A stretch of DNA of 64,000 bases from Mariannaea sp. PMI_226 (taxonomy: Eukaryota > Ascomycota > Sordariomycetes > Hypocreales > Nectriaceae). The notes under the pieces were generated by a model, which saw only the letters and a program-made list of their open reading frames with translations, had not been told where the DNA came from and made no database searches. The first letter of the stretch is position 1, and each line of letters begins with the position of its first letter. Of this stretch, positions 1-64,000 are shown piece by piece. The position numbers and the translations under genes are program-made. The stretch is taken from assembly GCA_024336345.1 (NCBI GenBank), contig JANFOG010000006.1, positions 2,294,001-2,358,000 on the forward strand, read 5' to 3'.

Positions 1-3000
1 GGTGATGGATGCAAATACGTGGGAGTGTTGGGGAGACCCTGAATACGGAAGCGAGAAAGCCAGAGCCCAGATAAGACACTGCGGCTTCCATGGGCATGGG
101 CAGCATGGGGCAGCCAGGGGGGCGAGCATCAGTGGGACCAAGAGTCCACCCGGGATCAGACTTGGGCGGGGATATGTGTTCCACGAAATGGATTGCACAA
201 AATAATGGACAAATAATGATGAGACGTACCTTGGTGTTTCTGTCGTCTTTTTGATCCTTGTTTTGTGAGATGTTCTGACAAACAAACGATTTTTGTTGGT
301 GTAAAAGGGAGAGGTTGTGGTTCTTCCTTGGGTAGGAGATGTTTTGTTTTGTTATTTTGGGTCGTTTGATGAAGGGAGACGGACGGGACTCAGATCCTTC
401 AGTTGATGAGCAAAAGAGATGATGATGGCCGCACTTTGTGATTTTGTATTTGCAGAGGGAACAGGCAAATTCAAATGATTGGTATGGTCGAGTCGAATAA
501 TTTCCGGCCTCTTTCTTTTTTATTTCTGTCGCAAGACGGTTCTTGTTGGGTGCAGCAGGCCTGAGAGCGAGGTGAAGGGAGGGTGTGGTGGCGAGTGGCG
601 AGTGGTTCGGTCACGTCGTACGTAAAATGGCTGGGAGAGAGGGTGGTTTATGTGGGAGAGAGAGAAGCGAGCACGAATGCGAATTTAAAATAAAATAAAA
701 AAAAAATAGAGGAAAAAGGAAAGAAAGAGGAGGAGCAAGCGCTAAACAGGGAATTGATGTAGCTTCCCTTCTGTGGCGATCAGTGACAACCTCGATGACA
801 CTTGATAATCGCACTTTCCGTCTCCTTGAAAGTGAGTGAGGAGGTGATGAGTAGGAACTGACGCAAGAGCAAGAGCAGAAGCAGAAGCAGAAAGGGGAAG
901 GAGAGACGGAAGGAACCAGATTTTTGTCTCGCAACTGTGGAGGGGACAGCGCCTACCTACCTACCTACCTAGCTACCTACCCAAAGGTCTAGCCAAGCTA
1001 TGCTCTACCTAATACATAGTACATAATTATTGGCAATGGGCAGATTCAGGGAGAGGAGATGGAGATTGGCCTTGTGCCAGAAGCGACCAGGTATGGAAAG
1101 CATAGACCTACTTAGACAGTAGACAGTAGACAGCAGACCCATACCCACCAACAGATCCTGTGGCGTCCCGTTACTTCGTACCTAGCTAGAGGCGGTTCGC
1201 CCAGGCCCCTTCCTAGCTCCGGAACGCTTGTGGAGCTTGCCCCCAGCTTCCTAGTCATCAAGCTGCCAAGCAAACCAAGGCTACTTTGGTCGGCCCCCCT
1301 TCTCCTGCGGCCCCTGGGGGCTCGGGGGCCTGGATGCTTGGGTCTCTGCCCCCTAGCCAATTTTCTGTGGCTATCAGTGGCATCCTCCAGGTGAATGCTT
1401 GCATGACCGTGGGCCCCCCAAGAGTCTGAGACCTGTCTAGCCTATGCGGGTGCGGTACCGCTTTGCCGCTTTTGAGATGGATCATTCACTGTGCCTGTAT
1501 GCATGTGAGTGAGTGCAACAGTGCCGACATGGGACAGTGGTTGTGCACGTACAGGCCTGGAACGAGATGGATGGATGGGGTGATGGATCGTGGATGGATT
1601 CATTGCAGATGGACGGTCCGATGAATGCACAACCGATCAACCAAACGAATGATATAAATGGCAGCATTTCTCATTCAATCGGCATATACTACAACTCGCA
1701 GAGTAGCGCAAGAGAGTTAGACTTGACCTCGTTGCTCAGGCTCAACACACAACGATTAGGCGACAAACCCCCCGGCTGGTCGCCGACGACGTCGCATCCA
1801 AGCAACATACGCGATCGAGCCCGCCCCTCAGGGCGCCAGATTTGGTTGGGACGGTGGTGGCCGCGTGGCTCCCCTACCTCCTTGCAGCCCAGCCAATCCA
1901 TGCATGGCTAGACAGAGGCGGACCGCAATGGCCTCATATCCCCTATCCTTTTCTCTACAGAACTATTGACGATGCAGGATAAGTATACCATGTACGGAGT
2001 AGTAGCTTGCTGGTTCTCTAGTCCTACCACTCTCTAAAATATTATTCCCTAGAGCATACTGCGTGCCGTGCTATACAGTAGCACTCAATGTCATCCCATA
2101 TACAAAATACCTGAACAGCTGAGCGTCAATTATTTTCTAGCTACGCGAGGCCTTCCCGTCTTTGTGCCTAGCTCTGTCTGCACTGACGCGACTCGCAACG
2201 CCACTTTCATAACCAACGGCTTTGGACAGCCGAGATGTGACGCTGGTGTCAATACCACAGCGTTCCTGACTCGCTCCAGGGGAAGAACGCTTTTGGCCAG
2301 TGCCGTGGAGTACATATGTAAAGTACGTAGTTACTGTGTTTGTGTAGTGGAGAGGGAACTATTACATACGGGATGAAGGTAGCATCAGTGAAACGCTTAA
2401 GAGGAGATATTAACGGCAACTTACTATGAGAATAGGAAGAGGAGCTACCAACTGTTGAATAAAAAGGACAAATGGATACACTAATTGTAATCCAACCTGA
2501 GAATTATTGTGTTGCACAATTACGGGATAATCAGAGACCAGTTGGTTAGCCTACCTTTTATGAAAAGAATCGCTCGGGAGAGTCTGCGCGCCAAAGGGGA
2601 AGGGCAGCCATTCATGGCAGCGATATGACGCCCCGTGTCCACCCCAGGGCCGTGATGGCCTGTCACTTTTGCAGGCAATTTGGGTTCAATGGCCCAGGGC
2701 GACACGGCACTGTCTCCCGTGGTTTATTGTTGAATGAGAGATGCGCTGCGCTGCATTGCATTGCAAACAATTTGTTTCGTGGCGGCTCGGTGTGTCAGAT
2801 TCATTGGCGGGAATCAATTTTCCAAAATGGATTCCTCATGTGTAATGCACAACCCCCGACTCGGACCCCCCCTGCGACATTGATAAATGGGATGATTGAT
2901 GAGGGGTTCATGGTTCATGGCAAGATTTGATGAGATACATCATATACATACAGTAGTAACGATGGCCCTTCTTTATCGATCCCTCGGGCCGTCTTGGCAA

Positions 3001-5139
3001 ATTTTTTCTTTTTCGTTTTACTTCTTCTTTCCTTTTCATTGTTATATCCATCTACTGTCAAATCTGTAATCTGTACGTACGACATATCATCTCTCAAGCA
3101 ATCGGCATTACCGCACAGAGCCATAGTGGGCTGGAGTTGGTGTGCCACGCGAGTCTAGTTTCACTGTGATTCGAGTTTTGACGAAAAGATCTCAAAAGCC
3201 CGACTTTTCGCTACCAATCATGGGCACCGCATAATGAGGTCAGAGCAAACAAAACTCTTCATACATGAAAACTTGTTTCGGGATTTATCCGTGCCGTGTT
3301 CTTCCCTGTTACTCTTGATTAGGAGTCTGCAGTAACTTATTAATTTGACCCACGGACCACGGACCGTTCTTGTCTTCTTCCCCCTTTCCTTATGCCACTA
3401 ACGAGTTTGGGGGATAGCATTTGGACTCGGGCGCTGACTGATACCTAACAGGTACTGTCTGACTGAAGCCTTGGTATAATGCACAGTATGTATGATGTAG
3501 TCGCAGTGATAAAACATATCACAGGCTATTGAGGGGGGGTAAAAAACAAATCGAGAGCCCATTCAAGTCGCGCTTTGCAGGGGTGATGAAAGCTGAGCTG
3601 CTCACGGGAATGTATTTGAACATAGTCTGTACGGCGTAGGAGGTCATCCTTCATCACGGTAGGAATGCGAGTAGCCCAAACGCCCAAAACGGATTGACAG
3701 AGGATGGATGGGATGCGAGCCAAGATGGGCCGGGCCCTTCACATGGAAATGCCATTATAGCCAATGCGGAGACACTATTCGTGCAACTACCGGTAGGTTC
3801 ATGTTAATTAATTCGCTTCGTCCAGGCAATTCACATCGGGCAGATGCGATACCGAGTACGAGCGAGATTAGATTCGGGAATCGCCCTCGTACAGAGCGCT
3901 TGCAATACTACGATGACCCAGATCAGCGCCCATTTGAGATTGCCAATTTCTACGAGCCACCTGGATTTTCCCGAGCGTTTTCGCCACAGAGAGGGACGGG
4001 ATGGGAGAAGAAGAAAAAAAAATAATTCAACAGAAAGGCACAAAACCTTCAACAATTTGAGCACGGCATAATTACCCACCTTCCTCCTGTCTCTGTCTGT
4101 CTTGCGCCCGGTGGTAGGCTGTGCTGAGATCATAGGCTTCTGACCTTGCCACCGGTCTAGAACACAAGAGAGGAGGGGCCTCGCTAATGCAAGGTTCCCC
4201 ATCCCACTATGCGTCGGATTTGCACCTTAAGTCGGCGATTCTCCTCCAGAGCTCCCTCTTTGGGGGAGGCTCATTCTTAGCCCCAATCCAGTCCTGCTAA
4301 CTAGTGGCGCGAACGGCAACTTAACCTAACACAACCTTAGTTATGCTCATGGCTTTTTACGAAAAATCAAGCCTGCCTTTGCGCGGTTAAAAGGCGAAAC
4401 ATGCTCACACAGACTGTGTTAATACTTAGGCTAAGGTAGCGTAGACCGTTGAACAAACAAACTGCGGGGGAAAAGAGGGGGAACGAGGGGAAACAAAGAT
4501 ATCTGGGACGCCTGTGGGCTTGACGAATGACTCGGATTGGACTTTTGATCCTCGGAGCGTTGGAGGCGTACGTAGTTCATACGTCAACTGACCCAAGAGA
4601 ACTGTCAACACCCAACCCGCGATAAGCCTATCTCTCGTTCTCTACTGATATCATTACTCCGCAGCGTAGTTAGTACTTGTGGCCTGTCGTCAATTGATTG
4701 GTTTCCATAGGGCATAGCTCAGGTAAGGTGATTACATCGTGGTTGTAGTCATAGTCTAACCGTCTCTCTAACTTGGCTATTTGATCACTTGGCTAATATA
4801 AGAAATAGCTTAATATTATAATGTAAGCATCTTTTAGGTTTCCCAACAAGATAGTACATCTGGCTTCAATGCTCTTGGTTGAGAACAAGTTAAGTTCCTT
4901 GACCGTGACTGAGATCATGATTGTCGATATGCGACGAAGATGGACGACGATGTACAGGACCGAAACGTAGAAAAAGAGACTAAACCAAGCCAATTGAATA
5001 GTTGAGATAGATGGCCGAAATGCCCAAGTGATCGAATAGGAGTGTGAGCAAGATATGAGATGGACATCCCCGTCTAGTATAGGAAGGTGTCCTGCCCAGT
5101 TTCTCAAGAGGTGTGTATTCTAGAGTAAGCGGTCAAATA
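1..5139. other. Gene-poor left flank
   Basis: I see no supportable gene here. Open frames are short, overlap on both strands and resemble no family I know. The first 950 bases are probably the upstream region of a gene lying to the left, but nothing proves it. Simple repeats are present: a CTAC run near 953-981 and a GGAT-rich stretch near 1568-1600. The T-rich and A-rich patches after 4.3 kb lead into the decayed region that follows. Confidence 0.5.
953..981. repeat. CTAC tetranucleotide repeat
   Basis: About seven copies of CTAC, interrupted once by AGCTAC, are visible directly. It is a simple microsatellite in non-coding DNA with no evident function. Confidence 0.8.
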
Positions 5140-5800
5140 CTACTCAATCCCAGCCAGCATAACCCAGATACTTCCCGTCGCTCTTAAGGCGTTAAAAATG
5201 AAGGCAGCATACAATCTCGATGGCCCAATCAGCTCGTTCTTCGAATCAAACATAGCAGTAAAAGGCAACAACATGATGGCCTTGTCCTCTCTCATATAGG
5301 CCGTTCGATCGATCCCGTAAAGAATACAAGAGCCATTCAACTGTACATTGAACGCCGGGTTTAACCAACCCAGGATTCCAACTTTAAATGCAAAGTTCTG
5401 CCATTTGCAATGACGCCATCAACCTGGCTAAGGTATTGCATCCGCAATCCGTGGTCAGCTGCCAGTATCATCGAATAAGTGGCCACACGCAACCTTTCAT
5501 ATCTATAAGGACAATTTCTCAAGAACCGCTTACACCAAGGAAAAAACACCTCATATAATATGTTTAGAACTACTACTTGATACCAAGCTTGGCAAACCTT
5601 GAGCAGATACTTCACACAACCTTGAGACTGCCCACAAACAGCCGACTCCAGATGATAACATCACACTCCTTGTACAGTTCGACCTCAGTTGCGACCCTCC
5701 TCCAATTGCTGCCGCATCAAACTCTATCAAGTCGAAACTGCATCTCTCCAAGCTCTCGGGGTATTCCTGAGACTATCACTGGTGTGGTAATCACCGTCAA
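5140..5800 (-). pseudogene. Probable decayed coding remnant, family unknown
   Basis: The minus strand has a protein-like open stretch ending at 5140. It reads NFAFKVGILGWLNPAF, then LNGSCILYGIDRTAYM, and ends in IWVMLAGIE before a stop. Composition and codon choice look like real coding sequence rather than noise. Upstream on the same strand, other fragments (around 5361-5615 and 5551-5751) are readable only in other frames, and no plausible GT-AG introns join them cleanly. I read this as a gene broken by frameshifts and stops. I do not recognise the family. A functional multi-exon gene that I failed to assemble is the alternative. Confidence 0.3.
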
Positions 5801-7472
5801 CTAGAGATGCTCCTCTGGTGAACGGTTTGGGCTGATGCACCAGCGCATCGAGAAGCCACTTGGCACTCATTCATAACACAAATATAAGTGGTTTACTCCA
5901 TTAGTATAGACTTACTGTGGAAGTAGAAAATCTTAAAACTACAATAGAACTCTCAATTTTTCTTCTTTAGCGTTTCTGGATGCATTTCGCGCGGATGTTG
6001 ACTGCGAGTGAATGAAAGTAAGGGTAAATAGATGCACAACCACTCCCCACCTCTAATGATATATTAGATGGAATTCACAGCAAATTATGCTTAATGGAAT
6101 TTCTGGTATTTCATTTCGGTTATCTGTAAGAAAGTCTGACACAGTAAATTTAGTAGACCAAATATCAGTAGGTAAGCCTCTATTCGTACAATTACTCCGG
6201 GACACAACGTTGCCCCTCAAAACATGCGCAGCTCATTACTTTCCAAGTTCGTATGGTCCTGTAGAAGAAGTCGTGGATTCTAGGTTCTTATCGGGAATGC
6301 CCCTCTTCTTTCCAAGTAACCTCTTGCTGCTCGTCCCAGGTCATGTCAATATCCCATGAATCATATGCAACATTACTAAAGAAGTCTTGGAGAGTTTCGT
6401 TTCAAGCCCCGTTCCAGCATTTACAAGCGCATCCTCACAACCATACAAAGAGAGGGAGCTTAGTTCGAGGATGGTGCCCACAGCCTCAGATACGCCATAT
6501 ATAATTCCCCGTTCAATAGCTTCTCTTCCCTGCCACTCTCATATCACATATCTGTAGGCGCTTAATAGAAACCAGGTCTATATACCAGCGGAGAAGCGAT
6601 TGATTGTGGTTTCGATCGAGTTGTGAATTTGTGTGATCGTATTACGATTGCCAGCAAAGTTCTTGGTATCTATGAATCAAGCGCAAGTCTGCCGGCTCAA
6701 AACTACTTTACAGCTCCAAACAAGCACAGTGCACAATATCAAAGCTGCTGTTCATCCAGAACTGGTAGACACCTGTCATAGGGATATGAGACCAAATGTT
6801 TACTTAAACTACAGAGCGTCAAGTGCCTACGACACGCACAAAAGACTTGCCGTAGGGTATCGATCAACACGACCTACCTTACATCGGTACCTTGCAAGGC
6901 AAGGCATATGCCAGGCAAGATATGTACTGGCCTGAATCACAGCATGGCATCTAGATAGATAGGTAGATACGTATTTGAAGACTCACAAATCGGAAATGGA
7001 CTTCTTGCCAAACTCAGTCTTTACTTCTCGTTGGAGCATTTTGGGAGGTACTTCCCTGGATTATCAACCTTCATCGTCCTTTCCCTTCCCTTCCATCCTC
7101 CTCTCCCAATCCACACAATGGAGAAGGATGATTGATGATTCTCTCGCTTTCACCCTCTTCACAAAGTCTTCATCAGTCTCTCGCTTCTCTTCATCATTAT
7201 CTGTTGTTGGTAAAGACATCATCGATTGCCTTGTTTCATCTTGCTCCGTTCCCTGCGCAAGGCCGTCTTTTGCTCTCTCTTGTATTCTTCTCCTCCGATT
7301 CTACCTCTCTCCTCTGATAGGACCGCTTCGCTTGGGTCAACATCCAGCTCGGTCGAGTATGGCTCCCAGCTAGATCAGAATTGCAATTTCAGACATTGTC
7401 ATCTGCCGAAACTCTTTCAGCCGGCACCACCTTTAGAAGGCCTTTTGAGGCCCCAAAACTCTCCCCCTCAAG
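5801..7472. other. Intergenic DNA around a remnant
   Basis: Apart from the remnant at 6330-6700, I see no gene. The part from 7080 to 7470 is pyrimidine-rich with many TCTC and CTTC blocks. That is typical of a fungal 5' untranslated leader and fits the PLAC8-like gene starting at 7473. Confidence 0.5.
6330..6700 (-). pseudogene. Probable decayed coding remnant, family unknown
   Basis: On the minus strand a protein-like stretch reads EWQGREAIERGIIYGVSEAV, then TILELSSLSLYGCEDAL and GTGLETKLSKTS. It is flanked by in-frame stops both upstream (TGA, then TAG) and downstream (TGA). The sequence looks like former coding DNA, not random frame. It lies on the same strand as the remnant at 5140-5800 and could be the 5' part of the same dead gene, with unreadable DNA between. 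The family was not recognised. Decay by C-to-T mutation of the RIP type is possible but was not measured. Confidence 0.3.
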
Positions 7473-8629
7473 ATGGAGAAGTCAGCAAGCTTGGCGCGCC
7501 CTGGGCACGAGTGGCTATGGCAAGGCGACAACACACCTCCCGAAGCGGCAACTCTCGCTGAAACCGTTTTCTTTCCCTGTGGCGTTTACTCTCGAATCGA
7601 GCAACGTCTCAATGCAGCTATTGGTGATCGGGATCCCATCAACATTCCCAGTGATGATTTCACCCCAGATTGCCTTCAGTTTGCGGTTTGCTTACCCTGT
7701 CAGTAACTGCGAGCATACTTCCGTTTTAGGACCTTAGGTTGTGAGATCTTTGCTGATAGTGCATCACAGTCTATGGATACTTTCTCTCTAAGCTTCAAAA
7801 TACGGTTCGAACCTTTTACGACATTGATGGCAATGATATCTCGGATGGGCTCAGCGGTTGCGTCTGTCCTTACGTCACACTGGTGCGCAACGAAAGTGAA
7901 ATAATCCTTCGGGAGAGACTTCGCGAGCAACCCGAAAAAACTGAGGATGGGAGCTCATCCGACGATCCATATGAGCCCCAGCCCCCAATGGACACTCCCG
8001 ATCCATGGTCTTGTGGGGATCCTGAGGCCAGCGACACGCTCAAATCCATCCCGGAGGGTAGCCGAGAAACATCTACGGCTAGCATCCCGTCGCGATGTGT
8101 TTCCCAATCAGAGTCTGGGGCAAACTTCGAAGGTGATGTTTTAGTTTGCGCTGATGCTAGTGGTCCCAAGACGCATCAACTCGATCGAGACATTCAGTTA
8201 CCTGTCGAGTTGGATGACGCTCACTCTCTCAATGACGATCCCGAAACAGTGGCCAATCTTCTGCTTGTAAGAGATACATCTCATGATATTTCCCTCGACC
8301 CAACGATTGGTGATGGGAGACCGCCCAAAAGTCACTCGATCGAGCTCGACCCAGTTGCGCCAGCAGTGCCTCCACGGCAGCCTCCACCACACGTTATTCA
8401 CAAAGACCAAATCGTATCTAGTCCTCAGCCAGTAGTTCTTCACAGCTTGCACCGTGACATTGTGGCTTCACCAGGTCGGGATGGGCCCAGTTCCCATAGG
8501 CTTGAAGAGGACCAACTAAGCCCTGCTCGACACCATGGCCATCGGAATCCTCACACGCTTGAGGAAGACCAACCGATAAGGAGTGTGATTTTCGGTCCCA
8601 GGCCACACCAACTTCGAGACGATAAATAA
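7473..8629 (+). CDS. PLAC8 (Cys-rich) family membrane-associated protein with C-terminal HxLxxD repeats
   Basis: Two exons, 7473-7698 and 7770-8629, joined by a phase-1 GT-AG intron, give 361 residues. The N-terminal 130 residues match the PLAC8 layout: an FFPCGVYSR start, CLQFAVCLP, then YGYFLSKLQNTVRTFYDIDG, and GCVCPYVTLVRNESEIILRE. PLAC8 proteins are small Cys-rich proteins of the plasma membrane, linked in plants and fungi to metal tolerance and cell-size control. The join changes the usual Cys after LP to Phe, which may be genuine. After residue 150 the protein is disordered, Pro/Asp/Ser-rich, and carries about nine spaced short motifs of the form His-x-Leu/Ile-x-x-Asp (HQLDRD, HSLNDD, HRLEED, HTLEED, HQLRDD). 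The last motif ends the protein. No neighbour suggests a pathway. The PLAC8 call is confident; the biological role is unknown. Confidence 0.85.
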
Positions 8630-11600
8630 ATAGGACTAGGTCATTGTGGAAATTATCTCTGCTCGTGAAAGAAGAACACGGAGGGGGAGCTAGTTGTAGC
8701 AGGCAAGGGGAGAACTGCCCTGACGAGGAACATGGAGGAGGATACCTTTAACAAACCCAGTCAGTATCATTAGTATCGCGTCAGACAGATAATAATAGGC
8801 CAAACATGGTTCATGATTCAAACCAATGACTTTGATCAAACATGTTCAGAGGACACCGACGGTTATGCATTCAATTAAGCACAGAAAAGCTCCCATAAGC
8901 TCCCATGTTTCAGAGTCAACCAAACTGTGGCGGTAGGTTGGATTACACGTAGAAGCATATCATGAGACAGCGGTTTGAATGCAAAGCCAACGGACGCCAA
9001 TCAACTAGACCCATTCAACGTTGGATCATCAGGGCGTCAATTACAGTTCAATAAATTACTTCTTGATGAGGCCATTCCTTTTTTATTCACATGATGGTGG
9101 CTGCAACCACGGAGCATGCATGCACTTTACAAAAGCCGAGATGATTCGATCCACCAAGGCCACTGGCGAAATAGAGTTACGTTTGATACAATGAGGAGAC
9201 GAAACGAGACTTGCATCCATCATGTGAGAATCAGGCTCAGACCAGTTGGTTCGGGCTTCCCGACTGCAGCGTGTCTTGAGAATTGTGCAAGCACAGGAAG
9301 TCGGGTGGCTGGGAATGTCGTGACGGCCGGTCCATACCGACGCACCGGGAGGGGCCCTTTGTATGGGGGCCTAAAACTAAAACATTGCCAACAATGAGAA
9401 CCATTGAGGGGCATTGGCAAACGCCCTGATTTACTCTTTCTCCAGACTGAATTACGGATAAAGCGTAGAAGAGGCCGGTAATAGGTCGAGAGGAAGGGGC
9501 TTCGAAAAGAGGTTGTAACGGAAGATTCGATATTTGGAAGGTTGTGCAAGCCCCCTGCATAACTGGGCGTTTGTGTCGAGAGGCTGACGGAAGGGGAGTA
9601 TCGGTTTCAATGGAACTTAATATGTTAGCTCGTCAATTCAATCACGGCGAACACACGCATCGCGCACGACACACGCTTTACACGTTGGACGCGATGAGCG
9701 AAGAAAAACCGCGGGTGGCCAGGGCCTTTTAATAAATTGCTTGCTCATCCCAAAAGGAGTTCTGCTCCGCTTGAAACGAATAAGACCTTGGGTCGTTCCA
9801 TATGGCTAACCATGAAAGAGGAGGGGGGAGATGAATTATTGGCCTTGGGGCCTATTCCTGAGGCCCTAGGGTTGTGGGACAGCCAGGGGAAGGAAAACCA
9901 ATTGGATTGCCGCGAAGGGTAGGCTTGGCATCACCGATGGGCTGCAGATGGGATAATCAAGTATGTAATCTGTGCAAGAGGAGAGAAGAGAGACAAAAAA
10001 AAAAAAAAGGTCTCAAGGAAAACCTGGCGGCGGCGGGTGGAGAGAGGAGGATGCGGCCGCATTGACACGGCCAGGTGTGGGTGTGAAATCACAGGCATCC
10101 CTGGGCGATACGACCTTCAGCGGCCCCGAGTTGAGAGTTGGTGGAGATGCTGAAGAGGAGGAGCATTGCTTAGGAGAGAGAGTATGGATACATACTGTAC
10201 CTATGGAGAGGAGACAGGCAGGAGAGGAAACATGCCCGGTGAGAGGAGGTTTGGAGCGCGTAGATGGGAATCGAGAGCATCTATTGAACGTAGCACGGCG
10301 TAATGTAGCACACTGTGATGTGAGCCGTTCCTTGATATTGAAAAGATGCTCAAGAAACACCATATATAATGCGTAATATAGGTATTGATTGAATAAAACG
10401 TCTCCCTCTCGAGAACTCCTCCTTAATTAATTGCCAACTTGAATGGAACCTCGGGAGGAGTCATGATCACGGTCTTGAATCCTAGAATGGGATTACACTG
10501 GAACCCAAGGTGATGGATGATCGCTAATATTAGTGGTGATGGACCACTGTGACGAACACTCCTCTACTGGATGTCAGCAGGGCCCGGCGCTAAAGATGCA
10601 CGCCCGTCTGCACAAGCCTCCGGTGCACTGCCGACCGACCACTGTCGCGAGAGAGCCCATGGAAGCACCAAACGCGTTCTCTGTTCGTATTGGATTGTTC
10701 GGCCCATGCGGCCGGATGGGCGCATTTGTCGACGGGAGTTTTTAAAATTAATACCATATGCACGTTAGTACCCAAGGCCGAAACGACTACCGTTCGAGTT
10801 TGAACCTTTTTTACTTCTTAAAAGGGATATTAACGAGGTCGGAGCGGACAAGTGCAGCTATATTGAATCAAGAATCCGTCATAGCTGTCGAGGGCACAGA
10901 TAGGACAGGACAATATCATTGAACCCCCCCTCTCAGACGTAGCATGCCTGCTTCGTGGGCTCCCTTGCATTGGCGCCCCGTCTATCTGCTCTACTTCCCC
11001 CGCTCTGGGACGCGTTGATTGGATAAGTACCCCTCTGCGGTCTTGATGCAGTCCAACGTTGGCTGGCTCTGACTGGTTGGAGGAATAAGCAGATGGCTTG
11101 ACTTTCTGGAGCGCACAAGGGAGACTCCGTCTCAAACGCTAGACATGCAGTGGCACGGCTGGACGCGTTGAGAGGATACGATTGGGTGTGGGGTGGGGGG
11201 ATAGGTCTCGGGTCGCACTACGCACTACCTTGGCTACGCACACAACTCCGTATGTGCATGTCTGACCTAAGGTCATGTCCCATTTTTGGGATCGTCAGTT
11301 TGCCCGACGAATTCGCAATGAGATGGCCTGGTGACTATGTACGGTGTGCGTATTTGCCTCCTTGATTTTTTTTGGGGGGAGGGTTTGGGTGAATCCAGCT
11401 TGACTGGACAGATGTGCATTGCCCAAGGAGGGACGAAAAAAGGTATTGGGAGTATTCGCCGCAGCAAACAGGAAATTGTGCCGTTTGCTCATTGCTTTCT
11501 CTCTGTTGGAATAATTACTGGACATCTAGAGATTGATTTATACATACATAAATTTTCAGACTGCACAAGCCAAGCACAAGATCTGAGCCAGCAAGCTTGG

Positions 11601-12450
11601 CCCCTCCTGTCGGTCTGGCGTCAGGCGTTGGGTGGTGGGTGGCCTCTGCTCGGTACGTACCACCACTGAAATCTCAAAGATCCACCCACTCAACACGCTT
11701 CATCCTGGACTGCACACCCGACTCACCAAAAAAACGCGCCTGCCGTGGCAGTTCCGTGGGCTGAGCTGAGCTTTTCCTCTCCATACTCCACGCTCTTCCG
11801 TGCTCCGTCGTGCTCCGTGCCCCGTCCTCTCTCCCCTCTCCCCTCTCCCTTGGTCCTCTTTGGCCCTCTTCCCGCCCATACATTATCGCTCGCCGCCCTC
11901 CTTCCCACATTCCCAACCCACTCACCTCCCTCGGAAAACCCACTCGCTCTTCCCCCTTCTTACCTGCTCGCTCCCTCATCTATACTTATTTCTCCTTCTG
12001 TCCTTTCCATCCTTCTTATTACTCCTCATCTACACGCTCTCGTCGAGCTCATCATCAAAACATCACAACAAACCACAGCCTGACTCGTGTTGAGAATAAC
12101 AAACAGTCTCACGCCCTAAGACGCACCCCTCGCACAACGAACACTCTCAACTTCCCACTTCACCACCTCCAGCATATTGCCACTTCATTCGACTACACCG
12201 CCTGACCTTCGCCGAGCACATTACCTATCTGCCTATCAGCGTCTATCTTCTTACTCAAACGCATCGCATTCAACGCAGGAAAAAGAAGAAAAGAGGCTCA
12301 GAGAGAAACTTCCCATCTCTTGCACAGGCTTCACCTTTCGACGCCTCGTTCAAACCGTCGCATCGACTGGTCAGCTTTCCCACTCGCAGCATCTGGGCTT
12401 GCAGCTTCGTGCATCCACTCATATCTATCACAACTGCTCCGCCTGCAGAC
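8630..12450. other. 3.8-kb intergenic region with long leader of the next gene
   Basis: No gene is supported. Open frames at 9116-9560, 9874-10376 and 10830-11525 overlap on opposite strands and show no family motifs. From about 11700 to 12450 the plus strand is strikingly C/T-rich (CCCTCTCCC, CTCTCCCTTGG) with little G. This suits a long 5' untranslated leader and promoter for the gene at 12451. Confidence 0.5.
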
Positions 12451-13824
12451 ATGGCCACTGCCACTCGTCAGCCCTTCGCTCCCCTCGATGGAGCCCGTCT
12501 CCAAAGCCTCACAAGTCTGAAGAACAGACAAAATGGTACGTGATATTGGACTTGGACAAATGATTAAGTGTGACTTGCCTCCAATTGAGTCGGAGCTTGG
12601 CTATCTGAGAGCAAGTTCGGGGTTGGGTTTTGGGCGGCATGACAGCATACATGCAACCATCTCCCCACTTCCCTTGCATCAATCATTGCAGTCAGATCAT
12701 TGTATTGGGTAACAGTCAGCTAACACGTTACAGCCATCTCTCCTCCTGCTGGCTCTAAACGCAAGGCTGAAGTTATTGATACCGACGACTCTGAGAATGT
12801 CGACCCTACTTTCCTAGCCAAGAGATCCAAGGGCTCCAGCTCTTCTACCCCCGCAAAGGATTTTCTCAAGCCCTCCGCCTTCGTTCTCAAGACTGTCTCG
12901 GCCCTCACCCCCACTCCCACTCCCAGTGCTCGACCTTTCGTCAGCCCTACTAAGCCCGCTTCTGCATCCCGACGTTCCCTTCAGCCTCGCTCACCAGCAA
13001 CCACACTCAGCGGTGGCATCACCAAGTCATCTCCCATCTACGCGCCTGCTGGTCGCTCTCCCACCCGTGGCAAGCGATCAGGTCTTCTTTCCAACCGCCG
13101 CCGCACGGTCGGCCCTTATGCTCGCATCGACCCACCTTCTCTTGGCCTTGGCTCCGAGGCTCCCTTCTCTCTTGATGCCGCTCTCAAGGGAACCATCCCT
13201 AGCTACAGCTCTTCTCGGCTAGCTCCCAAGCCCTCTGTTAACCTCCTACCTGAGCAAGAGATGAAAGCTAGTTGGTTCTTCGAGATTCACGAGGACACTC
13301 CTGAGCAGGAGATGACCAACCTTCTCCAACACAGCACCTGTACTCTGGATATTTCCTCAGACGAGGAGAGTGAACGCAAGGCCAACCGAGAGCGTGCAGA
13401 GGGCCGAGACAAGGAGAACATTCCCCCCGCCGATGATATTTCCCAGACATCCTCACGACGATCTGCCCGTCCTAGCACTGACGAGATGGTTGTTGAGAAG
13501 GAGCGTGTTGCTCTTGGTGAGATGAACACTGCCGACTTTTACGCCGACGGCTGCGATGAGACTTCTGTCATCATTGTTCCTGGCGATGATGAGGAGCAGG
13601 TTGAGGCCCCCACCAAGGAATTTGCTTGTGCCCCCAAGGCCAAGATTGTTGAACCCGTTCCCGATTTCAAGGAGGATATTGATTCTCTGATGTCCAAATC
13701 TACCCGAAGCTCATCCAAAGCTGCTGTTCTAGCGCCGATTGAGGGAACTGGAGAGACTTTTGAGCTGTGGGAGAGTGGTAGTGCCAAGGATGAGACTGAG
13801 CCTGTCTCTGCCCCAAGCCCGTGA
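12451..13824 (+). CDS. Conserved disordered protein with a KEN box, possible cell-cycle substrate
   Basis: Two exons, 12451-12535 and 12734-13824, with a phase-1 intron, give 391 residues. The protein is rich in Ser, Pro and Lys and looks mostly disordered. Recognisable parts are KRKAEVIDTDDSENVDP near residue 40, a basic SP/TP-rich middle (SPTRGKRS, PRSPATT), and a more ordered patch, ASWFFEIHEDTPEQEMTNLL, near 207-226. A KEN tripeptide sits at residues 255-257 in RDKENIPP. KEN boxes are recognition signals for the APC/C ubiquitin ligase when bound by Cdh1, and several basic SP/TP sites would suit CDK phosphorylation. That makes a cell-cycle-regulated protein plausible; this is inference. 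I do not recognise a named family. The long pyrimidine-rich leader suggests a regulated transcript. It lies upstream of dTMP kinase, itself an S-phase enzyme. Confidence 0.8.
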
Positions 13825-14608
13825 TATGGAGAGGACGTTACGATGAATGAAACGACGATTGTAATGTGTCTCTGATTCGACGGATTGCCAAAAGATGGAT
13901 GATGGAATGTATGATTTTTGGCGGGGTTCAGTACTTTGCAAGCTGGCGTACTGGAGCTGGCGTTTTGGGACTATCGCAACGCAGACTACCAAGGGCTGGA
14001 GTACTGTTGTTTGTTTTGGTATCATTAGGATCATTGTTGTTTTCTTACTTTATTCAATGTTAGTATTTGCTACAGTGCAATCAATTGAAGACTTTGAATT
14101 GTTTCAAACCTCTTGGCTCTCTTGTTTTACTTGCTGTGTACTTCATTGAATTCTTACTTTCGTCATGTTCATGCCTTGAAGTTTGGCGGCGTTGTAGGGA
14201 CCGGCACTGGATCTAGACTTGATACGGCCAATTCGTGGGGAACAGCCATCAGCTGATATTTCGCTGGATCACAATTCATACTGTGTTTTCTGCTCAGCCG
14301 CCCACGGGAATACTGCACCAAAGCCCACTGGGCGACCCGAGCTAGCTGCCTGGCAGGCCCTGTAACAGTCAAAGCTGAGCCTGGCTTACAGTGCATGTGT
14401 CTCTTTATCACAGTGTGAGATCTCGCATCTTGGTTCACAATTCTGCCCATTGCATCTGAACCACGTCACCTCCTCAGGTTTCCCCTCACAGTTGCCAAGA
14501 GCCTTGAAAGAAAAAGGGGCGATTGTCACTGTTTTTGGTCTTGGAGATCTAATCGAATCACTACAAACAGGCGAAAATTTGTGACAGCTTCTCTTCGACC
14601 CCGGTGGA
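13825..14608. other. Intergenic region between KEN-box gene and dTMP kinase
   Basis: This contains the 3' region of the upstream gene and the promoter of the dTMP kinase gene. No separate gene or RNA is evident. Confidence 0.5.
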
Positions 14609-15635
14609 ATGACTTCGATCAACGACCTAGTCACCGCGGCTATCGCGGGCTCCTCGACCACAGGAGGCCAGTCCAGCGAGGATGTGGCCCGGGGCGCTTT
14701 CATCGTGCTTGAGGGGTTGGACAGGAGTGGGAAAACGACGCAGGTTAAGCTGTTGGAGCAGAGATTTGTGGAGGAAGGGAAGCCAGTGAAGGTCATGAGG
14801 TTCCCTGGTGAGTTTTATGCCTACGTGCTGCTTGATTCATGATCAATATTTTAGGTGGCAGCTGGAGCTTGCGATTTTTGAGGCTGTACAAAAGTGTTTT
14901 CCTAAGTGGGAATACATTGCCAGTTTGAATAATCACCTCTTGGGAGGGGTTGCTGAGACATTGTTTGTAGATCGATCAACACCAATTGGGCAGATGATTG
15001 ATGCCTATCTGAAGAGCTCCGTCGACATGGAGGACCATGTCATCCATTTGCTTTTCAGTGCTAATCGCTGGGAGGCTGTGTAAGTCAAAGCCCAGCGCCA
15101 CAATTGTGTTTTACGGTGCCCTTTTTTTGTGGGTTATAGACATATATGTATTCTGACACCAACTTGAAGCAATCAAATCCAGAAGCTGCTGGCCGCGGGG
15201 ACAACTATCCTGTGTGATCGATATTACCACTCCGGCATCGTATACTCAGCCGCCAAGCAGAACCCGTCCCTCAACCTGTCGTGGGCGCGCGCCCCCGAAC
15301 GAGGGCTGCCTCGCCCAGACCTGGTGCTCTTCCTTGACCTGGACGAGGAGCAGGCCAAGGCCCGCGGGGGCTGGGGCGGCGAGCTGTACGAGAAGGCGGA
15401 GATGCAGAAGCGGGTGCGGGAGCTCTTCTGGGGGCTCAGCATGGGCGGCAAGGATGAGCACGCCCAAGGCTTGTTTGAAGGTGCCAAGTGGAAGCAGGAG
15501 GAAGAGGATCTTGTGGTGGTGGACGCGGGGGGAAGCGTGGAGGAGGTCGCGGAAGGGCTTTGGGCGAAGGTGAAGGTGAGAGTTGAGCAGGTTGAGAGAG
15601 GGGAGGTTGGCAAGACCGTGAGGGTGGTAAGGTAG
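14609..15635 (+). CDS. CDC8: Thymidylate (dTMP) kinase
   Basis: Three exons, 14609-14807, 14971-15079 and 15170-15635, give 257 residues. The enzyme phosphorylates dTMP to dTDP with ATP, an essential step of dTTP synthesis. The P-loop GLDRSGKT is at residues 36-43. After the first intron the chain resumes with DRSTPIGQMIDAYLKS, the conserved DR(S/T)T dTMP-binding region. After the second comes NQIQKLLAAGTTILCDRYYH, which carries the conserved DRYxxS-type substrate motif, then LVLFLDLDEEQAKARGG with the DLxPE-like and lid regions. The family is usually 205-220 residues; the extra length is a 28-residue N-terminal extension and a charged C-terminal tail. Both introns have canonical ends (gtgagt/tag and gtaagt/aag). 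The first is 163 bp and contains several in-frame stops. High confidence. Confidence 0.95.
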
Positions 15636-16079
15636 TAGATAGAACGGTCATCTGGTCATAGGTTCTGCACTTGGATGATGAATTAGTTTGAGGCGATGGT
15701 GAGTGCATCTCTACACAGAGACACCCATCGTCGCAAAGCTACAGAGCGTTTTGGATTTGTTTGTAGTTAAGGGTGAAGAACGGTGACAATGCTCACCGAA
15801 AAGAGAAAAGAAATAAAAATAGGAAGGAAAACGACCCAACTCTAAGTGAAAGCGGTTGTGTCGATGTGAATCGTGGAAAAAGAGGATGGAGAATATCGAG
15901 TCCAACAAACAACAGGGTAGGGTAGTACATGAGGAATTGGGAACATTCCCATCACAGGCGTCGCAACTTCTGCTACATACAACACGACATGCAAGGCGTA
16001 TTACTGTGGAACTTGGCAATGGGAAACTTGAAAAAAATAGATACCAAGAACTGGCCATAAAAATGGCAAAAAATGAAGT
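15636..16079. other. Intergenic, 3' region of dTMP kinase
   Basis: No gene seen. It contains the probable 3' untranslated region of the kinase gene and the flank of the first tRNA gene. Confidence 0.4.
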
Positions 16080-16164
16080 CCCCGAAACCTGGCTCGAACA
16101 GGTGACCTTTCGGTAACGATTAATCCATTACAGCCGAACGCTCTTCCAGCTGAGCTATTCGGGG
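16080..16164 (-). tRNA. tRNA-Tyr (GTA) with 13-nt intron, copy 1
   Basis: On the minus strand the sequence folds as a complete cloverleaf. The acceptor stem CCCCGAA pairs with TTCGGGG, the D arm is GCTC/GAGC, the anticodon stem TTCGG pairs with CCGAA, the variable loop is 5 nt, and the T arm ACCTG/CAGGT holds TTCGAGC. The stretch between the anticodon strands is 20 nt. Removing 13 nt after position 37 leaves a 7-nt loop with anticodon GTA, the usual intron site. The C1:G72 pair is the eukaryotic tRNA-Tyr identity pair. A 3' CCA is not encoded, as expected. Confidence 0.92.
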
Positions 16165-16467
16165 ATGTGGCTGTTTTCACAGGACATGGGATAGTGGGAT
16201 CTCACAAATGATTATAGACCTTGTAGTCATAGGGAAAGATTGAAGCGGAAGTGGGCCACACCCATGCATCAATCCATAGAATAGCATGCCCGATTTTAGT
16301 GACTTAAACGGTGGGGGAGGTGGCCGAGGAGGAGGCTCTTGTGGGGGCTTGTGCAGGGTCCCAAACGAAACCAAACCAAAAAAAAAAAATGGTGACTCAA
16401 TTCAAATGTCATCCACCTTCAAGTCGCTAACTGAATAGAACCGCAGAGCAAAAATGAAATTTGGAAT
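16165..16467. other. Spacer between the two tRNA-Tyr genes
   Basis: This 303-bp spacer contains an A run (about 16378-16389) and a purine-rich GGAGG patch. No gene is seen. Confidence 0.4.
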
Positions 16468-16552
16468 CCCCGAAACCTGGTTCGAACAGGTGACCTTTCG
16501 GTAACGATTATACCATTACAGCCGAACGCTCTTCCAACTGAGCTATTCGGGG
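16468..16552 (-). tRNA. tRNA-Tyr (GTA) with 13-nt intron, copy 2
   Basis: This is near-identical to the copy at 16080 and has the same 85-nt length, C1:G72 pair, anticodon GTA and 13-nt intron site. The differences are in the D loop (AGTTGG instead of AGCTGG), the T loop (TTCGAAC) and the intron (TGGTATAATCGTT instead of TGGATTAATCGTT). The base pairs of all stems are kept, so both copies look functional. The pair is best explained by a local duplication. Confidence 0.92.
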
Positions 16553-17374
16553 ATGGGATTGATGGTCGCCGGCTTGGTAATGAAATCTATGAGGATCAAT
16601 CATCAACCCCCCCCTTGCAAGCTGTCAAGCTGCCTCTTACGTAGTACCTACGCAATGAATTTGGAGGGGACAGTGGGGTTTGGGTTTGGTGAGGGGCAAT
16701 TGCTTGCTTGCACATGCTGAAGCTCAGAAGAAGCTCCCAAAATGGGGCCTTGCTTTGTAAAAAAAAAAAAAAAAAAAGAGGGAAAATGAAAAAGCTTGGA
16801 GAGAAGTTCCTCACCGGCAGTCATGGCTATATCGCACATTTCCATTATTGGGCTGATCAATTGACCAAAGGGTGCTCTTCTGCTCACCGACTTACGCTCT
16901 CACTGCATGTCTAGCATGATACATTTTCTACATGCACCTTGTTCCGAAACCGGGGGACAGGCCAGAAAAGAGAAGACAGTTCAGTCACCCTTGTCAAACA
17001 AAGGGCAGACAATTATCATGATGTTACACAGTAGGCAGAGAGTAGTAGAAGATAAAACAACAAACGATCAATTGAACCCATTGGAAAACATAATGGTATT
17101 TTAATTCGCCGAAAATTTACTTTTCATGGTTTGCTATTTTTTTTTCCCTTTGTTTTCAACAGACATCAATGCCTGTCCGCCATACATGATGGAAAATCGC
17201 ACGCAGCCTAGAGACTCGCTGTCCAAATTTACCCCAGAACGAAAAAAAATAAATATGAAGCGGCCAGATATGGTACTAGACGCTGTATGATGTACAGGTT
17301 ATCAACAATAGGTTAGATTCCCCATTTCCTCTCTTTTTTCTTTAATTATTCTTCCTCTTTCACCCCATTTTCTT
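16553..17374. other. Intergenic between tRNA-Tyr and formyl-THF deformylase
   Basis: No gene supported. It holds an 18-base A run near 16760, and A/T-rich DNA near 17100-17370 that is probably the 3' region of the deformylase gene. Confidence 0.4.
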
Positions 17375-18343
17375 TTAGTTGAAGACAACAGTCTTGTGTC
17401 CGTTGAGGAAAAGCCGCCTCTCAGCGTACCACCGCACGGCGGCAGCCAAGACCTGGCTCTCTACGTTGGAACCCTCATCGACAAGCTCCTTGGGATTCAT
17501 GCTGTGGTCGACACGGGCGACACGCTGCTCAATGATGGGGCCCTCGTCCAGATCAGCCGTGACGAAGTGCGCAGTGGCTCCAATGATCTTGACACCGCGG
17601 TCGTACGCCTGGTGGTAGGGCTTGGCACCCTTGAAGGAAGGCAGGAAGCTGTGGTGGATGTTGATGATGCGGCCGGACATTGCGGAGCACAGGGTCGGGG
17701 AGAGGACCTGCATGTAACGGGCCAGGACGACGAGCTCGATCTGGTACTGCTTGACGAGCTCGAGCACCTGGCCTTCCTGCTCGGCCTTGGTGTCCTTGGT
17801 GACGGGGAGGTGGTGGAACTCGATACCGTAGCTCTCGACTAGGGCCTTGTACTCGGGGTGGTTGGAGACGACGACGGGGACCTGCGAAAAAAAAAAGATT
17901 GTAAGTAAGGAAAAAAAAGAATGAGGTTCATGTAAGACAATGACAGGGTCAGGAGGATACATGTGGGCGGGGTGAAGAGGTGCAAGGGGGGGTTAACCAA
18001 CCTCGATGCGAAGCTGTCCAGTCTTCATGCGGAACAGCAAATCATTGAGACAATGGCCAATCTTTGACACCATGATCAAGACACGCATCTTGCGGGCCAC
18101 GGGACGAATGTCGTAGTCCATGGTGTACTCCTTGGCGAGGGCGTCGAACTGCCCATTGAGGTGCTCGGTGGTGGCCGTCTCCGAGTCGAAGTGCACGCGC
18201 ATGAAGTAGCGATTGGAGACAGTGTCGGAGAACTGCTGGAGGTCGATGATGTTGTTCTTGTGCTGGGCGAAGATGCCAGTGACGGCGTGCACGATTCCCG
18301 ACTTGTCGGGGCACGAGAGGGTGAGGATGTGATCGTTGGCCAT
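17375..18343 (-). CDS. purU: Formyltetrahydrofolate deformylase
   Basis: Two exons on the minus strand (18343-18002, then 17881-17375) with a 120-bp phase-0 intron give 282 residues, the usual size of PurU. It hydrolyses 10-formyl-THF to THF and formate, balancing one-carbon units. Residues 1-85 form an ACT-type regulatory domain starting ILTLSCPDKSGIVHAVTGIF. From about 88 on comes the formyltransferase fold with RVLIMVSKIGHCLNDLLFR. The catalytic triad is visible as Asn188 and His190 in RIINIHHSFLPSF and Asp226 in ADLDEGPII. The start ATG (MANDHIL) is placed by the ACT domain; the open frame continues upstream but only with a low-complexity leader after a T run. The intron has gttggt and cgcag ends. 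High confidence. Confidence 0.95.
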
Positions 18344-20666
18344 TGTTGAAATTTGAGGGCAGAACTGAATTGGTTTTTTTTTTGTGGTTGGTGTTGGAGG
18401 GGATTGAAGGAGATATCTATGTATGTGAGGTAGGTATGGATTGAGAGGAAGGTTACGGGAAAGGGATTGGTTTTGACGGAAGGGGAAATGAAATATGAAG
18501 AAGAGAGTCACAGGTGAGAAGCTTTTGTGGTGGCATTCGCCCTTTATTATTTATTAGCTACATCTTACATTAGGTAGTCTACCATTTTACCCAAGCGATT
18601 ACTTTACCTCTCGTAATACCCCCGGAGCAATTTATGACTCCTCCCTTCTGCTCGCCGATGCCCTCTCACTCTCACTCCTCTCCTCCTCTCTCCCCACATT
18701 GCAGCTCCAACAGCAGCCCGGAGGCGAAAGGTCCGACTGAGGAGGACTCATCCGTCGAGGTCGCCCCCACTGCGGGCTTGCGAGAATTAGACCGTTTCCG
18801 GAGGCTTCGGGGAACAATCGGGATAGGAATCGTCGCACACGGATTGGAAGACACTATTGGAGAAAAAAAGAGGGTAAGACTTCTCTTTGCCCGCCTTTGG
18901 CGAAGGAAAAAAGAAAACTAATTGTAATAATAACAATTACAATAATAATTGATAAGCAACCATTTCTGATACGTTGTGTACAGATATGTAGGGGAGGAGG
19001 CACTGGGAAATGCGGATGCGGCGGGGTCTGTGTGTGTGGTTGTGATTGTGGTCGTTGTGTGGTGGTGTACAGTAGAATCAAATGTTAATTCTATTTGCAT
19101 CTATGCTTCTCTGGCGTGGAAAGTATTATTAGATAAGTTGCGCACCTACAGTACTAAGGACTGTTTTGCTTGTAATGTGTGGATGATGCGAGGCGGCTTT
19201 TGGTAAAAAATTCCTAAATCCCCACAACGGCATTCGTACGGTGGTGCACCTTGGGCAAACAATCTTTCTGTGCACGTTTTCTATCTATTAATCTTATTGT
19301 TCCAAAGAAGTGAAGGGAAAATGCGAAACGTATCCCTTTTTGCTCGACGGCCAAAGTACCTACTCATACAGCTGCCCCGGTTTGGCGGCAATCTTTACAA
19401 GTTGAACCCACCGACTCCAAAGAGCCAATCTTCGTGTCGGAAATGTAGCATCGAAGCTGGCCAGTAATAAACTGCTCAATTCAAAAACTAAAACTAAAAC
19501 AACTAGAATTGAGTATAAATATAATATTATTTAAAAAGAAATGCTGCTTGACATCTGCTTACCTTCCCCCTCTCAAATCCCGCCACTAGATTTGTTGAGT
19601 CCCTCATCTCCTCCAAGGTAGGGAGAGCTCACATCGATAAAAACCTGTGGCTGAGGAAAGGCCGCAAAGAAATGAACCGATGCATAGGAACACGAGCCAA
19701 CCATTTCATGATTTGGACACCGTAGCCCTGATCATGGCTCGGCCGCATTAGAAACTTTCCAAGAACTATCTCGCAGGAAAAAAATAGATTTCTCCCTGAG
19801 CAAGCTGAATCTCAAGAGGACAAAAGTTTGTTGTCCTGTCATACCTTGTCACAGCAACCGCATCACGAGGACGAAAAAAGCATATCAACAATATATACAC
19901 TATGGGCCGTGGAGGATTGTATAGAGCTGTATTCGAAATAGACTTGGTTTGCCACTGCTCATATTGGCACCGTAAACCTTGCGGTGAAATCTTGGGACTC
20001 CTCAATACAAACAATACAACAAGGTGCAACAAAGTTGATGCAATTATTACGGCATGGAGAGAGACTGAAAAACGATAATCCACGATGGCCAAGTTTAACT
20101 GCGATCCAGTTTGAGGCGGCCTTGGCCAAGAGAGGTAGGTGATGAGCCAGTTTCTATACATTCACATACTGGTTCCTAGTCTCAGCAACACAAGACCTCC
20201 TTAACAAATGCGGCTCGGTTTCTCGAAGAAAGCTGGGATCTAAGCAGCCACAACAATTCTCCTGATGATAATTCAGGTTATTTGTTCAAAAGAAAAGAAA
20301 AAGAAAATTAATGTTGGACTTCTGTCATGAGACTTAAGGTTCTCAAACGCTACAAGCATGCACCAACTCAGTAGAAGGGCAAATGATGAGCCAAACATGA
20401 CTCTAATGACACGTGTTGAAAGGAATTTTCATCAATGATGGGCAAAATAGATGAAGGAAACCTTCAACCTCAAACTTTTACTTGAACCTTGGAGAGATTG
20501 ATGGAAATAAATAATGCTGTCTGCTCCGCTCCCTCTTTCCTCCCTCCTCCTCTTCCCAACCAAATCATCAACAATCCCCGTTGTGGCTACTACAATTTAT
20601 TGGTGTCGAAAATTATACTGACGGTAGTCAAAGGCAAAACATCTTCACTCTGATTCACTTTACAAG
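18344..20666. other. 2.3-kb intergenic region
   Basis: No gene recognised. 18344-18530 is the promoter and leader of the deformylase gene. Short frames at 18634-18921 and 19766-20161 have no family features and conflicting frames on the other strand. AT-rich segments lie near 18920-18960 and 19490-19530. 20460-20666 is a C/T-rich promoter and leader for the secreted protein at 20667. Confidence 0.45.
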
Positions 20667-21764
20667 ATGAAGACGTCCGCTTACATTGCCATCCTTACCG
20701 CCGCTGTTGCGGGAAGCGCGCTCGTCCTCCCAACGGGCGAGCAGGCTAGGGCATTGGAGAGAGAGACTAGGCCCAACCGTGCTCGTGTAGAGCTAAATGA
20801 CGAAGTACGAGACAAACTTGGCGAACATTGCGGTTGCAAAATCCCGGACCCGGTATACCGTTCGAAAAAACCTGACGACCTGTCCCGTATTTCTGAGGGG
20901 ACCAAGGGTCGACGACCTTCGTACTATCTGCAACGAGATGATGAGACTCTCTCCGAAGATGGAACCACCGGCGATGAAATCCTCAGGGAGATCAGGAAGC
21001 AAGACCAAAGGATACATGACAATGCCGACAGACTGGGACAGCGATATCGCGCTGAGGATGTTGACGACGTAGTCAATGCACCCAACCGCGACAATGATCT
21101 CGACACTCCTAAGAGGCCTCGGTATGCGGACCCAGTGGGAAAAGATTACAAGAAGAACCCAAAGGACAACGACTGGGACACTCACCTGGATCGCAAGAAT
21201 GATGAGCGCGTCAGGTCTAACCGCCTGGCCAAGGAGTGGGATGAGTTGGATGAACACTTGTCTTCCAAGGAACCTTCTCACCGATGCCCCATTTACCATA
21301 AGCCCAGAGTAGGGGGAAGACCAATTCTTCGCAAAGAATCCGAAGAGCTTAACCAGGAGAGGGGTGTTTTCAAGCGAGGTGTTGGAAAGCCTCTTACTAC
21401 TTGCGGGCTCGCAAAGGATGACAAGTGGGCCATGCATCGTGTCAATAAAAAGAAAGGGGATTCGTGCAACGACGACGATGATGACGTGGATGAGATTCTC
21501 CGTAAATGCAATGACGATGACGAGGATGGCAGAAATGTGGACGATGAGGAGTTTGGCGACGATGAGTCTGGCGACGAGGACGCTGATGATGACTCTGATG
21601 ATGAGAGGTCTGACAATGATAGCTCTGACGATGACAGCTCCGATGACGACAGCTCTGATGATGAGGATGATGAGGATGATGATGATGATGAAGATTCTGA
21701 CGATGAGGATGAAGACGAGGATGAAGATGAAGATGAGGACGAAGATGACGAAGACGAAGACTAG
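20667..21764 (+). CDS. Secreted protein with extreme Asp/Glu/Ser-rich tail
   Basis: A single open frame of 365 residues. Residues 1-20 (MKTSAYIAILTAAVAGSALV) form a clear signal peptide. The middle, about 25-260, is highly charged with mixed Arg, Lys, Asp and Glu and very few cysteines. Dibasic FKRG near residue 237 could be a Kex2-type cleavage site. From about residue 265 the chain is almost only Asp, Glu and Ser, with repeated SSDDD units followed by DED runs to the end. Such tails are typical of calcium- or cation-binding, wall-associated or surface proteins, but I know no named family match. The repeat is built from GAT/GAC/GAA/GAG triplets and so is prone to slippage and length variation. 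The gene is real on the basis of length, signal peptide and start context. Its function is unknown. Confidence 0.75.
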   Translation: MKTSAYIAILTAAVAGSALVLPTGEQARALERETRPNRARVELNDEVRDKLGEHCGCKIPDPVYRSKKPDDLSRISEGTKGRRPSYYLQRDDETLSEDGTTGDEILREIRKQDQRIHDNADRLGQRYRAEDVDDVVNAPNRDNDLDTPKRPRYADPVGKDYKKNPKDNDWDTHLDRKNDERVRSNRLAKEWDELDEHLSSKEPSHRCPIYHKPRVGGRPILRKESEELNQERGVFKRGVGKPLTTCGLAKDDKWAMHRVNKKKGDSCNDDDDDVDEILRKCNDDDEDGRNVDDEEFGDDESGDEDADDDSDDERSDNDSSDDDSSDDDSSDDEDDEDDDDDEDSDDEDEDEDEDEDEDEDDEDED

Positions 21765-22544
21765 GGTGATGTCAAGTCTCAAGTCTCTGCCAATGGTGCT
21801 GACATCAACCATCGCCATCCCCGACTCAATTAAGGACCACAATCCTATGAGACATCTTCGGCACAGACGAGGCTAAAGAGAAGACGAGGATGAGGGCTGT
21901 CTACAAAACGCAACAGTCATTCTCAATCGTCTGAATCTGACACATCACCACTTCAGAGTGCCCTGCCCCAGCACGTTACAACTATACCTAAGCGCCAAAA
22001 AAAAGCCCCTAGATTGAGAAGCCATAGCACACGTGATAGGCTAGCTCGACGTTGAATTTATGTTTCCTCGTTTCCCCTTACTTTATTCATTTGCTAACTG
22101 GCGAGATCCATTGCGATGTTGGTGTTTGGCGTGCGTTAAAGTGAGGTCGAGCTGCATTGATACGAACAAGAGTACTTAAGATGGGCTACGTTGCGTGCTT
22201 TGCTTCATGGCATCTGCCTGAGGAAAGATCTTTTTGCGCCAAATCCTAGTGAATATTAGAAACTGAATAAATGGATGTAGTCTGAGTTCAGGATGTTGAT
22301 CATCTGATTATCCCTGAGGATAAGGAGTCTTATCAATAAAACAAAGAGTTGGGTACCTAGTTGCAGGCCAAAGTGGGCCGCGGTCACGAGCTCAACAGCC
22401 GGCTGACTCCAACCTCGAAGTGGCATACGGCACTTGGGTCTTTAATCCTCCGCGAGGTGGCAGTCATTTCAAACTTGAAAATATTTTTATAATATACTTT
22501 GCATTAGCATGGACTCTCGGGGAATCTCGTCGCTAACATGAACA
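21765..22544. other. Intergenic upstream of Zn2Cys6 regulator
   Basis: No gene seen. It holds the 3' region of the acidic protein gene and the promoter of the regulator, with an AT-rich stretch near 22478-22500. Confidence 0.4.
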
Positions 22545-24224
22545 ATGCCGGGGGCAAGGGGCTCTCGAAGCCGGGACGGCTGCTCAAATTGCCGTCGTCG
22601 GAAGCGTCGATGCGATGAATCGAAGCCTGTTTGCTTGACCTGTCGCCGGACTGGAGTCGAATGCATCTACCCCGTACCCGGTTCAGCATCGAATCCTCTC
22701 AAGTTTGTCGTTTCTGTTTCTTCTGATCACCACTCAATTCCTATTGCACGACGTGCCGTCAAACCGAATTTCTTGCATCTGTTTTCGGGAGAGATGCCGA
22801 CCTTTTGCCCGGACATTGGCGTCGCGGATACTCAGAACAACATTGACGGAAACAATACGCAAAGGGGTTCGTGGCCCGTATCGAAAAATAGAGAATACTG
22901 GGAGAATGTCCATCTCTCCCGCTCAATTCCTCCTCACCTGCTTCAATTTAATGCAAGATTGTGTGGGGAAGCTTCATGGGCCGTCGAGGTAGCTCTGATG
23001 CAATACTGTAAGATAGTCAAGTCTCCAAATGTCCGTGACATGGCCTCTGACATGAACTTATTAGACGCCGAAGTGGTCAGCAGCAGCAAGGTCTATGTGC
23101 AGACTGACCGCAACTTATTCCGGTCGTCGGTGATGCCTCGCGTGTTGCTCAACCAAGGCCCTCTCTTTTTTACTGTGCTAGCCATGAGTGCTGCTGAATG
23201 GGGACAAAAAGTTGTTGCTGGTGTGGCAGATGGGCAAGATTACAAGACACTTTCCGCTCGATACAAAGTCCGCGCTCTCCACGAGCTTCAACACTGCCTG
23301 CACATGATGGAAAACTCGGAAGAGAATCTGCTGACTTGCGTGCTTCTGGCCTCGCTCGAGATTGCGGAAGGATCACAGCCAACTTGGCTTCGGCACCTTC
23401 AGGGCGCGTTGGCTCTTCTCGATACCTTCTCTACACGGATTGATTCTTCGGTGGCGACGTTTGCCCTGCAGTACTTTCGGTTCCGCTACATCTTGATGGA
23501 AACAACACAACCCAAGTGGATGCCTCCGACAGAACTCCATCTAGCCAAATTGTCCCACGGGTCGTACGACGATGAGTTAAACCGCTTAGCAGAAGTGGAA
23601 TACAGCCCCATACACCGTCAAGGCGGCTCGGAGAAGTTGATTGACGAGCATATCGGCTGCTCTATGGAAATGGTGGATATCATTGACCGGATATCCGCCT
23701 TGTCCTTGACACCTGGAAAGGAAGGCCAGGATATGTCAGTGGAACAGCGGCACATGGAATACCAGACTCTTGAATGTAGAATTGCTCGACTTTCTCCACA
23801 AACCAATAACAAAAACAACGAATATCTTGTCAAGAGCGCCATGTCATTCCAACTTGCAGCTCAAATCTATCTGCAACTTACATGCCTCAATGCATCCATC
23901 ATGGACCAATCGATTCAAGATTACCTTCATAGCCTGCTGACCTCCTTGTCACAAATCATAATCAAAGGACAAATCAGACGTTCGTTCCCAATGTGGCCAC
24001 TTTTCATCGCCGGCTGCACATGCTCCTCGGACGAACACCGCAACACGGTTCTTGGCCTGTTTTCCATATTAAATAGCCAGTGGCCCATCAGTAACATCTC
24101 GGCAGTGGAGAATGCGGTGAGGGCTGTTTGGCACACACGGGATTTATCAATTGCGCCACCAACAGGGAAACAGGATTGGCAGGAAATCATACACAGGTTT
24201 GGATGGAAACTGTCCTTGTCGTAG
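22545..24224 (+). CDS. Zn2Cys6 transcription factor with fungal-specific domain
   Basis: A single exon of 559 residues. The zinc cluster uses Cys13, 16, 23, 30, 33 and 40 with the exact spacing C-x2-C-x6-C-x6-C-x2-C-x6-C (CSNCRRRKRRCDESKPVC, then LTCRRTGVEC). Such proteins bind CGG or CCG triplets in promoters. The region from about residue 110 to the end looks like the Fungal_trans_2-type regulatory domain: helix-rich, with VLLNQGPLFFTVLAMSAAEW, LLTCVLLASLEIAEGSQPTW and LRHLQGALALLDTF. I chose the ATG at 22545 because an ATG at 22538 opens a different frame. No biosynthetic cluster stands next to it. The nearest genes are the acidic secreted protein upstream and a small secreted protein downstream, so its targets are unclear. 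Confidence 0.92.
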   Translation: MPGARGSRSRDGCSNCRRRKRRCDESKPVCLTCRRTGVECIYPVPGSASNPLKFVVSVSSDHHSIPIARRAVKPNFLHLFSGEMPTFCPDIGVADTQNNIDGNNTQRGSWPVSKNREYWENVHLSRSIPPHLLQFNARLCGEASWAVEVALMQYCKIVKSPNVRDMASDMNLLDAEVVSSSKVYVQTDRNLFRSSVMPRVLLNQGPLFFTVLAMSAAEWGQKVVAGVADGQDYKTLSARYKVRALHELQHCLHMMENSEENLLTCVLLASLEIAEGSQPTWLRHLQGALALLDTFSTRIDSSVATFALQYFRFRYILMETTQPKWMPPTELHLAKLSHGSYDDELNRLAEVEYSPIHRQGGSEKLIDEHIGCSMEMVDIIDRISALSLTPGKEGQDMSVEQRHMEYQTLECRIARLSPQTNNKNNEYLVKSAMSFQLAAQIYLQLTCLNASIMDQSIQDYLHSLLTSLSQIIIKGQIRRSFPMWPLFIAGCTCSSDEHRNTVLGLFSILNSQWPISNISAVENAVRAVWHTRDLSIAPPTGKQDWQEIIHRFGWKLSLS

Positions 24225-25709
24225 ACGAATATCTATAGGATAGCCTACATTATGCAGTCTTGAATAATAACTCATACATTCTATATCTGACGCCGATATT
24301 CCATATCTATCAATCAAAATCATTCTCTCCCGTGGCAGATCACCAGTAGGTTTGCGAAGACCTTTCTTATATTCAAAAATATATAACGGATGGGATGCCT
24401 TGCGCACAGGTTTTGCAGCACTCTGACGCTTCCGCACCAATTCAAACTTGTCAGAAGAGTCGTCAGAATAGTCTCGGACCATCGCTACTTTTTAGATCGC
24501 CACAATGCCGTTCTTTAACACATCCCCCATCCCCATCGATGGAGCACTCCGCAGTGGGCTCGCCCACCCGCGCTGATCTTAGTTCTTGGGGAGATCCCGC
24601 AGTTGCCACAGTGGACTGCGACACACGCTTACGATGGATTAAATCCGGCAGCTACTCTGTAGTGTTGTTGTATTTGTTCATACCAGGCGGTGCAGTGTTT
24701 CGCGCGAGCTCAACTGTCCGAGACAACAGTTGCGCCCTGTTGCTCCACTTCCTCTGAACAGAGTGGGAAACAAAAAAAAATCGTGGTGGCCATTTGTCTA
24801 TTCATATATGTCCCAAGGAATACAGGCAGTGCTGATGCGAGTAATGCTGACCTACGTCGTATATGCGAGATGTCGAAAGAAGGATTCCAAAGTCGAACGA
24901 TTGGAATAGGAAGAACAGGATAGCATCCTTCTCGGGGCAATTTTTGCTACAACATGCCTTGAAACGACGTACTGTAACTGTGAGGACCAAAGTGAAGATG
25001 TTTCACTCTCATAAAGACAATGAACTCCATTCATTCCTGACGCTAAGTCCGGCCAACATTCCATATTAAGACGTTGTACCTGTTTGTCTCAGCTACTGAA
25101 TCTACATATCCAGTACGATTATCAACGTTCCAGGCTCATGAGAAGAAACTATTGACAAAATCAAGAAGAAAAAAAAGTACCACGTTCGTATTTTAGAGAT
25201 GGCCCAGTGCACTGACAACCAACCAACTGACCTCTGAATTGTTTCTGACACGAATCCCAAACGAAAAGGATCGACTCATTCGTGTTTGCTAAGCCTCAAC
25301 AGTCGGAAACCCCAGTTGTAGATCGTTGATCGGCAATGGCTCTTCTTCACAATGGTATGTATGTCAAGTCCGAGAGGACCAATTAATGCCTTCCGACTGC
25401 GTCAGCCCACCCCCCCTAATTTCTGATACATTTTTGTGAGTGGTGAGATTGCAGATTTTTTGCATCCTGTACCATATTTAGAGATGGGAATCACAAGCAT
25501 CTATCAAGACATAGGGCGTGGCATTATTATCACTAGCATATAAGTTGAGGGTTTCCTGGCTTTAGCTTGGTATCCAGATTCTTTCAGCCTTCATATCATA
25601 ACAAATACAGTCCCAAAGATACCACCTAAACCTCCTACTTACCATAATATTCATCGCCCATAATTATTACCAACCGCCATATATCAAACACCATTCAACA
25701 TCAGCCACC
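24225..25709. other. Intergenic between regulator and small secreted protein
   Basis: No gene supported. 25380-25709 looks like a promoter and leader, with a TATA-like site at 25539 and a C/A-rich leader just before the ATG at 25710. Confidence 0.45.
25539..25543 (+). promoter_or_regulatory. TATA-like element
   Basis: TATAA in AGCATATAAGTT lies about 170 bases before the ATG of the small secreted protein. With a leader of about 130 bases this would be a normal core promoter distance. Confidence 0.4.
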
Positions 25710-26105
25710 ATGCAGTTCATCACCGTCGCCGCTGCTTTCGCCACACTCTTTGCCTCTACCGCAACTGCTACACCCGCTGGCCCTAAACCCGCCACTGAGG
25801 CTGTTGCCAACATCGTCGCCGTCAACCAAAGCGGCAGCACTCAGATCAAGACCCAGGTCAAGGTCCCCTTCGGCAAGCTGACGCACGTCGATGCCTCGAT
25901 TACCGAACTACAGCTCCAGAGCATCAGCGTCGTTGTTCCCGACACCGCGACCCCAGACATCAAGACCATCACTTGCCAGATGTACAAGGACCAGTATGGC
26001 GTCGTTCCCGGCAGTGCCAGATTCACGTCGACCCGCCCTGCCAAGGTCAGCACCAACCCTGTCAGTCTCGGCTGGATCCTGTGTTACGTCAATCCCACTG
26101 CCTAA
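25710..26105 (+). CDS. Small secreted protein, 131 aa
   Basis: A single exon. Residues 1-20 (MQFITVAAAFATLFASTATA) form a signal peptide with a likely cut before TPAGP. The mature part is about 110 residues, rich in Val, Thr and Pro, with only two cysteines, one in TITCQMYKD and one in WILCYVNPTA at the end. They could form one disulfide. A beta-rich fold is likely from the alternating pattern (ITELQLQSISVVVP). Size and secretion fit an effector-like or surface protein of a plant- or insect-associated fungus, but I recognise no family and no function should be inferred. The ATG context (CAGCCACCATGC) is a strong fungal start. Confidence 0.75.
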   Translation: MQFITVAAAFATLFASTATATPAGPKPATEAVANIVAVNQSGSTQIKTQVKVPFGKLTHVDASITELQLQSISVVVPDTATPDIKTITCQMYKDQYGVVPGSARFTSTRPAKVSTNPVSLGWILCYVNPTA

Positions 26106-26659
26106 ATGAGGCGTTTTCAGTTGAATTGGGTTAAGGTATTGAGATCGTGAGGAGGAGTGCTAGAAGCGGTTGTGGTTTTCTTCTTTTGCCTGGGAATTGG
26201 CGCATGCATTGGCGATTGACGGAGAGTGTTGTCTCTTTAGTCATTCTCGACAGATGTTTTGCATGGGTATTTCTAGTTGTAACCGAGCATTCTTTATAAT
26301 AGATATGATTATAATCGTTTGAGGTGCTGATTCAAGTTGTCTTGGCGAAGTATGATAATCCCTTTTGTATATATGTGTGTGAGAGAGAGATAGAGAGTCG
26401 TGAAGTTATAGTTGAATGACGGGTACTAACAGGGGAAGGTGAGCTGATTATTAGAGAAGGAGGAATTCTTCTGAGGTGGTTTATTGTTGAAGAAAGAAAG
26501 GAAAAAAATAAAGTAAAGAGAAATCAGAAATAGTACATGATAATAGGCTGCAACGCTTATGTGCTCTCATTCTAGACCGTTCTTTTAGTATTGCAACTTT
26601 CTGAAGAGTTTGGGTTTTTTTTTTGTGAGTAGAATCTCTTATCAATACCGCAACTAAAG
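26106..26659. other. 3' flank of small secreted protein
   Basis: No gene seen. AG-rich repeats (GTGTGAGAGAGAGATAGAGAG) near 26375-26395 and a T run near 26610. Confidence 0.4.
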
Positions 26660-27550
26660 TTTCATTTATAGCATCTTGTTACGATGGCGACCCTGACGAT
26701 GCCCGTAGTACTGAGTTGTTCGATGAGCTGGGTAGCACTGATACAGCACTCGTCTGATGAACTAGTTGAGTGATTAATCCTACGAGGAGATTGTGAAAGC
26801 CACACTTGGTTGTTGGCGCAAGCCACGTACTATAAGAACAGGTTGGGCAAGGCGATTGAGCGTCTGGGCCAGTCCGCACAAGATGCCAACATCAAGATAT
26901 GGTGCTGAGAGCAGATGCGTGCACTCAAAGAGGAGGGCCATCTGTACACTTAAAGCACGAACTGGATGGGATCATCCGTCAGACTGGTAAGGTATTGCAC
27001 ACGATCTGCGGACAGAAAAGTGCATATCCTCGAATCAGGCGTCGCTGAAGTTGCCTGATAACACCGGCTGGATCTCTCCCGGTTCGGCTTGTCTGTTTGC
27101 CGTAATGGCATCCTGGGTCACTGATATAATGAACACAGGGCCAGTATCGGCAAAATGGTAATTAGTCCTCCCGGGAAGATCCTTCGGCATTAGCTTTGCT
27201 ATTCTCAGCACCATCCTCAAGTTGGTCATTCAACTTGTAAGATGTCATCGAAAATAATGCTGACGAATGATGTCAGTGCTTCAGGAAGGGCCGGATGACT
27301 GTTTGGGTCAACTAGAGCATCGTTGTCCATTTTGACATGGACTGGAACAGTCTTCCACTAGTATTGCATTGACACAAATGAACTGCTATGCGCGTGTGGA
27401 CACGCCGTTCAGTGATTTCAAATACATACATATCTCTCAATGTCGTGTGAGGATTGGGCAAATTGAGATTAAGGCGACGATTGGCCATCGCAAAGCCAAA
27501 TGTCCAGCGCATGACCCTATGAATGTGCATGCGAAGTTACACATCGTCAT
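26660..27550 (+). pseudogene. Probable frameshifted coding remnant, family unknown
   Basis: Protein-like segments occur in order on the plus strand but in different frames and interrupted by stops. They are CYDGDPDDARSTELFDEL near 26690, ATYYKNRLGKAIERLGQSAQ and DANIKIW near 26825-26905, MRALKEEGHLYT near 26920, and DNTGWISPGSACLFAVMASW near 27055-27115. These read like one former protein. The breaks include TGA and TAA codons with no usable splice sites around them. I do not recognise the family. Alternatively some segments are chance open frames. Confidence 0.3.
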
Positions 27551-27690
27551 TTGGAGTCAATAAGTAAAAATAGAGACAAGGTATTAATTTCGGGCGATAC
27601 TTTTTCACAATGATATGATACCTTGAAGGCTATATGATTTAGTTTTACCATGTAGGTCGCACATGTATTACTGTGTATGCATGGATCGGG

Positions 27691-27740
27691 CACCTATTCT
27701 CACCTATTCTCACCTATTCTCACCCATTCTCACATATCTC
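27691..27740. repeat. 10-bp tandem repeat CACCTATTCT
   Basis: Three exact copies of CACCTATTCT are followed by CACCCATTCT and a degenerate fifth unit. A minisatellite in non-coding DNA with no known role. Confidence 0.85.
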
Positions 27741-28614
27741 TCATCTGTATGATGACGGAAGATGAAAAAAATTTATTTCAAACACGTACGAATTAGCGTC
27801 GCTGGCAACGGACTGGTAATACAGCACAACTTGTTCGTCATTCGCATCATTGGCTTCATCCCCCCCTTGTCTATTTTTGAACACTTAGCTGGTAATATTA
27901 AGGACGAGTGAGGATGAATGTTTCCCACCAGTCCCGTCCCGGTATGGACATGGGCTGGGCAAGGCATGGGTATGGGTATGATGGTTTGGATGGGTATGGG
28001 CATTGGCCTTAGCTCTCGGGAACTCATGCACGTCTTGTTCCGTGGCACTCGGAGATCCAGCCAATACGATGAACCCTGGGGCGAATCAAAAGCTGCTGAT
28101 CCAAGACAATATTTGTACACGTGAGCGTTAGTGATTGGTGTCTTCTCGTATTCCAAGGTGCATCCGGTGTTTCCATGCACTGCACACTTTGCTTAGCCTG
28201 GTTTTGCATTGACTGACGGAGGGGAGCTGGAGGTAGGGCTGGGGCAGAGCTTGAGGTAGAGGACCTGGGCCGGCTTCAGCTCTTCGCCCGCCTAAGTTGC
28301 CCACCCCAGATGCGATGCGCGCCTGCGTCAGTATGTCTCAATCGCTTTTACCCTGTCTCAGCTTGCTGTAACTTATTTAAATACGATGCCCCTAGCTAAA
28401 CATCGGGTTCTTCCATGCAAGCCCAACGAAAGTGCTCGGATCTCGGCTCTCCAGCGGTGCCTAGCTGTACTACCAAAATAAATTAGACGTTGTGAATTCT
28501 CACGATCTTACTCGTTCGGAGAAGCGTGGGAGGAGGCGAGTGGACGAGGGGAGGGGGACGCCACGGCTGACATGGTGACCTCACCCAGCGTTCAGCTACC
28601 TACGCTAGCATTCG

Positions 28615-28622
28615 TATAAATA
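28615..28622 (+). promoter_or_regulatory. TATA box
   Basis: TATAAATA lies 122 bases before the ATG of the FAD oxidoreductase gene, a close match to the consensus at a normal distance. Confidence 0.6.
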
Positions 28623-28743
28623 ACTTGGGGCCCAGCCCGCATCGTGAGGAGGTGAAGTTTTATGGAGGTGCTGCGAACTTTGGGTCAATTCTCAAGACTA
28701 CTGTCGCGGACTGGAGAGTAAAGTGTCCCAGTAAAAAAAAAAC

Positions 28744-30156
28744 ATGCGTTTCTTTCCTGGCATCTTGTCTCTCTTTGTTGCTGGGTCGTTGGCCAACCAT
28801 CCCTACGAGCAACTTGTCAATCGAGATGTTGTCATCATTGGCGGAGGTTCGGCCGGCACCTATGCTGCCATTCGTTTGATGGAAGAAGGTCATTCCGTCG
28901 TCCTTGTCGAGAAAGAGGACCAACTCGGCGGACACACCCAGACTTACACGGACCCGGATACCCATCAGCCATTCAACTTGGGCGTTGCCGTCTTCCACAA
29001 TTCCACCGTCGTCCGCAAATACTTTCACAAATTGGGAGTCAAGTTGGCCAACCCTGGGGACGACTCCGACAGCAGCAGAGCCCAGGTGTACTGCGACTTC
29101 GATACCGGCCATACCTTGAAGAACTTTGAGCCAGTTTCTGCAAACGCAAGCGGCATCGCGGTCGAGAAATACGCCAAGCTGATTGGAACCAAGTATCCTT
29201 ACCTTTCTTTGGGTTACGACCTACCTGATCCAGTTCCCAAGGAACTACTCGAGCCGTATTCCGAATTCATCAAGAAGAATGACTTGCAAGACCTCGTCCA
29301 AACGGTCTTCGACGTCTCAGGCTACAATGGCAACCTCCTCGACCGGCCGGCCCTTTACGGTATCAGAGTTTTCAGCCCCCTGCTCGTCGAGGCGTTGGCA
29401 AAAGGGTTCGTCAGTGCAGCATCGGGGAATAACCACGACCTCTATCGCCGGGCCCAACGTCTCTTGAAGAAGACGGACAGTGTCATCCTTCGGTCAAAGG
29501 TCACCAAGGTGAGGCGGTTCGCAGAAAATGTGCAGGTCTCGATTGAGACCCCAGGACAACAGGTCCTCGTCCTGGCCAAGAAGCTGGTTGTTGCCATTCC
29601 GCCGCTAAAGAAGAATCTTCAACATGCTGGCTTCAGCCTGAGCTCCGAGGAAGCGGAACTGTTTGGCAAGTTTGAGGGCTTCCTCTACGGGTCGGCTGTT
29701 TTCGAGTACAGCGGCATTGGTACCAGAAAGGACTACATCAATGTTGGCACCAAGACACCATACAATCTTCCTACATTCCCCGGCTCTTACTCTTTCAAGC
29801 CCCTAGTCGGAAAGAAGCCCACAAACAAGATAGTAACATACTACGGGGGTCTCAATACCAGCTTGACGGAGAAGGAAATAAAGCACGTCATCGGAGACCA
29901 ACTGCAAAACTTAGGGAAGGCGGGGAGCATAGGGCACGGCAAGCCCGAGTTCAAGTTTTTCACGGACCATGCGCCGTATCACATCCACGTGTCGGCTGAG
30001 GACGTCAAGAACGGATTTTACAAGAAGCTCTACGCATTAGAGGGTCAACGAAGCACGTTCTGGACTGGGGCTGCGTTTGTGGATAACGACAGCACGTTGA
30101 TATGGACTTGGACTGAAGAGTTTCTCTTGCCCCGTATTCTCAAGTCTCTGAAATAG
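28744..30156 (+). CDS. Secreted FAD-dependent oxidoreductase (beta-cyclopiazonate dehydrogenase-like)
   Basis: A single exon of 470 residues. Residues 1-17 (MRFFPGILSLFVAGSLA) look like a signal peptide. The FAD dinucleotide fold is plain: VVIIGGGSAGTYAAIRLMEE at 29-48 and VVLVEKEDQLGGHTQTY, with the conserved GG doublet. The C-terminal FAD-contact segment is WTGAAFVDNDSTLIW. The overall plan fits the amine-oxidase/NAD(P)-binding-8 group of fungal flavoproteins, whose best known member is beta-cyclopiazonate dehydrogenase of cyclopiazonic acid synthesis. The group is broad and most members have unknown substrates, and no other genes of that pathway are present, so the name gives family only. 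A strong TATA box stands upstream. The ATG follows a run of A. Confidence 0.88.
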   Translation: MRFFPGILSLFVAGSLANHPYEQLVNRDVVIIGGGSAGTYAAIRLMEEGHSVVLVEKEDQLGGHTQTYTDPDTHQPFNLGVAVFHNSTVVRKYFHKLGVKLANPGDDSDSSRAQVYCDFDTGHTLKNFEPVSANASGIAVEKYAKLIGTKYPYLSLGYDLPDPVPKELLEPYSEFIKKNDLQDLVQTVFDVSGYNGNLLDRPALYGIRVFSPLLVEALAKGFVSAASGNNHDLYRRAQRLLKKTDSVILRSKVTKVRRFAENVQVSIETPGQQVLVLAKKLVVAIPPLKKNLQHAGFSLSSEEAELFGKFEGFLYGSAVFEYSGIGTRKDYINVGTKTPYNLPTFPGSYSFKPLVGKKPTNKIVTYYGGLNTSLTEKEIKHVIGDQLQNLGKAGSIGHGKPEFKFFTDHAPYHIHVSAEDVKNGFYKKLYALEGQRSTFWTGAAFVDNDSTLIWTWTEEFLLPRILKSLK

Positions 30157-31197
30157 ATGAAGGGAGCGAGTTTTGAGCGTTCAGTTGCGAAAAGAAAAGA
30201 AAAAGGCACATATTTGTAGAGAGACCAGACAGAGGAAGTATGGAGATGTCTTTTGTGATTTGGGGCGGATCGATTGATGACCTGACTTCGCTCAGAGACG
30301 GAAGTTGTACATGGGATTACACAACGCACTTCATTATTGTTATACGATTTATTGGTCTAAATTTTAAGCCTTGAACAGTTCTTCATGGCAGTACGTCTTC
30401 TTCTACGTTTTGGTCACGAATAGTTCATGAAGTGAGCTATATGTCCAATATAGTCAAATCTGATACCACCAATTGCCCACGCCACATTGATTATGGATAT
30501 GGATAACATGTAGCTTCTTGCTGTGCTTATAAAAATCCACGGATCTGCTCTGTAATAAAACTGTACAGATATTTTTCTCCTCTCATCATTTGTTGTAAGA
30601 AATTCCTTTGTTTACTTTCGTCCTTGGATCAAAGAACCCCCGAATTCTACACATTGTACCCATTCTTCCTCTCACTTCGTAGAAACGTGGTTTTCTATTG
30701 TGTAACGGCCATTCGAGCTTTCACAAAGTGGTTGACCACGAGAATAATTGGTCAACATGGATCAACCCAGACTGACCTTGCTGCTTACCCTGTGCACCTT
30801 CATGATCGCATTTTTAACTTGTCGATCGTGCGTGTCACCGATCTATCTACCTACTGGCGAACTTGCATGTAAAAGACTTTGTGGAACAACTATGCGTGAA
30901 TCGATAGGACAACACTAGGTAAGATTAATACAACGTCGCGAACGCCAAATTTGCCCTTTGAGGTTATTACCACCGCCATCAACACCACCACTGGTACCAT
31001 CACTGTCACCGCTGGCCGTTCTCACACACTCCGTCCAGATCTCAACCTCATCCAGGCCGCGGTAGACGCTGCCGTCGCTACCATCGCCAGTGCCATGTCC
31101 GCTGCCCCCTTCCAGGATCTGGCCTGGCTGCATACTGCATTCCCCTGACCACGTCAGCCTTTCGGTGCCCGACGGGAAGTAGAATTATCTTCTTCTT
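30157..31197. other. Intergenic
   Basis: No firm gene. An open stretch at 30951-31148 encodes FEVITTAINTTTGTITVTAG and IQAAVDAAVATIASAMSAAP, which has a low-complexity but protein-like look. It has no start context or partner exon, so it could be a small gene piece or chance. Confidence 0.35.
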
Positions 31198-32023
31198 CTA
31201 CAATTCCATCTCCTTCGATACGTCGGGTCTGTTCAGAAGTATAAATAACGGAAGGCACAGCAATGAACCCAATGAGCACAGAAATGTACTAAAAATCTGC
31301 CACCAAAACCAGAGGAGAGGTCCAAGACCTGGGAGTACGAACTGAAGACAGTCTGTGATGGGGTATAGGTCCTCTTGGCTTGAAATGTAATATCTCTGTT
31401 CACTTGAATCGTGAATATCCGTCGCAGGGCCAAATATTTTGGCTGGCTTGCCCCCAGTTCCTTTTGTCTGCATATCCTCTCGCTGGGATGGCGCTTGTTG
31501 GACAAGTTGCAGAACGGTCACGAGTCGCACCCGGGCGTTGTAAAACGGAATGAACCAAACTGAGAATGTCTGTCGAATGGTTACGTAGAGGAGGTTACTA
31601 GACTGATCAAATGCTTTGATGAGCCAAGATTAGCGTATTGAGTCACGATAAAATAGCGAGGGAAGCAGTCTGTGTGCATGTCAATGTGGATAAAAGGCAT
31701 ACCGGCAGAGTCAATTGCAATGTCAATGCGGGGGCTGAGCGTGCGATACCATCGGTAAATGCAAAGCATCACCCATCGTGAGTTGATGTCATGTGATAAT
31801 GGAATGGAGCCCTTGGAGAAGGACGGGACGCGGCAGTATGGATGCGTAAACGAGGCATTGGGCAAGAAATACTTGTTGAGCGTAGCCTCTTGCTGCTTGG
31901 GGCTACCCTGAGTGAGGGCTCGAATAATGCCTCCAATTTCCTTTGCTACACCAAAAAGAATGAGTGAGTGTTATTGCAGGTTAAAGGCTAGAGAAAATGG
32001 GTTGACTTACCAGGCTGATCCAT
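31198..32023 (-). CDS. SigF-like NTF2-like family protein
   Basis: Three minus-strand exons, 32023-32011 (only 13 nt, MDQP plus one base), 31945-31703 and 31613-31198, give 223 residues. After splicing the chain reads KEIGGIIRALTQGSPKQQE, YFLPNASFTHPYCRV, WVMLCIYRWYRTLSPRID, then FDQSSNLLYVTIRQTF and YYISSQEDLY. It ends with a hydrophobic segment (LLWFWWQIFSTFLCSLGSLL). This is the pattern of a fungal group annotated as SigF-like NTF2-like proteins: an NTF2 cone fold with a C-terminal membrane segment, function unknown. Intron ends are gtaagt/gtag and gtatgc/aag; the second intron has a GCTAATC branch. It is divergent from the FMO at 32586, with 562 bases between the starts, so the two could share a promoter. 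Confidence 0.85.
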
Positions 32024-32585
32024 TGTCCCTTTGCTTTTGGTGAAATAGAAGCTGTGATGTAAATTGACGACTAGCTAACTAACAAGAGTGGGATCCAGAA
32101 ACACTGTTGAGTAAATGAGGGGAAGAATTTTCACGGGCAAAGCCTGGCTCTCATGCATGCCAAATCTCGTATATGATTACAAGAAATATTCACGCAGAGT
32201 TGCATTTGGAGTTTTCATTTGGTCAATTATTGGAATTATTGGACATCATAATCGTCATGATGGGGATGGATGGGGATGGAGCTCCTTGGTACTGACTGGC
32301 ATGTGAACTTGACGTCATTCCGTCAATGTTGATTCCGCTATGACGTTGGAAACATCAAGCTCACTTTTTTTTCACATGAAAAGAGGAACAAGCGAGCTTC
32401 TCAAGTAAATGGCTTAATTGATAAATAATCGCCCTTCTTTTTCTTTCTCTTTTTCTTTTTCTCTCGGTACCCTTTCTACCTCTGAATCTGGATGGTCAAT
32501 CTTGACCAAGGGAGACATTACATCCGTTGACAGCCCGGAACAGCTTCTATTTTTCCACACACTCAACTTTCCACTTCGTCAAACC
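32024..32585. promoter_or_regulatory. Shared divergent promoter region, NTF2-like/FMO
   Basis: 562 bases separate the two divergent starts. It contains a palindrome-like TGACGTCA near 32310 (CTTGACGTCATTCC), a perfect CRE/ATF-type site, and a pyrimidine-rich leader before the FMO (about 32430-32465). Shared regulation is inference. Confidence 0.4.
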
Positions 32586-34280
32586 ATGTCTACAAAGCAC
32601 TCAAGCGTCAATCCCCTTCTCTACCCATTTCTCATACTTTTCCAACTGTATCAATGGCTTATAGACAAAGCACTCTCTCCGAACCCACCTCGAGAGGACC
32701 AGAAGCTTGGACGTCCCAACATTGCCATCATTGGAGCTGGCATCACAGGGGTCACCGCGGCAGCCCATTGCGTTGGTCACGGCTTTGACGTGACGTTGTT
32801 TGAGAGCGGATCCGAGGATCAAGTTGGCGGCATCTGGACGGTTGGTGACAAAAACAGCTTTCCTCAATTTGAAAGTTTTACCTTACAGGCACTAACAGTT
32901 TTCTTCTTTTAATGTTGATCGCAGAGAGTAAATGATACCTCGGGCCTGCAAATCCATTCGCTAATGTACCGGTTCCATCCTTCTGTACGATGGCAAGAAG
33001 GATATCCGAATCGTCGCGAGATTGTAGACCAGGTGCAGCAGATTTTCCGACGATACGGCCTGGACAAACGAACTAGGTTCAATACAAAAGTGAAAAATGT
33101 CTACCGCCAGAACGGAAGATGGATTGTCAACGACGCTTCCTTTGGACGTTTTGATGGCATCATTGCCGCGATTGGGACGTGTGGTGCACCTAAAATGCCA
33201 CACGTCCAGGGTATGGAGAAGTTCAAGGGCTCAATTTATCACTCAAGTGACTTGACTGGGTGAGTTTTCTGGCCACGCTGCCGGACGGACCATTTATCAA
33301 AGCAAAACGAGGACCGATTGATTGACATCGTTTGTAGAAAAGAAGCCAAGGATAAAAAGATAGTCATCATTGGTGGTGGTGCCAGTGCTGTGGAAGCCTT
33401 GGAATTTGCAGCCGCTGAGGAAGCCCAGAAGACAACGATTCTGTCGCGTTCTGACAAATGGATCATACCGCGAAACCTCGTGGTAGATACTCTACTGAGC
33501 TTCAACATTTTCGGACATGAGACAATCTTTTCGTTTATTCCTGAATTCTTTCTCAGGAAGCTATTCTACCGCAGTCTCGAGGACCTCGCTCCCTCCAATA
33601 AGGGTATCTTCATGGATACGCCAATGGTTAACTCAGACGTCATGGATAAACTACGAGAGAACAAGGCTGAGTGGGTGCGCTGCGACATTGAGGAATTTGT
33701 CGATCGCGGTGTGCTGGTAAACCGCCGCGCAAAGGGCGTTCCCCAAGGAGGACCTGGCCATCAGGAGGTTGTCGAGGCTGATATCGTCGTCATGGCTACT
33801 GGATTCAAGCGACCATCGCTGAGCTTTCTACCAAATGACTCCTTCGAGGAGCCGTATGCTCCACCAAGTTGGTATCTTCAGACATTCCCGCCCTCGCACC
33901 CATCTGTGTCAGCTATTAACTGCACCTACCTCTCTGCCATTGGCACGGTTGGAAACTGGCACATTGGCATCTACACGCGCATTCTCCTCATGTTCCTAGT
34001 CGATCCGCTCACTCGTCCGCGTCCATTCTGGATGGAGCGATGGATCGACATGACAAAGTTGCTGAAGAGAACAAGTCCGACGGGGGCGTTTGACTTCTTC
34101 ACGTACCTGGAACTGCTCTGGTGGTTCGTCTTTTGCATCGCCTTCAACCCGTTTCGGTGGAAGTGGGCCGCGTTTGTCTTCTTCGGGCTGGGCTTTGCGC
34201 TGCCAAAGGCCGTCGTGGAGGAGGAGAGCAGACTTTTGGGCAAAGAAAACGGATCGAAAGACCAAGCAGCCAGTATCTAA
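32586..34280 (+). CDS. Flavin-containing monooxygenase (FMO/Baeyer-Villiger type)
   Basis: Three exons, 32586-32840, 32925-33259 and 33338-34280, give 510 residues. FMOs use NADPH and O2 to oxygenate N, S or carbonyl carbon of small molecules. The first nucleotide-binding site is IAIIGAGITGVTAA at 46-59 (FAD). After the first intron the text GIWTRVNDTSGLQIHS restores the family motif. The FMO identity-like segment is KFKGSIYHSSDLTG, and the second nucleotide site (NADPH) is VIIGGGASAVEALE. An ATGFKRP motif also fits. The N-terminus carries a hydrophobic stretch (about 11-27) and the C-terminus another, so it is probably membrane-attached. Introns are 84 and 78 bp with gttggt/gcag and gtgagt/gtag ends. 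The substrate is unknown. Confidence 0.92.
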
Positions 34281-36862
34281 ATTTGTTTACAATTAGTCAT
34301 GATGAAGCCAAATGTATCAATGAAATCTGACAACAACCTGTTCGGGACTTTTTCTCTTCCGTCCCCCGCAATTAAATAATATTCCGATGGATCATTACGC
34401 TAAGAGGGCGGGCATTTATTAGGCGCAAAGATCTTGATATACAAAGTAATTAATATAGTAGGAACTTTGGCATTCGACCTGGAGGGAAAGGGTCATCAAA
34501 AGTTCATCTGAGACGAGGGTTCCACTAATTGTGTTCATGTCTAAGTCGAAAACAGATTCGGTAGATGTGAAATTCTACTACTAGGTCGTTTTTGTCTTCT
34601 TGAGATTAGGTCGTATTTTGCCCGATTAATTAGATCTCAACTAACCTTCCTCCTTCAACTTGTTTTCCAAGGAGAGCGGCCGCCCCTTGGTCGTCAGTGC
34701 ATTGAAGAAGAAAGAAATACACAGAGAAATACACAGAGAAATACACAGAGAAATACACATACACAGACACAACCCGGCTAGCAATTGCTCGGATGATGAG
34801 TGAGTGGAAATCGTCCTAACTTTGGCCGATGAAGAGTTGAGAGTTTTAAGGAGGCTCTGAGCAACAAACGACGCCACAACGGTTTCTGAATTTGAGATAT
34901 TAGTGAGGGCAACGTGGTTGAACACTTTGTGTTTTAATATCAATATCGTCCATGTCTAACTTCTGGATAGTACATAGTATCTCGGCCAGCGCGAACGCTG
35001 TTCCTGGTCGGGCGCGCGCTAGCCTCTGGGTCCTGCCAGTACTAGTTAGCTAGGGGGCTTTATAATAGGCAGGATTTTGCTATTAGGGGACTTAATGACG
35101 CAGCAGGGGCACCATCTGCCATTTTTGGGAGGAATCTCTGGCGAGAAGTGCCGATTCTCTGCTTGAACTTGTGCTTTATCCTGCGTATATCACGAATCCT
35201 TTACCTAGGTATTCATAGACGCGCATAGCTCTTGTAGGCTTCAAAGCTCAATTCTAACCTGAGACGCCTGCCTGGCAGCGCTCGGATGAAGCGTACTATG
35301 TAAGAATGTACAGTATATACCGAGCCGAGGATAGGTATCTACCTACGTCAATGGGCAATCCTACAGCAAGTAAGGTATTTACAGAACCTCCCGGAAGGGG
35401 GGGCTCACCCGCAACCGGGAGCGGAGTTAACGCGGTCCTGCAGGTGGCCCGTGTCTTCCCCAAGCGTGCTGACAACGAAGTCCCTGAGTTCCTTCTGTCC
35501 CCCTTCATCATGCGCCAGCAAAGGAGATTCATTGGCGTGAGGATTCCTGGCCATCAATTAACCCAAAGACCTATTTTATGACTGTGGGGAATGAATATCA
35601 TTTCTTAAGATATATTAGAACCCCTACCCGAAAAATAATTGTATTCATGGATAAACTACTACGTATTTATGCAGGGTGGATGAATACCTACTGCGAGATA
35701 TTATACGAATACTACAGGGTCAAACTTGAGGGTGTGGTTGACGTCCATGGACTGGACTGCTGTGTACTGTTTGTAGCCGCGACAGATGCACTCGCACTCA
35801 CTAGCTACGTACTTGCAGTACCTCCATCGGCGGCCTTGGGCAACATGGGTCGGCTAAGGCGGCAGCTTCGGTTGCAGTAGGGCTGAGACAGGCCGACCAA
35901 CTGATGGCTGTCGCTCTTTGGAGCTGCCGGTTGTCGCATGCCGCATGCAGGAGCCAGCAAAAGCCATCTCTCCATCCAGGCATCTCGGCGAGGATTTGGA
36001 GCTGCCATCCCTGCAATATACAATGCTGTAGGATGGCCATGCCAAGAAGAAGAAGAAGAAAACAAAAAAAAGGGAAAAACAAGTGGCTCTTGGCGACAGG
36101 CCCAAGGATTCCTTCGTCTCTTTTTCGTCGGGACAGCGATAATTTCCACGTATCTTGAATTATGGATACTTACTACCTAGGTAAAGTATGCATATGTGAG
36201 CTCTTACTATAGTACTCCGTAGATAATTCTAGGTACCCTTAGGTACAGTATGGGGGCCTTTGTTAGCGCCTGACCCCTCCCGCAAGCCCATCGATATGGT
36301 ACTGCACTCTGCATAGTATGCATGCAGCGAAAAGCACCTAGCTGCATCTTTCGTAAAATAAGTATGGTCTGACCGTCTTGCCTACCTCTAAAACATACAT
36401 ATCTACGGAATAATCTGTGCCTAATAATGGATACCGATAACTCAACTTTTTGACAGACACTCATCTATTTGATATTCCATCCACAGCTCGCAACAAACTA
36501 CAAACTACCACGCCCCAGGATCTCCAACGTATCCGGGGAACAAGCCTCGGCAGAGGCAAACCGTTTTTTTTGAAGAAACGCATTGAGAGCGATCCCAGCG
36601 ACATGGATCCCAATTTAAGCTAAAAATTTCTCATGAAACGATCGACAGAGGCTTAGGACAGGACTAGTTTTACAAAGTACCTTTGCGGCTTCTCTGCCCA
36701 ACGCCCGCAGCCGCTTGTTCAGCCAAAAACTCTCTTTTTTTCCCCTTCTTCCATTTCATTTATTAATTCTTCCATCCCCCTCCCCTCTCCTCCCGTTAAA
36801 CGTCAAACCGTCGAACGTCGATCTGCTATTGAATCAAAATTTTTGTTTTTTTAGCAGCGGCA
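34281..36862. other. 2.6-kb intergenic region
   Basis: No gene recognised. It holds a 12-bp tandem repeat at 34714 and several CCTAGGTACC-like palindromic motifs near 36170-36250. A pyrimidine-rich leader (36700-36850) precedes the transporter-like gene. Confidence 0.45.
34714..34760. repeat. 12-bp tandem repeat GAAATACACAGA
   Basis: Three exact copies and a partial fourth. The reverse strand in one frame would code CISL repeats, but there is no supporting gene. Confidence 0.85.
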
Positions 36863-39800
36863 ATGTCGGGTTCCGATCCAGACGCGTCCCCCGCGTCAAA
36901 GGACGACGAGAAGACGGCGCAGCAGCCGCAAACTGACTTGGGACGAGAAGACACTCCGGACTCAGAGGGCGAGATGGATGTGCAGACGGATGGAATCACG
37001 GAGGTCGAGGGCGTCCACAACCCATACTTCGTCAACGCAACAAAGTCGCCGTCGGCTGGCCGGAAGCTTCCGTCATGGCTCGACCACTTCAACGCAAAGG
37101 ACCTCAAGACGCTGTTCAAATGTTCGCTGTCGGTCTGGCTCATGACTCTTCTGATTCTCATCGTCCCAACTCTCAAGGTCATTGGCCAATCGACTTTTCT
37201 TGGATGGTAAGCAGAGCTCTCCCTACCAGTTTCCCTCCCCCTCCCTCCTTCTCCTCCTAGTCTTATACCTGTAAGACACTCTCTACGAGAAGACAGCTCA
37301 CCCTCCAATTGGTTTCCGATTTGCTCACACAATGTCTCAATTCATTCAGCATCGTCCTATTCATTGCCCCTCCTGCCGGCATTGTCTTTGTCCAGCTTCT
37401 GATGTGCATCTCCATCCTTCTCGGTGTTTGCATTACCTGGGGTTGGGGCGTGGTCACCATGAAGGCTGCCCTCGCCACCCGGCCTCAAGCCGAGGTGCAG
37501 GCCCTCTATGCTAGCCTCCAGCAACAGGCGGCCAATGCCACGGATCCGGCGGCCTTTATCAAGGTTCAGGTCCTCAATGGCTACATGCTAAACACGAAAG
37601 TCAGCGTTACTTACTTTTGCATGATTGGTTTGCTTCTCTATTTTATTGTAAGTCGTGTTTTCCCCCTCCCCCCCGTCTCCTCCTCCCTACGCAAAACAGC
37701 AAGCACACTGCTTATACTCACCGACCCACACAGGCTCGACTTCGTGTCGCATTCCCAAAACTCATCTTGGTGCAAATCCTGGCTTCGATTGTCGCAGTCA
37801 TCTTTCTCTGTATCGCACCTCTTTTCCCAACTTTCAATGGAACTCTTGCCAAGGTGATTGTTCTTCCTTGTGCAATCGCGGCAGGAATCGGTCTCGTCTG
37901 CAATGTCTTCGTCTTCCCCACGTCTTCTACATCAGAAGCACTCGATAGCATGAAGGATGTCCTAACCCCAATGCCTGGATTTTTGGACGCTTGTGTTCTC
38001 GGCATGCACCAGCCAGGCTTAGATATGAGCGAAGCCAAGCTGTCTGGACTCCGTATGAAAATCGTAGGCGCATACAAACTCCTGGACCCCCTCTTCAAAT
38101 TTCTACCCATCGACATGTCTCTCGGAAGATGGAGCGCCGAGGACCTATTGACTCTGAATGCACCATTCCGACGGCTCGTCATTGCCTTTGTCGGCCTAAC
38201 TGAGACTCATAGACAAAAGCAAGTTCGAAAGCGAAAGGTCATTGAGGCCATAGGTCGTGCGCGAGTTGCCAATGACGACAGCAGCAGCGCCCAGCGAACT
38301 ATCGCGCTGGGACAACATCAAATTGATCTAGCTGACGAGTTTCACGTTCGATCGAACCGACCCGAGAGAAACGACTTGATCCACAAGAGTATTCAGTCCC
38401 TGGCAGAACCCGGCGACCACCTGATCGATGCATGCAAGGAGGCCATCGAGGCCATCAGCGAGGCGTTCAAGCAAGCCCATGCCCTTCGCAGGACACCTGA
38501 ACACGCCGATATGCTTCAGAGGCATGTCACTGCACTTGCTAAGCTCCGTGAGCAGCGTGACATCTTCATGACCTCGACTTCGCGCTATCTTCCCGAGACC
38601 TCACGGCAATTATTCGATGACGATGGACTGTTGAGGGTAAAGACCGGCACGTTTGCATCCATGTCTGGATTCATGCAGGGTATTCTTATTCAGGAGCGCC
38701 TGTTCCAGTTTGCAAACTCTCTGGACCAGGTTCTCACCCGAATCGTTGAAATTGAGGGAGTTAGAAGCACTGTTCGACTCTGGTTCCCTAGCCGTTTGAT
38801 GACCCTATTCCGATGGATCGGCCGCGAAGACTCATCCGAGGACAAGGTGACGGCAGCCGATATTGGCGACGGGCTTATGCGCATTCCAACTGTAGCCACG
38901 CTGCACCCCAATCTACAGGGTCTGTCCGAGAATGTGGAACCTGGCGCGAGGTCTGCTCGAGCTGAATTGATCGCCATGAGAATTCCCAACAGCCGCAAGA
39001 GAAGCGCCGCGGGCAGGATGCTACTTGGTGTCACTAGCTGGTTCGGCGGTGAAGCAGGCGTCTTTGGTCTCCGCATGGTTGTTCTCAGTCTCGGCCTTTC
39101 CGTCCCTGCGGTCGTCAAGACCAGCGCCGGCTTTTTCTACCGTAACAAGGGCCTCTGGGCTGTTATTATGGCACAGCTGTCCTTGGTCCCGTACACAGCC
39201 GACCTCCTCTACGGCATCATTGTCCGAGTAGTGGGTACGATTATTGGCGGCGTGATTGGTTTGGTCGCATGGTATATTGGTGCTGGCAATGGCTCGGGTA
39301 ATCCATACGGCCTTGCTGCCATCCTGGCAGTTGTCATTGTCCTCATCATGTGGTGGCGTCTTTTTGCCCATCCGGCCCTTATCCCTGCTGGAATCATGAT
39401 GGGTGCGACGGCATATCTTGTGATAGGCTACAGTTATACCGATGAGCACAACCCGGCATATGGCAATCCTGGTATTGGCTATGCTGTTTTCTGGAGGCGT
39501 CTCGTCCTTGTATTCCTCGGCTTTGTGGGTACACTGGTTGTCAACTTTCTGCCGAAGCCACCATCTGCCAATCGCCATTACCGACATTTGCTTGCCGACA
39601 GTCTCGTCAGTGTTCGCGATCGGTACGCCCTGTTTGCCTCTAATTGGAGGGATCCTGCAGCGGATCTGAGGGAGGTGTCTGAAGAGGAAGCCCTGGCCGT
39701 TGGCGAGGCTCTTCTAGCTATTTCGGGGCCCATTAAGCTGACCGCTTTGGAATTCTCGGGGTCCAATTTCGATACAAAGACTTTGGTCCAGGTGTGCGAC

Positions 39801-40223
39801 CGATGCATGATTCTCAACCAATGCGTCACGCAAATGCTGCAGTATACGGCGAAAATGTCTGACGAGCAAAGAGCGCGGCTTATTCCTGCTACTGGCGCCA
39901 TGAACACCGACCTTCTTACGGAGCTCATGGCTGTGCTGTCCCTCATGCAACAGGCACTCAAGAGCGGCGATCCACTGCCGGCGGTGCTGCCCACGCCGTT
40001 GTTCACCAAGGCCATCGCCCATGCCCAGGCACACGTTGAGGAGGGGATGCGTGACTCGACCTCCATGCAAGATAAAGGAGTCATGGAGAGCGACGGAGTT
40101 CGGAAGTATATCGTCTTGTTAAATTCACTGGTGCAGCTGCTTGCAGCATTGGATGACATGGTGTTGATCCTGAAGCGGGCGGTTGGGGAGACGAGTAATA
40201 TCGTGACCCTGGAGACTGTATAA
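36863..40223 (+). CDS. Large FUSC/ArAE-type membrane protein (DUF2421-like, possible aromatic-acid exporter)
   Basis: Three exons, 36863-37206, 37350-37647 and 37734-40223, give 1043 residues. The first 75 residues are acidic and cytosolic-looking. A first membrane block follows: FKCSLSVWLMTLLILIVPTL, IVLFIAPPAGIVFVQLLMCI, GVCITWGWGVVTMK, YFCMIGLLLYFIARLRVAFP, and further helices around IVLPCAIAAGIGLVCNVFVF. A long soluble middle (about 260-600) leads to a second block near 610-780 (VVLSLGLSVPAVVKTSAGFF, GLWAVIMAQLSLVPYTADLL, VGTIIGGVIGLVAWYIGAG). The tail is soluble. This arrangement matches the fungal ER/plasma-membrane group with an N-terminal ArAE_2 region, a FUSC_2-like second half and DUF2421, related to fusaric-acid-resistance and brefeldin-sensitivity proteins. 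Export of organic acids is the family guess. Introns are 143 and 86 bp with canonical ends. Confidence 0.9.
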
Positions 40224-41644
40224 GTATAATGGCTGGATAATGAAGGAGAATGAGCTAATTGCATATAAAAAAAAGTACAATTAATCAACATATTTGAATG
40301 TTCTCATATATGACGGATACCGCGTAGCCCACCAGCAGAACATGGTGGATAACGGTCCCGATCAAGGCATAGAGAGAGGTATATAGGAGAAGTTTCACAG
40401 GCTATTATTGCCTACAATGCACATTTTCTTTAGTTTTATCATATTGCATATCTTCAACTATGTTTTTACTGGCCATGTGATACTCAGAAATGAATAGCTG
40501 TTACGACGTCCTTTTTCCCCCCCTTAAATGTCAACTGGCGTCGAGCGACGAAGGACGTTCGCTCAATGCATGTGAGGGGGAAGGGATAGACGGAGTTGGA
40601 GACAACAACAATAACACAATTGGCTCTTTATGATACAGCTTGAAGATTGAAAAAGAAAGTATTTCGATTGTGAGGATGAATTGAGGGATTCTTGGGGGTG
40701 GCGTGCTCGGGGCATGGGAATTTTGGAGCGATTGTTCTTTTAAGCCGACCTCTATATGATCCCCCATGTAGGCATAAGCGCAAACATGGCATCACCACCA
40801 TTTTGATTGTCTTTGAAGTTTTCCAATTCAAGTTCGTCGAGGCAGAGCTTTATGTATCCGAGCATAGAAGTAAAGAACGATTCACAACCGCTCTGTCGAT
40901 CTTCTTGACTAACGCTGTGTCAAGCTACGGGGCAACGGTTCGGCAAGTCATATCCATTTTGGGATATAGACAATCCTTAATCATTTCTCCCCATTTCTTC
41001 CGTAATTCATTTCTAGGCGTAGAGAGCGTATATGGGAAGTTCGATATGGCATAATGGAGGCTAAGTATAAGGTAAGTGCACGTTTACTAGCACATTAAGG
41101 TCAAATGTACATCTGGTGGGACTTCACCTAAACAGTATCTTTATTATTTTAATACTATATTTCAGATTCATTATTACTACCGTTTTTAATGAAATAAGTA
41201 CTTTGGCATCGTTTTCTTGTGTAACTAATTAGTTTTGCCAGAATGTCTTCGCCAGCTCCCGTTACCTTCGACAAAAAACTCCACCCCTCCTAATGCCGCT
41301 GAGACAGCCGCAGTCCGAGTTACTGAAGCTCAACTGCTCCGCTGTAAATCCCGGTCGCTGAATATGTCCATCTCTGCTGCAATGCCGGCGTCGAACCCCG
41401 GCTCTTCGACAACCTGACCGACCGAGCCCGCGCGTTGCTCGTGCCGGAGATGGAAGAATTGACGCCGGGGGCTGCTTCGTGGTCTCACAATGTCGTCACT
41501 GCCGGATGCAGACGACCATGATGTCATATTAGTTAGCTTCTCAGCTCTGCAGACCAATTTCTTTTTACCACGCAACTCACTTATCAACATCAGCGTTCGC
41601 AAAGGACAACTTGATAGAGGATCAATACAAAGGCTGAGGTAATC
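40224..41644. other. Intergenic between transporter and hexokinase-like gene
   Basis: No gene supported. The first 200 bases are AT-rich 3' flank. A frame at 40692-41054 has no family features. 41230-41644 is the probable leader of the hexokinase-like gene. Confidence 0.45.
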
Positions 41645-43387
41645 ATGGAAACCGGTCCGGTGCAGCTAGAGTCGCTGCTCGAGGAGGTCCGGGACCTCTT
41701 CACCGTTGAGACGGGGGAACTCAAGCGGATAACGGAAAAATTCGCCTCGGAGCTTAGAAAAGGTAGGCAATTTATTCGTGCCTTTTTTTTTCGTCATATG
41801 GCTCCTACGAAATGAAAAATGAAGGACAATATCTCGCGCAGTGCTCTATTCGGTTCGACTCAACGACTGGTCTCGTGCTGTACTAACTTGGCTCCCAGGG
41901 CTGAGCTCCCAGGGTGGTAGTAGCATAGTAAGTGTTGGAAATCATTACCACTTTTGCCATTCTTTCTGCTTCTTAATCACGTTTCTAACCAACATATATC
42001 GCTAGCCAATGAACCATACTTGGGTTACATCTCTCCCCAGTGGGCGGGAGAAGGGATCGTACTTGGTGATGGAGATGGGGCGGACGCATCTTCGAGTGTC
42101 TCACATCACCTTACCAGAGCTGAAGAACGCAGAGCTCAAAATCCACCAGTCAAAATACCAAATTCCAGAACAGCTCAGGGACAGTGAAGCAGAGGACCTG
42201 TGGAATCAATTGGTGTCGTTTCTTCAAGATTACATAAGTGAAAATCGTCTTGAGCCCCGTCAAGGAGAGAAGCTGCCTCTTGCCTTTGTCTTCTCATATC
42301 CGATGACCCAGCACAGAATCGACGTGGGAATCCTCCAGCGCTGGACCAAGGGATTCAGCGTCAGGGGAGTAGAGGGAGAGAACGTTGCTAGGCAGTTTGA
42401 AGATGCGTTATCGAAACAAGTAAGTACACTAGCTCATCATGTTTCCTTTGACAAAAGGAAAACAGCAAGTGTGGCTGTTAATGCGAGTCTCAAAGCAACT
42501 TCCCGTATCCGTTGTTGCAATAACGAACGATACTACAGCCACGCTGATGGCGTCTGCCTACATGGACCCGGAGACCAAAATCGGCTGCGTCTTTGGCGAA
42601 GGTTGCAACGCTGCCTATATAGAAGACTGTGGTGCCATCTCCAGCCCAGACCTTATTGACGTCTCACCCGATACGCCCATGGTCATCAATTGCGAGTGGG
42701 GTGCCTTTGACAACGAGCATGAGATTTTGCCGAGGACTCCCTACGACAGGATTGTGGACGAGAAGTCGCCGCGGCCAGGGCAACAGACGTTTGAGAAGAT
42801 GGTAGCCGGTCATTACTTGGGTGAAATTTTCCGTCTGGTCATTGTCATGGCGCACGAGAAGGGCCTCATTTTCGATGGGCAGAGTATTGATAAGATCAAG
42901 GAACCATACTCTCTGGATTCATCTGTGGTGTCCATTATAGAACAGTACGTTTTATATCTGAGTGAACCTGGTTGTTGACCATCAAGTCGTTTCTAACAGA
43001 GGTCAAATTAGGTATTGTTCTGAGGGCTTTCAAGGCATCAAAGAACTATTTCGCTCGAAGATGCATATTTCATGCACCCAGCTAGAATTGTACTTCATCC
43101 ATGACACCGCCGAGTTGATCATATCGCGCGCGGCCCACCTCTCAGCATGTGGCATAGCAGCCATATGCAAAAAGAAGGGCTACCGAGCGTGCCGAGTTGG
43201 CGCAGAGGGGTCTCTTTATGAAAAGAATACTCACTTCACGTCACAGATATCGCATGCGCTGGCGGAAATCTTGGACTGGCCCGAAAGGAGAGACGGGGAT
43301 CCTGTGGCCATGTTTCATTCCGGGGGAAGTGGAGTTGGAGCTGCCGTGATTGCTGCGTTGACTCTCGGAAGAGGTGACAAAACATGA
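41645..43387 (+). CDS. Atypical hexokinase-family protein with altered phosphate-binding motifs
   Basis: Five exons, 41645-41762, 41899-41927 (29 nt), 42006-42419, 42496-42944 and 43012-43387, give 461 residues. The chain aligns with yeast hexokinase throughout: KGLSSQGGSSIPM, RWTKGFSVRGVEG, NCEWGAFDNEH, SPRPGQQTFEKM, and C-terminal CGIAAICKKKGY. The WTKGF lysine and the catalytic Asp of ITNDTTATL are kept. But key phosphate loops differ. The usual DLGGTN is EMGRTH, DTTGT is DTTAT, GTG is GEG, and the C-terminal DGSG is GGSG. These changes should weaken or abolish ATP use. Non-catalytic hexokinase-like regulators are known in Aspergillus (HxkC/XprF and HxkD, which affect extracellular protease control), so a regulatory role is the best inference. 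The acceptor at 42496 is chosen because it gives QLPVSVVAI with no insertion. Confidence 0.88.
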
Positions 43388-43668
43388 GGAGTTTACAGAC
43401 ATTTCTAAATCGAGAAATGAGGTCAATCATATCATCGATGCAGCTATCAGTGTATGATGGATTAGAGCATAGCCAGGCTACAGTAATAAGAAACGCGCTG
43501 ATGACTTGAGAATTGGTTTACCGCGGTTCAAAGTGAGGCACAGCAATGAATGAATTTCTCTACTTTCATATAATGTGTTGTACAGAATGGTTTATGACTT
43601 CCGGAGTCTTATGGACAGAGGATACGAAGATCATATTTGGCGGACAAGTTATGTTACGTGCAAACCTA

Positions 43669-43986
43669 TTACTCCTTCTTACCCCCAGCCATATTTTGAA
43701 CCATGCCTCCGAGGGACCCCTCAGTAGTAAACTGCTTTCCTATCATACCCTCCTTATCAAAAGGTCCACCGATCTTCTGAGCTGTGCCGCCAATAGCACC
43801 GGTTTCTAAGTAGTGGTTTAGTGCATCTGACCAGTTGTCATGAGCAGGTAGAAAAGGAAGCTGACCGGTGAATTGTTGCCCGATGGTGCCCTTGGCATCT
43901 AGGGGCCGATTCTTGTTGGCCGTGGTCATGGAACTAGTGTCCATGGAGCTGGTGGGCATCGAGGGATCGTTTGGTCTGTCGGCCAT
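43669..43986 (-). CDS. Small repeat protein with GxIGxQFT motifs
   Basis: A single exon of 105 residues, soluble, with no signal peptide and no cysteine. After an Met/Ser/Thr-rich start it has repeated units: DAKGTIGQQFTGQLP, ETGAIGGTAQKIGGPFDK, EGMIGKQFTTEGSLGGMVQN. Internal repeats of GxIG(K/Q)QFT are seen in a group of small fungal hydrophilic proteins, often glycine-rich and resembling LEA-like stress proteins. I recall such proteins only as uncharacterised. It is convergent with the hexokinase-like gene, 281 bases from its end. The start ATG at 43986 is the only one in frame. Function unknown. Confidence 0.7.
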   Translation of the reverse strand: MADRPNDPSMPTSSMDTSSMTTANKNRPLDAKGTIGQQFTGQLPFLPAHDNWSDALNHYLETGAIGGTAQKIGGPFDKEGMIGKQFTTEGSLGGMVQNMAGGKKE

Positions 43987-45089
43987 TGTGGTTGATGATA
44001 ATAGTGGCTTTTATTTAGAAGTGTATGGTATCTTTCTTCAAGAAGGAGTAATTAATGTAGTCTTAAAATATTTAAAGAGCTTCTAGTGATTATTGGACAT
44101 TGGGGTAGTCTTTATAGAGACTTGGCGGAGAGAATCGTGTGTCATTATGTCATGATGTCCGTCATGACGTAGACATCTACGGGATCTCCCTTGATGATGC
44201 TGGGGTGTCAGATCTCTGTTACTCATTCGGGTTATTTCCCTTCTACTCGTGATTAATCTCGTGGCCAATCGATGTCATCGACAGTGAAAGTGCAAAACAA
44301 TTGAAAGAAAATAAAGTAAAATTACACACGGTGTCGTTCAGGGCGATTGAATCATAAAGGATTCGCCACCAGAAAGACCCAAATACCTGGGTTTCGATTT
44401 CACGCATCTCACAAAAAGTACAAAAATTCATGATTCGCAGGCATCTCTCGCCGATCTTGTTGCGGCTGAACATGACATCATGTAAGATCTAGTACAACCA
44501 AACCATTTCATCAATTACCAAAGCTTCAAAGAGTGTAGCAATTTAATCGAAAGATTCTTGTCTTTCTTCTCGGTACTACAGACTTACTCAAGGCTGCTGC
44601 AATATCAAGTCCCTTCTCCAAGAGCCCCGCATGGTCTACATTGGTGTCATACTCGAACTTGTAATCATCTGTACTGGTTTTACGAGAAAAGGATTTTCTT
44701 GTATCTTAAGATATGAATTATCCTTGACTTGGATATACAGGAATACAATGAGATAGCTTGCAAGCTCGCAATCCACATCGTATTACCAGGCCACAACACC
44801 TCAACGCCTAAAAAAGAAGCACACCATACATCTCTGTGGCCACGAACTGAGGATTCCTTTGCATCATCCTTTTCATTTTCCTAGTGTTATGCTGATCCTA
44901 CACCAAATCTATCTGAACATAACATTCTTTTATGTCCTCCATCTAGAACCACGCCAACCATCTATATATCCTTAACCCCCCGTTGAAATAATTTGTCTAG
45001 GCAAAGAACACGGTGAACTTGAAATCTATCAACCCAACATAACTACCTTAAATGTTAGCCTTAAATAAGTTCAGGACAAAGGAGGATGG
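43987..45089. other. Intergenic
   Basis: No gene supported. It is AT-rich with several direct repeats of short T/A tracts. Contains the promoter of the small repeat protein and the 3' flank of the regulator. Confidence 0.4.
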
Positions 45090-47490
45090 TTATTTACCTT
45101 CCCAACCCCAATCATTCATCACGCTAAGCCAGTGCAGTTTGCTCTTCACAGTATGCAGCACATGTCCTGCTCCCGATCCAGCATCCTGGCTGGAGCTGAA
45201 GGCTCTGGATTCCAGATCCCCCGAGGCACATTGACATTCGACTCCTACATGGTGAGGCTCTGTGGCTGGCTGTTTAGGCATTGCATATGGGTCAGTATTT
45301 CCAGGCGTTGGGAAAGTAAGCGAATTAGCGCCTGCTTCTGCGCGAGAGCCTGCAGAGCACGAGTCACAACGTTTTCTTTTGTTGCTGTTACTGTCGCGTC
45401 TTTTCCAAACCTCCAACGTCAGCTCCAAACACCTATGCGCAATTCCAGAACTGTTACCAATGGACAAGGCTTGCCATCTGTCACGGACCCAATCTCTGTC
45501 TTCCTCCTCCGTTGTCTCGCATCCAGCAATCATCAATGGCAGGATCTGGAAGATGCTCACGCGAGATCCTATCGAGACAGTGGCGAGAAGCACAAGAACC
45601 TTCTGTGCCATGCTAATAAGCGAGAGCTGGATGGGAAGTTCGGGCACAGCCTGGCAGAGAAGAAGCAAGGTAGCCCATTTATAAGCGTTCGCCGTCTGGG
45701 TTAGATCAGACGCATACGATCCAAGCAAATCACCATCTGACACTTCATCCGGGACAATATGCGGGGACCAATTCTCAATGGCAATTTTCAGTTCCACGGC
45801 GAGAGAAACAATAGTGGGCGAGTTTTGCTTTGGCTGAGCCTTGCGTACGCGACTGACTAGGTCCGCCACGCGACCAATTAAAGGGAACAATGTGCCGGCG
45901 CATCCCATGAGAGGGTCAACCTGGGCCTTTGGGTCCGAAATGGGGTGAAATAGGCCGCAGGCAGTCATGAACTCAAGATCAAGCGCTTGAACATTTTGGC
46001 AAGTGAAGCGGGTGATGACGTCCATGTATATCCAAGTGTTGGCGAGAAAACCCAGGCAAGATGAATCACCAGCGGGCCGTTGCGAGATCAGATGCATGGA
46101 AAGGGCCTTCTGGAGCAAGTTCTTGGCGCTTTTGATGTGACTGATTCCAGTAGAAGATCTTGGGTAGTACCAAGTCTGCGCGAAGCCTAGGGCGAGCGTT
46201 GCAGCCAAAGCCACCTCGAGACGCATGCTGTCGTCGTCCATAACCGAGAGTTTCTGGATGCTGGTGACGAGATGTCGAAGTCCGTTGTCCCGAAATTGGG
46301 GCAGACAGTTGGCACCCTGGAAGCAAGTCATGGCCGCAATGGCGTGGTAGAGCGCTTCATGTTCTTTGGCGAGCGGCCAGACGATTCTTCGCCACGGGTT
46401 CCCAGTGGGATCGTCCTTGATGCAAAGAACCTCGCAAATGCGGCGGTCATAAACCAGGGCAATGTTCTCCGGGCTGTCGCTGTGGAATTGTGGCTGCTGA
46501 TAAAGAGGAAATGAGGACTGCCGGCCGATCCTTGAGGGAGAAGAGGGCACAGCCAAATCGCTCTGCAAAGCTGCCAACTCGCTGTTCTTTTGAATATAAT
46601 TGTATGCCAGCACGCTGGAGTCAAGATCCAAGCCAGGCTGAGGGTCGTTAGATGCGTCAAAGTCTGAGGGTTGAAGATTTAAAAATCCCGAGAACTCAGT
46701 GATGCCATCGCGATCTGCAGTCATTTGATTGAACCTCTGCTGTGTGAATGATCCAAAGGAAGAGGCATCAACTGTGCCCACGTCTGATAACAGTATGTCG
46801 AGATCCAGTAGCTGTCCTGACGGACTGAAGGACCCATCGAATGGGGCATCAGCAGCAGATTCATTTGCTATCTGCGGGGCTGATTCGCCTTGCTGCTCTC
46901 CAATATCAGGATGCATAGATTGATCATGCTGCTCAGTGTCTTGACCGCGAGTGGTGCTGCCCAACTTTTTGCTTGTTGCGCGAGAGTCTAACGGTGTCAG
47001 CATACGACTTTATAGCGACTTCACACATTCTTCGATCCTGTTCTGTCATCGGACTTCGTCTTACATACTCTTGCGTACGGAGGCGCCCGCTTGTCCTGGG
47101 GCCTCGAATTCCTTCCACCTCAGATCCTTGCTATACCCACCGCATACCACCCGACGACGGACGCACTGCGAGCAAGACGGCTTTGCTTCATCGCACTTCC
47201 TTCGCCTTGCCTTGCAGGTAACGCACCCTATATCATTAAAAAAGGCCTTTCAGTTTCCATCTGCCAAATCATCTCGATTTCACCACCACGCCCTGTCCTG
47301 ATGACCGCTCTCTCTCTCTTCCTCCCCCCCTCTCAGGACACAGGCACTAAAAAAACAAGAAAATGGAGGAAGACGGAAACGAACCATTTCGACTCTTTTC
47401 GTGTCTGGGTTTGGGTGCTGGCCCCGCGTGGACTGGCTCGGAAAAGCCGGCAGGAAGTAACTGACGAGGCGGTTGTGTTGCTGGTGACAT
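45090..47490 (-). CDS. Zn2Cys6 transcription factor next to the split Rieske pair
   Basis: Three minus-strand exons, 47490-47385, 47227-47069 and 46987-45090, give 720 residues. Splicing the first two restores a perfect zinc cluster: EKSRNGCVTCKARRRKCDE with Cys37, 40, 47, 54, 57 and 64 at C-x2-C-x6-C-x6-C-x2-C-x6-C spacing. It continues AKPSCSQCVRRRVVCGGY and SKDLRWKEFE. The rest is a fungal-specific regulatory domain of the Fungal_trans_2 type (YDRRICEVLCIKDDPTGNPW, WRRIVWPLAKEHEALYHAIA, SLGFAQTWYYPRS-like core). Intron donors gttcgt and gtatgt, acceptors tag and ttag. Without splicing only the third exon is an obvious open frame, and that lacks the DNA-binding domain. It lies 906 bases from the end of the catalytic half gene and on the same strand, so it may control the Rieske pair; that is inference. 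Confidence 0.9.
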
Positions 47491-48395
47491 TTGCTGGCTT
47501 TCGAAAAATGCCCTTGGCCCCCCGTGGCGATAAGAAGAGGTTTTGATGATGGTTGAGGGGCTATGGCTGGGCTGGGCTGGGCGACTGAGCCCTGGGAAGG
47601 GGAGCAGCCAAGGTGGTTAGGAAAGGCAGAAACACACACAGCGACGCGATGACAAAAGTGAGGTACTTCAAGAAGGTCTCATGATGGGCAGAAATGATAT
47701 CAATATACCGTAATCGTTGGTTCGTTAGCCTCAAGCCTGCGGGGAAGTCCATTTGGGGGTAAAGCAGGCTGGCAGTTCTCTTTATGAACTAGCGTCACGT
47801 CATCAGCCGATCCAATAGTGGGAGAGCTATTTCAACAATCGGGGAAAAGATGTTCTCAAAGAAGAGAAGTCCATGGAAGTCCTGGCATCTATCCGTCTAG
47901 TTGCATCATGCACGTAATTTTCCATGAGACCATGACCCCCTCAATCTGGAAACTTGGACAAATACCCGGCGAATCAGGGGGTTCAGACCACGTCAGACAG
48001 GCACATGGACTTGGGGATAGGCCGGCACCTAACGAGAAAAGGATGTTTGATATGATAAAGAAAAGGTGGCTTGAATAATACCGGTACCACAGGTATCAAG
48101 CGAGCCGGCTATGTACAGCTGGCCAGTAGGAGTGAGATAACAAGCGCCCGCAGAGGAGAACAACACACATTGACTAGCAACAAAAATAATCGTGAAACAA
48201 CAAACAATACCAGCGCTTCGTTACGTTTTCGTAAGCATAACAATGGCCCTACGGCAAAAAGACCAAACCTACTCGTGTGAAATATCGTCAAACTAGGGGC
48301 CTCACCCCCTCCCGGCCCAGTTTATGGCCTTGGGCTTTTACAACCCCGCAATATGCACCACTTCACCGGTTCCCATTATAATCAAAACCACGACA
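47491..48395. other. Intergenic between regulator and catalytic half gene
   Basis: Promoter of the regulator and 3' flank of the catalytic half. A frame at 47561-47752 begins like a signal peptide only by chance. No gene supported. Confidence 0.4.
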
Positions 48396-49696
48396 TCAAG
48401 CATACGATGGCTCGACTACCTTCATTTTGCTTGTCTCCACACGAGGAGAAGGGCTGGGGGATTTCTTATCTTCCTCAAACTGAGCAGCGCACAGTTCCAG
48501 GACCCGAGTTTGATAGTCTGACAGCCACACGGTTAGATATGTAAAAAAAAAAAAAAAAAAATCTTTTTGTTCTTTTTCTCTCTATGAAGCAAGAAGTTCA
48601 TATAAAGACTGGGTAAACTTACATGAGACACCATTCTCCTTGTTAGGGTTAAGGATACCCTCGGTGTAAATGCCAATGTTCAGGTTCTCCTGAGCCTTCT
48701 CGCAGAGCTCATGGTCTTCGATGGCAACATTGCGGGCAAATTTGTAGTAGTTTTCGAATTCCTCGGAGCCAACTGGGGACTTGTGGTAGTAGTCAAACTC
48801 CATGACGGTCTTCTGGGGATCTTCGGATGGACAGATACGGAAGGAAGACATGCCACCTCCGTACAAGTTCAAGGTTGAGTTGGGGAAGAAGTAGAGGAAC
48901 AGGCCATCGTCGGGCTTGCTCGTCTCGGCGAGGTGCTGAGAGTAGTTGTGCTTGTTGAGGACCTTGTACGTGGTCGGAGGGTAGATCTTGGAAAAGGCTG
49001 GATGGGCGTAGAGACAGTGAAGACACTCTTGAAAGCCGTCGGTCATGGTCTTCCAGTTGTATTTGCCTTCGTAGAGCAGCGACCGTCTGACGGGGAACTG
49101 AGTGAAATCGGCAGTAGCAATCAAGTCTTCAAGGCCGGGATAAAATTCGTCGAAAGGAAGTGTTTCGTCAGAAAGTGTGGTGAAGAGCAGTCCGGTGCGT
49201 GTTAGATGGCTGCGCATTTCGGAGCCCTGTAATGAAAACAACCCATGTCAATTATCCGTGCAAAGCTGTGTTGACAAAAACAGACTGCTGTTTTTTTTTA
49301 TTATGCTTCATCTCTTTTTCTCCCCCCCGTCCTTCTTTCTTTGTTTCTTTTTTTTTTTTTTTTCAAATAAAAGGAACTGTTGCACAACTTACATCGGCAG
49401 CAGAATAGACCTTCAAGCTCTTCCAGTCGGTAGAGCCGCGTCGAACATTGAACTTGACTTGCGCCATGTCGTAGGCGTAGTCTTCACCTACGTTTGGCCA
49501 TCGAGTCACGGAGCCGAGCAGAATCCATGTCTAAACAAGGTCAGAAAGTTTCTTGAAAAATAACCACCGCTCAGTTGAAGAGAGAGAGAGAGAAGGAGAG
49601 AAAACGCACTCGAAGAAAGACGGCTCGTCTCTCCAAGTCATAAATGGCCTTGCTGGTGAACCAGGAAGCGGGCAGGGTTGTTGGAAGAGCAGACAT
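48396..49696 (-). CDS. Choline-monooxygenase-like catalytic half of a Rieske oxygenase, lacking the Rieske centre
   Basis: Four minus-strand exons, 49696-49610, 49530-49393, 49226-48623 and 48517-48396, give 316 residues; full-length fungal relatives are about 400. The N-terminus aligns with the Rieske-domain start (SKAIYDLERRAVFLR, TWILLGSVTRWPNVG), but the [2Fe-2S] loops are gone. The first 142 residues have no cysteine at all. The catalytic domain is intact: NWKTMTDGFQECLHCLYAH at 132-150 with Glu142, His145 and His150 of the mononuclear-iron site. Later come FLYFFPNSTLNLYGGGMSSF and EDHELCEKAQENL, which likely supplies the carboxylate ligand. It ends ENGVSYYQTRVLELC, the normal family C-terminus, which appears only if the intron 48518-48622 (branch CTAAC) is removed. 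No exon with Cys-x-His could be found in the 166-bp second intron. It is divergent from the Rieske half gene. Confidence 0.88.
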
Positions 49697-49795
49697 TTTG
49701 TGCGTTGATATCCTTGGTAAAAATGAATACAACTTGTCTCTTTGGAAACTTTGCAGTGTTTATTCAAACATTCAAACAATTGAGCACATCATTAG

Positions 49796-49805
49796 ATATA
49801 TAATT
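49796..49805 (-). promoter_or_regulatory. TATA-like element of the catalytic half gene
   Basis: On the minus strand AATTATATAT lies 100 bases before the ATG at 49696. Confidence 0.45.
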
Positions 49806-51141
49806 GCCAACCTCGTGTGAAGGGTATTGCCACGACTATGGTGGTGACAATCCACGATCACCAACAAAGCCTTGGGTTCGGGGAGGCGCTTTACGAGGCC
49901 GTTCCAGGCAAAACAATCCGCTATCAGAGCTGGAACAAGTCCACGATCTCGATAGTCGATGCCATGTCCACACCGTTTTGAAGTCCCTTTTTGCGGTAAC
50001 ATCGTCGACTAGGTACTTACTTGGATGGCGCCAACCAAACTCTCCCCACCACCATCAATTTGTCTTGTTTAGGAAATCCAATCCCCTCAACCCCGCCAAT
50101 AAAAGCACTCAGCTGCTATCAGCCGGTCATTAAAAGTCACCGCCCCGGTGCCTATCTGTTGAGGGATGTGACCTGGAATTCCTCTTCAGAGACATCTAGG
50201 TACATTTGGCATGCAGAAGATATCGAGACGGCCCGAGTGTGCATACCAAAGCAGTGATATGTTTAATATAGCAGGCCGACAACCGGATCTCCCTGGTCTT
50301 CTAGAAAGTCCCCCAATTCGTATTATTCATGGTCCCAACGAGGTCACGCGTGGTATCCCCCATTTCCGATGTCTATTTCCACAACACTATTTTAGTTACT
50401 CCCGCCTGGAAAAGGCTTTGATGGGCAATTGAGTGAGGAGAGTAGAGAATTAGGAGGGGGGGAAGATTTTCTTATTTTTTTTTTTTTTTTTTTTAGAGTT
50501 GCTTCCTTGTGTGTGTGCGTTGCGCATGTTAGCCAGCCGTCTTTTGTCCACAATAACGTCAACAAAAAATAGCAAACTTGGAATAATCAAACACTTTGAA
50601 ATCACATACATTTCTCTCTATCCCTCTCCCATCCGGCAATTAACGTAATTAGTGCCCAACGATGAAACCCACTTATCCCCGGCCCAAACAACGGGTTTCA
50701 GCTTCCCAAAACGATCAACACATCCTGTCCCTACTCAAACGGCCAAAGAGAGGAGAGACAAGAGGAGAGGACCAGGGGAGGTTGGGTTCTTTTCGTTTCC
50801 GACTACTGTGTACGTGTACGTATGTACTAGCAGAATGACTCGGTCCCCATGTTTTAGGTAGGCAACTAAATAAATTTGGCACCAAAATCACTCCCGCTAT
50901 ACCGTTGTCTATCCCTGGGGGACCGACCTACTGATTTGGGAATCGCTAAACGACTGGCACGGGACAACACCACGAGACGCCGTCTTCACTCTGATACACA
51001 TGCCCATAACCAATTTTGATTTTCCTCCCATGCCTCAAGCGCACCGATGGATAATCGATGAGAAATCGATGGGCACCTGATGGATACTTGATGGAGCTTC
51101 CTGGATAACTTAGGCTTGGCCCCCTCACCCGCCATGGATTC

Positions 51142-51150
51142 ATATATATA
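51142..51150 (+). promoter_or_regulatory. TATA box of the Rieske half gene
   Basis: ATATATATA, followed by AATCC, lies 104 bases before the ATG at 51254. A C/T-rich leader (TTCACTTCACTTCGAC) follows, as in many fungal promoters. Confidence 0.55.
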
Positions 51151-51253
51151 ATCCTCTGTCACTGTGCATAACAGCTTCATCCCTCGCTCAAGCTAAGCTT
51201 CCCGTTCACTTCACTTCGACTTTCAATCTTCTTCGTCTTGGAGCGTAGTCAAG

Positions 51254-52782
51254 ATGTTTGAACTTGCCCCTCACCTGTTCTTCTGCGGCCTTGCGCTGCT
51301 GGTGACGGCCATCTCACTAAACTCTCGCCGTCTGCTTCATCTGATCAATTCGACGTTCAATCCCAACGCCGCCAGCCGCCCCTCGTCATACGTACCAAAC
51401 GATCAGATCAGCAAACAAGCACCTCCTCGTCTTCTCCAAGGATGGTGGACCAAGGATTCGGTATTCCAGCTCGAGCAGCGGGCCATTTTCAGCAAGGTGA
51501 GTCTAAACATGCGTAAAACATCGGATTTTCTCCTTTTTCTTTTTTTTTTTTTTGAACTCCAGCTCACATTTTCGCATTTGTAGACCTGGATTTGCGTGAG
51601 CCATCAGAGCCGCTTCGTCAACCCTGGCGACTATGTCTCGTATGAACTCGCTGGCTTCCGGTTCTTCGTCATCATGGGCAAGGACAAAGTCATTCGCACG
51701 TTCCACAATGTCTGCCGTCACCGAGCCTTCCCCATCACCAAGAAGGCCACTGGTTCTTCGACTGTGCTTGGATGCGGCTATCACGGATGGAGCTACGACT
51801 CCAAGGGCCAGCTCATCAAGGCACCGCAGTTTGATCGTGTGCCAGGCTTTTCAAAGAGTGAGAACAGCCTGTTCGAGATTCATACCAAGGTGGACAAGTA
51901 TGGCTTCCTTCACATCAACTTTAACGGTACCAAAGAAGCCGCCGACACCCCTATTGCTCCTGAGAGAATCGTTGGCCGGCCTGCCAAGATCAACCCCAGT
52001 TCCCGATTTCTAGGCAGTCTGGAATACAAGGGAAAATTCAATTGGAAGGCAGCAGGTATGTTTTTTTTACTGAACACTCCGCCTTTGGATCTGCAAAAGA
52101 AAATGGACTCAGCTGCTAACTGCTGTGCACAGCAAACGCCCCCTTTCAGGTTGGTAATGAGACCTCAAGCTCCTTTCCCAGTAGAACCAGTGGCAAAATT
52201 CAGTCTGTTTCCACTGGCAGCTCTACCCCTGTTGGCCAGCTTCACTTCTTCCCTTTGACTACCATTTACACGAAAGCCGGTAGCGCATTCTGGTACCAAA
52301 TCACATACGCCCCAGATTCGGCAAAGCAGACCACGGTACGATGCGATGTCTATTCTGCAAAGACCAATGACCCCTTGCAGTTTGAAGGCGCGGTCAAGGA
52401 AAACCTGGACAGCCTGGTTAAAGCGAACATTGAGTCCTTTGAGAAGGCATACGCCAAACTTGCCAGCTCCAACTACGACGTGCCCGAAGATGGCGGTTGT
52501 AGGTGCACCTCAGTCCTTATACACAGACATCTTGGCTAACCATTAACGCAGATGATCAAGCAGAGATCGCTGAGGTGGTAGGCGCCCATCTCAAGAAGGA
52601 GACCATCGAAGGACGCGAGATCAGGCCAGCTGCGGTGCAGCAATGCAAGAGCGCAGCTTTCATGCAGGCGGAAGGAAGTAAGTCTATATTGTGAGCTCCG
52701 AAATTGAGATGCCACTTGTACTGACTCAACCATAATAGTTGCTGAAGCAATTGAATGTGGCAGCACAAAGCTGTCCTGGTGA
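51254..52782 (+). CDS. Rieske [2Fe-2S] half of a Rieske oxygenase, lacking the catalytic iron motif
   Basis: Five exons, 51254-51496, 51584-52055, 52133-52498, 52552-52677 and 52739-52782, give 416 residues. Residues 5-22 (APHLFFCGLALLVTAISL) form a membrane anchor or signal anchor. The Rieske domain is perfect: Cys125-x-His127 in FHNVCRHRAFPITKK and Cys145-x2-His148 in LGCGYHGWSYDSKGQL, 17 residues between them. Then, where relatives read NWKTLMDGYQECLHC..H, this protein reads FNWKAAANAPFQVGNE. The two iron-binding histidines and the acidic residue are absent. The rest keeps the SRPBCC-like fold pattern (FFPLTTIYTKAGSAFWYQIT, RCDVYSAKTNDP, VKENLDSLVKANIESFEKAY). Splice sites are canonical with CTAAC branches at introns 2 and 3. 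No skipped exon with the iron motif is present in the 77-bp intron 2. It could donate electrons to its divergent neighbour. Confidence 0.88.
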
Positions 52783-54213
52783 GTTGGCCGCCAAAGCAGA
52801 GCGTGTCTGGCCACCGACATTTGAAGTATAATAAGCGACAATCTCTTGCCATTTCTGAGCGAAATCTGGTTGAATTTATATATGAAGCAAACTATTATTT
52901 GAGTTGGCCCATCTTTCTTGAGCGGCAGAGGACCGAGTCGTCGCATGAGAGGACAAGATTCTAAATCTTAAAATTGGGCACCACGGGGAGGGGGCTCGCT
53001 CTCTCGAGTCCATTGAAGCATGGTGCAGCTGAGAAAAATCAGAACTCGGAAATTAAAATCAGAAAAATTACGTTAGATTGAGAACCTACCTCCTCCTATG
53101 CAATAATGGTGATTTGCTACAAATTCATGGTCTCTCGGCTTTGACTTTGTGTACCACAATAAAATGACCGGGGGGATGGGAAGCTAGAATATCAGAATGA
53201 TATGAATAAGAGAATGATATTGTCAAATGGCATATCAAACCAAATAACAAATTACAGATGAATTGGTATGAGGAAATTGAACCGTATTCATCACAGTTTC
53301 ACCAAAACTCTCTAGGGACCTTCGATAGTTGAAGCTGACGGGAAAGGTCCTCTGCTCAACGTTAACTAAGATGGAACACCATCCCACTCCATCTAAGGGC
53401 GGGAAGTGGCTCACTAACGCCTCCACTTATTGCTTATATGCGCGCTAGATACTTATTAGGGATAGAACACACAATGAATATGTAGCTCATAAAACGCACG
53501 TATCTGGCTGTTCCCTGGTTTCACTCTTCAGGTTTCTGTGGCCTGGGTAATGGAGTATCGTGATATGATGACGCTGGGCGTGAGCACAGAAGACCAGCTA
53601 GTATGCAGGGGCACAGGGTTCCAACACAGGAATAGGAATAGAAAAAAATTTGTCGCCTCATGTACAGTAGGATTGGAAGTTATAAATGTGATAGGAACCC
53701 CCTTGGTGTGTTCGCTTACGTTAAACTCCTTAGTACACAGCTTCCTCCAACTGCGTATTTCTGAAGCCAAAGACAGGCTGATTGGCATACCATGGGCACT
53801 GTTCTTCGCGTGCACACCAAGAATCAGTGGAGCAGTGTCCAAAAAGGCCTGAATATAGTCTATACTGATGCTTAGTATATCCTCTGAGATCATTACTATT
53901 TATATCTGAATGATTGGAAATCTAATAATCTGTACGCATGAGTACTAATGAAGAAGCCACTAGCTAGACACATAAGCATCATATATGTCTCCGAGATGAA
54001 GCTCAGTCAGACGAAGGATACACAAGGTCTTTTTTTTTTTTCCGTGTACAGGCTTGCAACATTGGCACTGGAGGTTGGCTACCGCTTGGTTATTAGGAAC
54101 AAAATCAGCCATAGTCAGAGATCCCTAATGGCATATAAAATGAACTGTTGCCTCTTGTATTCTCTAGCGTCTCTTGCCAGTGCCGGAGAGTTAGGCTGCA
54201 GGCCCAAATCAAA
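52783..54213. other. Intergenic between Rieske half and SGNH hydrolase
   Basis: No firm gene. Opposite frames at 53528-53893 (minus) and 53538-53852 (plus) both look partly protein-like. I could not decide between a remnant and chance. AT-rich overall. 54134 has a TATA box for the next gene. Confidence 0.4.
54134..54140 (+). promoter_or_regulatory. TATA box
   Basis: TATAAAA lies 80 bases before the start ATG of the SGNH hydrolase gene. Confidence 0.55.
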
Positions 54214-56394
54214 ATGCGTTTCTCACATCTTTTTGTCTTGCTCACGCAAGCACTTGCGACTCCAACCCCCAGATCCAACGTCTTATCCCAAGTCGTATCC
54301 AAGCGAGACGTAGGCAAACTTCCCAAGAATTTTATCCTCGCCAACTTTGGAGATAGTTACTCGGCAGGCATTGGCGCGGGAACTTTCTGGCAAGGACAGT
54401 CACCTGATGCAGGCCGTAACAACAAATGTGCGCGTATGGCCGGCTCGGTCCCAGCCGTCCTTGGGGATACGTACAAAGATAATATGGAGGAACAATTATT
54501 CATGTCTTGCTCGGGCGACGTTATGAAAGACCTCGATAACCAAGTTAAGCTCATGCTGGGAACCCGTCCTCAGGTTGCCACACTTTCCATTAGCGGCAAT
54601 GACTTCAACTTTGGAAACGTCGTGGTGAGTGCTGTGCATCTTCTTTCTTTCTTTTTCTGGACCAGCAGTAGCTATTCATGGATGGACGACTCTTGCTAAC
54701 TATTCTGGAGAAAAACTGTGTTTATGCTAAAAGACAGTGGCTTGATACTGAGGCTGCCGCCCAAGGTCGCTGTGACCAAGAAATCCAGAAATCACAAAAT
54801 GCAATTAATGACAACAGCAAGTGGGCCGAATACGAGAGCAAGCTTCACCTTATCCTGGACGCGCTTGATGATCAGGGAGGACTTCTATACATCACCAACT
54901 ATGCAAAGTTCTTCGCGACAGATATGTCAGACACCGATGCATGCGCCCAGGCGACCTTCTTCAAAACTGGATGGGTCAACAGCCTATACGGCATCTTGAA
55001 GATGAATAAAAACAACCGGCAAACTATCAATAATCTAGTCCAACAAGTCAACCAAAAGATGTCTGCGTCGATAGATAACGTCAAGAACGGGCTACCCGCG
55101 TCGAGAGAGATCGTTCCTATCGATATTGATCCACTCTTCGAAGGTCATCGATTCTGTGAACCTAACAATGATCCCTGGGGTTCGGACGATGACCGAGTTT
55201 TCTTTTATGATCTTTCCTCCACTCTAGAAGCAAATAGTGGCTGGGATGGACTGACGGGCGATGACCTCTGGGCTCCTGAACCACCAGAGAAGGATTCAGA
55301 CGGACTAGTCCGTCCTTCTTGGGACAATTTCCAGCAAGCTTCTGTTTTCCATCCAAAGAAGGCTGCTTACCTGCAGATTTTGAGCGCTATTCAGAATAAT
55401 CTGGGGGGAAGGTTAGTACTGGTTGTGAAGGAAATGTTGCCGAAACATCCCAAAGACTAATCTCCGCATAGATTCAGCGACGTTGACCCCAACCCTTCGG
55501 GTACCAATATTGTCAGTCGAAGAATTCCTGATGCTACTCATAAGATTCTTGAAAACTTGGCTAACTTTTACTATCACAGCATGTGAATAAAGGCTGCATC
55601 GTTATTAATGATAGTATCCGATGTCAAGACGGCGATGCCTATAGTAAGTTCATTGACTATCCTCTCCGGGAGGCCAAAAATACCCCTCTCTCAATTTTTC
55701 ATCGACCATAGTTGTGCTGACATGAAGAAGATGTTGCTCATGGCCGCTGGCCCACGTCCAAGGCTACATTCTACGCGAAATTCCCTGGTGATAATACAGT
55801 TGATTATATGGTTACTCCTGGGTGTGAACTTCATGCCGACATCCCCGCCAATTACGGAGATATGTACTTTGGAGAGGACAATTGTCTTTACGATTCAGGT
55901 GGTAAGGCTTCTCCAAGAGTTGTTCCCATTCATACTTATATCTGATTAATTTTCATATTATAGGCAACAAAGTCCTGGACCAATGTTGCCAGAACCAAGG
56001 AACCACGCAAGTGTTGAACCCATACTTTGACCACCTTTTTGGCCCTCGAGTACCGTGTGGGCCTGGCACGGATAGTGATTCTCTTGCCCAGGCTGTTGGG
56101 CAGCAATGCGTACGAATCTGGGCGGACCATAATGCTGGGGGTGGCGGCTGGGTTGCCCAGTTCAAACCTCAAAGTCCGAATAACTGTGACGGCACTTGCT
56201 GGCCTTGGCCCGCCGGCTATGGTGGAATTGAAGCTATTGGTGACGGAACTTATGGGACAAACTGCGCAACGTACTCGGACTTGAACTGCCAAAACCAAAT
56301 TGGCTCGACTGGAAATGCGGTAGAGCATCACCCTGCTGTTCTCAAGGACAGTGAAGGCTTGGGACATTCTGTCAAATGCTTTTTCCATTGCTGA
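54214..56394 (+). CDS. Secreted SGNH/GDSL hydrolase with Cys-rich C-terminal extension
   Basis: Six exons: 54214-54624, 54711-55411, 55472-55511, 55580-55643, 55728-55901 and 55964-56394, giving about 606 residues. Residues 1-15 are a signal peptide, with a KR pair at 30-31 as a likely Kex2 site. GDSYSAG at 46-52 holds the nucleophile Ser48 (block I), SISGNDFNFG is block III, and the VFHPKK segment, His351, is block V. Such enzymes hydrolyse lipid or carbohydrate esters outside the cell. The second half has no motif I can name: HVNKGCIVINDSIRCQDGD, then FYAKFPGDNTVDYMVTPGCE, CLYDSGGNKVLDQCCQNQG, CVRIWADHNAGGGGWVAQFK, CDGTCWPWPAGYGG, and a CFFHC end. It is rich in Cys, so disulfide-bonded. The third intron donor is gtcagt and the fourth acceptor (55727 or 55730) is uncertain. 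Confidence 0.8.
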
Positions 56395-57400
56395 TAGGTT
56401 CAGTGGCTCGCCGGTCAAGTGTGCCAACGCGCGTCAACGGCCAATTTTGTTTCTTTTCCTTCTACATATACTAATGAGTTGGCATAGACTCAGCGTTATC
56501 TGTAGAACTTTACTTGTATAGCCTAACGAAAGATGAGGTTTGTGGTCTTATGAATCTAAGAATGGATATGAGAATTAGGGAATAAGAACCAAGTTTTTCG
56601 TTAGATCTGACGTGATAATTGTATAAGTGCAAGCCCAGATTCTGTAAGATCACTATAATGCGTTCATTAGTTGTTTCAAGATTTTGTTTTGAAGGCGTTG
56701 ATTCAAATCTAGTAAAAATGACATCGCATAACCCTAGTAACTGTCGTAAGTAGCATGTTGACGACTCAGGAGCTGGTAATTCTCATCCTTCATTCTTTTC
56801 ATTCACAACTCTCACTGTAATGCTCTTTCTAAAGTAAGATTGAAATATGATTCCTGGAGCTGTTTCTGCACACGATGTATAACGATATGATGTTCGAGCT
56901 ACCAATGTCAACTTAGTGACTTACATCATCTTGGTCACCAAGATATCCAGTCTGCTATCTCTTCTCCCCCATTCTCAGTGAGCAAATCAGCAACTCTTGT
57001 CTAAAAAGGATGAGACAGATGAAGATTCAATATTTTACTATTTCTCTTTTATGGCCTTGTTGAATACTTTGGCAGCTATATTTCTACGTTCAGAGTGATG
57101 ATAGACTGGGTGAGAAATGCTGAAGGACATTACATCGCTATATCCAAAATGGAAAAGAGTATTGAATTTATATGAATTGAACAATATCATACCTCATGAG
57201 AGACTTAAAGGGTAATTCATATAAAAGGGGCGCCAGTGAGAGAAATCTTGAAATTGGTCCTATTAAGCTCATTGTTTCTATGTACGTTTTTATGTACTTA
57301 AGCATCCCTCTATTATATACATAGAATTGATTACTTCTTTGTGCCTGATTCATAATGGTATGGTAAACCAAAAAGATTATGAGTCATCTTCTCCCAACAT
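56395..57400. other. Convergent intergenic region
   Basis: No gene seen. AT-rich 3' flanks of the SGNH gene and the lyase gene. Confidence 0.45.
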
Positions 57401-58174
57401 CTAGGTAGCTGGGTCAACATCCTGGAAGGTAGTGCCAACGGCAACCTCGTCGTACCAGACCTGGCGGAAGGGCTGGCTGCCGAGCATCTGGCCGTCATCG
57501 TGCCAGCTGTTAGCATACAGACCGACACGGAACGCGAACTCGACGTCGTCGTTGATGGTTGTGGCCAAATTAGTCTTCTCAAGAACCTTGGCCCCGTCAA
57601 ACCACATCTTGTAGTAGCCAGTGCTGCCTGACTGCCAGTTTGCCTGAATGACAATCGTGTGCCATACTCCTGCAGAAACCGTAGCAAGGTTGTTGAAGGC
57701 AGTGATTTTTCGTCCGCAATCTGGCTGGCGGTATTGGCCAGTGACGATGCGTGAAGCAAGCTTGTTTCCTTCGATCCAGACCATGGACGAGGGCATCCAG
57801 TCGTCGTCGTCGCAGCCGGCTCCAGGACGGTCGGCGATAAACTGGGCAATGTTGTAACCCTGGCTATCAAACTCCCAGTTCTCTTGGAGGCGGAATGCGA
57901 AGCCATAAAAACGGGTATCACCACGTTTGTAGCCGTTGTTGTGGTCAACCTCGGAGTGATAGCGACCGGTATAACCTTTGGTGTATGTTTGGGTCATCTT
58001 GAGCGAGGAGGCACCCTTGTAGGCAAGGTTGGTGACCGTAGAGACAGTGCCCTTGTTCTCATGGCGAGAAGCATCGAAACCGTCCATGGTTCCAGAATTG
58101 TAGAAGAGCTGCGAGGCCTCGGCCCAGGGAAGCAGCGCCGCGGCGGCAGCGAAGAGAGACTTGACAGCAACCAT
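57401..58174 (-). CDS. Glucuronan lyase-like polysaccharide lyase (family PL20)
   Basis: A single exon of 257 residues; the characterised Trichoderma reesei glucuronan lyase is 258. Residues 1-20 (MVAVKSLFAAAAALLPWAEA) form a signal peptide. The mature part has an all-beta jelly-roll look: NSGTMDGFDASRHENKG, GRYHSEVDHNNGYKRGDTRF, YGFAFRLQENWEFDSQ, QFIADRPGAGCDDDDWMPS, VSAGVWHTIVIQANWQSGST, GYYKMWFDGAKVLEKTN. The enzyme would cut beta-1,4-linked glucuronic acid polymers by elimination, in the extracellular space. The family call rests on length, secretion and recognition of the sequence pattern, so substrate remains inferred. A TATA box is upstream at 58274. Confidence 0.78.
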   Translation of the reverse strand: MVAVKSLFAAAAALLPWAEASQLFYNSGTMDGFDASRHENKGTVSTVTNLAYKGASSLKMTQTYTKGYTGRYHSEVDHNNGYKRGDTRFYGFAFRLQENWEFDSQGYNIAQFIADRPGAGCDDDDWMPSSMVWIEGNKLASRIVTGQYRQPDCGRKITAFNNLATVSAGVWHTIVIQANWQSGSTGYYKMWFDGAKVLEKTNLATTINDDVEFAFRVGLYANSWHDDGQMLGSQPFRQVWYDEVAVGTTFQDVDPAT

Positions 58175-60510
58175 TTTGTTTTTTTGCTAAGGAAGACTTT
58201 GGCACTGGTATGATCTGAATTTGCCTGTAGCTGTGCTGATGATTTTCAACAAAGTAAACCGATTACCTGAAGCCTTTATACTCCAAAGGGCATGACATGT
58301 AGTTCCCTACATCTCTATGAGCCGACTGCGTTACCAAGCTACATCCAAGCTGATTCGTGGAAAAAATGCAAAAAGTCCACATCAAATAAAGTCATAGAAT
58401 AAACTAGATACTAGCAAGGCTGCTCATACAAAAATAATATATTTACACTTTATTTGAGGCCGTGATATCGCCGATTAATGTGACTGCTCCATCCTGCTCA
58501 TGCGGATTGCCGCCAAAAAGGGCAGCTCTATTCGGCAGGTCAGCTAAGAGGCTGGGGGGACACGGGATCTTCTCAGCGGCGAATCCGATTGAGGTTTCAT
58601 TTGTCTTCTCAGATAGATTTGACTATGTATAAACGTTTACACATCATACCATAAAGACAGTGCTAGACAGCGCCTGATGTTTCATCCCCTTCGCAAGGAG
58701 ACGGTGTTAGCGTTTCATCCGCATGAGCTGTAAATCCTGCTAATTTTAGCCGACTATTTTATCCAACCCCATATTCTGGGTGCATTAACTTGTTAATCCT
58801 AGCGCGAGGCACTAATAAGTTTATTGATTTACAGATCATTCATCGCCGACGATCTCCACTGCTTTGTATGTGGCCAAACGAGGAGGGCGGCCGATGCAAG
58901 TGGAGTAATAAAAGAACCACGGGACACGCAAACGTCCCCCCCAAAAGAGCACATTGCAGACGGAGGCATTCGGAAGCTCACCTCAATTAGTTAGAAGAGT
59001 TTATACCTTTGGAATAAAGTTCAGATCAACCCTCCTTCTGAGGTTAGCGCACCTACAAAACTCGGCGCCGAGAATCGTGACATGCGTCAACTGATGCAAT
59101 ACGAAAGGCTGCACACGTAAGGAACATTCACAGGTGACACGTAGAGTCGATCGACTTTGATAGTATATGCAAACGAAAGCGCCTAGATAACGCCGAGAGC
59201 CTCTGGATTGGCTCAGATTCCAACTTCCTCACCAAGCTGCCGTACAGCTACATTTCAGCTATGCTAATATAGGTAGGTGTCTTGTTTTCTCAACAGCCCT
59301 GAGCTTGAATAATGCTACCGAAGCTGTGTAAAGGAAATGCCCCTAGGGAACTGAATTTTACAGAAGCTATTTGCCTAATCATCTAAGGATTAGAATTTCA
59401 AGGACCGAGTCATTCAATCGCGGAGACCAAAATCATTTTTTGGGCTGGATAGAAATTAAGAAATTCTAGGGCATTTTGAACTAGTTAAATAGCTTGAAGG
59501 GACCCATAATTGTGCAGGGGAAAACATGACGATAGTGAAACAAGACAGTAATGGCCCCGGTCGATATATAACCCCGTACGAGCCTAAAATAAAATATACG
59601 ACAGATTATCTTAGAGCGAAATCTGATTGCCCCCTTAATGCCCATAACTACTGCCCAAGTCCTATTGGCCTTTCGACAACCCCTAGCTGTTCCCATGCCA
59701 AAATGTCAACCCAAAAAAAGTGAGATTCCTAGGTGACTAGACGACGGCGGAGACTAGATTTTATTCTCGCAAGATGTGAAAAGTAGATGGGTAGAATACG
59801 TTATCAAGGGCCTGCACTACGTCCCTATTTTGACAAGGGAAACGTTAGGCTTATATTTTCTAACACTCGTTCTCAGCTTCTTTTGATTTGATTTCTTTTT
59901 CCTTTTTCGCCGTGATTCATTGTTGGGCCAAGTAATTCATGAGGCTCGGATGTCTCTTCATTTTCTTACAGACTTCTTTTCCGAGGGTCAATATGCTACG
60001 ACTGTTGGACAAATTGCCATGCTAGACAAGTTGGTATCAATGAGGTATCACACCAGATTGCTAGCTATGTGATTACCAACATCCATGTTCCACGATGCAA
60101 CGTAGTAATCGCGCAGTCTCTCGAACACATAGACTGGCACCACACGTACTCCGACTCCTACACTTGCATGCAAGCCATCAACTGGCGGAGGGATCTTACG
60201 AACTGTTTGTGAAGCGATTTTGACTTCTTACCCTACATGGACCAAGTTGATCTTCATCTGATGCAGATCAATCTCGGCGTTTCGGCATCAAGTAATTCCG
60301 GCAACAACCCCGCCAGCTTACCACCTCGAATTATCCAAACACCATAGGACCGTAAGACAAAGTGTCCAGATGTCAAATATTCGGAGAAAGCATCATCTTG
60401 ATTTGTGAAGCTTTGATCATCGTTGATTGCACCCCCTTGATTGAATCTTCTTAGTCATAATCTTTGATACCCTCGATCAAGAAAACTCCCAACCTCCAAC
60501 CAATTCCAAC
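58175..60510. other. 2.3-kb intergenic region
   Basis: No gene recognised. Promoter of the lyase in the first 150 bases. The rest is AT-rich with weak, conflicting frames. 60420-60510 is a leader for the next gene. Confidence 0.45.
58274..58280 (-). promoter_or_regulatory. TATA box
   Basis: On the minus strand TATAAAG lies 100 bases before the start ATG of the lyase gene. Confidence 0.55.
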
Positions 60511-60981
60511 ATGGCTGCAACAACTGAAGTTAGCACCCCTCATATTCCGCTCATTTATCGCGGCCTCTTTCTGTTTTTCGAGCCTTGCGCAGCCTTGCTC
60601 GGATCTTTTATTCTGCACTTCACCCCTTGGGATTTCCTTAACACCATGTCTGCTACTGCCAAGTACGCGCCAGATAACCAGGTTATTTACGACTACCTCG
60701 CCGCTACCTACGCGCTCTTCGCGTTTAACGAGGCTGTTGTTTTGAGATTGACAAACGACCTCCGAGTCTGGAAAGGAATAGTCGTCGGCATCTTGCTCTG
60801 TGATGCGATACACTTATACGGCAGCTGGGCGGAACTTGGTAGCACCATGTTTTGGAATCCTCTCAACTGGCGGACCGAGGATTGGACAAACTTGGGACTT
60901 CTGTGGGGTCAAGCAGTAATTCGCATTGCATTTGTGTTTGGGGTTGGCCTCGGTAACAATGGTCATGCTAAGAAAGAGTGA
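60511..60981 (+). CDS. DUF7704-like four-helix membrane protein
   Basis: A single exon of 156 residues. Four membrane segments are visible: IPLIYRGLFLFFEPCAALLG, IYDYLAATYALFAFNEAVVL, VWKGIVVGILLCDAIHLYGS and LGLLWGQAVIRIAFVFGVGL. The mixed motifs RG(L/V)FLxxEP, near the start, and D(A/C)IHLYG(S/T)W with a WRTEDW(T/G)N loop are characteristic of a fungal group usually labelled DUF7704. No biochemical role is known to me. The ATG at 60511 is at the right distance for the first helix. A GA-rich repeat follows the stop. Confidence 0.8.
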   Translation: MAATTEVSTPHIPLIYRGLFLFFEPCAALLGSFILHFTPWDFLNTMSATAKYAPDNQVIYDYLAATYALFAFNEAVVLRLTNDLRVWKGIVVGILLCDAIHLYGSWAELGSTMFWNPLNWRTEDWTNLGLLWGQAVIRIAFVFGVGLGNNGHAKKE

Positions 60982-61689
60982 TGAATGTTTGTAGTGAGAT
61001 GATGTGGCCAGAGAGAGAAAGAAAGAGAGAGAGAGAGGACCTGCGCTAAGTCGCCACGACTTGCCAGCCCATTTAGTTCAATTCAGCCGCAGCCCATATC
61101 TTATGTCAAACAAAAACCAAAAAAAAAGGACGCCGAATTGCCGCTGTGGAGCTATCAGTGAGCGTCTCGAAATCTAGCAGGCTAGCTCTTCATCCTGACC
61201 TTGTAGCACCAGGGCCTTGGACTCTACCCACATGTAGGGCATCTAATCTTGCCTCCCTGTCCATAAAGAAGGCCTGAGCCATCGCAGGTTTCGCAAGGCG
61301 CTGGCCCAGACATGTTTGTTTTGAGCCTTTTTGTTTTGATTATAATAGTACTGGCTTTATCGGGGGAAATTTATCGTAAGTAGTGCAAATGATGTGGATG
61401 ATATTGGAGCCTAAATATCACGCAACTGCTTGGGCAATTGCTCAGTATTGATACTGGCGAAATCCTTGCTACTTTTGGCACATGACAGATTGTGACATCC
61501 GTGACAGACATTAATTGGTTCCTCAAAGTCCCAGCCAGCTTTCCGCTTCGGATTTTGGGTTAACTTATTACCGGAATTTTAAGCGGGCTGGCCGCCTCAA
61601 CACCAACTAAGCGTCATCATTAGATCGCAATTATGCCAACAGATGACAATTTCTTCAGCTATTCTTGCCATGCCAATTTCAAAACGGAA
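60982..61689. other. Intergenic
   Basis: No gene seen. It starts with a GA repeat (AGAGAGAAAGAAAGAGAGAG) and is otherwise unremarkable. Confidence 0.4.
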
Positions 61690-62215
61690 ACTGACCTATG
61701 GGTCCTCGAGGCATAAGGGATTTAGCTGTCTAATAAGGTGTCTTAGAAGAAGGTGAATACAGCAATAGCAAGCCATGCTGTTTAGGTAGTTCTAAAAGGG
61801 TCTTCATAGTCTTCTTTGGAAGGGATATTCTATTGGATAGAAAGTCTCTTCTAGAAGCTATAGGACCAAAATAGGAGCCTAGAATAGCTGTTCCTTCGGA
61901 CCTTAGCTGCTGGATGCTTGTTTTCTTGTTTTTCTGTAGGTTTACTTGGAAGGGTGACTGTTGGAGGATTCTTTCTGCAGTTTTTAGAGTCTTTCCTCTA
62001 GCTTCCTTATCTAGGGATTAAACATCATCTAAATAAGCCACTCGTTTTGACTCTGGAAGAGCTGCCGTAAGGGCCTCTAAAGTAGGGCGAAAAGCTAGGG
62101 AAAAGAGCAAGGGGCCAAAGGGATTTTCCTGTCTGATATCGGCCATGTTAAGAAAGTGAGAGGACAAAGAGGAAAACTAAATCGTCTGATAGTGGTAAGG
62201 GAAGTGCTATCAACG
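61690..62215 (-). mobile_element. Degenerate LINE-type reverse transcriptase fragment
   Basis: On the minus strand the sequence reads DIRQENPFGPLLFSLAFRP, then ALPESKRVAYLDDV followed by a TAA stop. This matches the RT core motifs (QGDPLGPLLF... and the catalytic YLDD). Next comes EGTAILGSYFGPIASR, LLELPKQHGLLLL and, after a frameshift, LRHLIRQLNP. The order and spacing match the C-terminal half of non-LTR reverse transcriptases. Stops, a frameshift and a changed D (QGD to QEN) show it is dead. No poly-A tail, target duplication or second ORF was found. Confidence 0.7.
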
Positions 62216-62423
62216 ATTGCCTTTAATTATTGTGCTTAATTTGATAGTTGCGAAACGAAAATGGGATATCATTGAATAGGACCAGAGATATTTGGATTTT
62301 GCGATCATTTGCATAATGAACCTTGTTTAGAAATCTAAATTTCTCTCTTATCTTCCCGGATGCTCAGCCAAGTCATCGATGCCAAAATAATACCAAACCA
62401 ACAATATCCGACACCTGTTCCCT
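62216..62423. other. Spacer
   Basis: AT-rich spacer between the RT fragment and the amidohydrolase end. No gene seen. Confidence 0.4.
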
Positions 62424-64000
62424 TTAGGTCCGTTTCTGATCAAACCTCACAACTGCCTGACACAACACCTCCGCACCTATAGCACACTCCTCGGGGGTGG
62501 AATACTCCTCTGGGTTGTGGCTTACGCCATTTTTACAAGGGATGAATATCATGGTGCTGGGGCAATGCATGCTCGTGTACACAGTGTCGTGGCCTGCACC
62601 GCTAGAGATGTCAATCATTCCATTAGCATCACCCAGTACCGACTCAGCGGATTCGCGAACGGCCTGAATGCAGTCTGGATGGAACTTGGTTGCCTTTGAA
62701 ATGGTATCCGTCTTCCATGTCAGAGATAGCGGCAAGCTTGGGGTAGACCCCTGCAGGAGTCCGTCAACATCCACGCCACGCGCAAGGAGATCAAAATCGT
62801 GCTTCAGCTGCTTCTCGACCTCATCTACGACTTCATCCTTCGGCGATCGAATGTCCAAGGTGAAATTGACGTGTCCTGGGATGGTGTTTGTGCTTCCAGG
62901 TGTGAGCCTCAATATTCCCGTCGAGGCAAGGGCCTGGTGCTTGGTGGCGACGCGGTGGGAGTGGGTGATGAGCCTGGCGGCAAGAAGAAGAGCGTCGGCC
63001 CGATTGGGGAATGGTGTCGATCCTGTATGAGCATCTGAAGATAGGGTTAGCTATGATCGAAATCCGTGGAGTTATAATATCGAAGCCTTGTCATTGATTC
63101 TCTCCTTCCTTTCATCTAGTCTCTCTCTTTTTTTTTTCTCGAAAATAAGCACAAAGACAAGAAGACTCTCACCTCGTCCTTGAATGTCAATGGTGAACCA
63201 CTTGTAAGACTGAACCCCTTGAACAACTCCAATCTTCTTGGATGCTTTCTCCAGAATCGGGCCTTGCTCAATGTGAAGCTCAAAGTGAGCACCCATAGGC
63301 ATCGATTTGTGGCTTGCGGGCATCTCGCCAAGGTAGCCGATTCTCTCGAGTTCTGATTTGACCGTCGCGGGGCCGTCAACCTCTTTGACCGAGTGGGCAA
63401 AATCGAGGGGAATCTTCTCTGCCCAGACTCCAGAGGACATCATGCTGACTGGGAAACGGGCCCCTTCTTCACTGCGGAGATGTCAGAGCCTGCTTGCAGC
63501 CTACCAAACTGCTGCATTGGAAAGTTCAATGCGAAGACGGGGAGCTTACTTGGTCCAATTGACTACACCAACTGGGAATTCGGTCTCGATGTTGTGTTCT
63601 TGAAGAACCTTTAGCATCTCAATGCCAGCCATGATGCCGAGAATTCCATCATATCGGCCCCCAGTGGGTTGGGTGTCCAAATGAGAACCAACAAATGTCG
63701 GAGGCCCGTCCAAGCGACGTCCTGGGCGCACCGCAAATATATTTCCCATGGAGTCCACGGTAACGTCGCAGCCGAGAGACTTTGTCGTCTCGACGAACCA
63801 GTCACGGACGCTCTTATCGTCGTCGGAAAGTGTCAAACGAGACATTCCGGTGTCTGTTGGATTGCTTTTTGAGAAATGTCAGCAAGGCAATTTCATAAGT
63901 CAAAAGGTATGTACATTAGCCAGGACTTGATAAATTAGATGCATCACTAACCTTCCCCATCTTGTCCCCGTTCCAAATCGGCATGTTTCATGCAGAGTGT
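62424..64000 (-). CDS. Zn-dependent amidohydrolase of the hydantoinase/carbamoylase (M20) family, 5'-partial
   Basis: Four minus-strand exons are visible, 64000-63952 (cut by the window edge), 63864-63550, 63471-63173 and 63034-62424. The segment at the edge reads TLHETCRFGTGTRWG, then SNPTDTGMSRLTLSDDD. The metal ligands are in GSHLDTQPTGGRYDG and the EE pair in NEEGARFPV; a further His is in FELHIEQGP. DAHTGSTPFPNRADALLL and SSGAGHDTVY supply the remaining M20 features. Members hydrolyse N-carbamoyl groups (N-carbamoyl-L-amino acid hydrolase, beta-ureidopropionase, allantoate amidohydrolase); which of these applies cannot be told from sequence. Introns are 87, 78 and 138 bp with phases that agree. 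The start codon lies beyond the window. Confidence 0.93.

What the first reader, a model, noticed from the sequence alone, without database searches (positions are those of the whole stretch)
48396..52782. Two divergent genes look like complementary halves of one Rieske non-heme iron oxygenase
Seen: the minus-strand gene has an intact catalytic domain (NWKTMTDGFQECLHC with His145 and His150) but no cysteine in its first 142 residues, so no [2Fe-2S] Rieske centre. The plus-strand gene has an intact Rieske centre (Cys125/His127, Cys145/His148) but its catalytic domain has lost both histidines and the acid (FNWKAAANAPF). Known: in Rieske oxygenase trimers, electrons pass from the Rieske cluster of one subunit to the mononuclear iron of the next through an acidic bridge. 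Inference: the two proteins assemble into a hetero-oligomer in which each supplies what the other lost. I do not know whether such a split oxygenase has been described.
Basis: partly seen in the sequence, partly recalled or inferred. Interest (0 to 1): 0.88.

Follow-up and report, generated by a model that had tools for sequence, protein, structure and literature searches.

The report
Fungal oxygenase split into two proteins
Many moulds carry two linked genes that each encode half of an iron enzyme, one with the electron-relay centre and one with the reaction centre, and the two very probably work together as one oxygenase that has been taken apart.

Summary
The minus-strand protein (A1, 316 aa) has an intact mononuclear-iron site and no Rieske motif. 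The divergent plus-strand protein (R1, 416 aa) has an intact Rieske centre and a catalytic domain without its iron ligands.

This is not a local accident. In A1's 120 listed homologues the iron ligands and the bridging glutamate are invariant and none has a Rieske motif. In R1's 120 listed homologues each Rieske ligand is kept in at least 119. Twenty R1/A1 pairs share a contig (0 for R1 and other Rieske oxygenases); 10 of 10 pairs with both tags visible are consecutive. Orientation varies.

Best explanation: R1, a predicted membrane-anchored pseudo-alpha-subunit, passes electrons across a subunit interface to A1, which carries marks of Rieske group V (quaternary ammonium substrates).

Beyond the finding: the same genome has a second complementary pair (A2, R2; unlinked) and one intact enzyme in view. 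A common Rieske loss of A1 and A2-type proteins is rejected (AU p = 0.0056).

The bacterial NdmCDE enzyme is the precedent for a split-off Rieske centre, but there it sits on the reductase.

The parts
48396..49696 (-). A1: Rieske-less catalytic alpha-like subunit, 316 aa; exons 49696-49610, 49530-49393, 49226-48623, 48517-48396
   Evidence: PF00848 only, 75.4 bits; GT-AG introns
49218..49430 (-). approximate place (codons about 64-78, across the second intron) where intact relatives carry the Rieske core; none is encoded here
   Evidence: alignment; median SWY-to-NWK distance 121 residues in A1 rows against 175 in intact rows; six-frame check
49002..49040 (-). catalytic motif of A1: D138, bridging Glu142, Cys143/Cys146, iron ligands His145/His150
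   Evidence: 120 of 120 listed homologues keep each
48714..48716 (-). codon of the third iron ligand, Asp246 of A1 (AIEDHELCE)
   Evidence: 120 of 120 listed homologues; ligand role by alignment with intact enzymes
49697..51253 (.). region between the two divergent start codons, a possible shared promoter
   Evidence: gene models; promoter function not tested
51254..52782 (+). R1: Rieske-bearing pseudo-alpha-subunit, 416 aa; exons 51254-51496, 51584-52055, 52133-52498, 52552-52677, 52739-52782
   Evidence: identical to P0121
51260..51325 (+). hydrophobic N-terminal segment of R1 (approximate), predicted membrane anchor
   Evidence: hydropathy only: best 19-residue mean 2.02; 75 of 79 non-fused homologues with a long N-terminus reach 1.6
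51713..51784 (+). Rieske [2Fe-2S] ligands C125/H127 and C145/H148
52037..52188 (+). FNWK then a degenerate stretch where the two-histidine motif of a catalytic domain should be (interrupted by intron 52056-52132)
   Evidence: N 119, W 120, K 120 of 120; the following columns are variable; ligand columns compared

Best explanation
A1 and R1 are the two obligate parts of one fungal Rieske oxygenase. R1 is a predicted membrane-anchored, catalytically dead alpha-subunit whose [2Fe-2S] Rieske centre takes electrons from a reductase. A1 is a Rieske-less alpha-subunit that holds the catalytic Fe(II). In ordinary Rieske oxygenases electrons already cross from the Rieske centre of one subunit to the iron of its neighbour, so losing the Rieske centre in one subunit and the iron site in the other leaves a working R1-to-A1 interface. 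Electrons pass through the Glu142 bridge to the His145/His150/Asp246 iron, which activates O2 to oxidise a substrate, most likely a quaternary ammonium compound. SHOWN: the two complementary losses, their conservation, linkage in many species, correlated divergence, the kept bridging residue. INFERRED: the complex, electron transfer, the anchor, the substrate class. If the parts sit in a three-membered head-to-tail ring, only one R1-to-A1 interface can be productive per ring, instead of three.
For: Complementary losses fixed in both families. Linkage: 20 shared contigs (lengths over 5000) between 120 R1 and 120 A1 rows, against 0 between the R1 rows and 120 rows of A2-type and intact oxygenases, although a dozen or so species names stand in both of those lists; 10 of 10 pairs with both tags visible are consecutive. 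Mirrored divergence over 22 pairs: rho 0.652, 0 of 5000 permutations reach it. E142 is kept in 120 of 120 Rieske-less proteins; its counterpart E205 in CntA links the iron to a neighbour's Rieske centre 12.2 A away, and E205 mutants were inactive (PMC7948474, abstract and passages). The R1 profile aligns with intact enzymes through the C-terminal half too (whole alignment probability 100%, E 3.6e-74, much of it from the Rieske half), so the scaffold seems kept while the ligands are lost. Group V marks: Tyr/Phe at 140 in 120 of 120 and the Cys143/Cys146 pair in 120 of 120, matching Y203 and C206/C209 of CntA (PMC7948474, PMC10952381, passages). No Rieske match coincides with any of the three Fer2 loci of this genome, so no reductase-borne Rieske donor is in view.
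Against: Mirrored trees also follow from shared species history, and no control family was run for that test. 100 of 120 rows on each side have no same-contig partner in view, which clustering and list limits may or may not explain; A. fumigatus, for example, appears among the listed A1 rows only. R1 is less conserved than A1 (mean column identity 32% over 62 rows against 54% over 44). The window's A1 is missing from the listed proteins. R2 or the intact enzyme of the same genome could also serve A1.
Confidence: 0.77

Rival explanations
1. R1 is a general membrane-bound electron donor that serves several Rieske-less subunits (A1, A2), and A1 can also be served by R2 or the intact enzyme: a mix-and-match network rather than one fixed pair.
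For: The same genome holds A1, A2, R1, R2 and one intact enzyme; Rieske-less relatives arose at least twice.
Against: R1 shares a contig with A1 in 20 listed cases but with A2-type or intact enzymes in 0; A2 and R2 are closer to each other (35% over 366 aa) than to A1 and R1.
Confidence: 0.15
2. The two are non-enzymatic or independent pseudo-oxygenases: A1 binds iron for another reaction (for example a peroxide-driven one), R1 is a separate redox protein, and their linkage reflects a shared pathway only.
For: I found no activity reported for either; CntA can run a peroxide shunt (passage in PMC10952381).
Against: The bridging Glu142 is invariant in 120 of 120 A1 rows, which a Rieske-free enzyme should not need.
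Confidence: 0.06
3. Artefact: mis-spliced models or decaying pseudogenes.
For: The window's A1 is absent from the listed deposited proteins.
Against: Open frames, GT-AG introns, family-wide conservation, no complete missing motif in six frames, R1 model identical to a deposited one.
Confidence: 0.02

Closest known systems
NdmCDE, 7-methylxanthine N7-demethylase of Pseudomonas putida CBB5
   Same: NdmC is a catalytic subunit without a Rieske cluster; the Rieske centre is on another protein of the complex (PMC4408171, passages).
   Different: There the Rieske domain is fused to the reductase NdmD and a GST-like NdmE takes part; here it sits on a pseudo-alpha-subunit, and no Rieske match coincides with a Fer2 locus of this genome. 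[quoted passage not shown]
CntA, carnitine monooxygenase (group V Rieske oxygenases)
   Same: Best solved relative of R1 (1e-27) and third for A1 (8.7e-9, after 3vca_A and 4qup_A); bridging Glu, aromatic residue and cysteine pair match A1.
   Different: CntA has both centres in one chain and is a head-to-tail homotrimer (PMC7948474, abstract).
NdmA/NdmB heterohexamer (alpha3 alpha'3)
   Same: Two different alpha-like subunits in one assembly (PMC12445004, section 6).
   Different: NdmA and NdmB are each described as Rieske [2Fe-2S] monooxygenases with their own non-heme iron (PMC4408171, passages).
Fungal 'choline monooxygenase-like' and other two-domain fungal Rieske oxygenases
   Same: Names such as choline monooxygenase are attached to rows of both families; fungal CMO-like proteins are discussed in PMC6157903 (passages), and ChnagG of Cochliobolus in PMC12130555 (passages).
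   Different: Those passages describe proteins with both domains; I saw no mention of Rieske-less or catalytic-less members. The glycine betaine monooxygenase model GbcA matches A1 and R1 in part, far below its cut-off (42.3 and 76.6 bits against 670).

Membership tests
Rieske oxygenase alpha subunit | Rieske ligands CxH...CxxH | tested here: not met
   A1: none, and 0 of 120 listed relatives; R1: met
Rieske oxygenase alpha subunit | 2-His-1-Asp iron site in the catalytic domain | tested here: not met
   R1: ligands lost, profile similarity kept; A1: met
Rieske oxygenase alpha subunit | bridging acid next to the iron ligand | tested here: met
   A1 E142, 120 of 120; R1 lacks it
Rieske oxygenase alpha subunit | C3 head-to-tail assembly | not testable with these tools
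   structure prediction switched off
Group V (CntA-like) Rieske oxygenase | aromatic residue two before the bridging Glu | tested here: met
   A1: Y 99, F 21 of 120
Group V (CntA-like) Rieske oxygenase | cysteine pair beside the iron site | tested here: met
   A1: C143 and C146, each 120 of 120
Group V (CntA-like) Rieske oxygenase | oxidises a quaternary ammonium substrate | not testable with these tools
   no assay
NdmCDE-type split oxygenase | catalytic subunit without Rieske centre | tested here: met
   A1
NdmCDE-type split oxygenase | Rieske domain carried by the reductase | tested here: not met
   the six Rieske and three Fer2 matches of this genome do not coincide
NdmCDE-type split oxygenase | GST-like structural subunit | not tested
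   -

The most novel reading that the evidence does not exclude
Filamentous ascomycetes have repeatedly taken Rieske oxygenases apart into dedicated electron-relay pseudo-subunits and dedicated catalytic subunits that assemble as hetero-oligomers. In this one genome four of the five alpha-like genes found are half-enzymes in two complementary sets, and the linked A1-R1 module is inherited, and perhaps transferred, as a unit. Because a three-membered ring allows only one relay-to-catalyst contact, these would be Rieske oxygenases with one active site per trimer, or with a new ring geometry, tethered to a membrane by the relay subunit.
Probability: 0.4. Interest if true: 0.88.

Novelty: new variant of a known kind. 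Interest (0 to 1): 0.77.

Why it matters
Rieske oxygenases are the standard example of electron transfer between like subunits. A natural enzyme in which the donor and the acceptor sit on different proteins would let each side be mutated, labelled or titrated alone, which homotrimers do not allow. It would also give function to large fungal families now named 'hypothetical', 'Bet v1-like' or 'choline monooxygenase', and explain why single-gene tests of either member would fail.

Tried and rejected
Missing exon or wrong frame: rejected by the six-frame motif check and by family-wide conservation. Two of 113 non-fused R1 rows gave an [ED]xxHxxxxH match, but more than 120 residues after NWK, so not at the catalytic place.

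Gene fusions as proof of interaction: seven R1 rows have both Pfam domains, but R1's own start and hydrophobic segment lie inside several of them, three Aspergillus models (P0191, P0193, P0196) skip the stretch with the histidines, and an A. niger strain has two separate models (P0084, P0185); I treat most as annotation run-ons that show tandem A1-then-R1 order.

Origins: one Rieske loss for A1 and A2-type rows together is rejected (p = 0.0056); the groups were chosen after I had seen the first tree, which weakens AU p-values. A1+R1 as one clade is not decided (p 0.749 on 112 rows, where the held tree scored higher than the quick free tree; p 0.127 on 52 rows). All A2-type rows as one clade (p 0.129) and R1+R2 as one clade (p 0.192) are not rejected. 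Two tests did not finish; they were run on the smaller set.

NdmD-like donor: not found in this genome. Pathway from neighbours: a fungal transcription-factor gene and a GDSL-like hydrolase frame flank the pair, and nothing points to a substrate.

Seven were aimed at fungal, Rieske-less or split cases and three at NdmC, CntA and NdmA/NdmB. From the listings and the passages I read, none describes this pair; the library holds only open-licence papers, so this is weak evidence of absence.

Rows dropped: the first tree used 16 of 120 A1, 20 of 120 R1, 37 of 39 A2-type and 21 of 81 Rieske-bearing rows, with the window's two, the genome's R2 and intact enzyme, and 14 bacterial rows; the careful tree used 52 rows. 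20 of 80 bacterial loci passed my frame filter.
Full report
THE OBSERVATION. The two genes were rebuilt from the DNA. A1 (minus, 49696-48396, four exons, 316 aa) matches only PF00848, the catalytic domain; R1 (plus, 51254-52782, five exons, 416 aa) matches only PF00355, the Rieske domain. R1 as spliced equals a deposited protein of Mariannaea sp. PMI_226. A2 of the same genome equals another from that strain, on a contig of 5532987 bases, which is the length of contig C1 here, so the organism is that fungus. A1 has no copy among the listed proteins (best full-length hits 72-78% identical).

CONSERVATION. Among the 120 listed A1 homologues (of 337 hits), D138, E142, C143, H145, H150 and D246 are kept in 120, and no row has CxH...CxxH. 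Among the 120 listed R1 homologues (of 619 hits), C125, H127 and H148 are kept in 119 and C145 in 120, while the columns after an almost invariant NWK are variable. At the columns of E142, H145, H150 and D246, 25 of 25 intact fungal and bacterial rows carry the ligand or bridge. In 10 R1 rows no printed residue is Glu at the first column or His at the next two (the printed lists are cut at six kinds and cover 8 or 9 of the rows), and D246 is Ile, Val or Leu in all 10; R2 has gaps at three and Gly at the fourth. The alignment is uncertain in that stretch of R1. The R1 profile still aligns with intact enzymes into the C-terminal half. Of 113 R1 rows without fusion, 79 have a long N-terminus and 75 of these have a hydrophobic 19-residue segment; 1 of 120 A1 rows has one near its start.

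LINKAGE. Exact contig-length matches (over 5000 bases) between the two 120-row lists: 20, each within one species by name. The control, R1 rows against the 120 rows (A2-type and intact oxygenases), gives 0; A1 rows against those give 1. The other 100 rows on each side show no partner; each row shows one contig of a cluster and the lists are cut at 120, so this is neither proof nor disproof of solitary genes. Ten pairs show both locus tags and all ten are consecutive, one of them in steps of ten: nine of the 20 and F. oxysporum FOCG_15059/15060, whose rows show different contigs. By names I recall rather than looked up, the consecutive tags are in Hypocreales, Eurotiales, Onygenales and one leotiomycete; Dothideomycetes give shared contigs and one run-on model. 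Order differs: run-on models read A1 then R1 in seven rows. Pairwise distances of A1 and R1 in 22 genomes correlate (rho 0.652; best of 5000 permutations 0.506), which shared ancestry alone could partly give. Both genes of Coleophoma crateriformis, which I recall as a leotiomycete, fall inside sets otherwise of Hypocreales (with Grosmannia in the R1 set), which hints that the pair moved as a unit; not tested further.

A SECOND SET IN THE SAME GENOME. Searches of the 42.2-Mb genome with both Pfam families and both proteins (only best candidates are scored, so counts are lower bounds) give five alpha-like genes: A1, R1, an intact enzyme (C7), A2 (C1, 361 aa, two-histidine motif kept, Rieske core deleted) and R2 (C14, 350 aa, Rieske kept, two-histidine segment deleted). 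The other three of six Rieske matches (C19, C25, C20) look by eye like other Rieske proteins, not alpha-subunits. A2 and R2 lie on different contigs. One search shows A2-type proteins in Clonostachys, Dactylonectria and many Penicillium and Aspergillus: by motif, of its 120 listed rows (410 hits) 39 lack the Rieske motif and keep the catalytic one, 80 have both, and 1 has an altered catalytic motif. One, from Fusarium zealandicum (P0325), keeps most of the domain but has lost ligands in place. A common origin of A1 and A2-type Rieske loss is rejected (p 0.0056), so it happened at least twice; a single origin within A2-type rows is not rejected (p 0.129). How widely R2-type proteins occur was not searched.

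MECHANISM. In CntA, the best solved relative of R1 and third of A1, Rieske and iron are 44 A apart in one chain and 12.2 A apart across neighbouring chains, joined by Glu205, whose mutants were inactive (PMC7948474, abstract and passages). A1 keeps that Glu although it has no Rieske centre. It also keeps the aromatic residue and the cysteine pair that those papers tie to group V (PMC10952381, passages), hence the guess of a quaternary ammonium substrate. Three Fer2 matches exist in the genome; one is a MOSC, NAD-binding and Fer2 reductase by Pfam (C21) and one looks alike by eye (C1); none coincides with a Rieske match. In a head-to-tail ring of three, any mixture of two R1 and one A1, or the reverse, has exactly one R1-to-A1 contact; this is reasoning, not data.

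AGAINST KNOWN SYSTEMS. NdmCDE is the published case of a Rieske centre on another protein (PMC4408171, passages). There it rides on the reductase; here on what looks like a former alpha-subunit. The review table lists C3 homo-oligomers, alpha3 beta3 enzymes and one alpha3 alpha'3 (NdmA/NdmB) (PMC12445004, section 6). I found no report of the fungal pair in the searches listed under Tried and rejected.

VERDICT. Observation confirmed; interpretation well supported in its core and corrected in three details. New variant of a known kind. What is missing is biochemical: complex, electron transfer, substrate.

Noticed in passing
L020 (G000:C14:165500-173500) about 3683-4790 and L021 (G000:C1:2326500-2334500) about 3265-4440: A second complementary pair of half Rieske oxygenases in the same genome, on different contigs (R2 and A2).
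   Followed up: yes
P0325 (Fusarium zealandicum FZEAL_8508): Rieske oxygenase of 406 aa whose Rieske ligands are partly lost in place rather than by deletion, a possible intermediate.
   Followed up: partly
P0348, P0349, P0351, P0354: A further Rieske-less group (399 aa; the one named row is Penicillium atrosanguineum) that keeps a filler stretch in place of the Rieske core and falls apart from other A2-type rows in the quick tree.
   Followed up: partly
P0008 and P0123 (Coleophoma crateriformis): Both members of the pair group with Hypocreales although I recall the host as a leotiomycete; possible joint horizontal transfer.
   Followed up: partly
L115 (G000:C21:2446138) and L116 (G000:C1:5402398): Reductase frames with a Fer2 domain (MOSC and NAD-binding domains by Pfam for the first), candidate electron donors for the oxygenases.
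   Followed up: partly
window 45093-47249, minus: Fungal transcription-factor frame (Fungal_trans_2), with a cysteine-rich frame at 47061-47249 that looks like a zinc cluster, downstream of A1.
   Followed up: no
window 54139-54699, plus: GDSL-like hydrolase frame downstream of R1 (below the Pfam cut-off).
   Followed up: no
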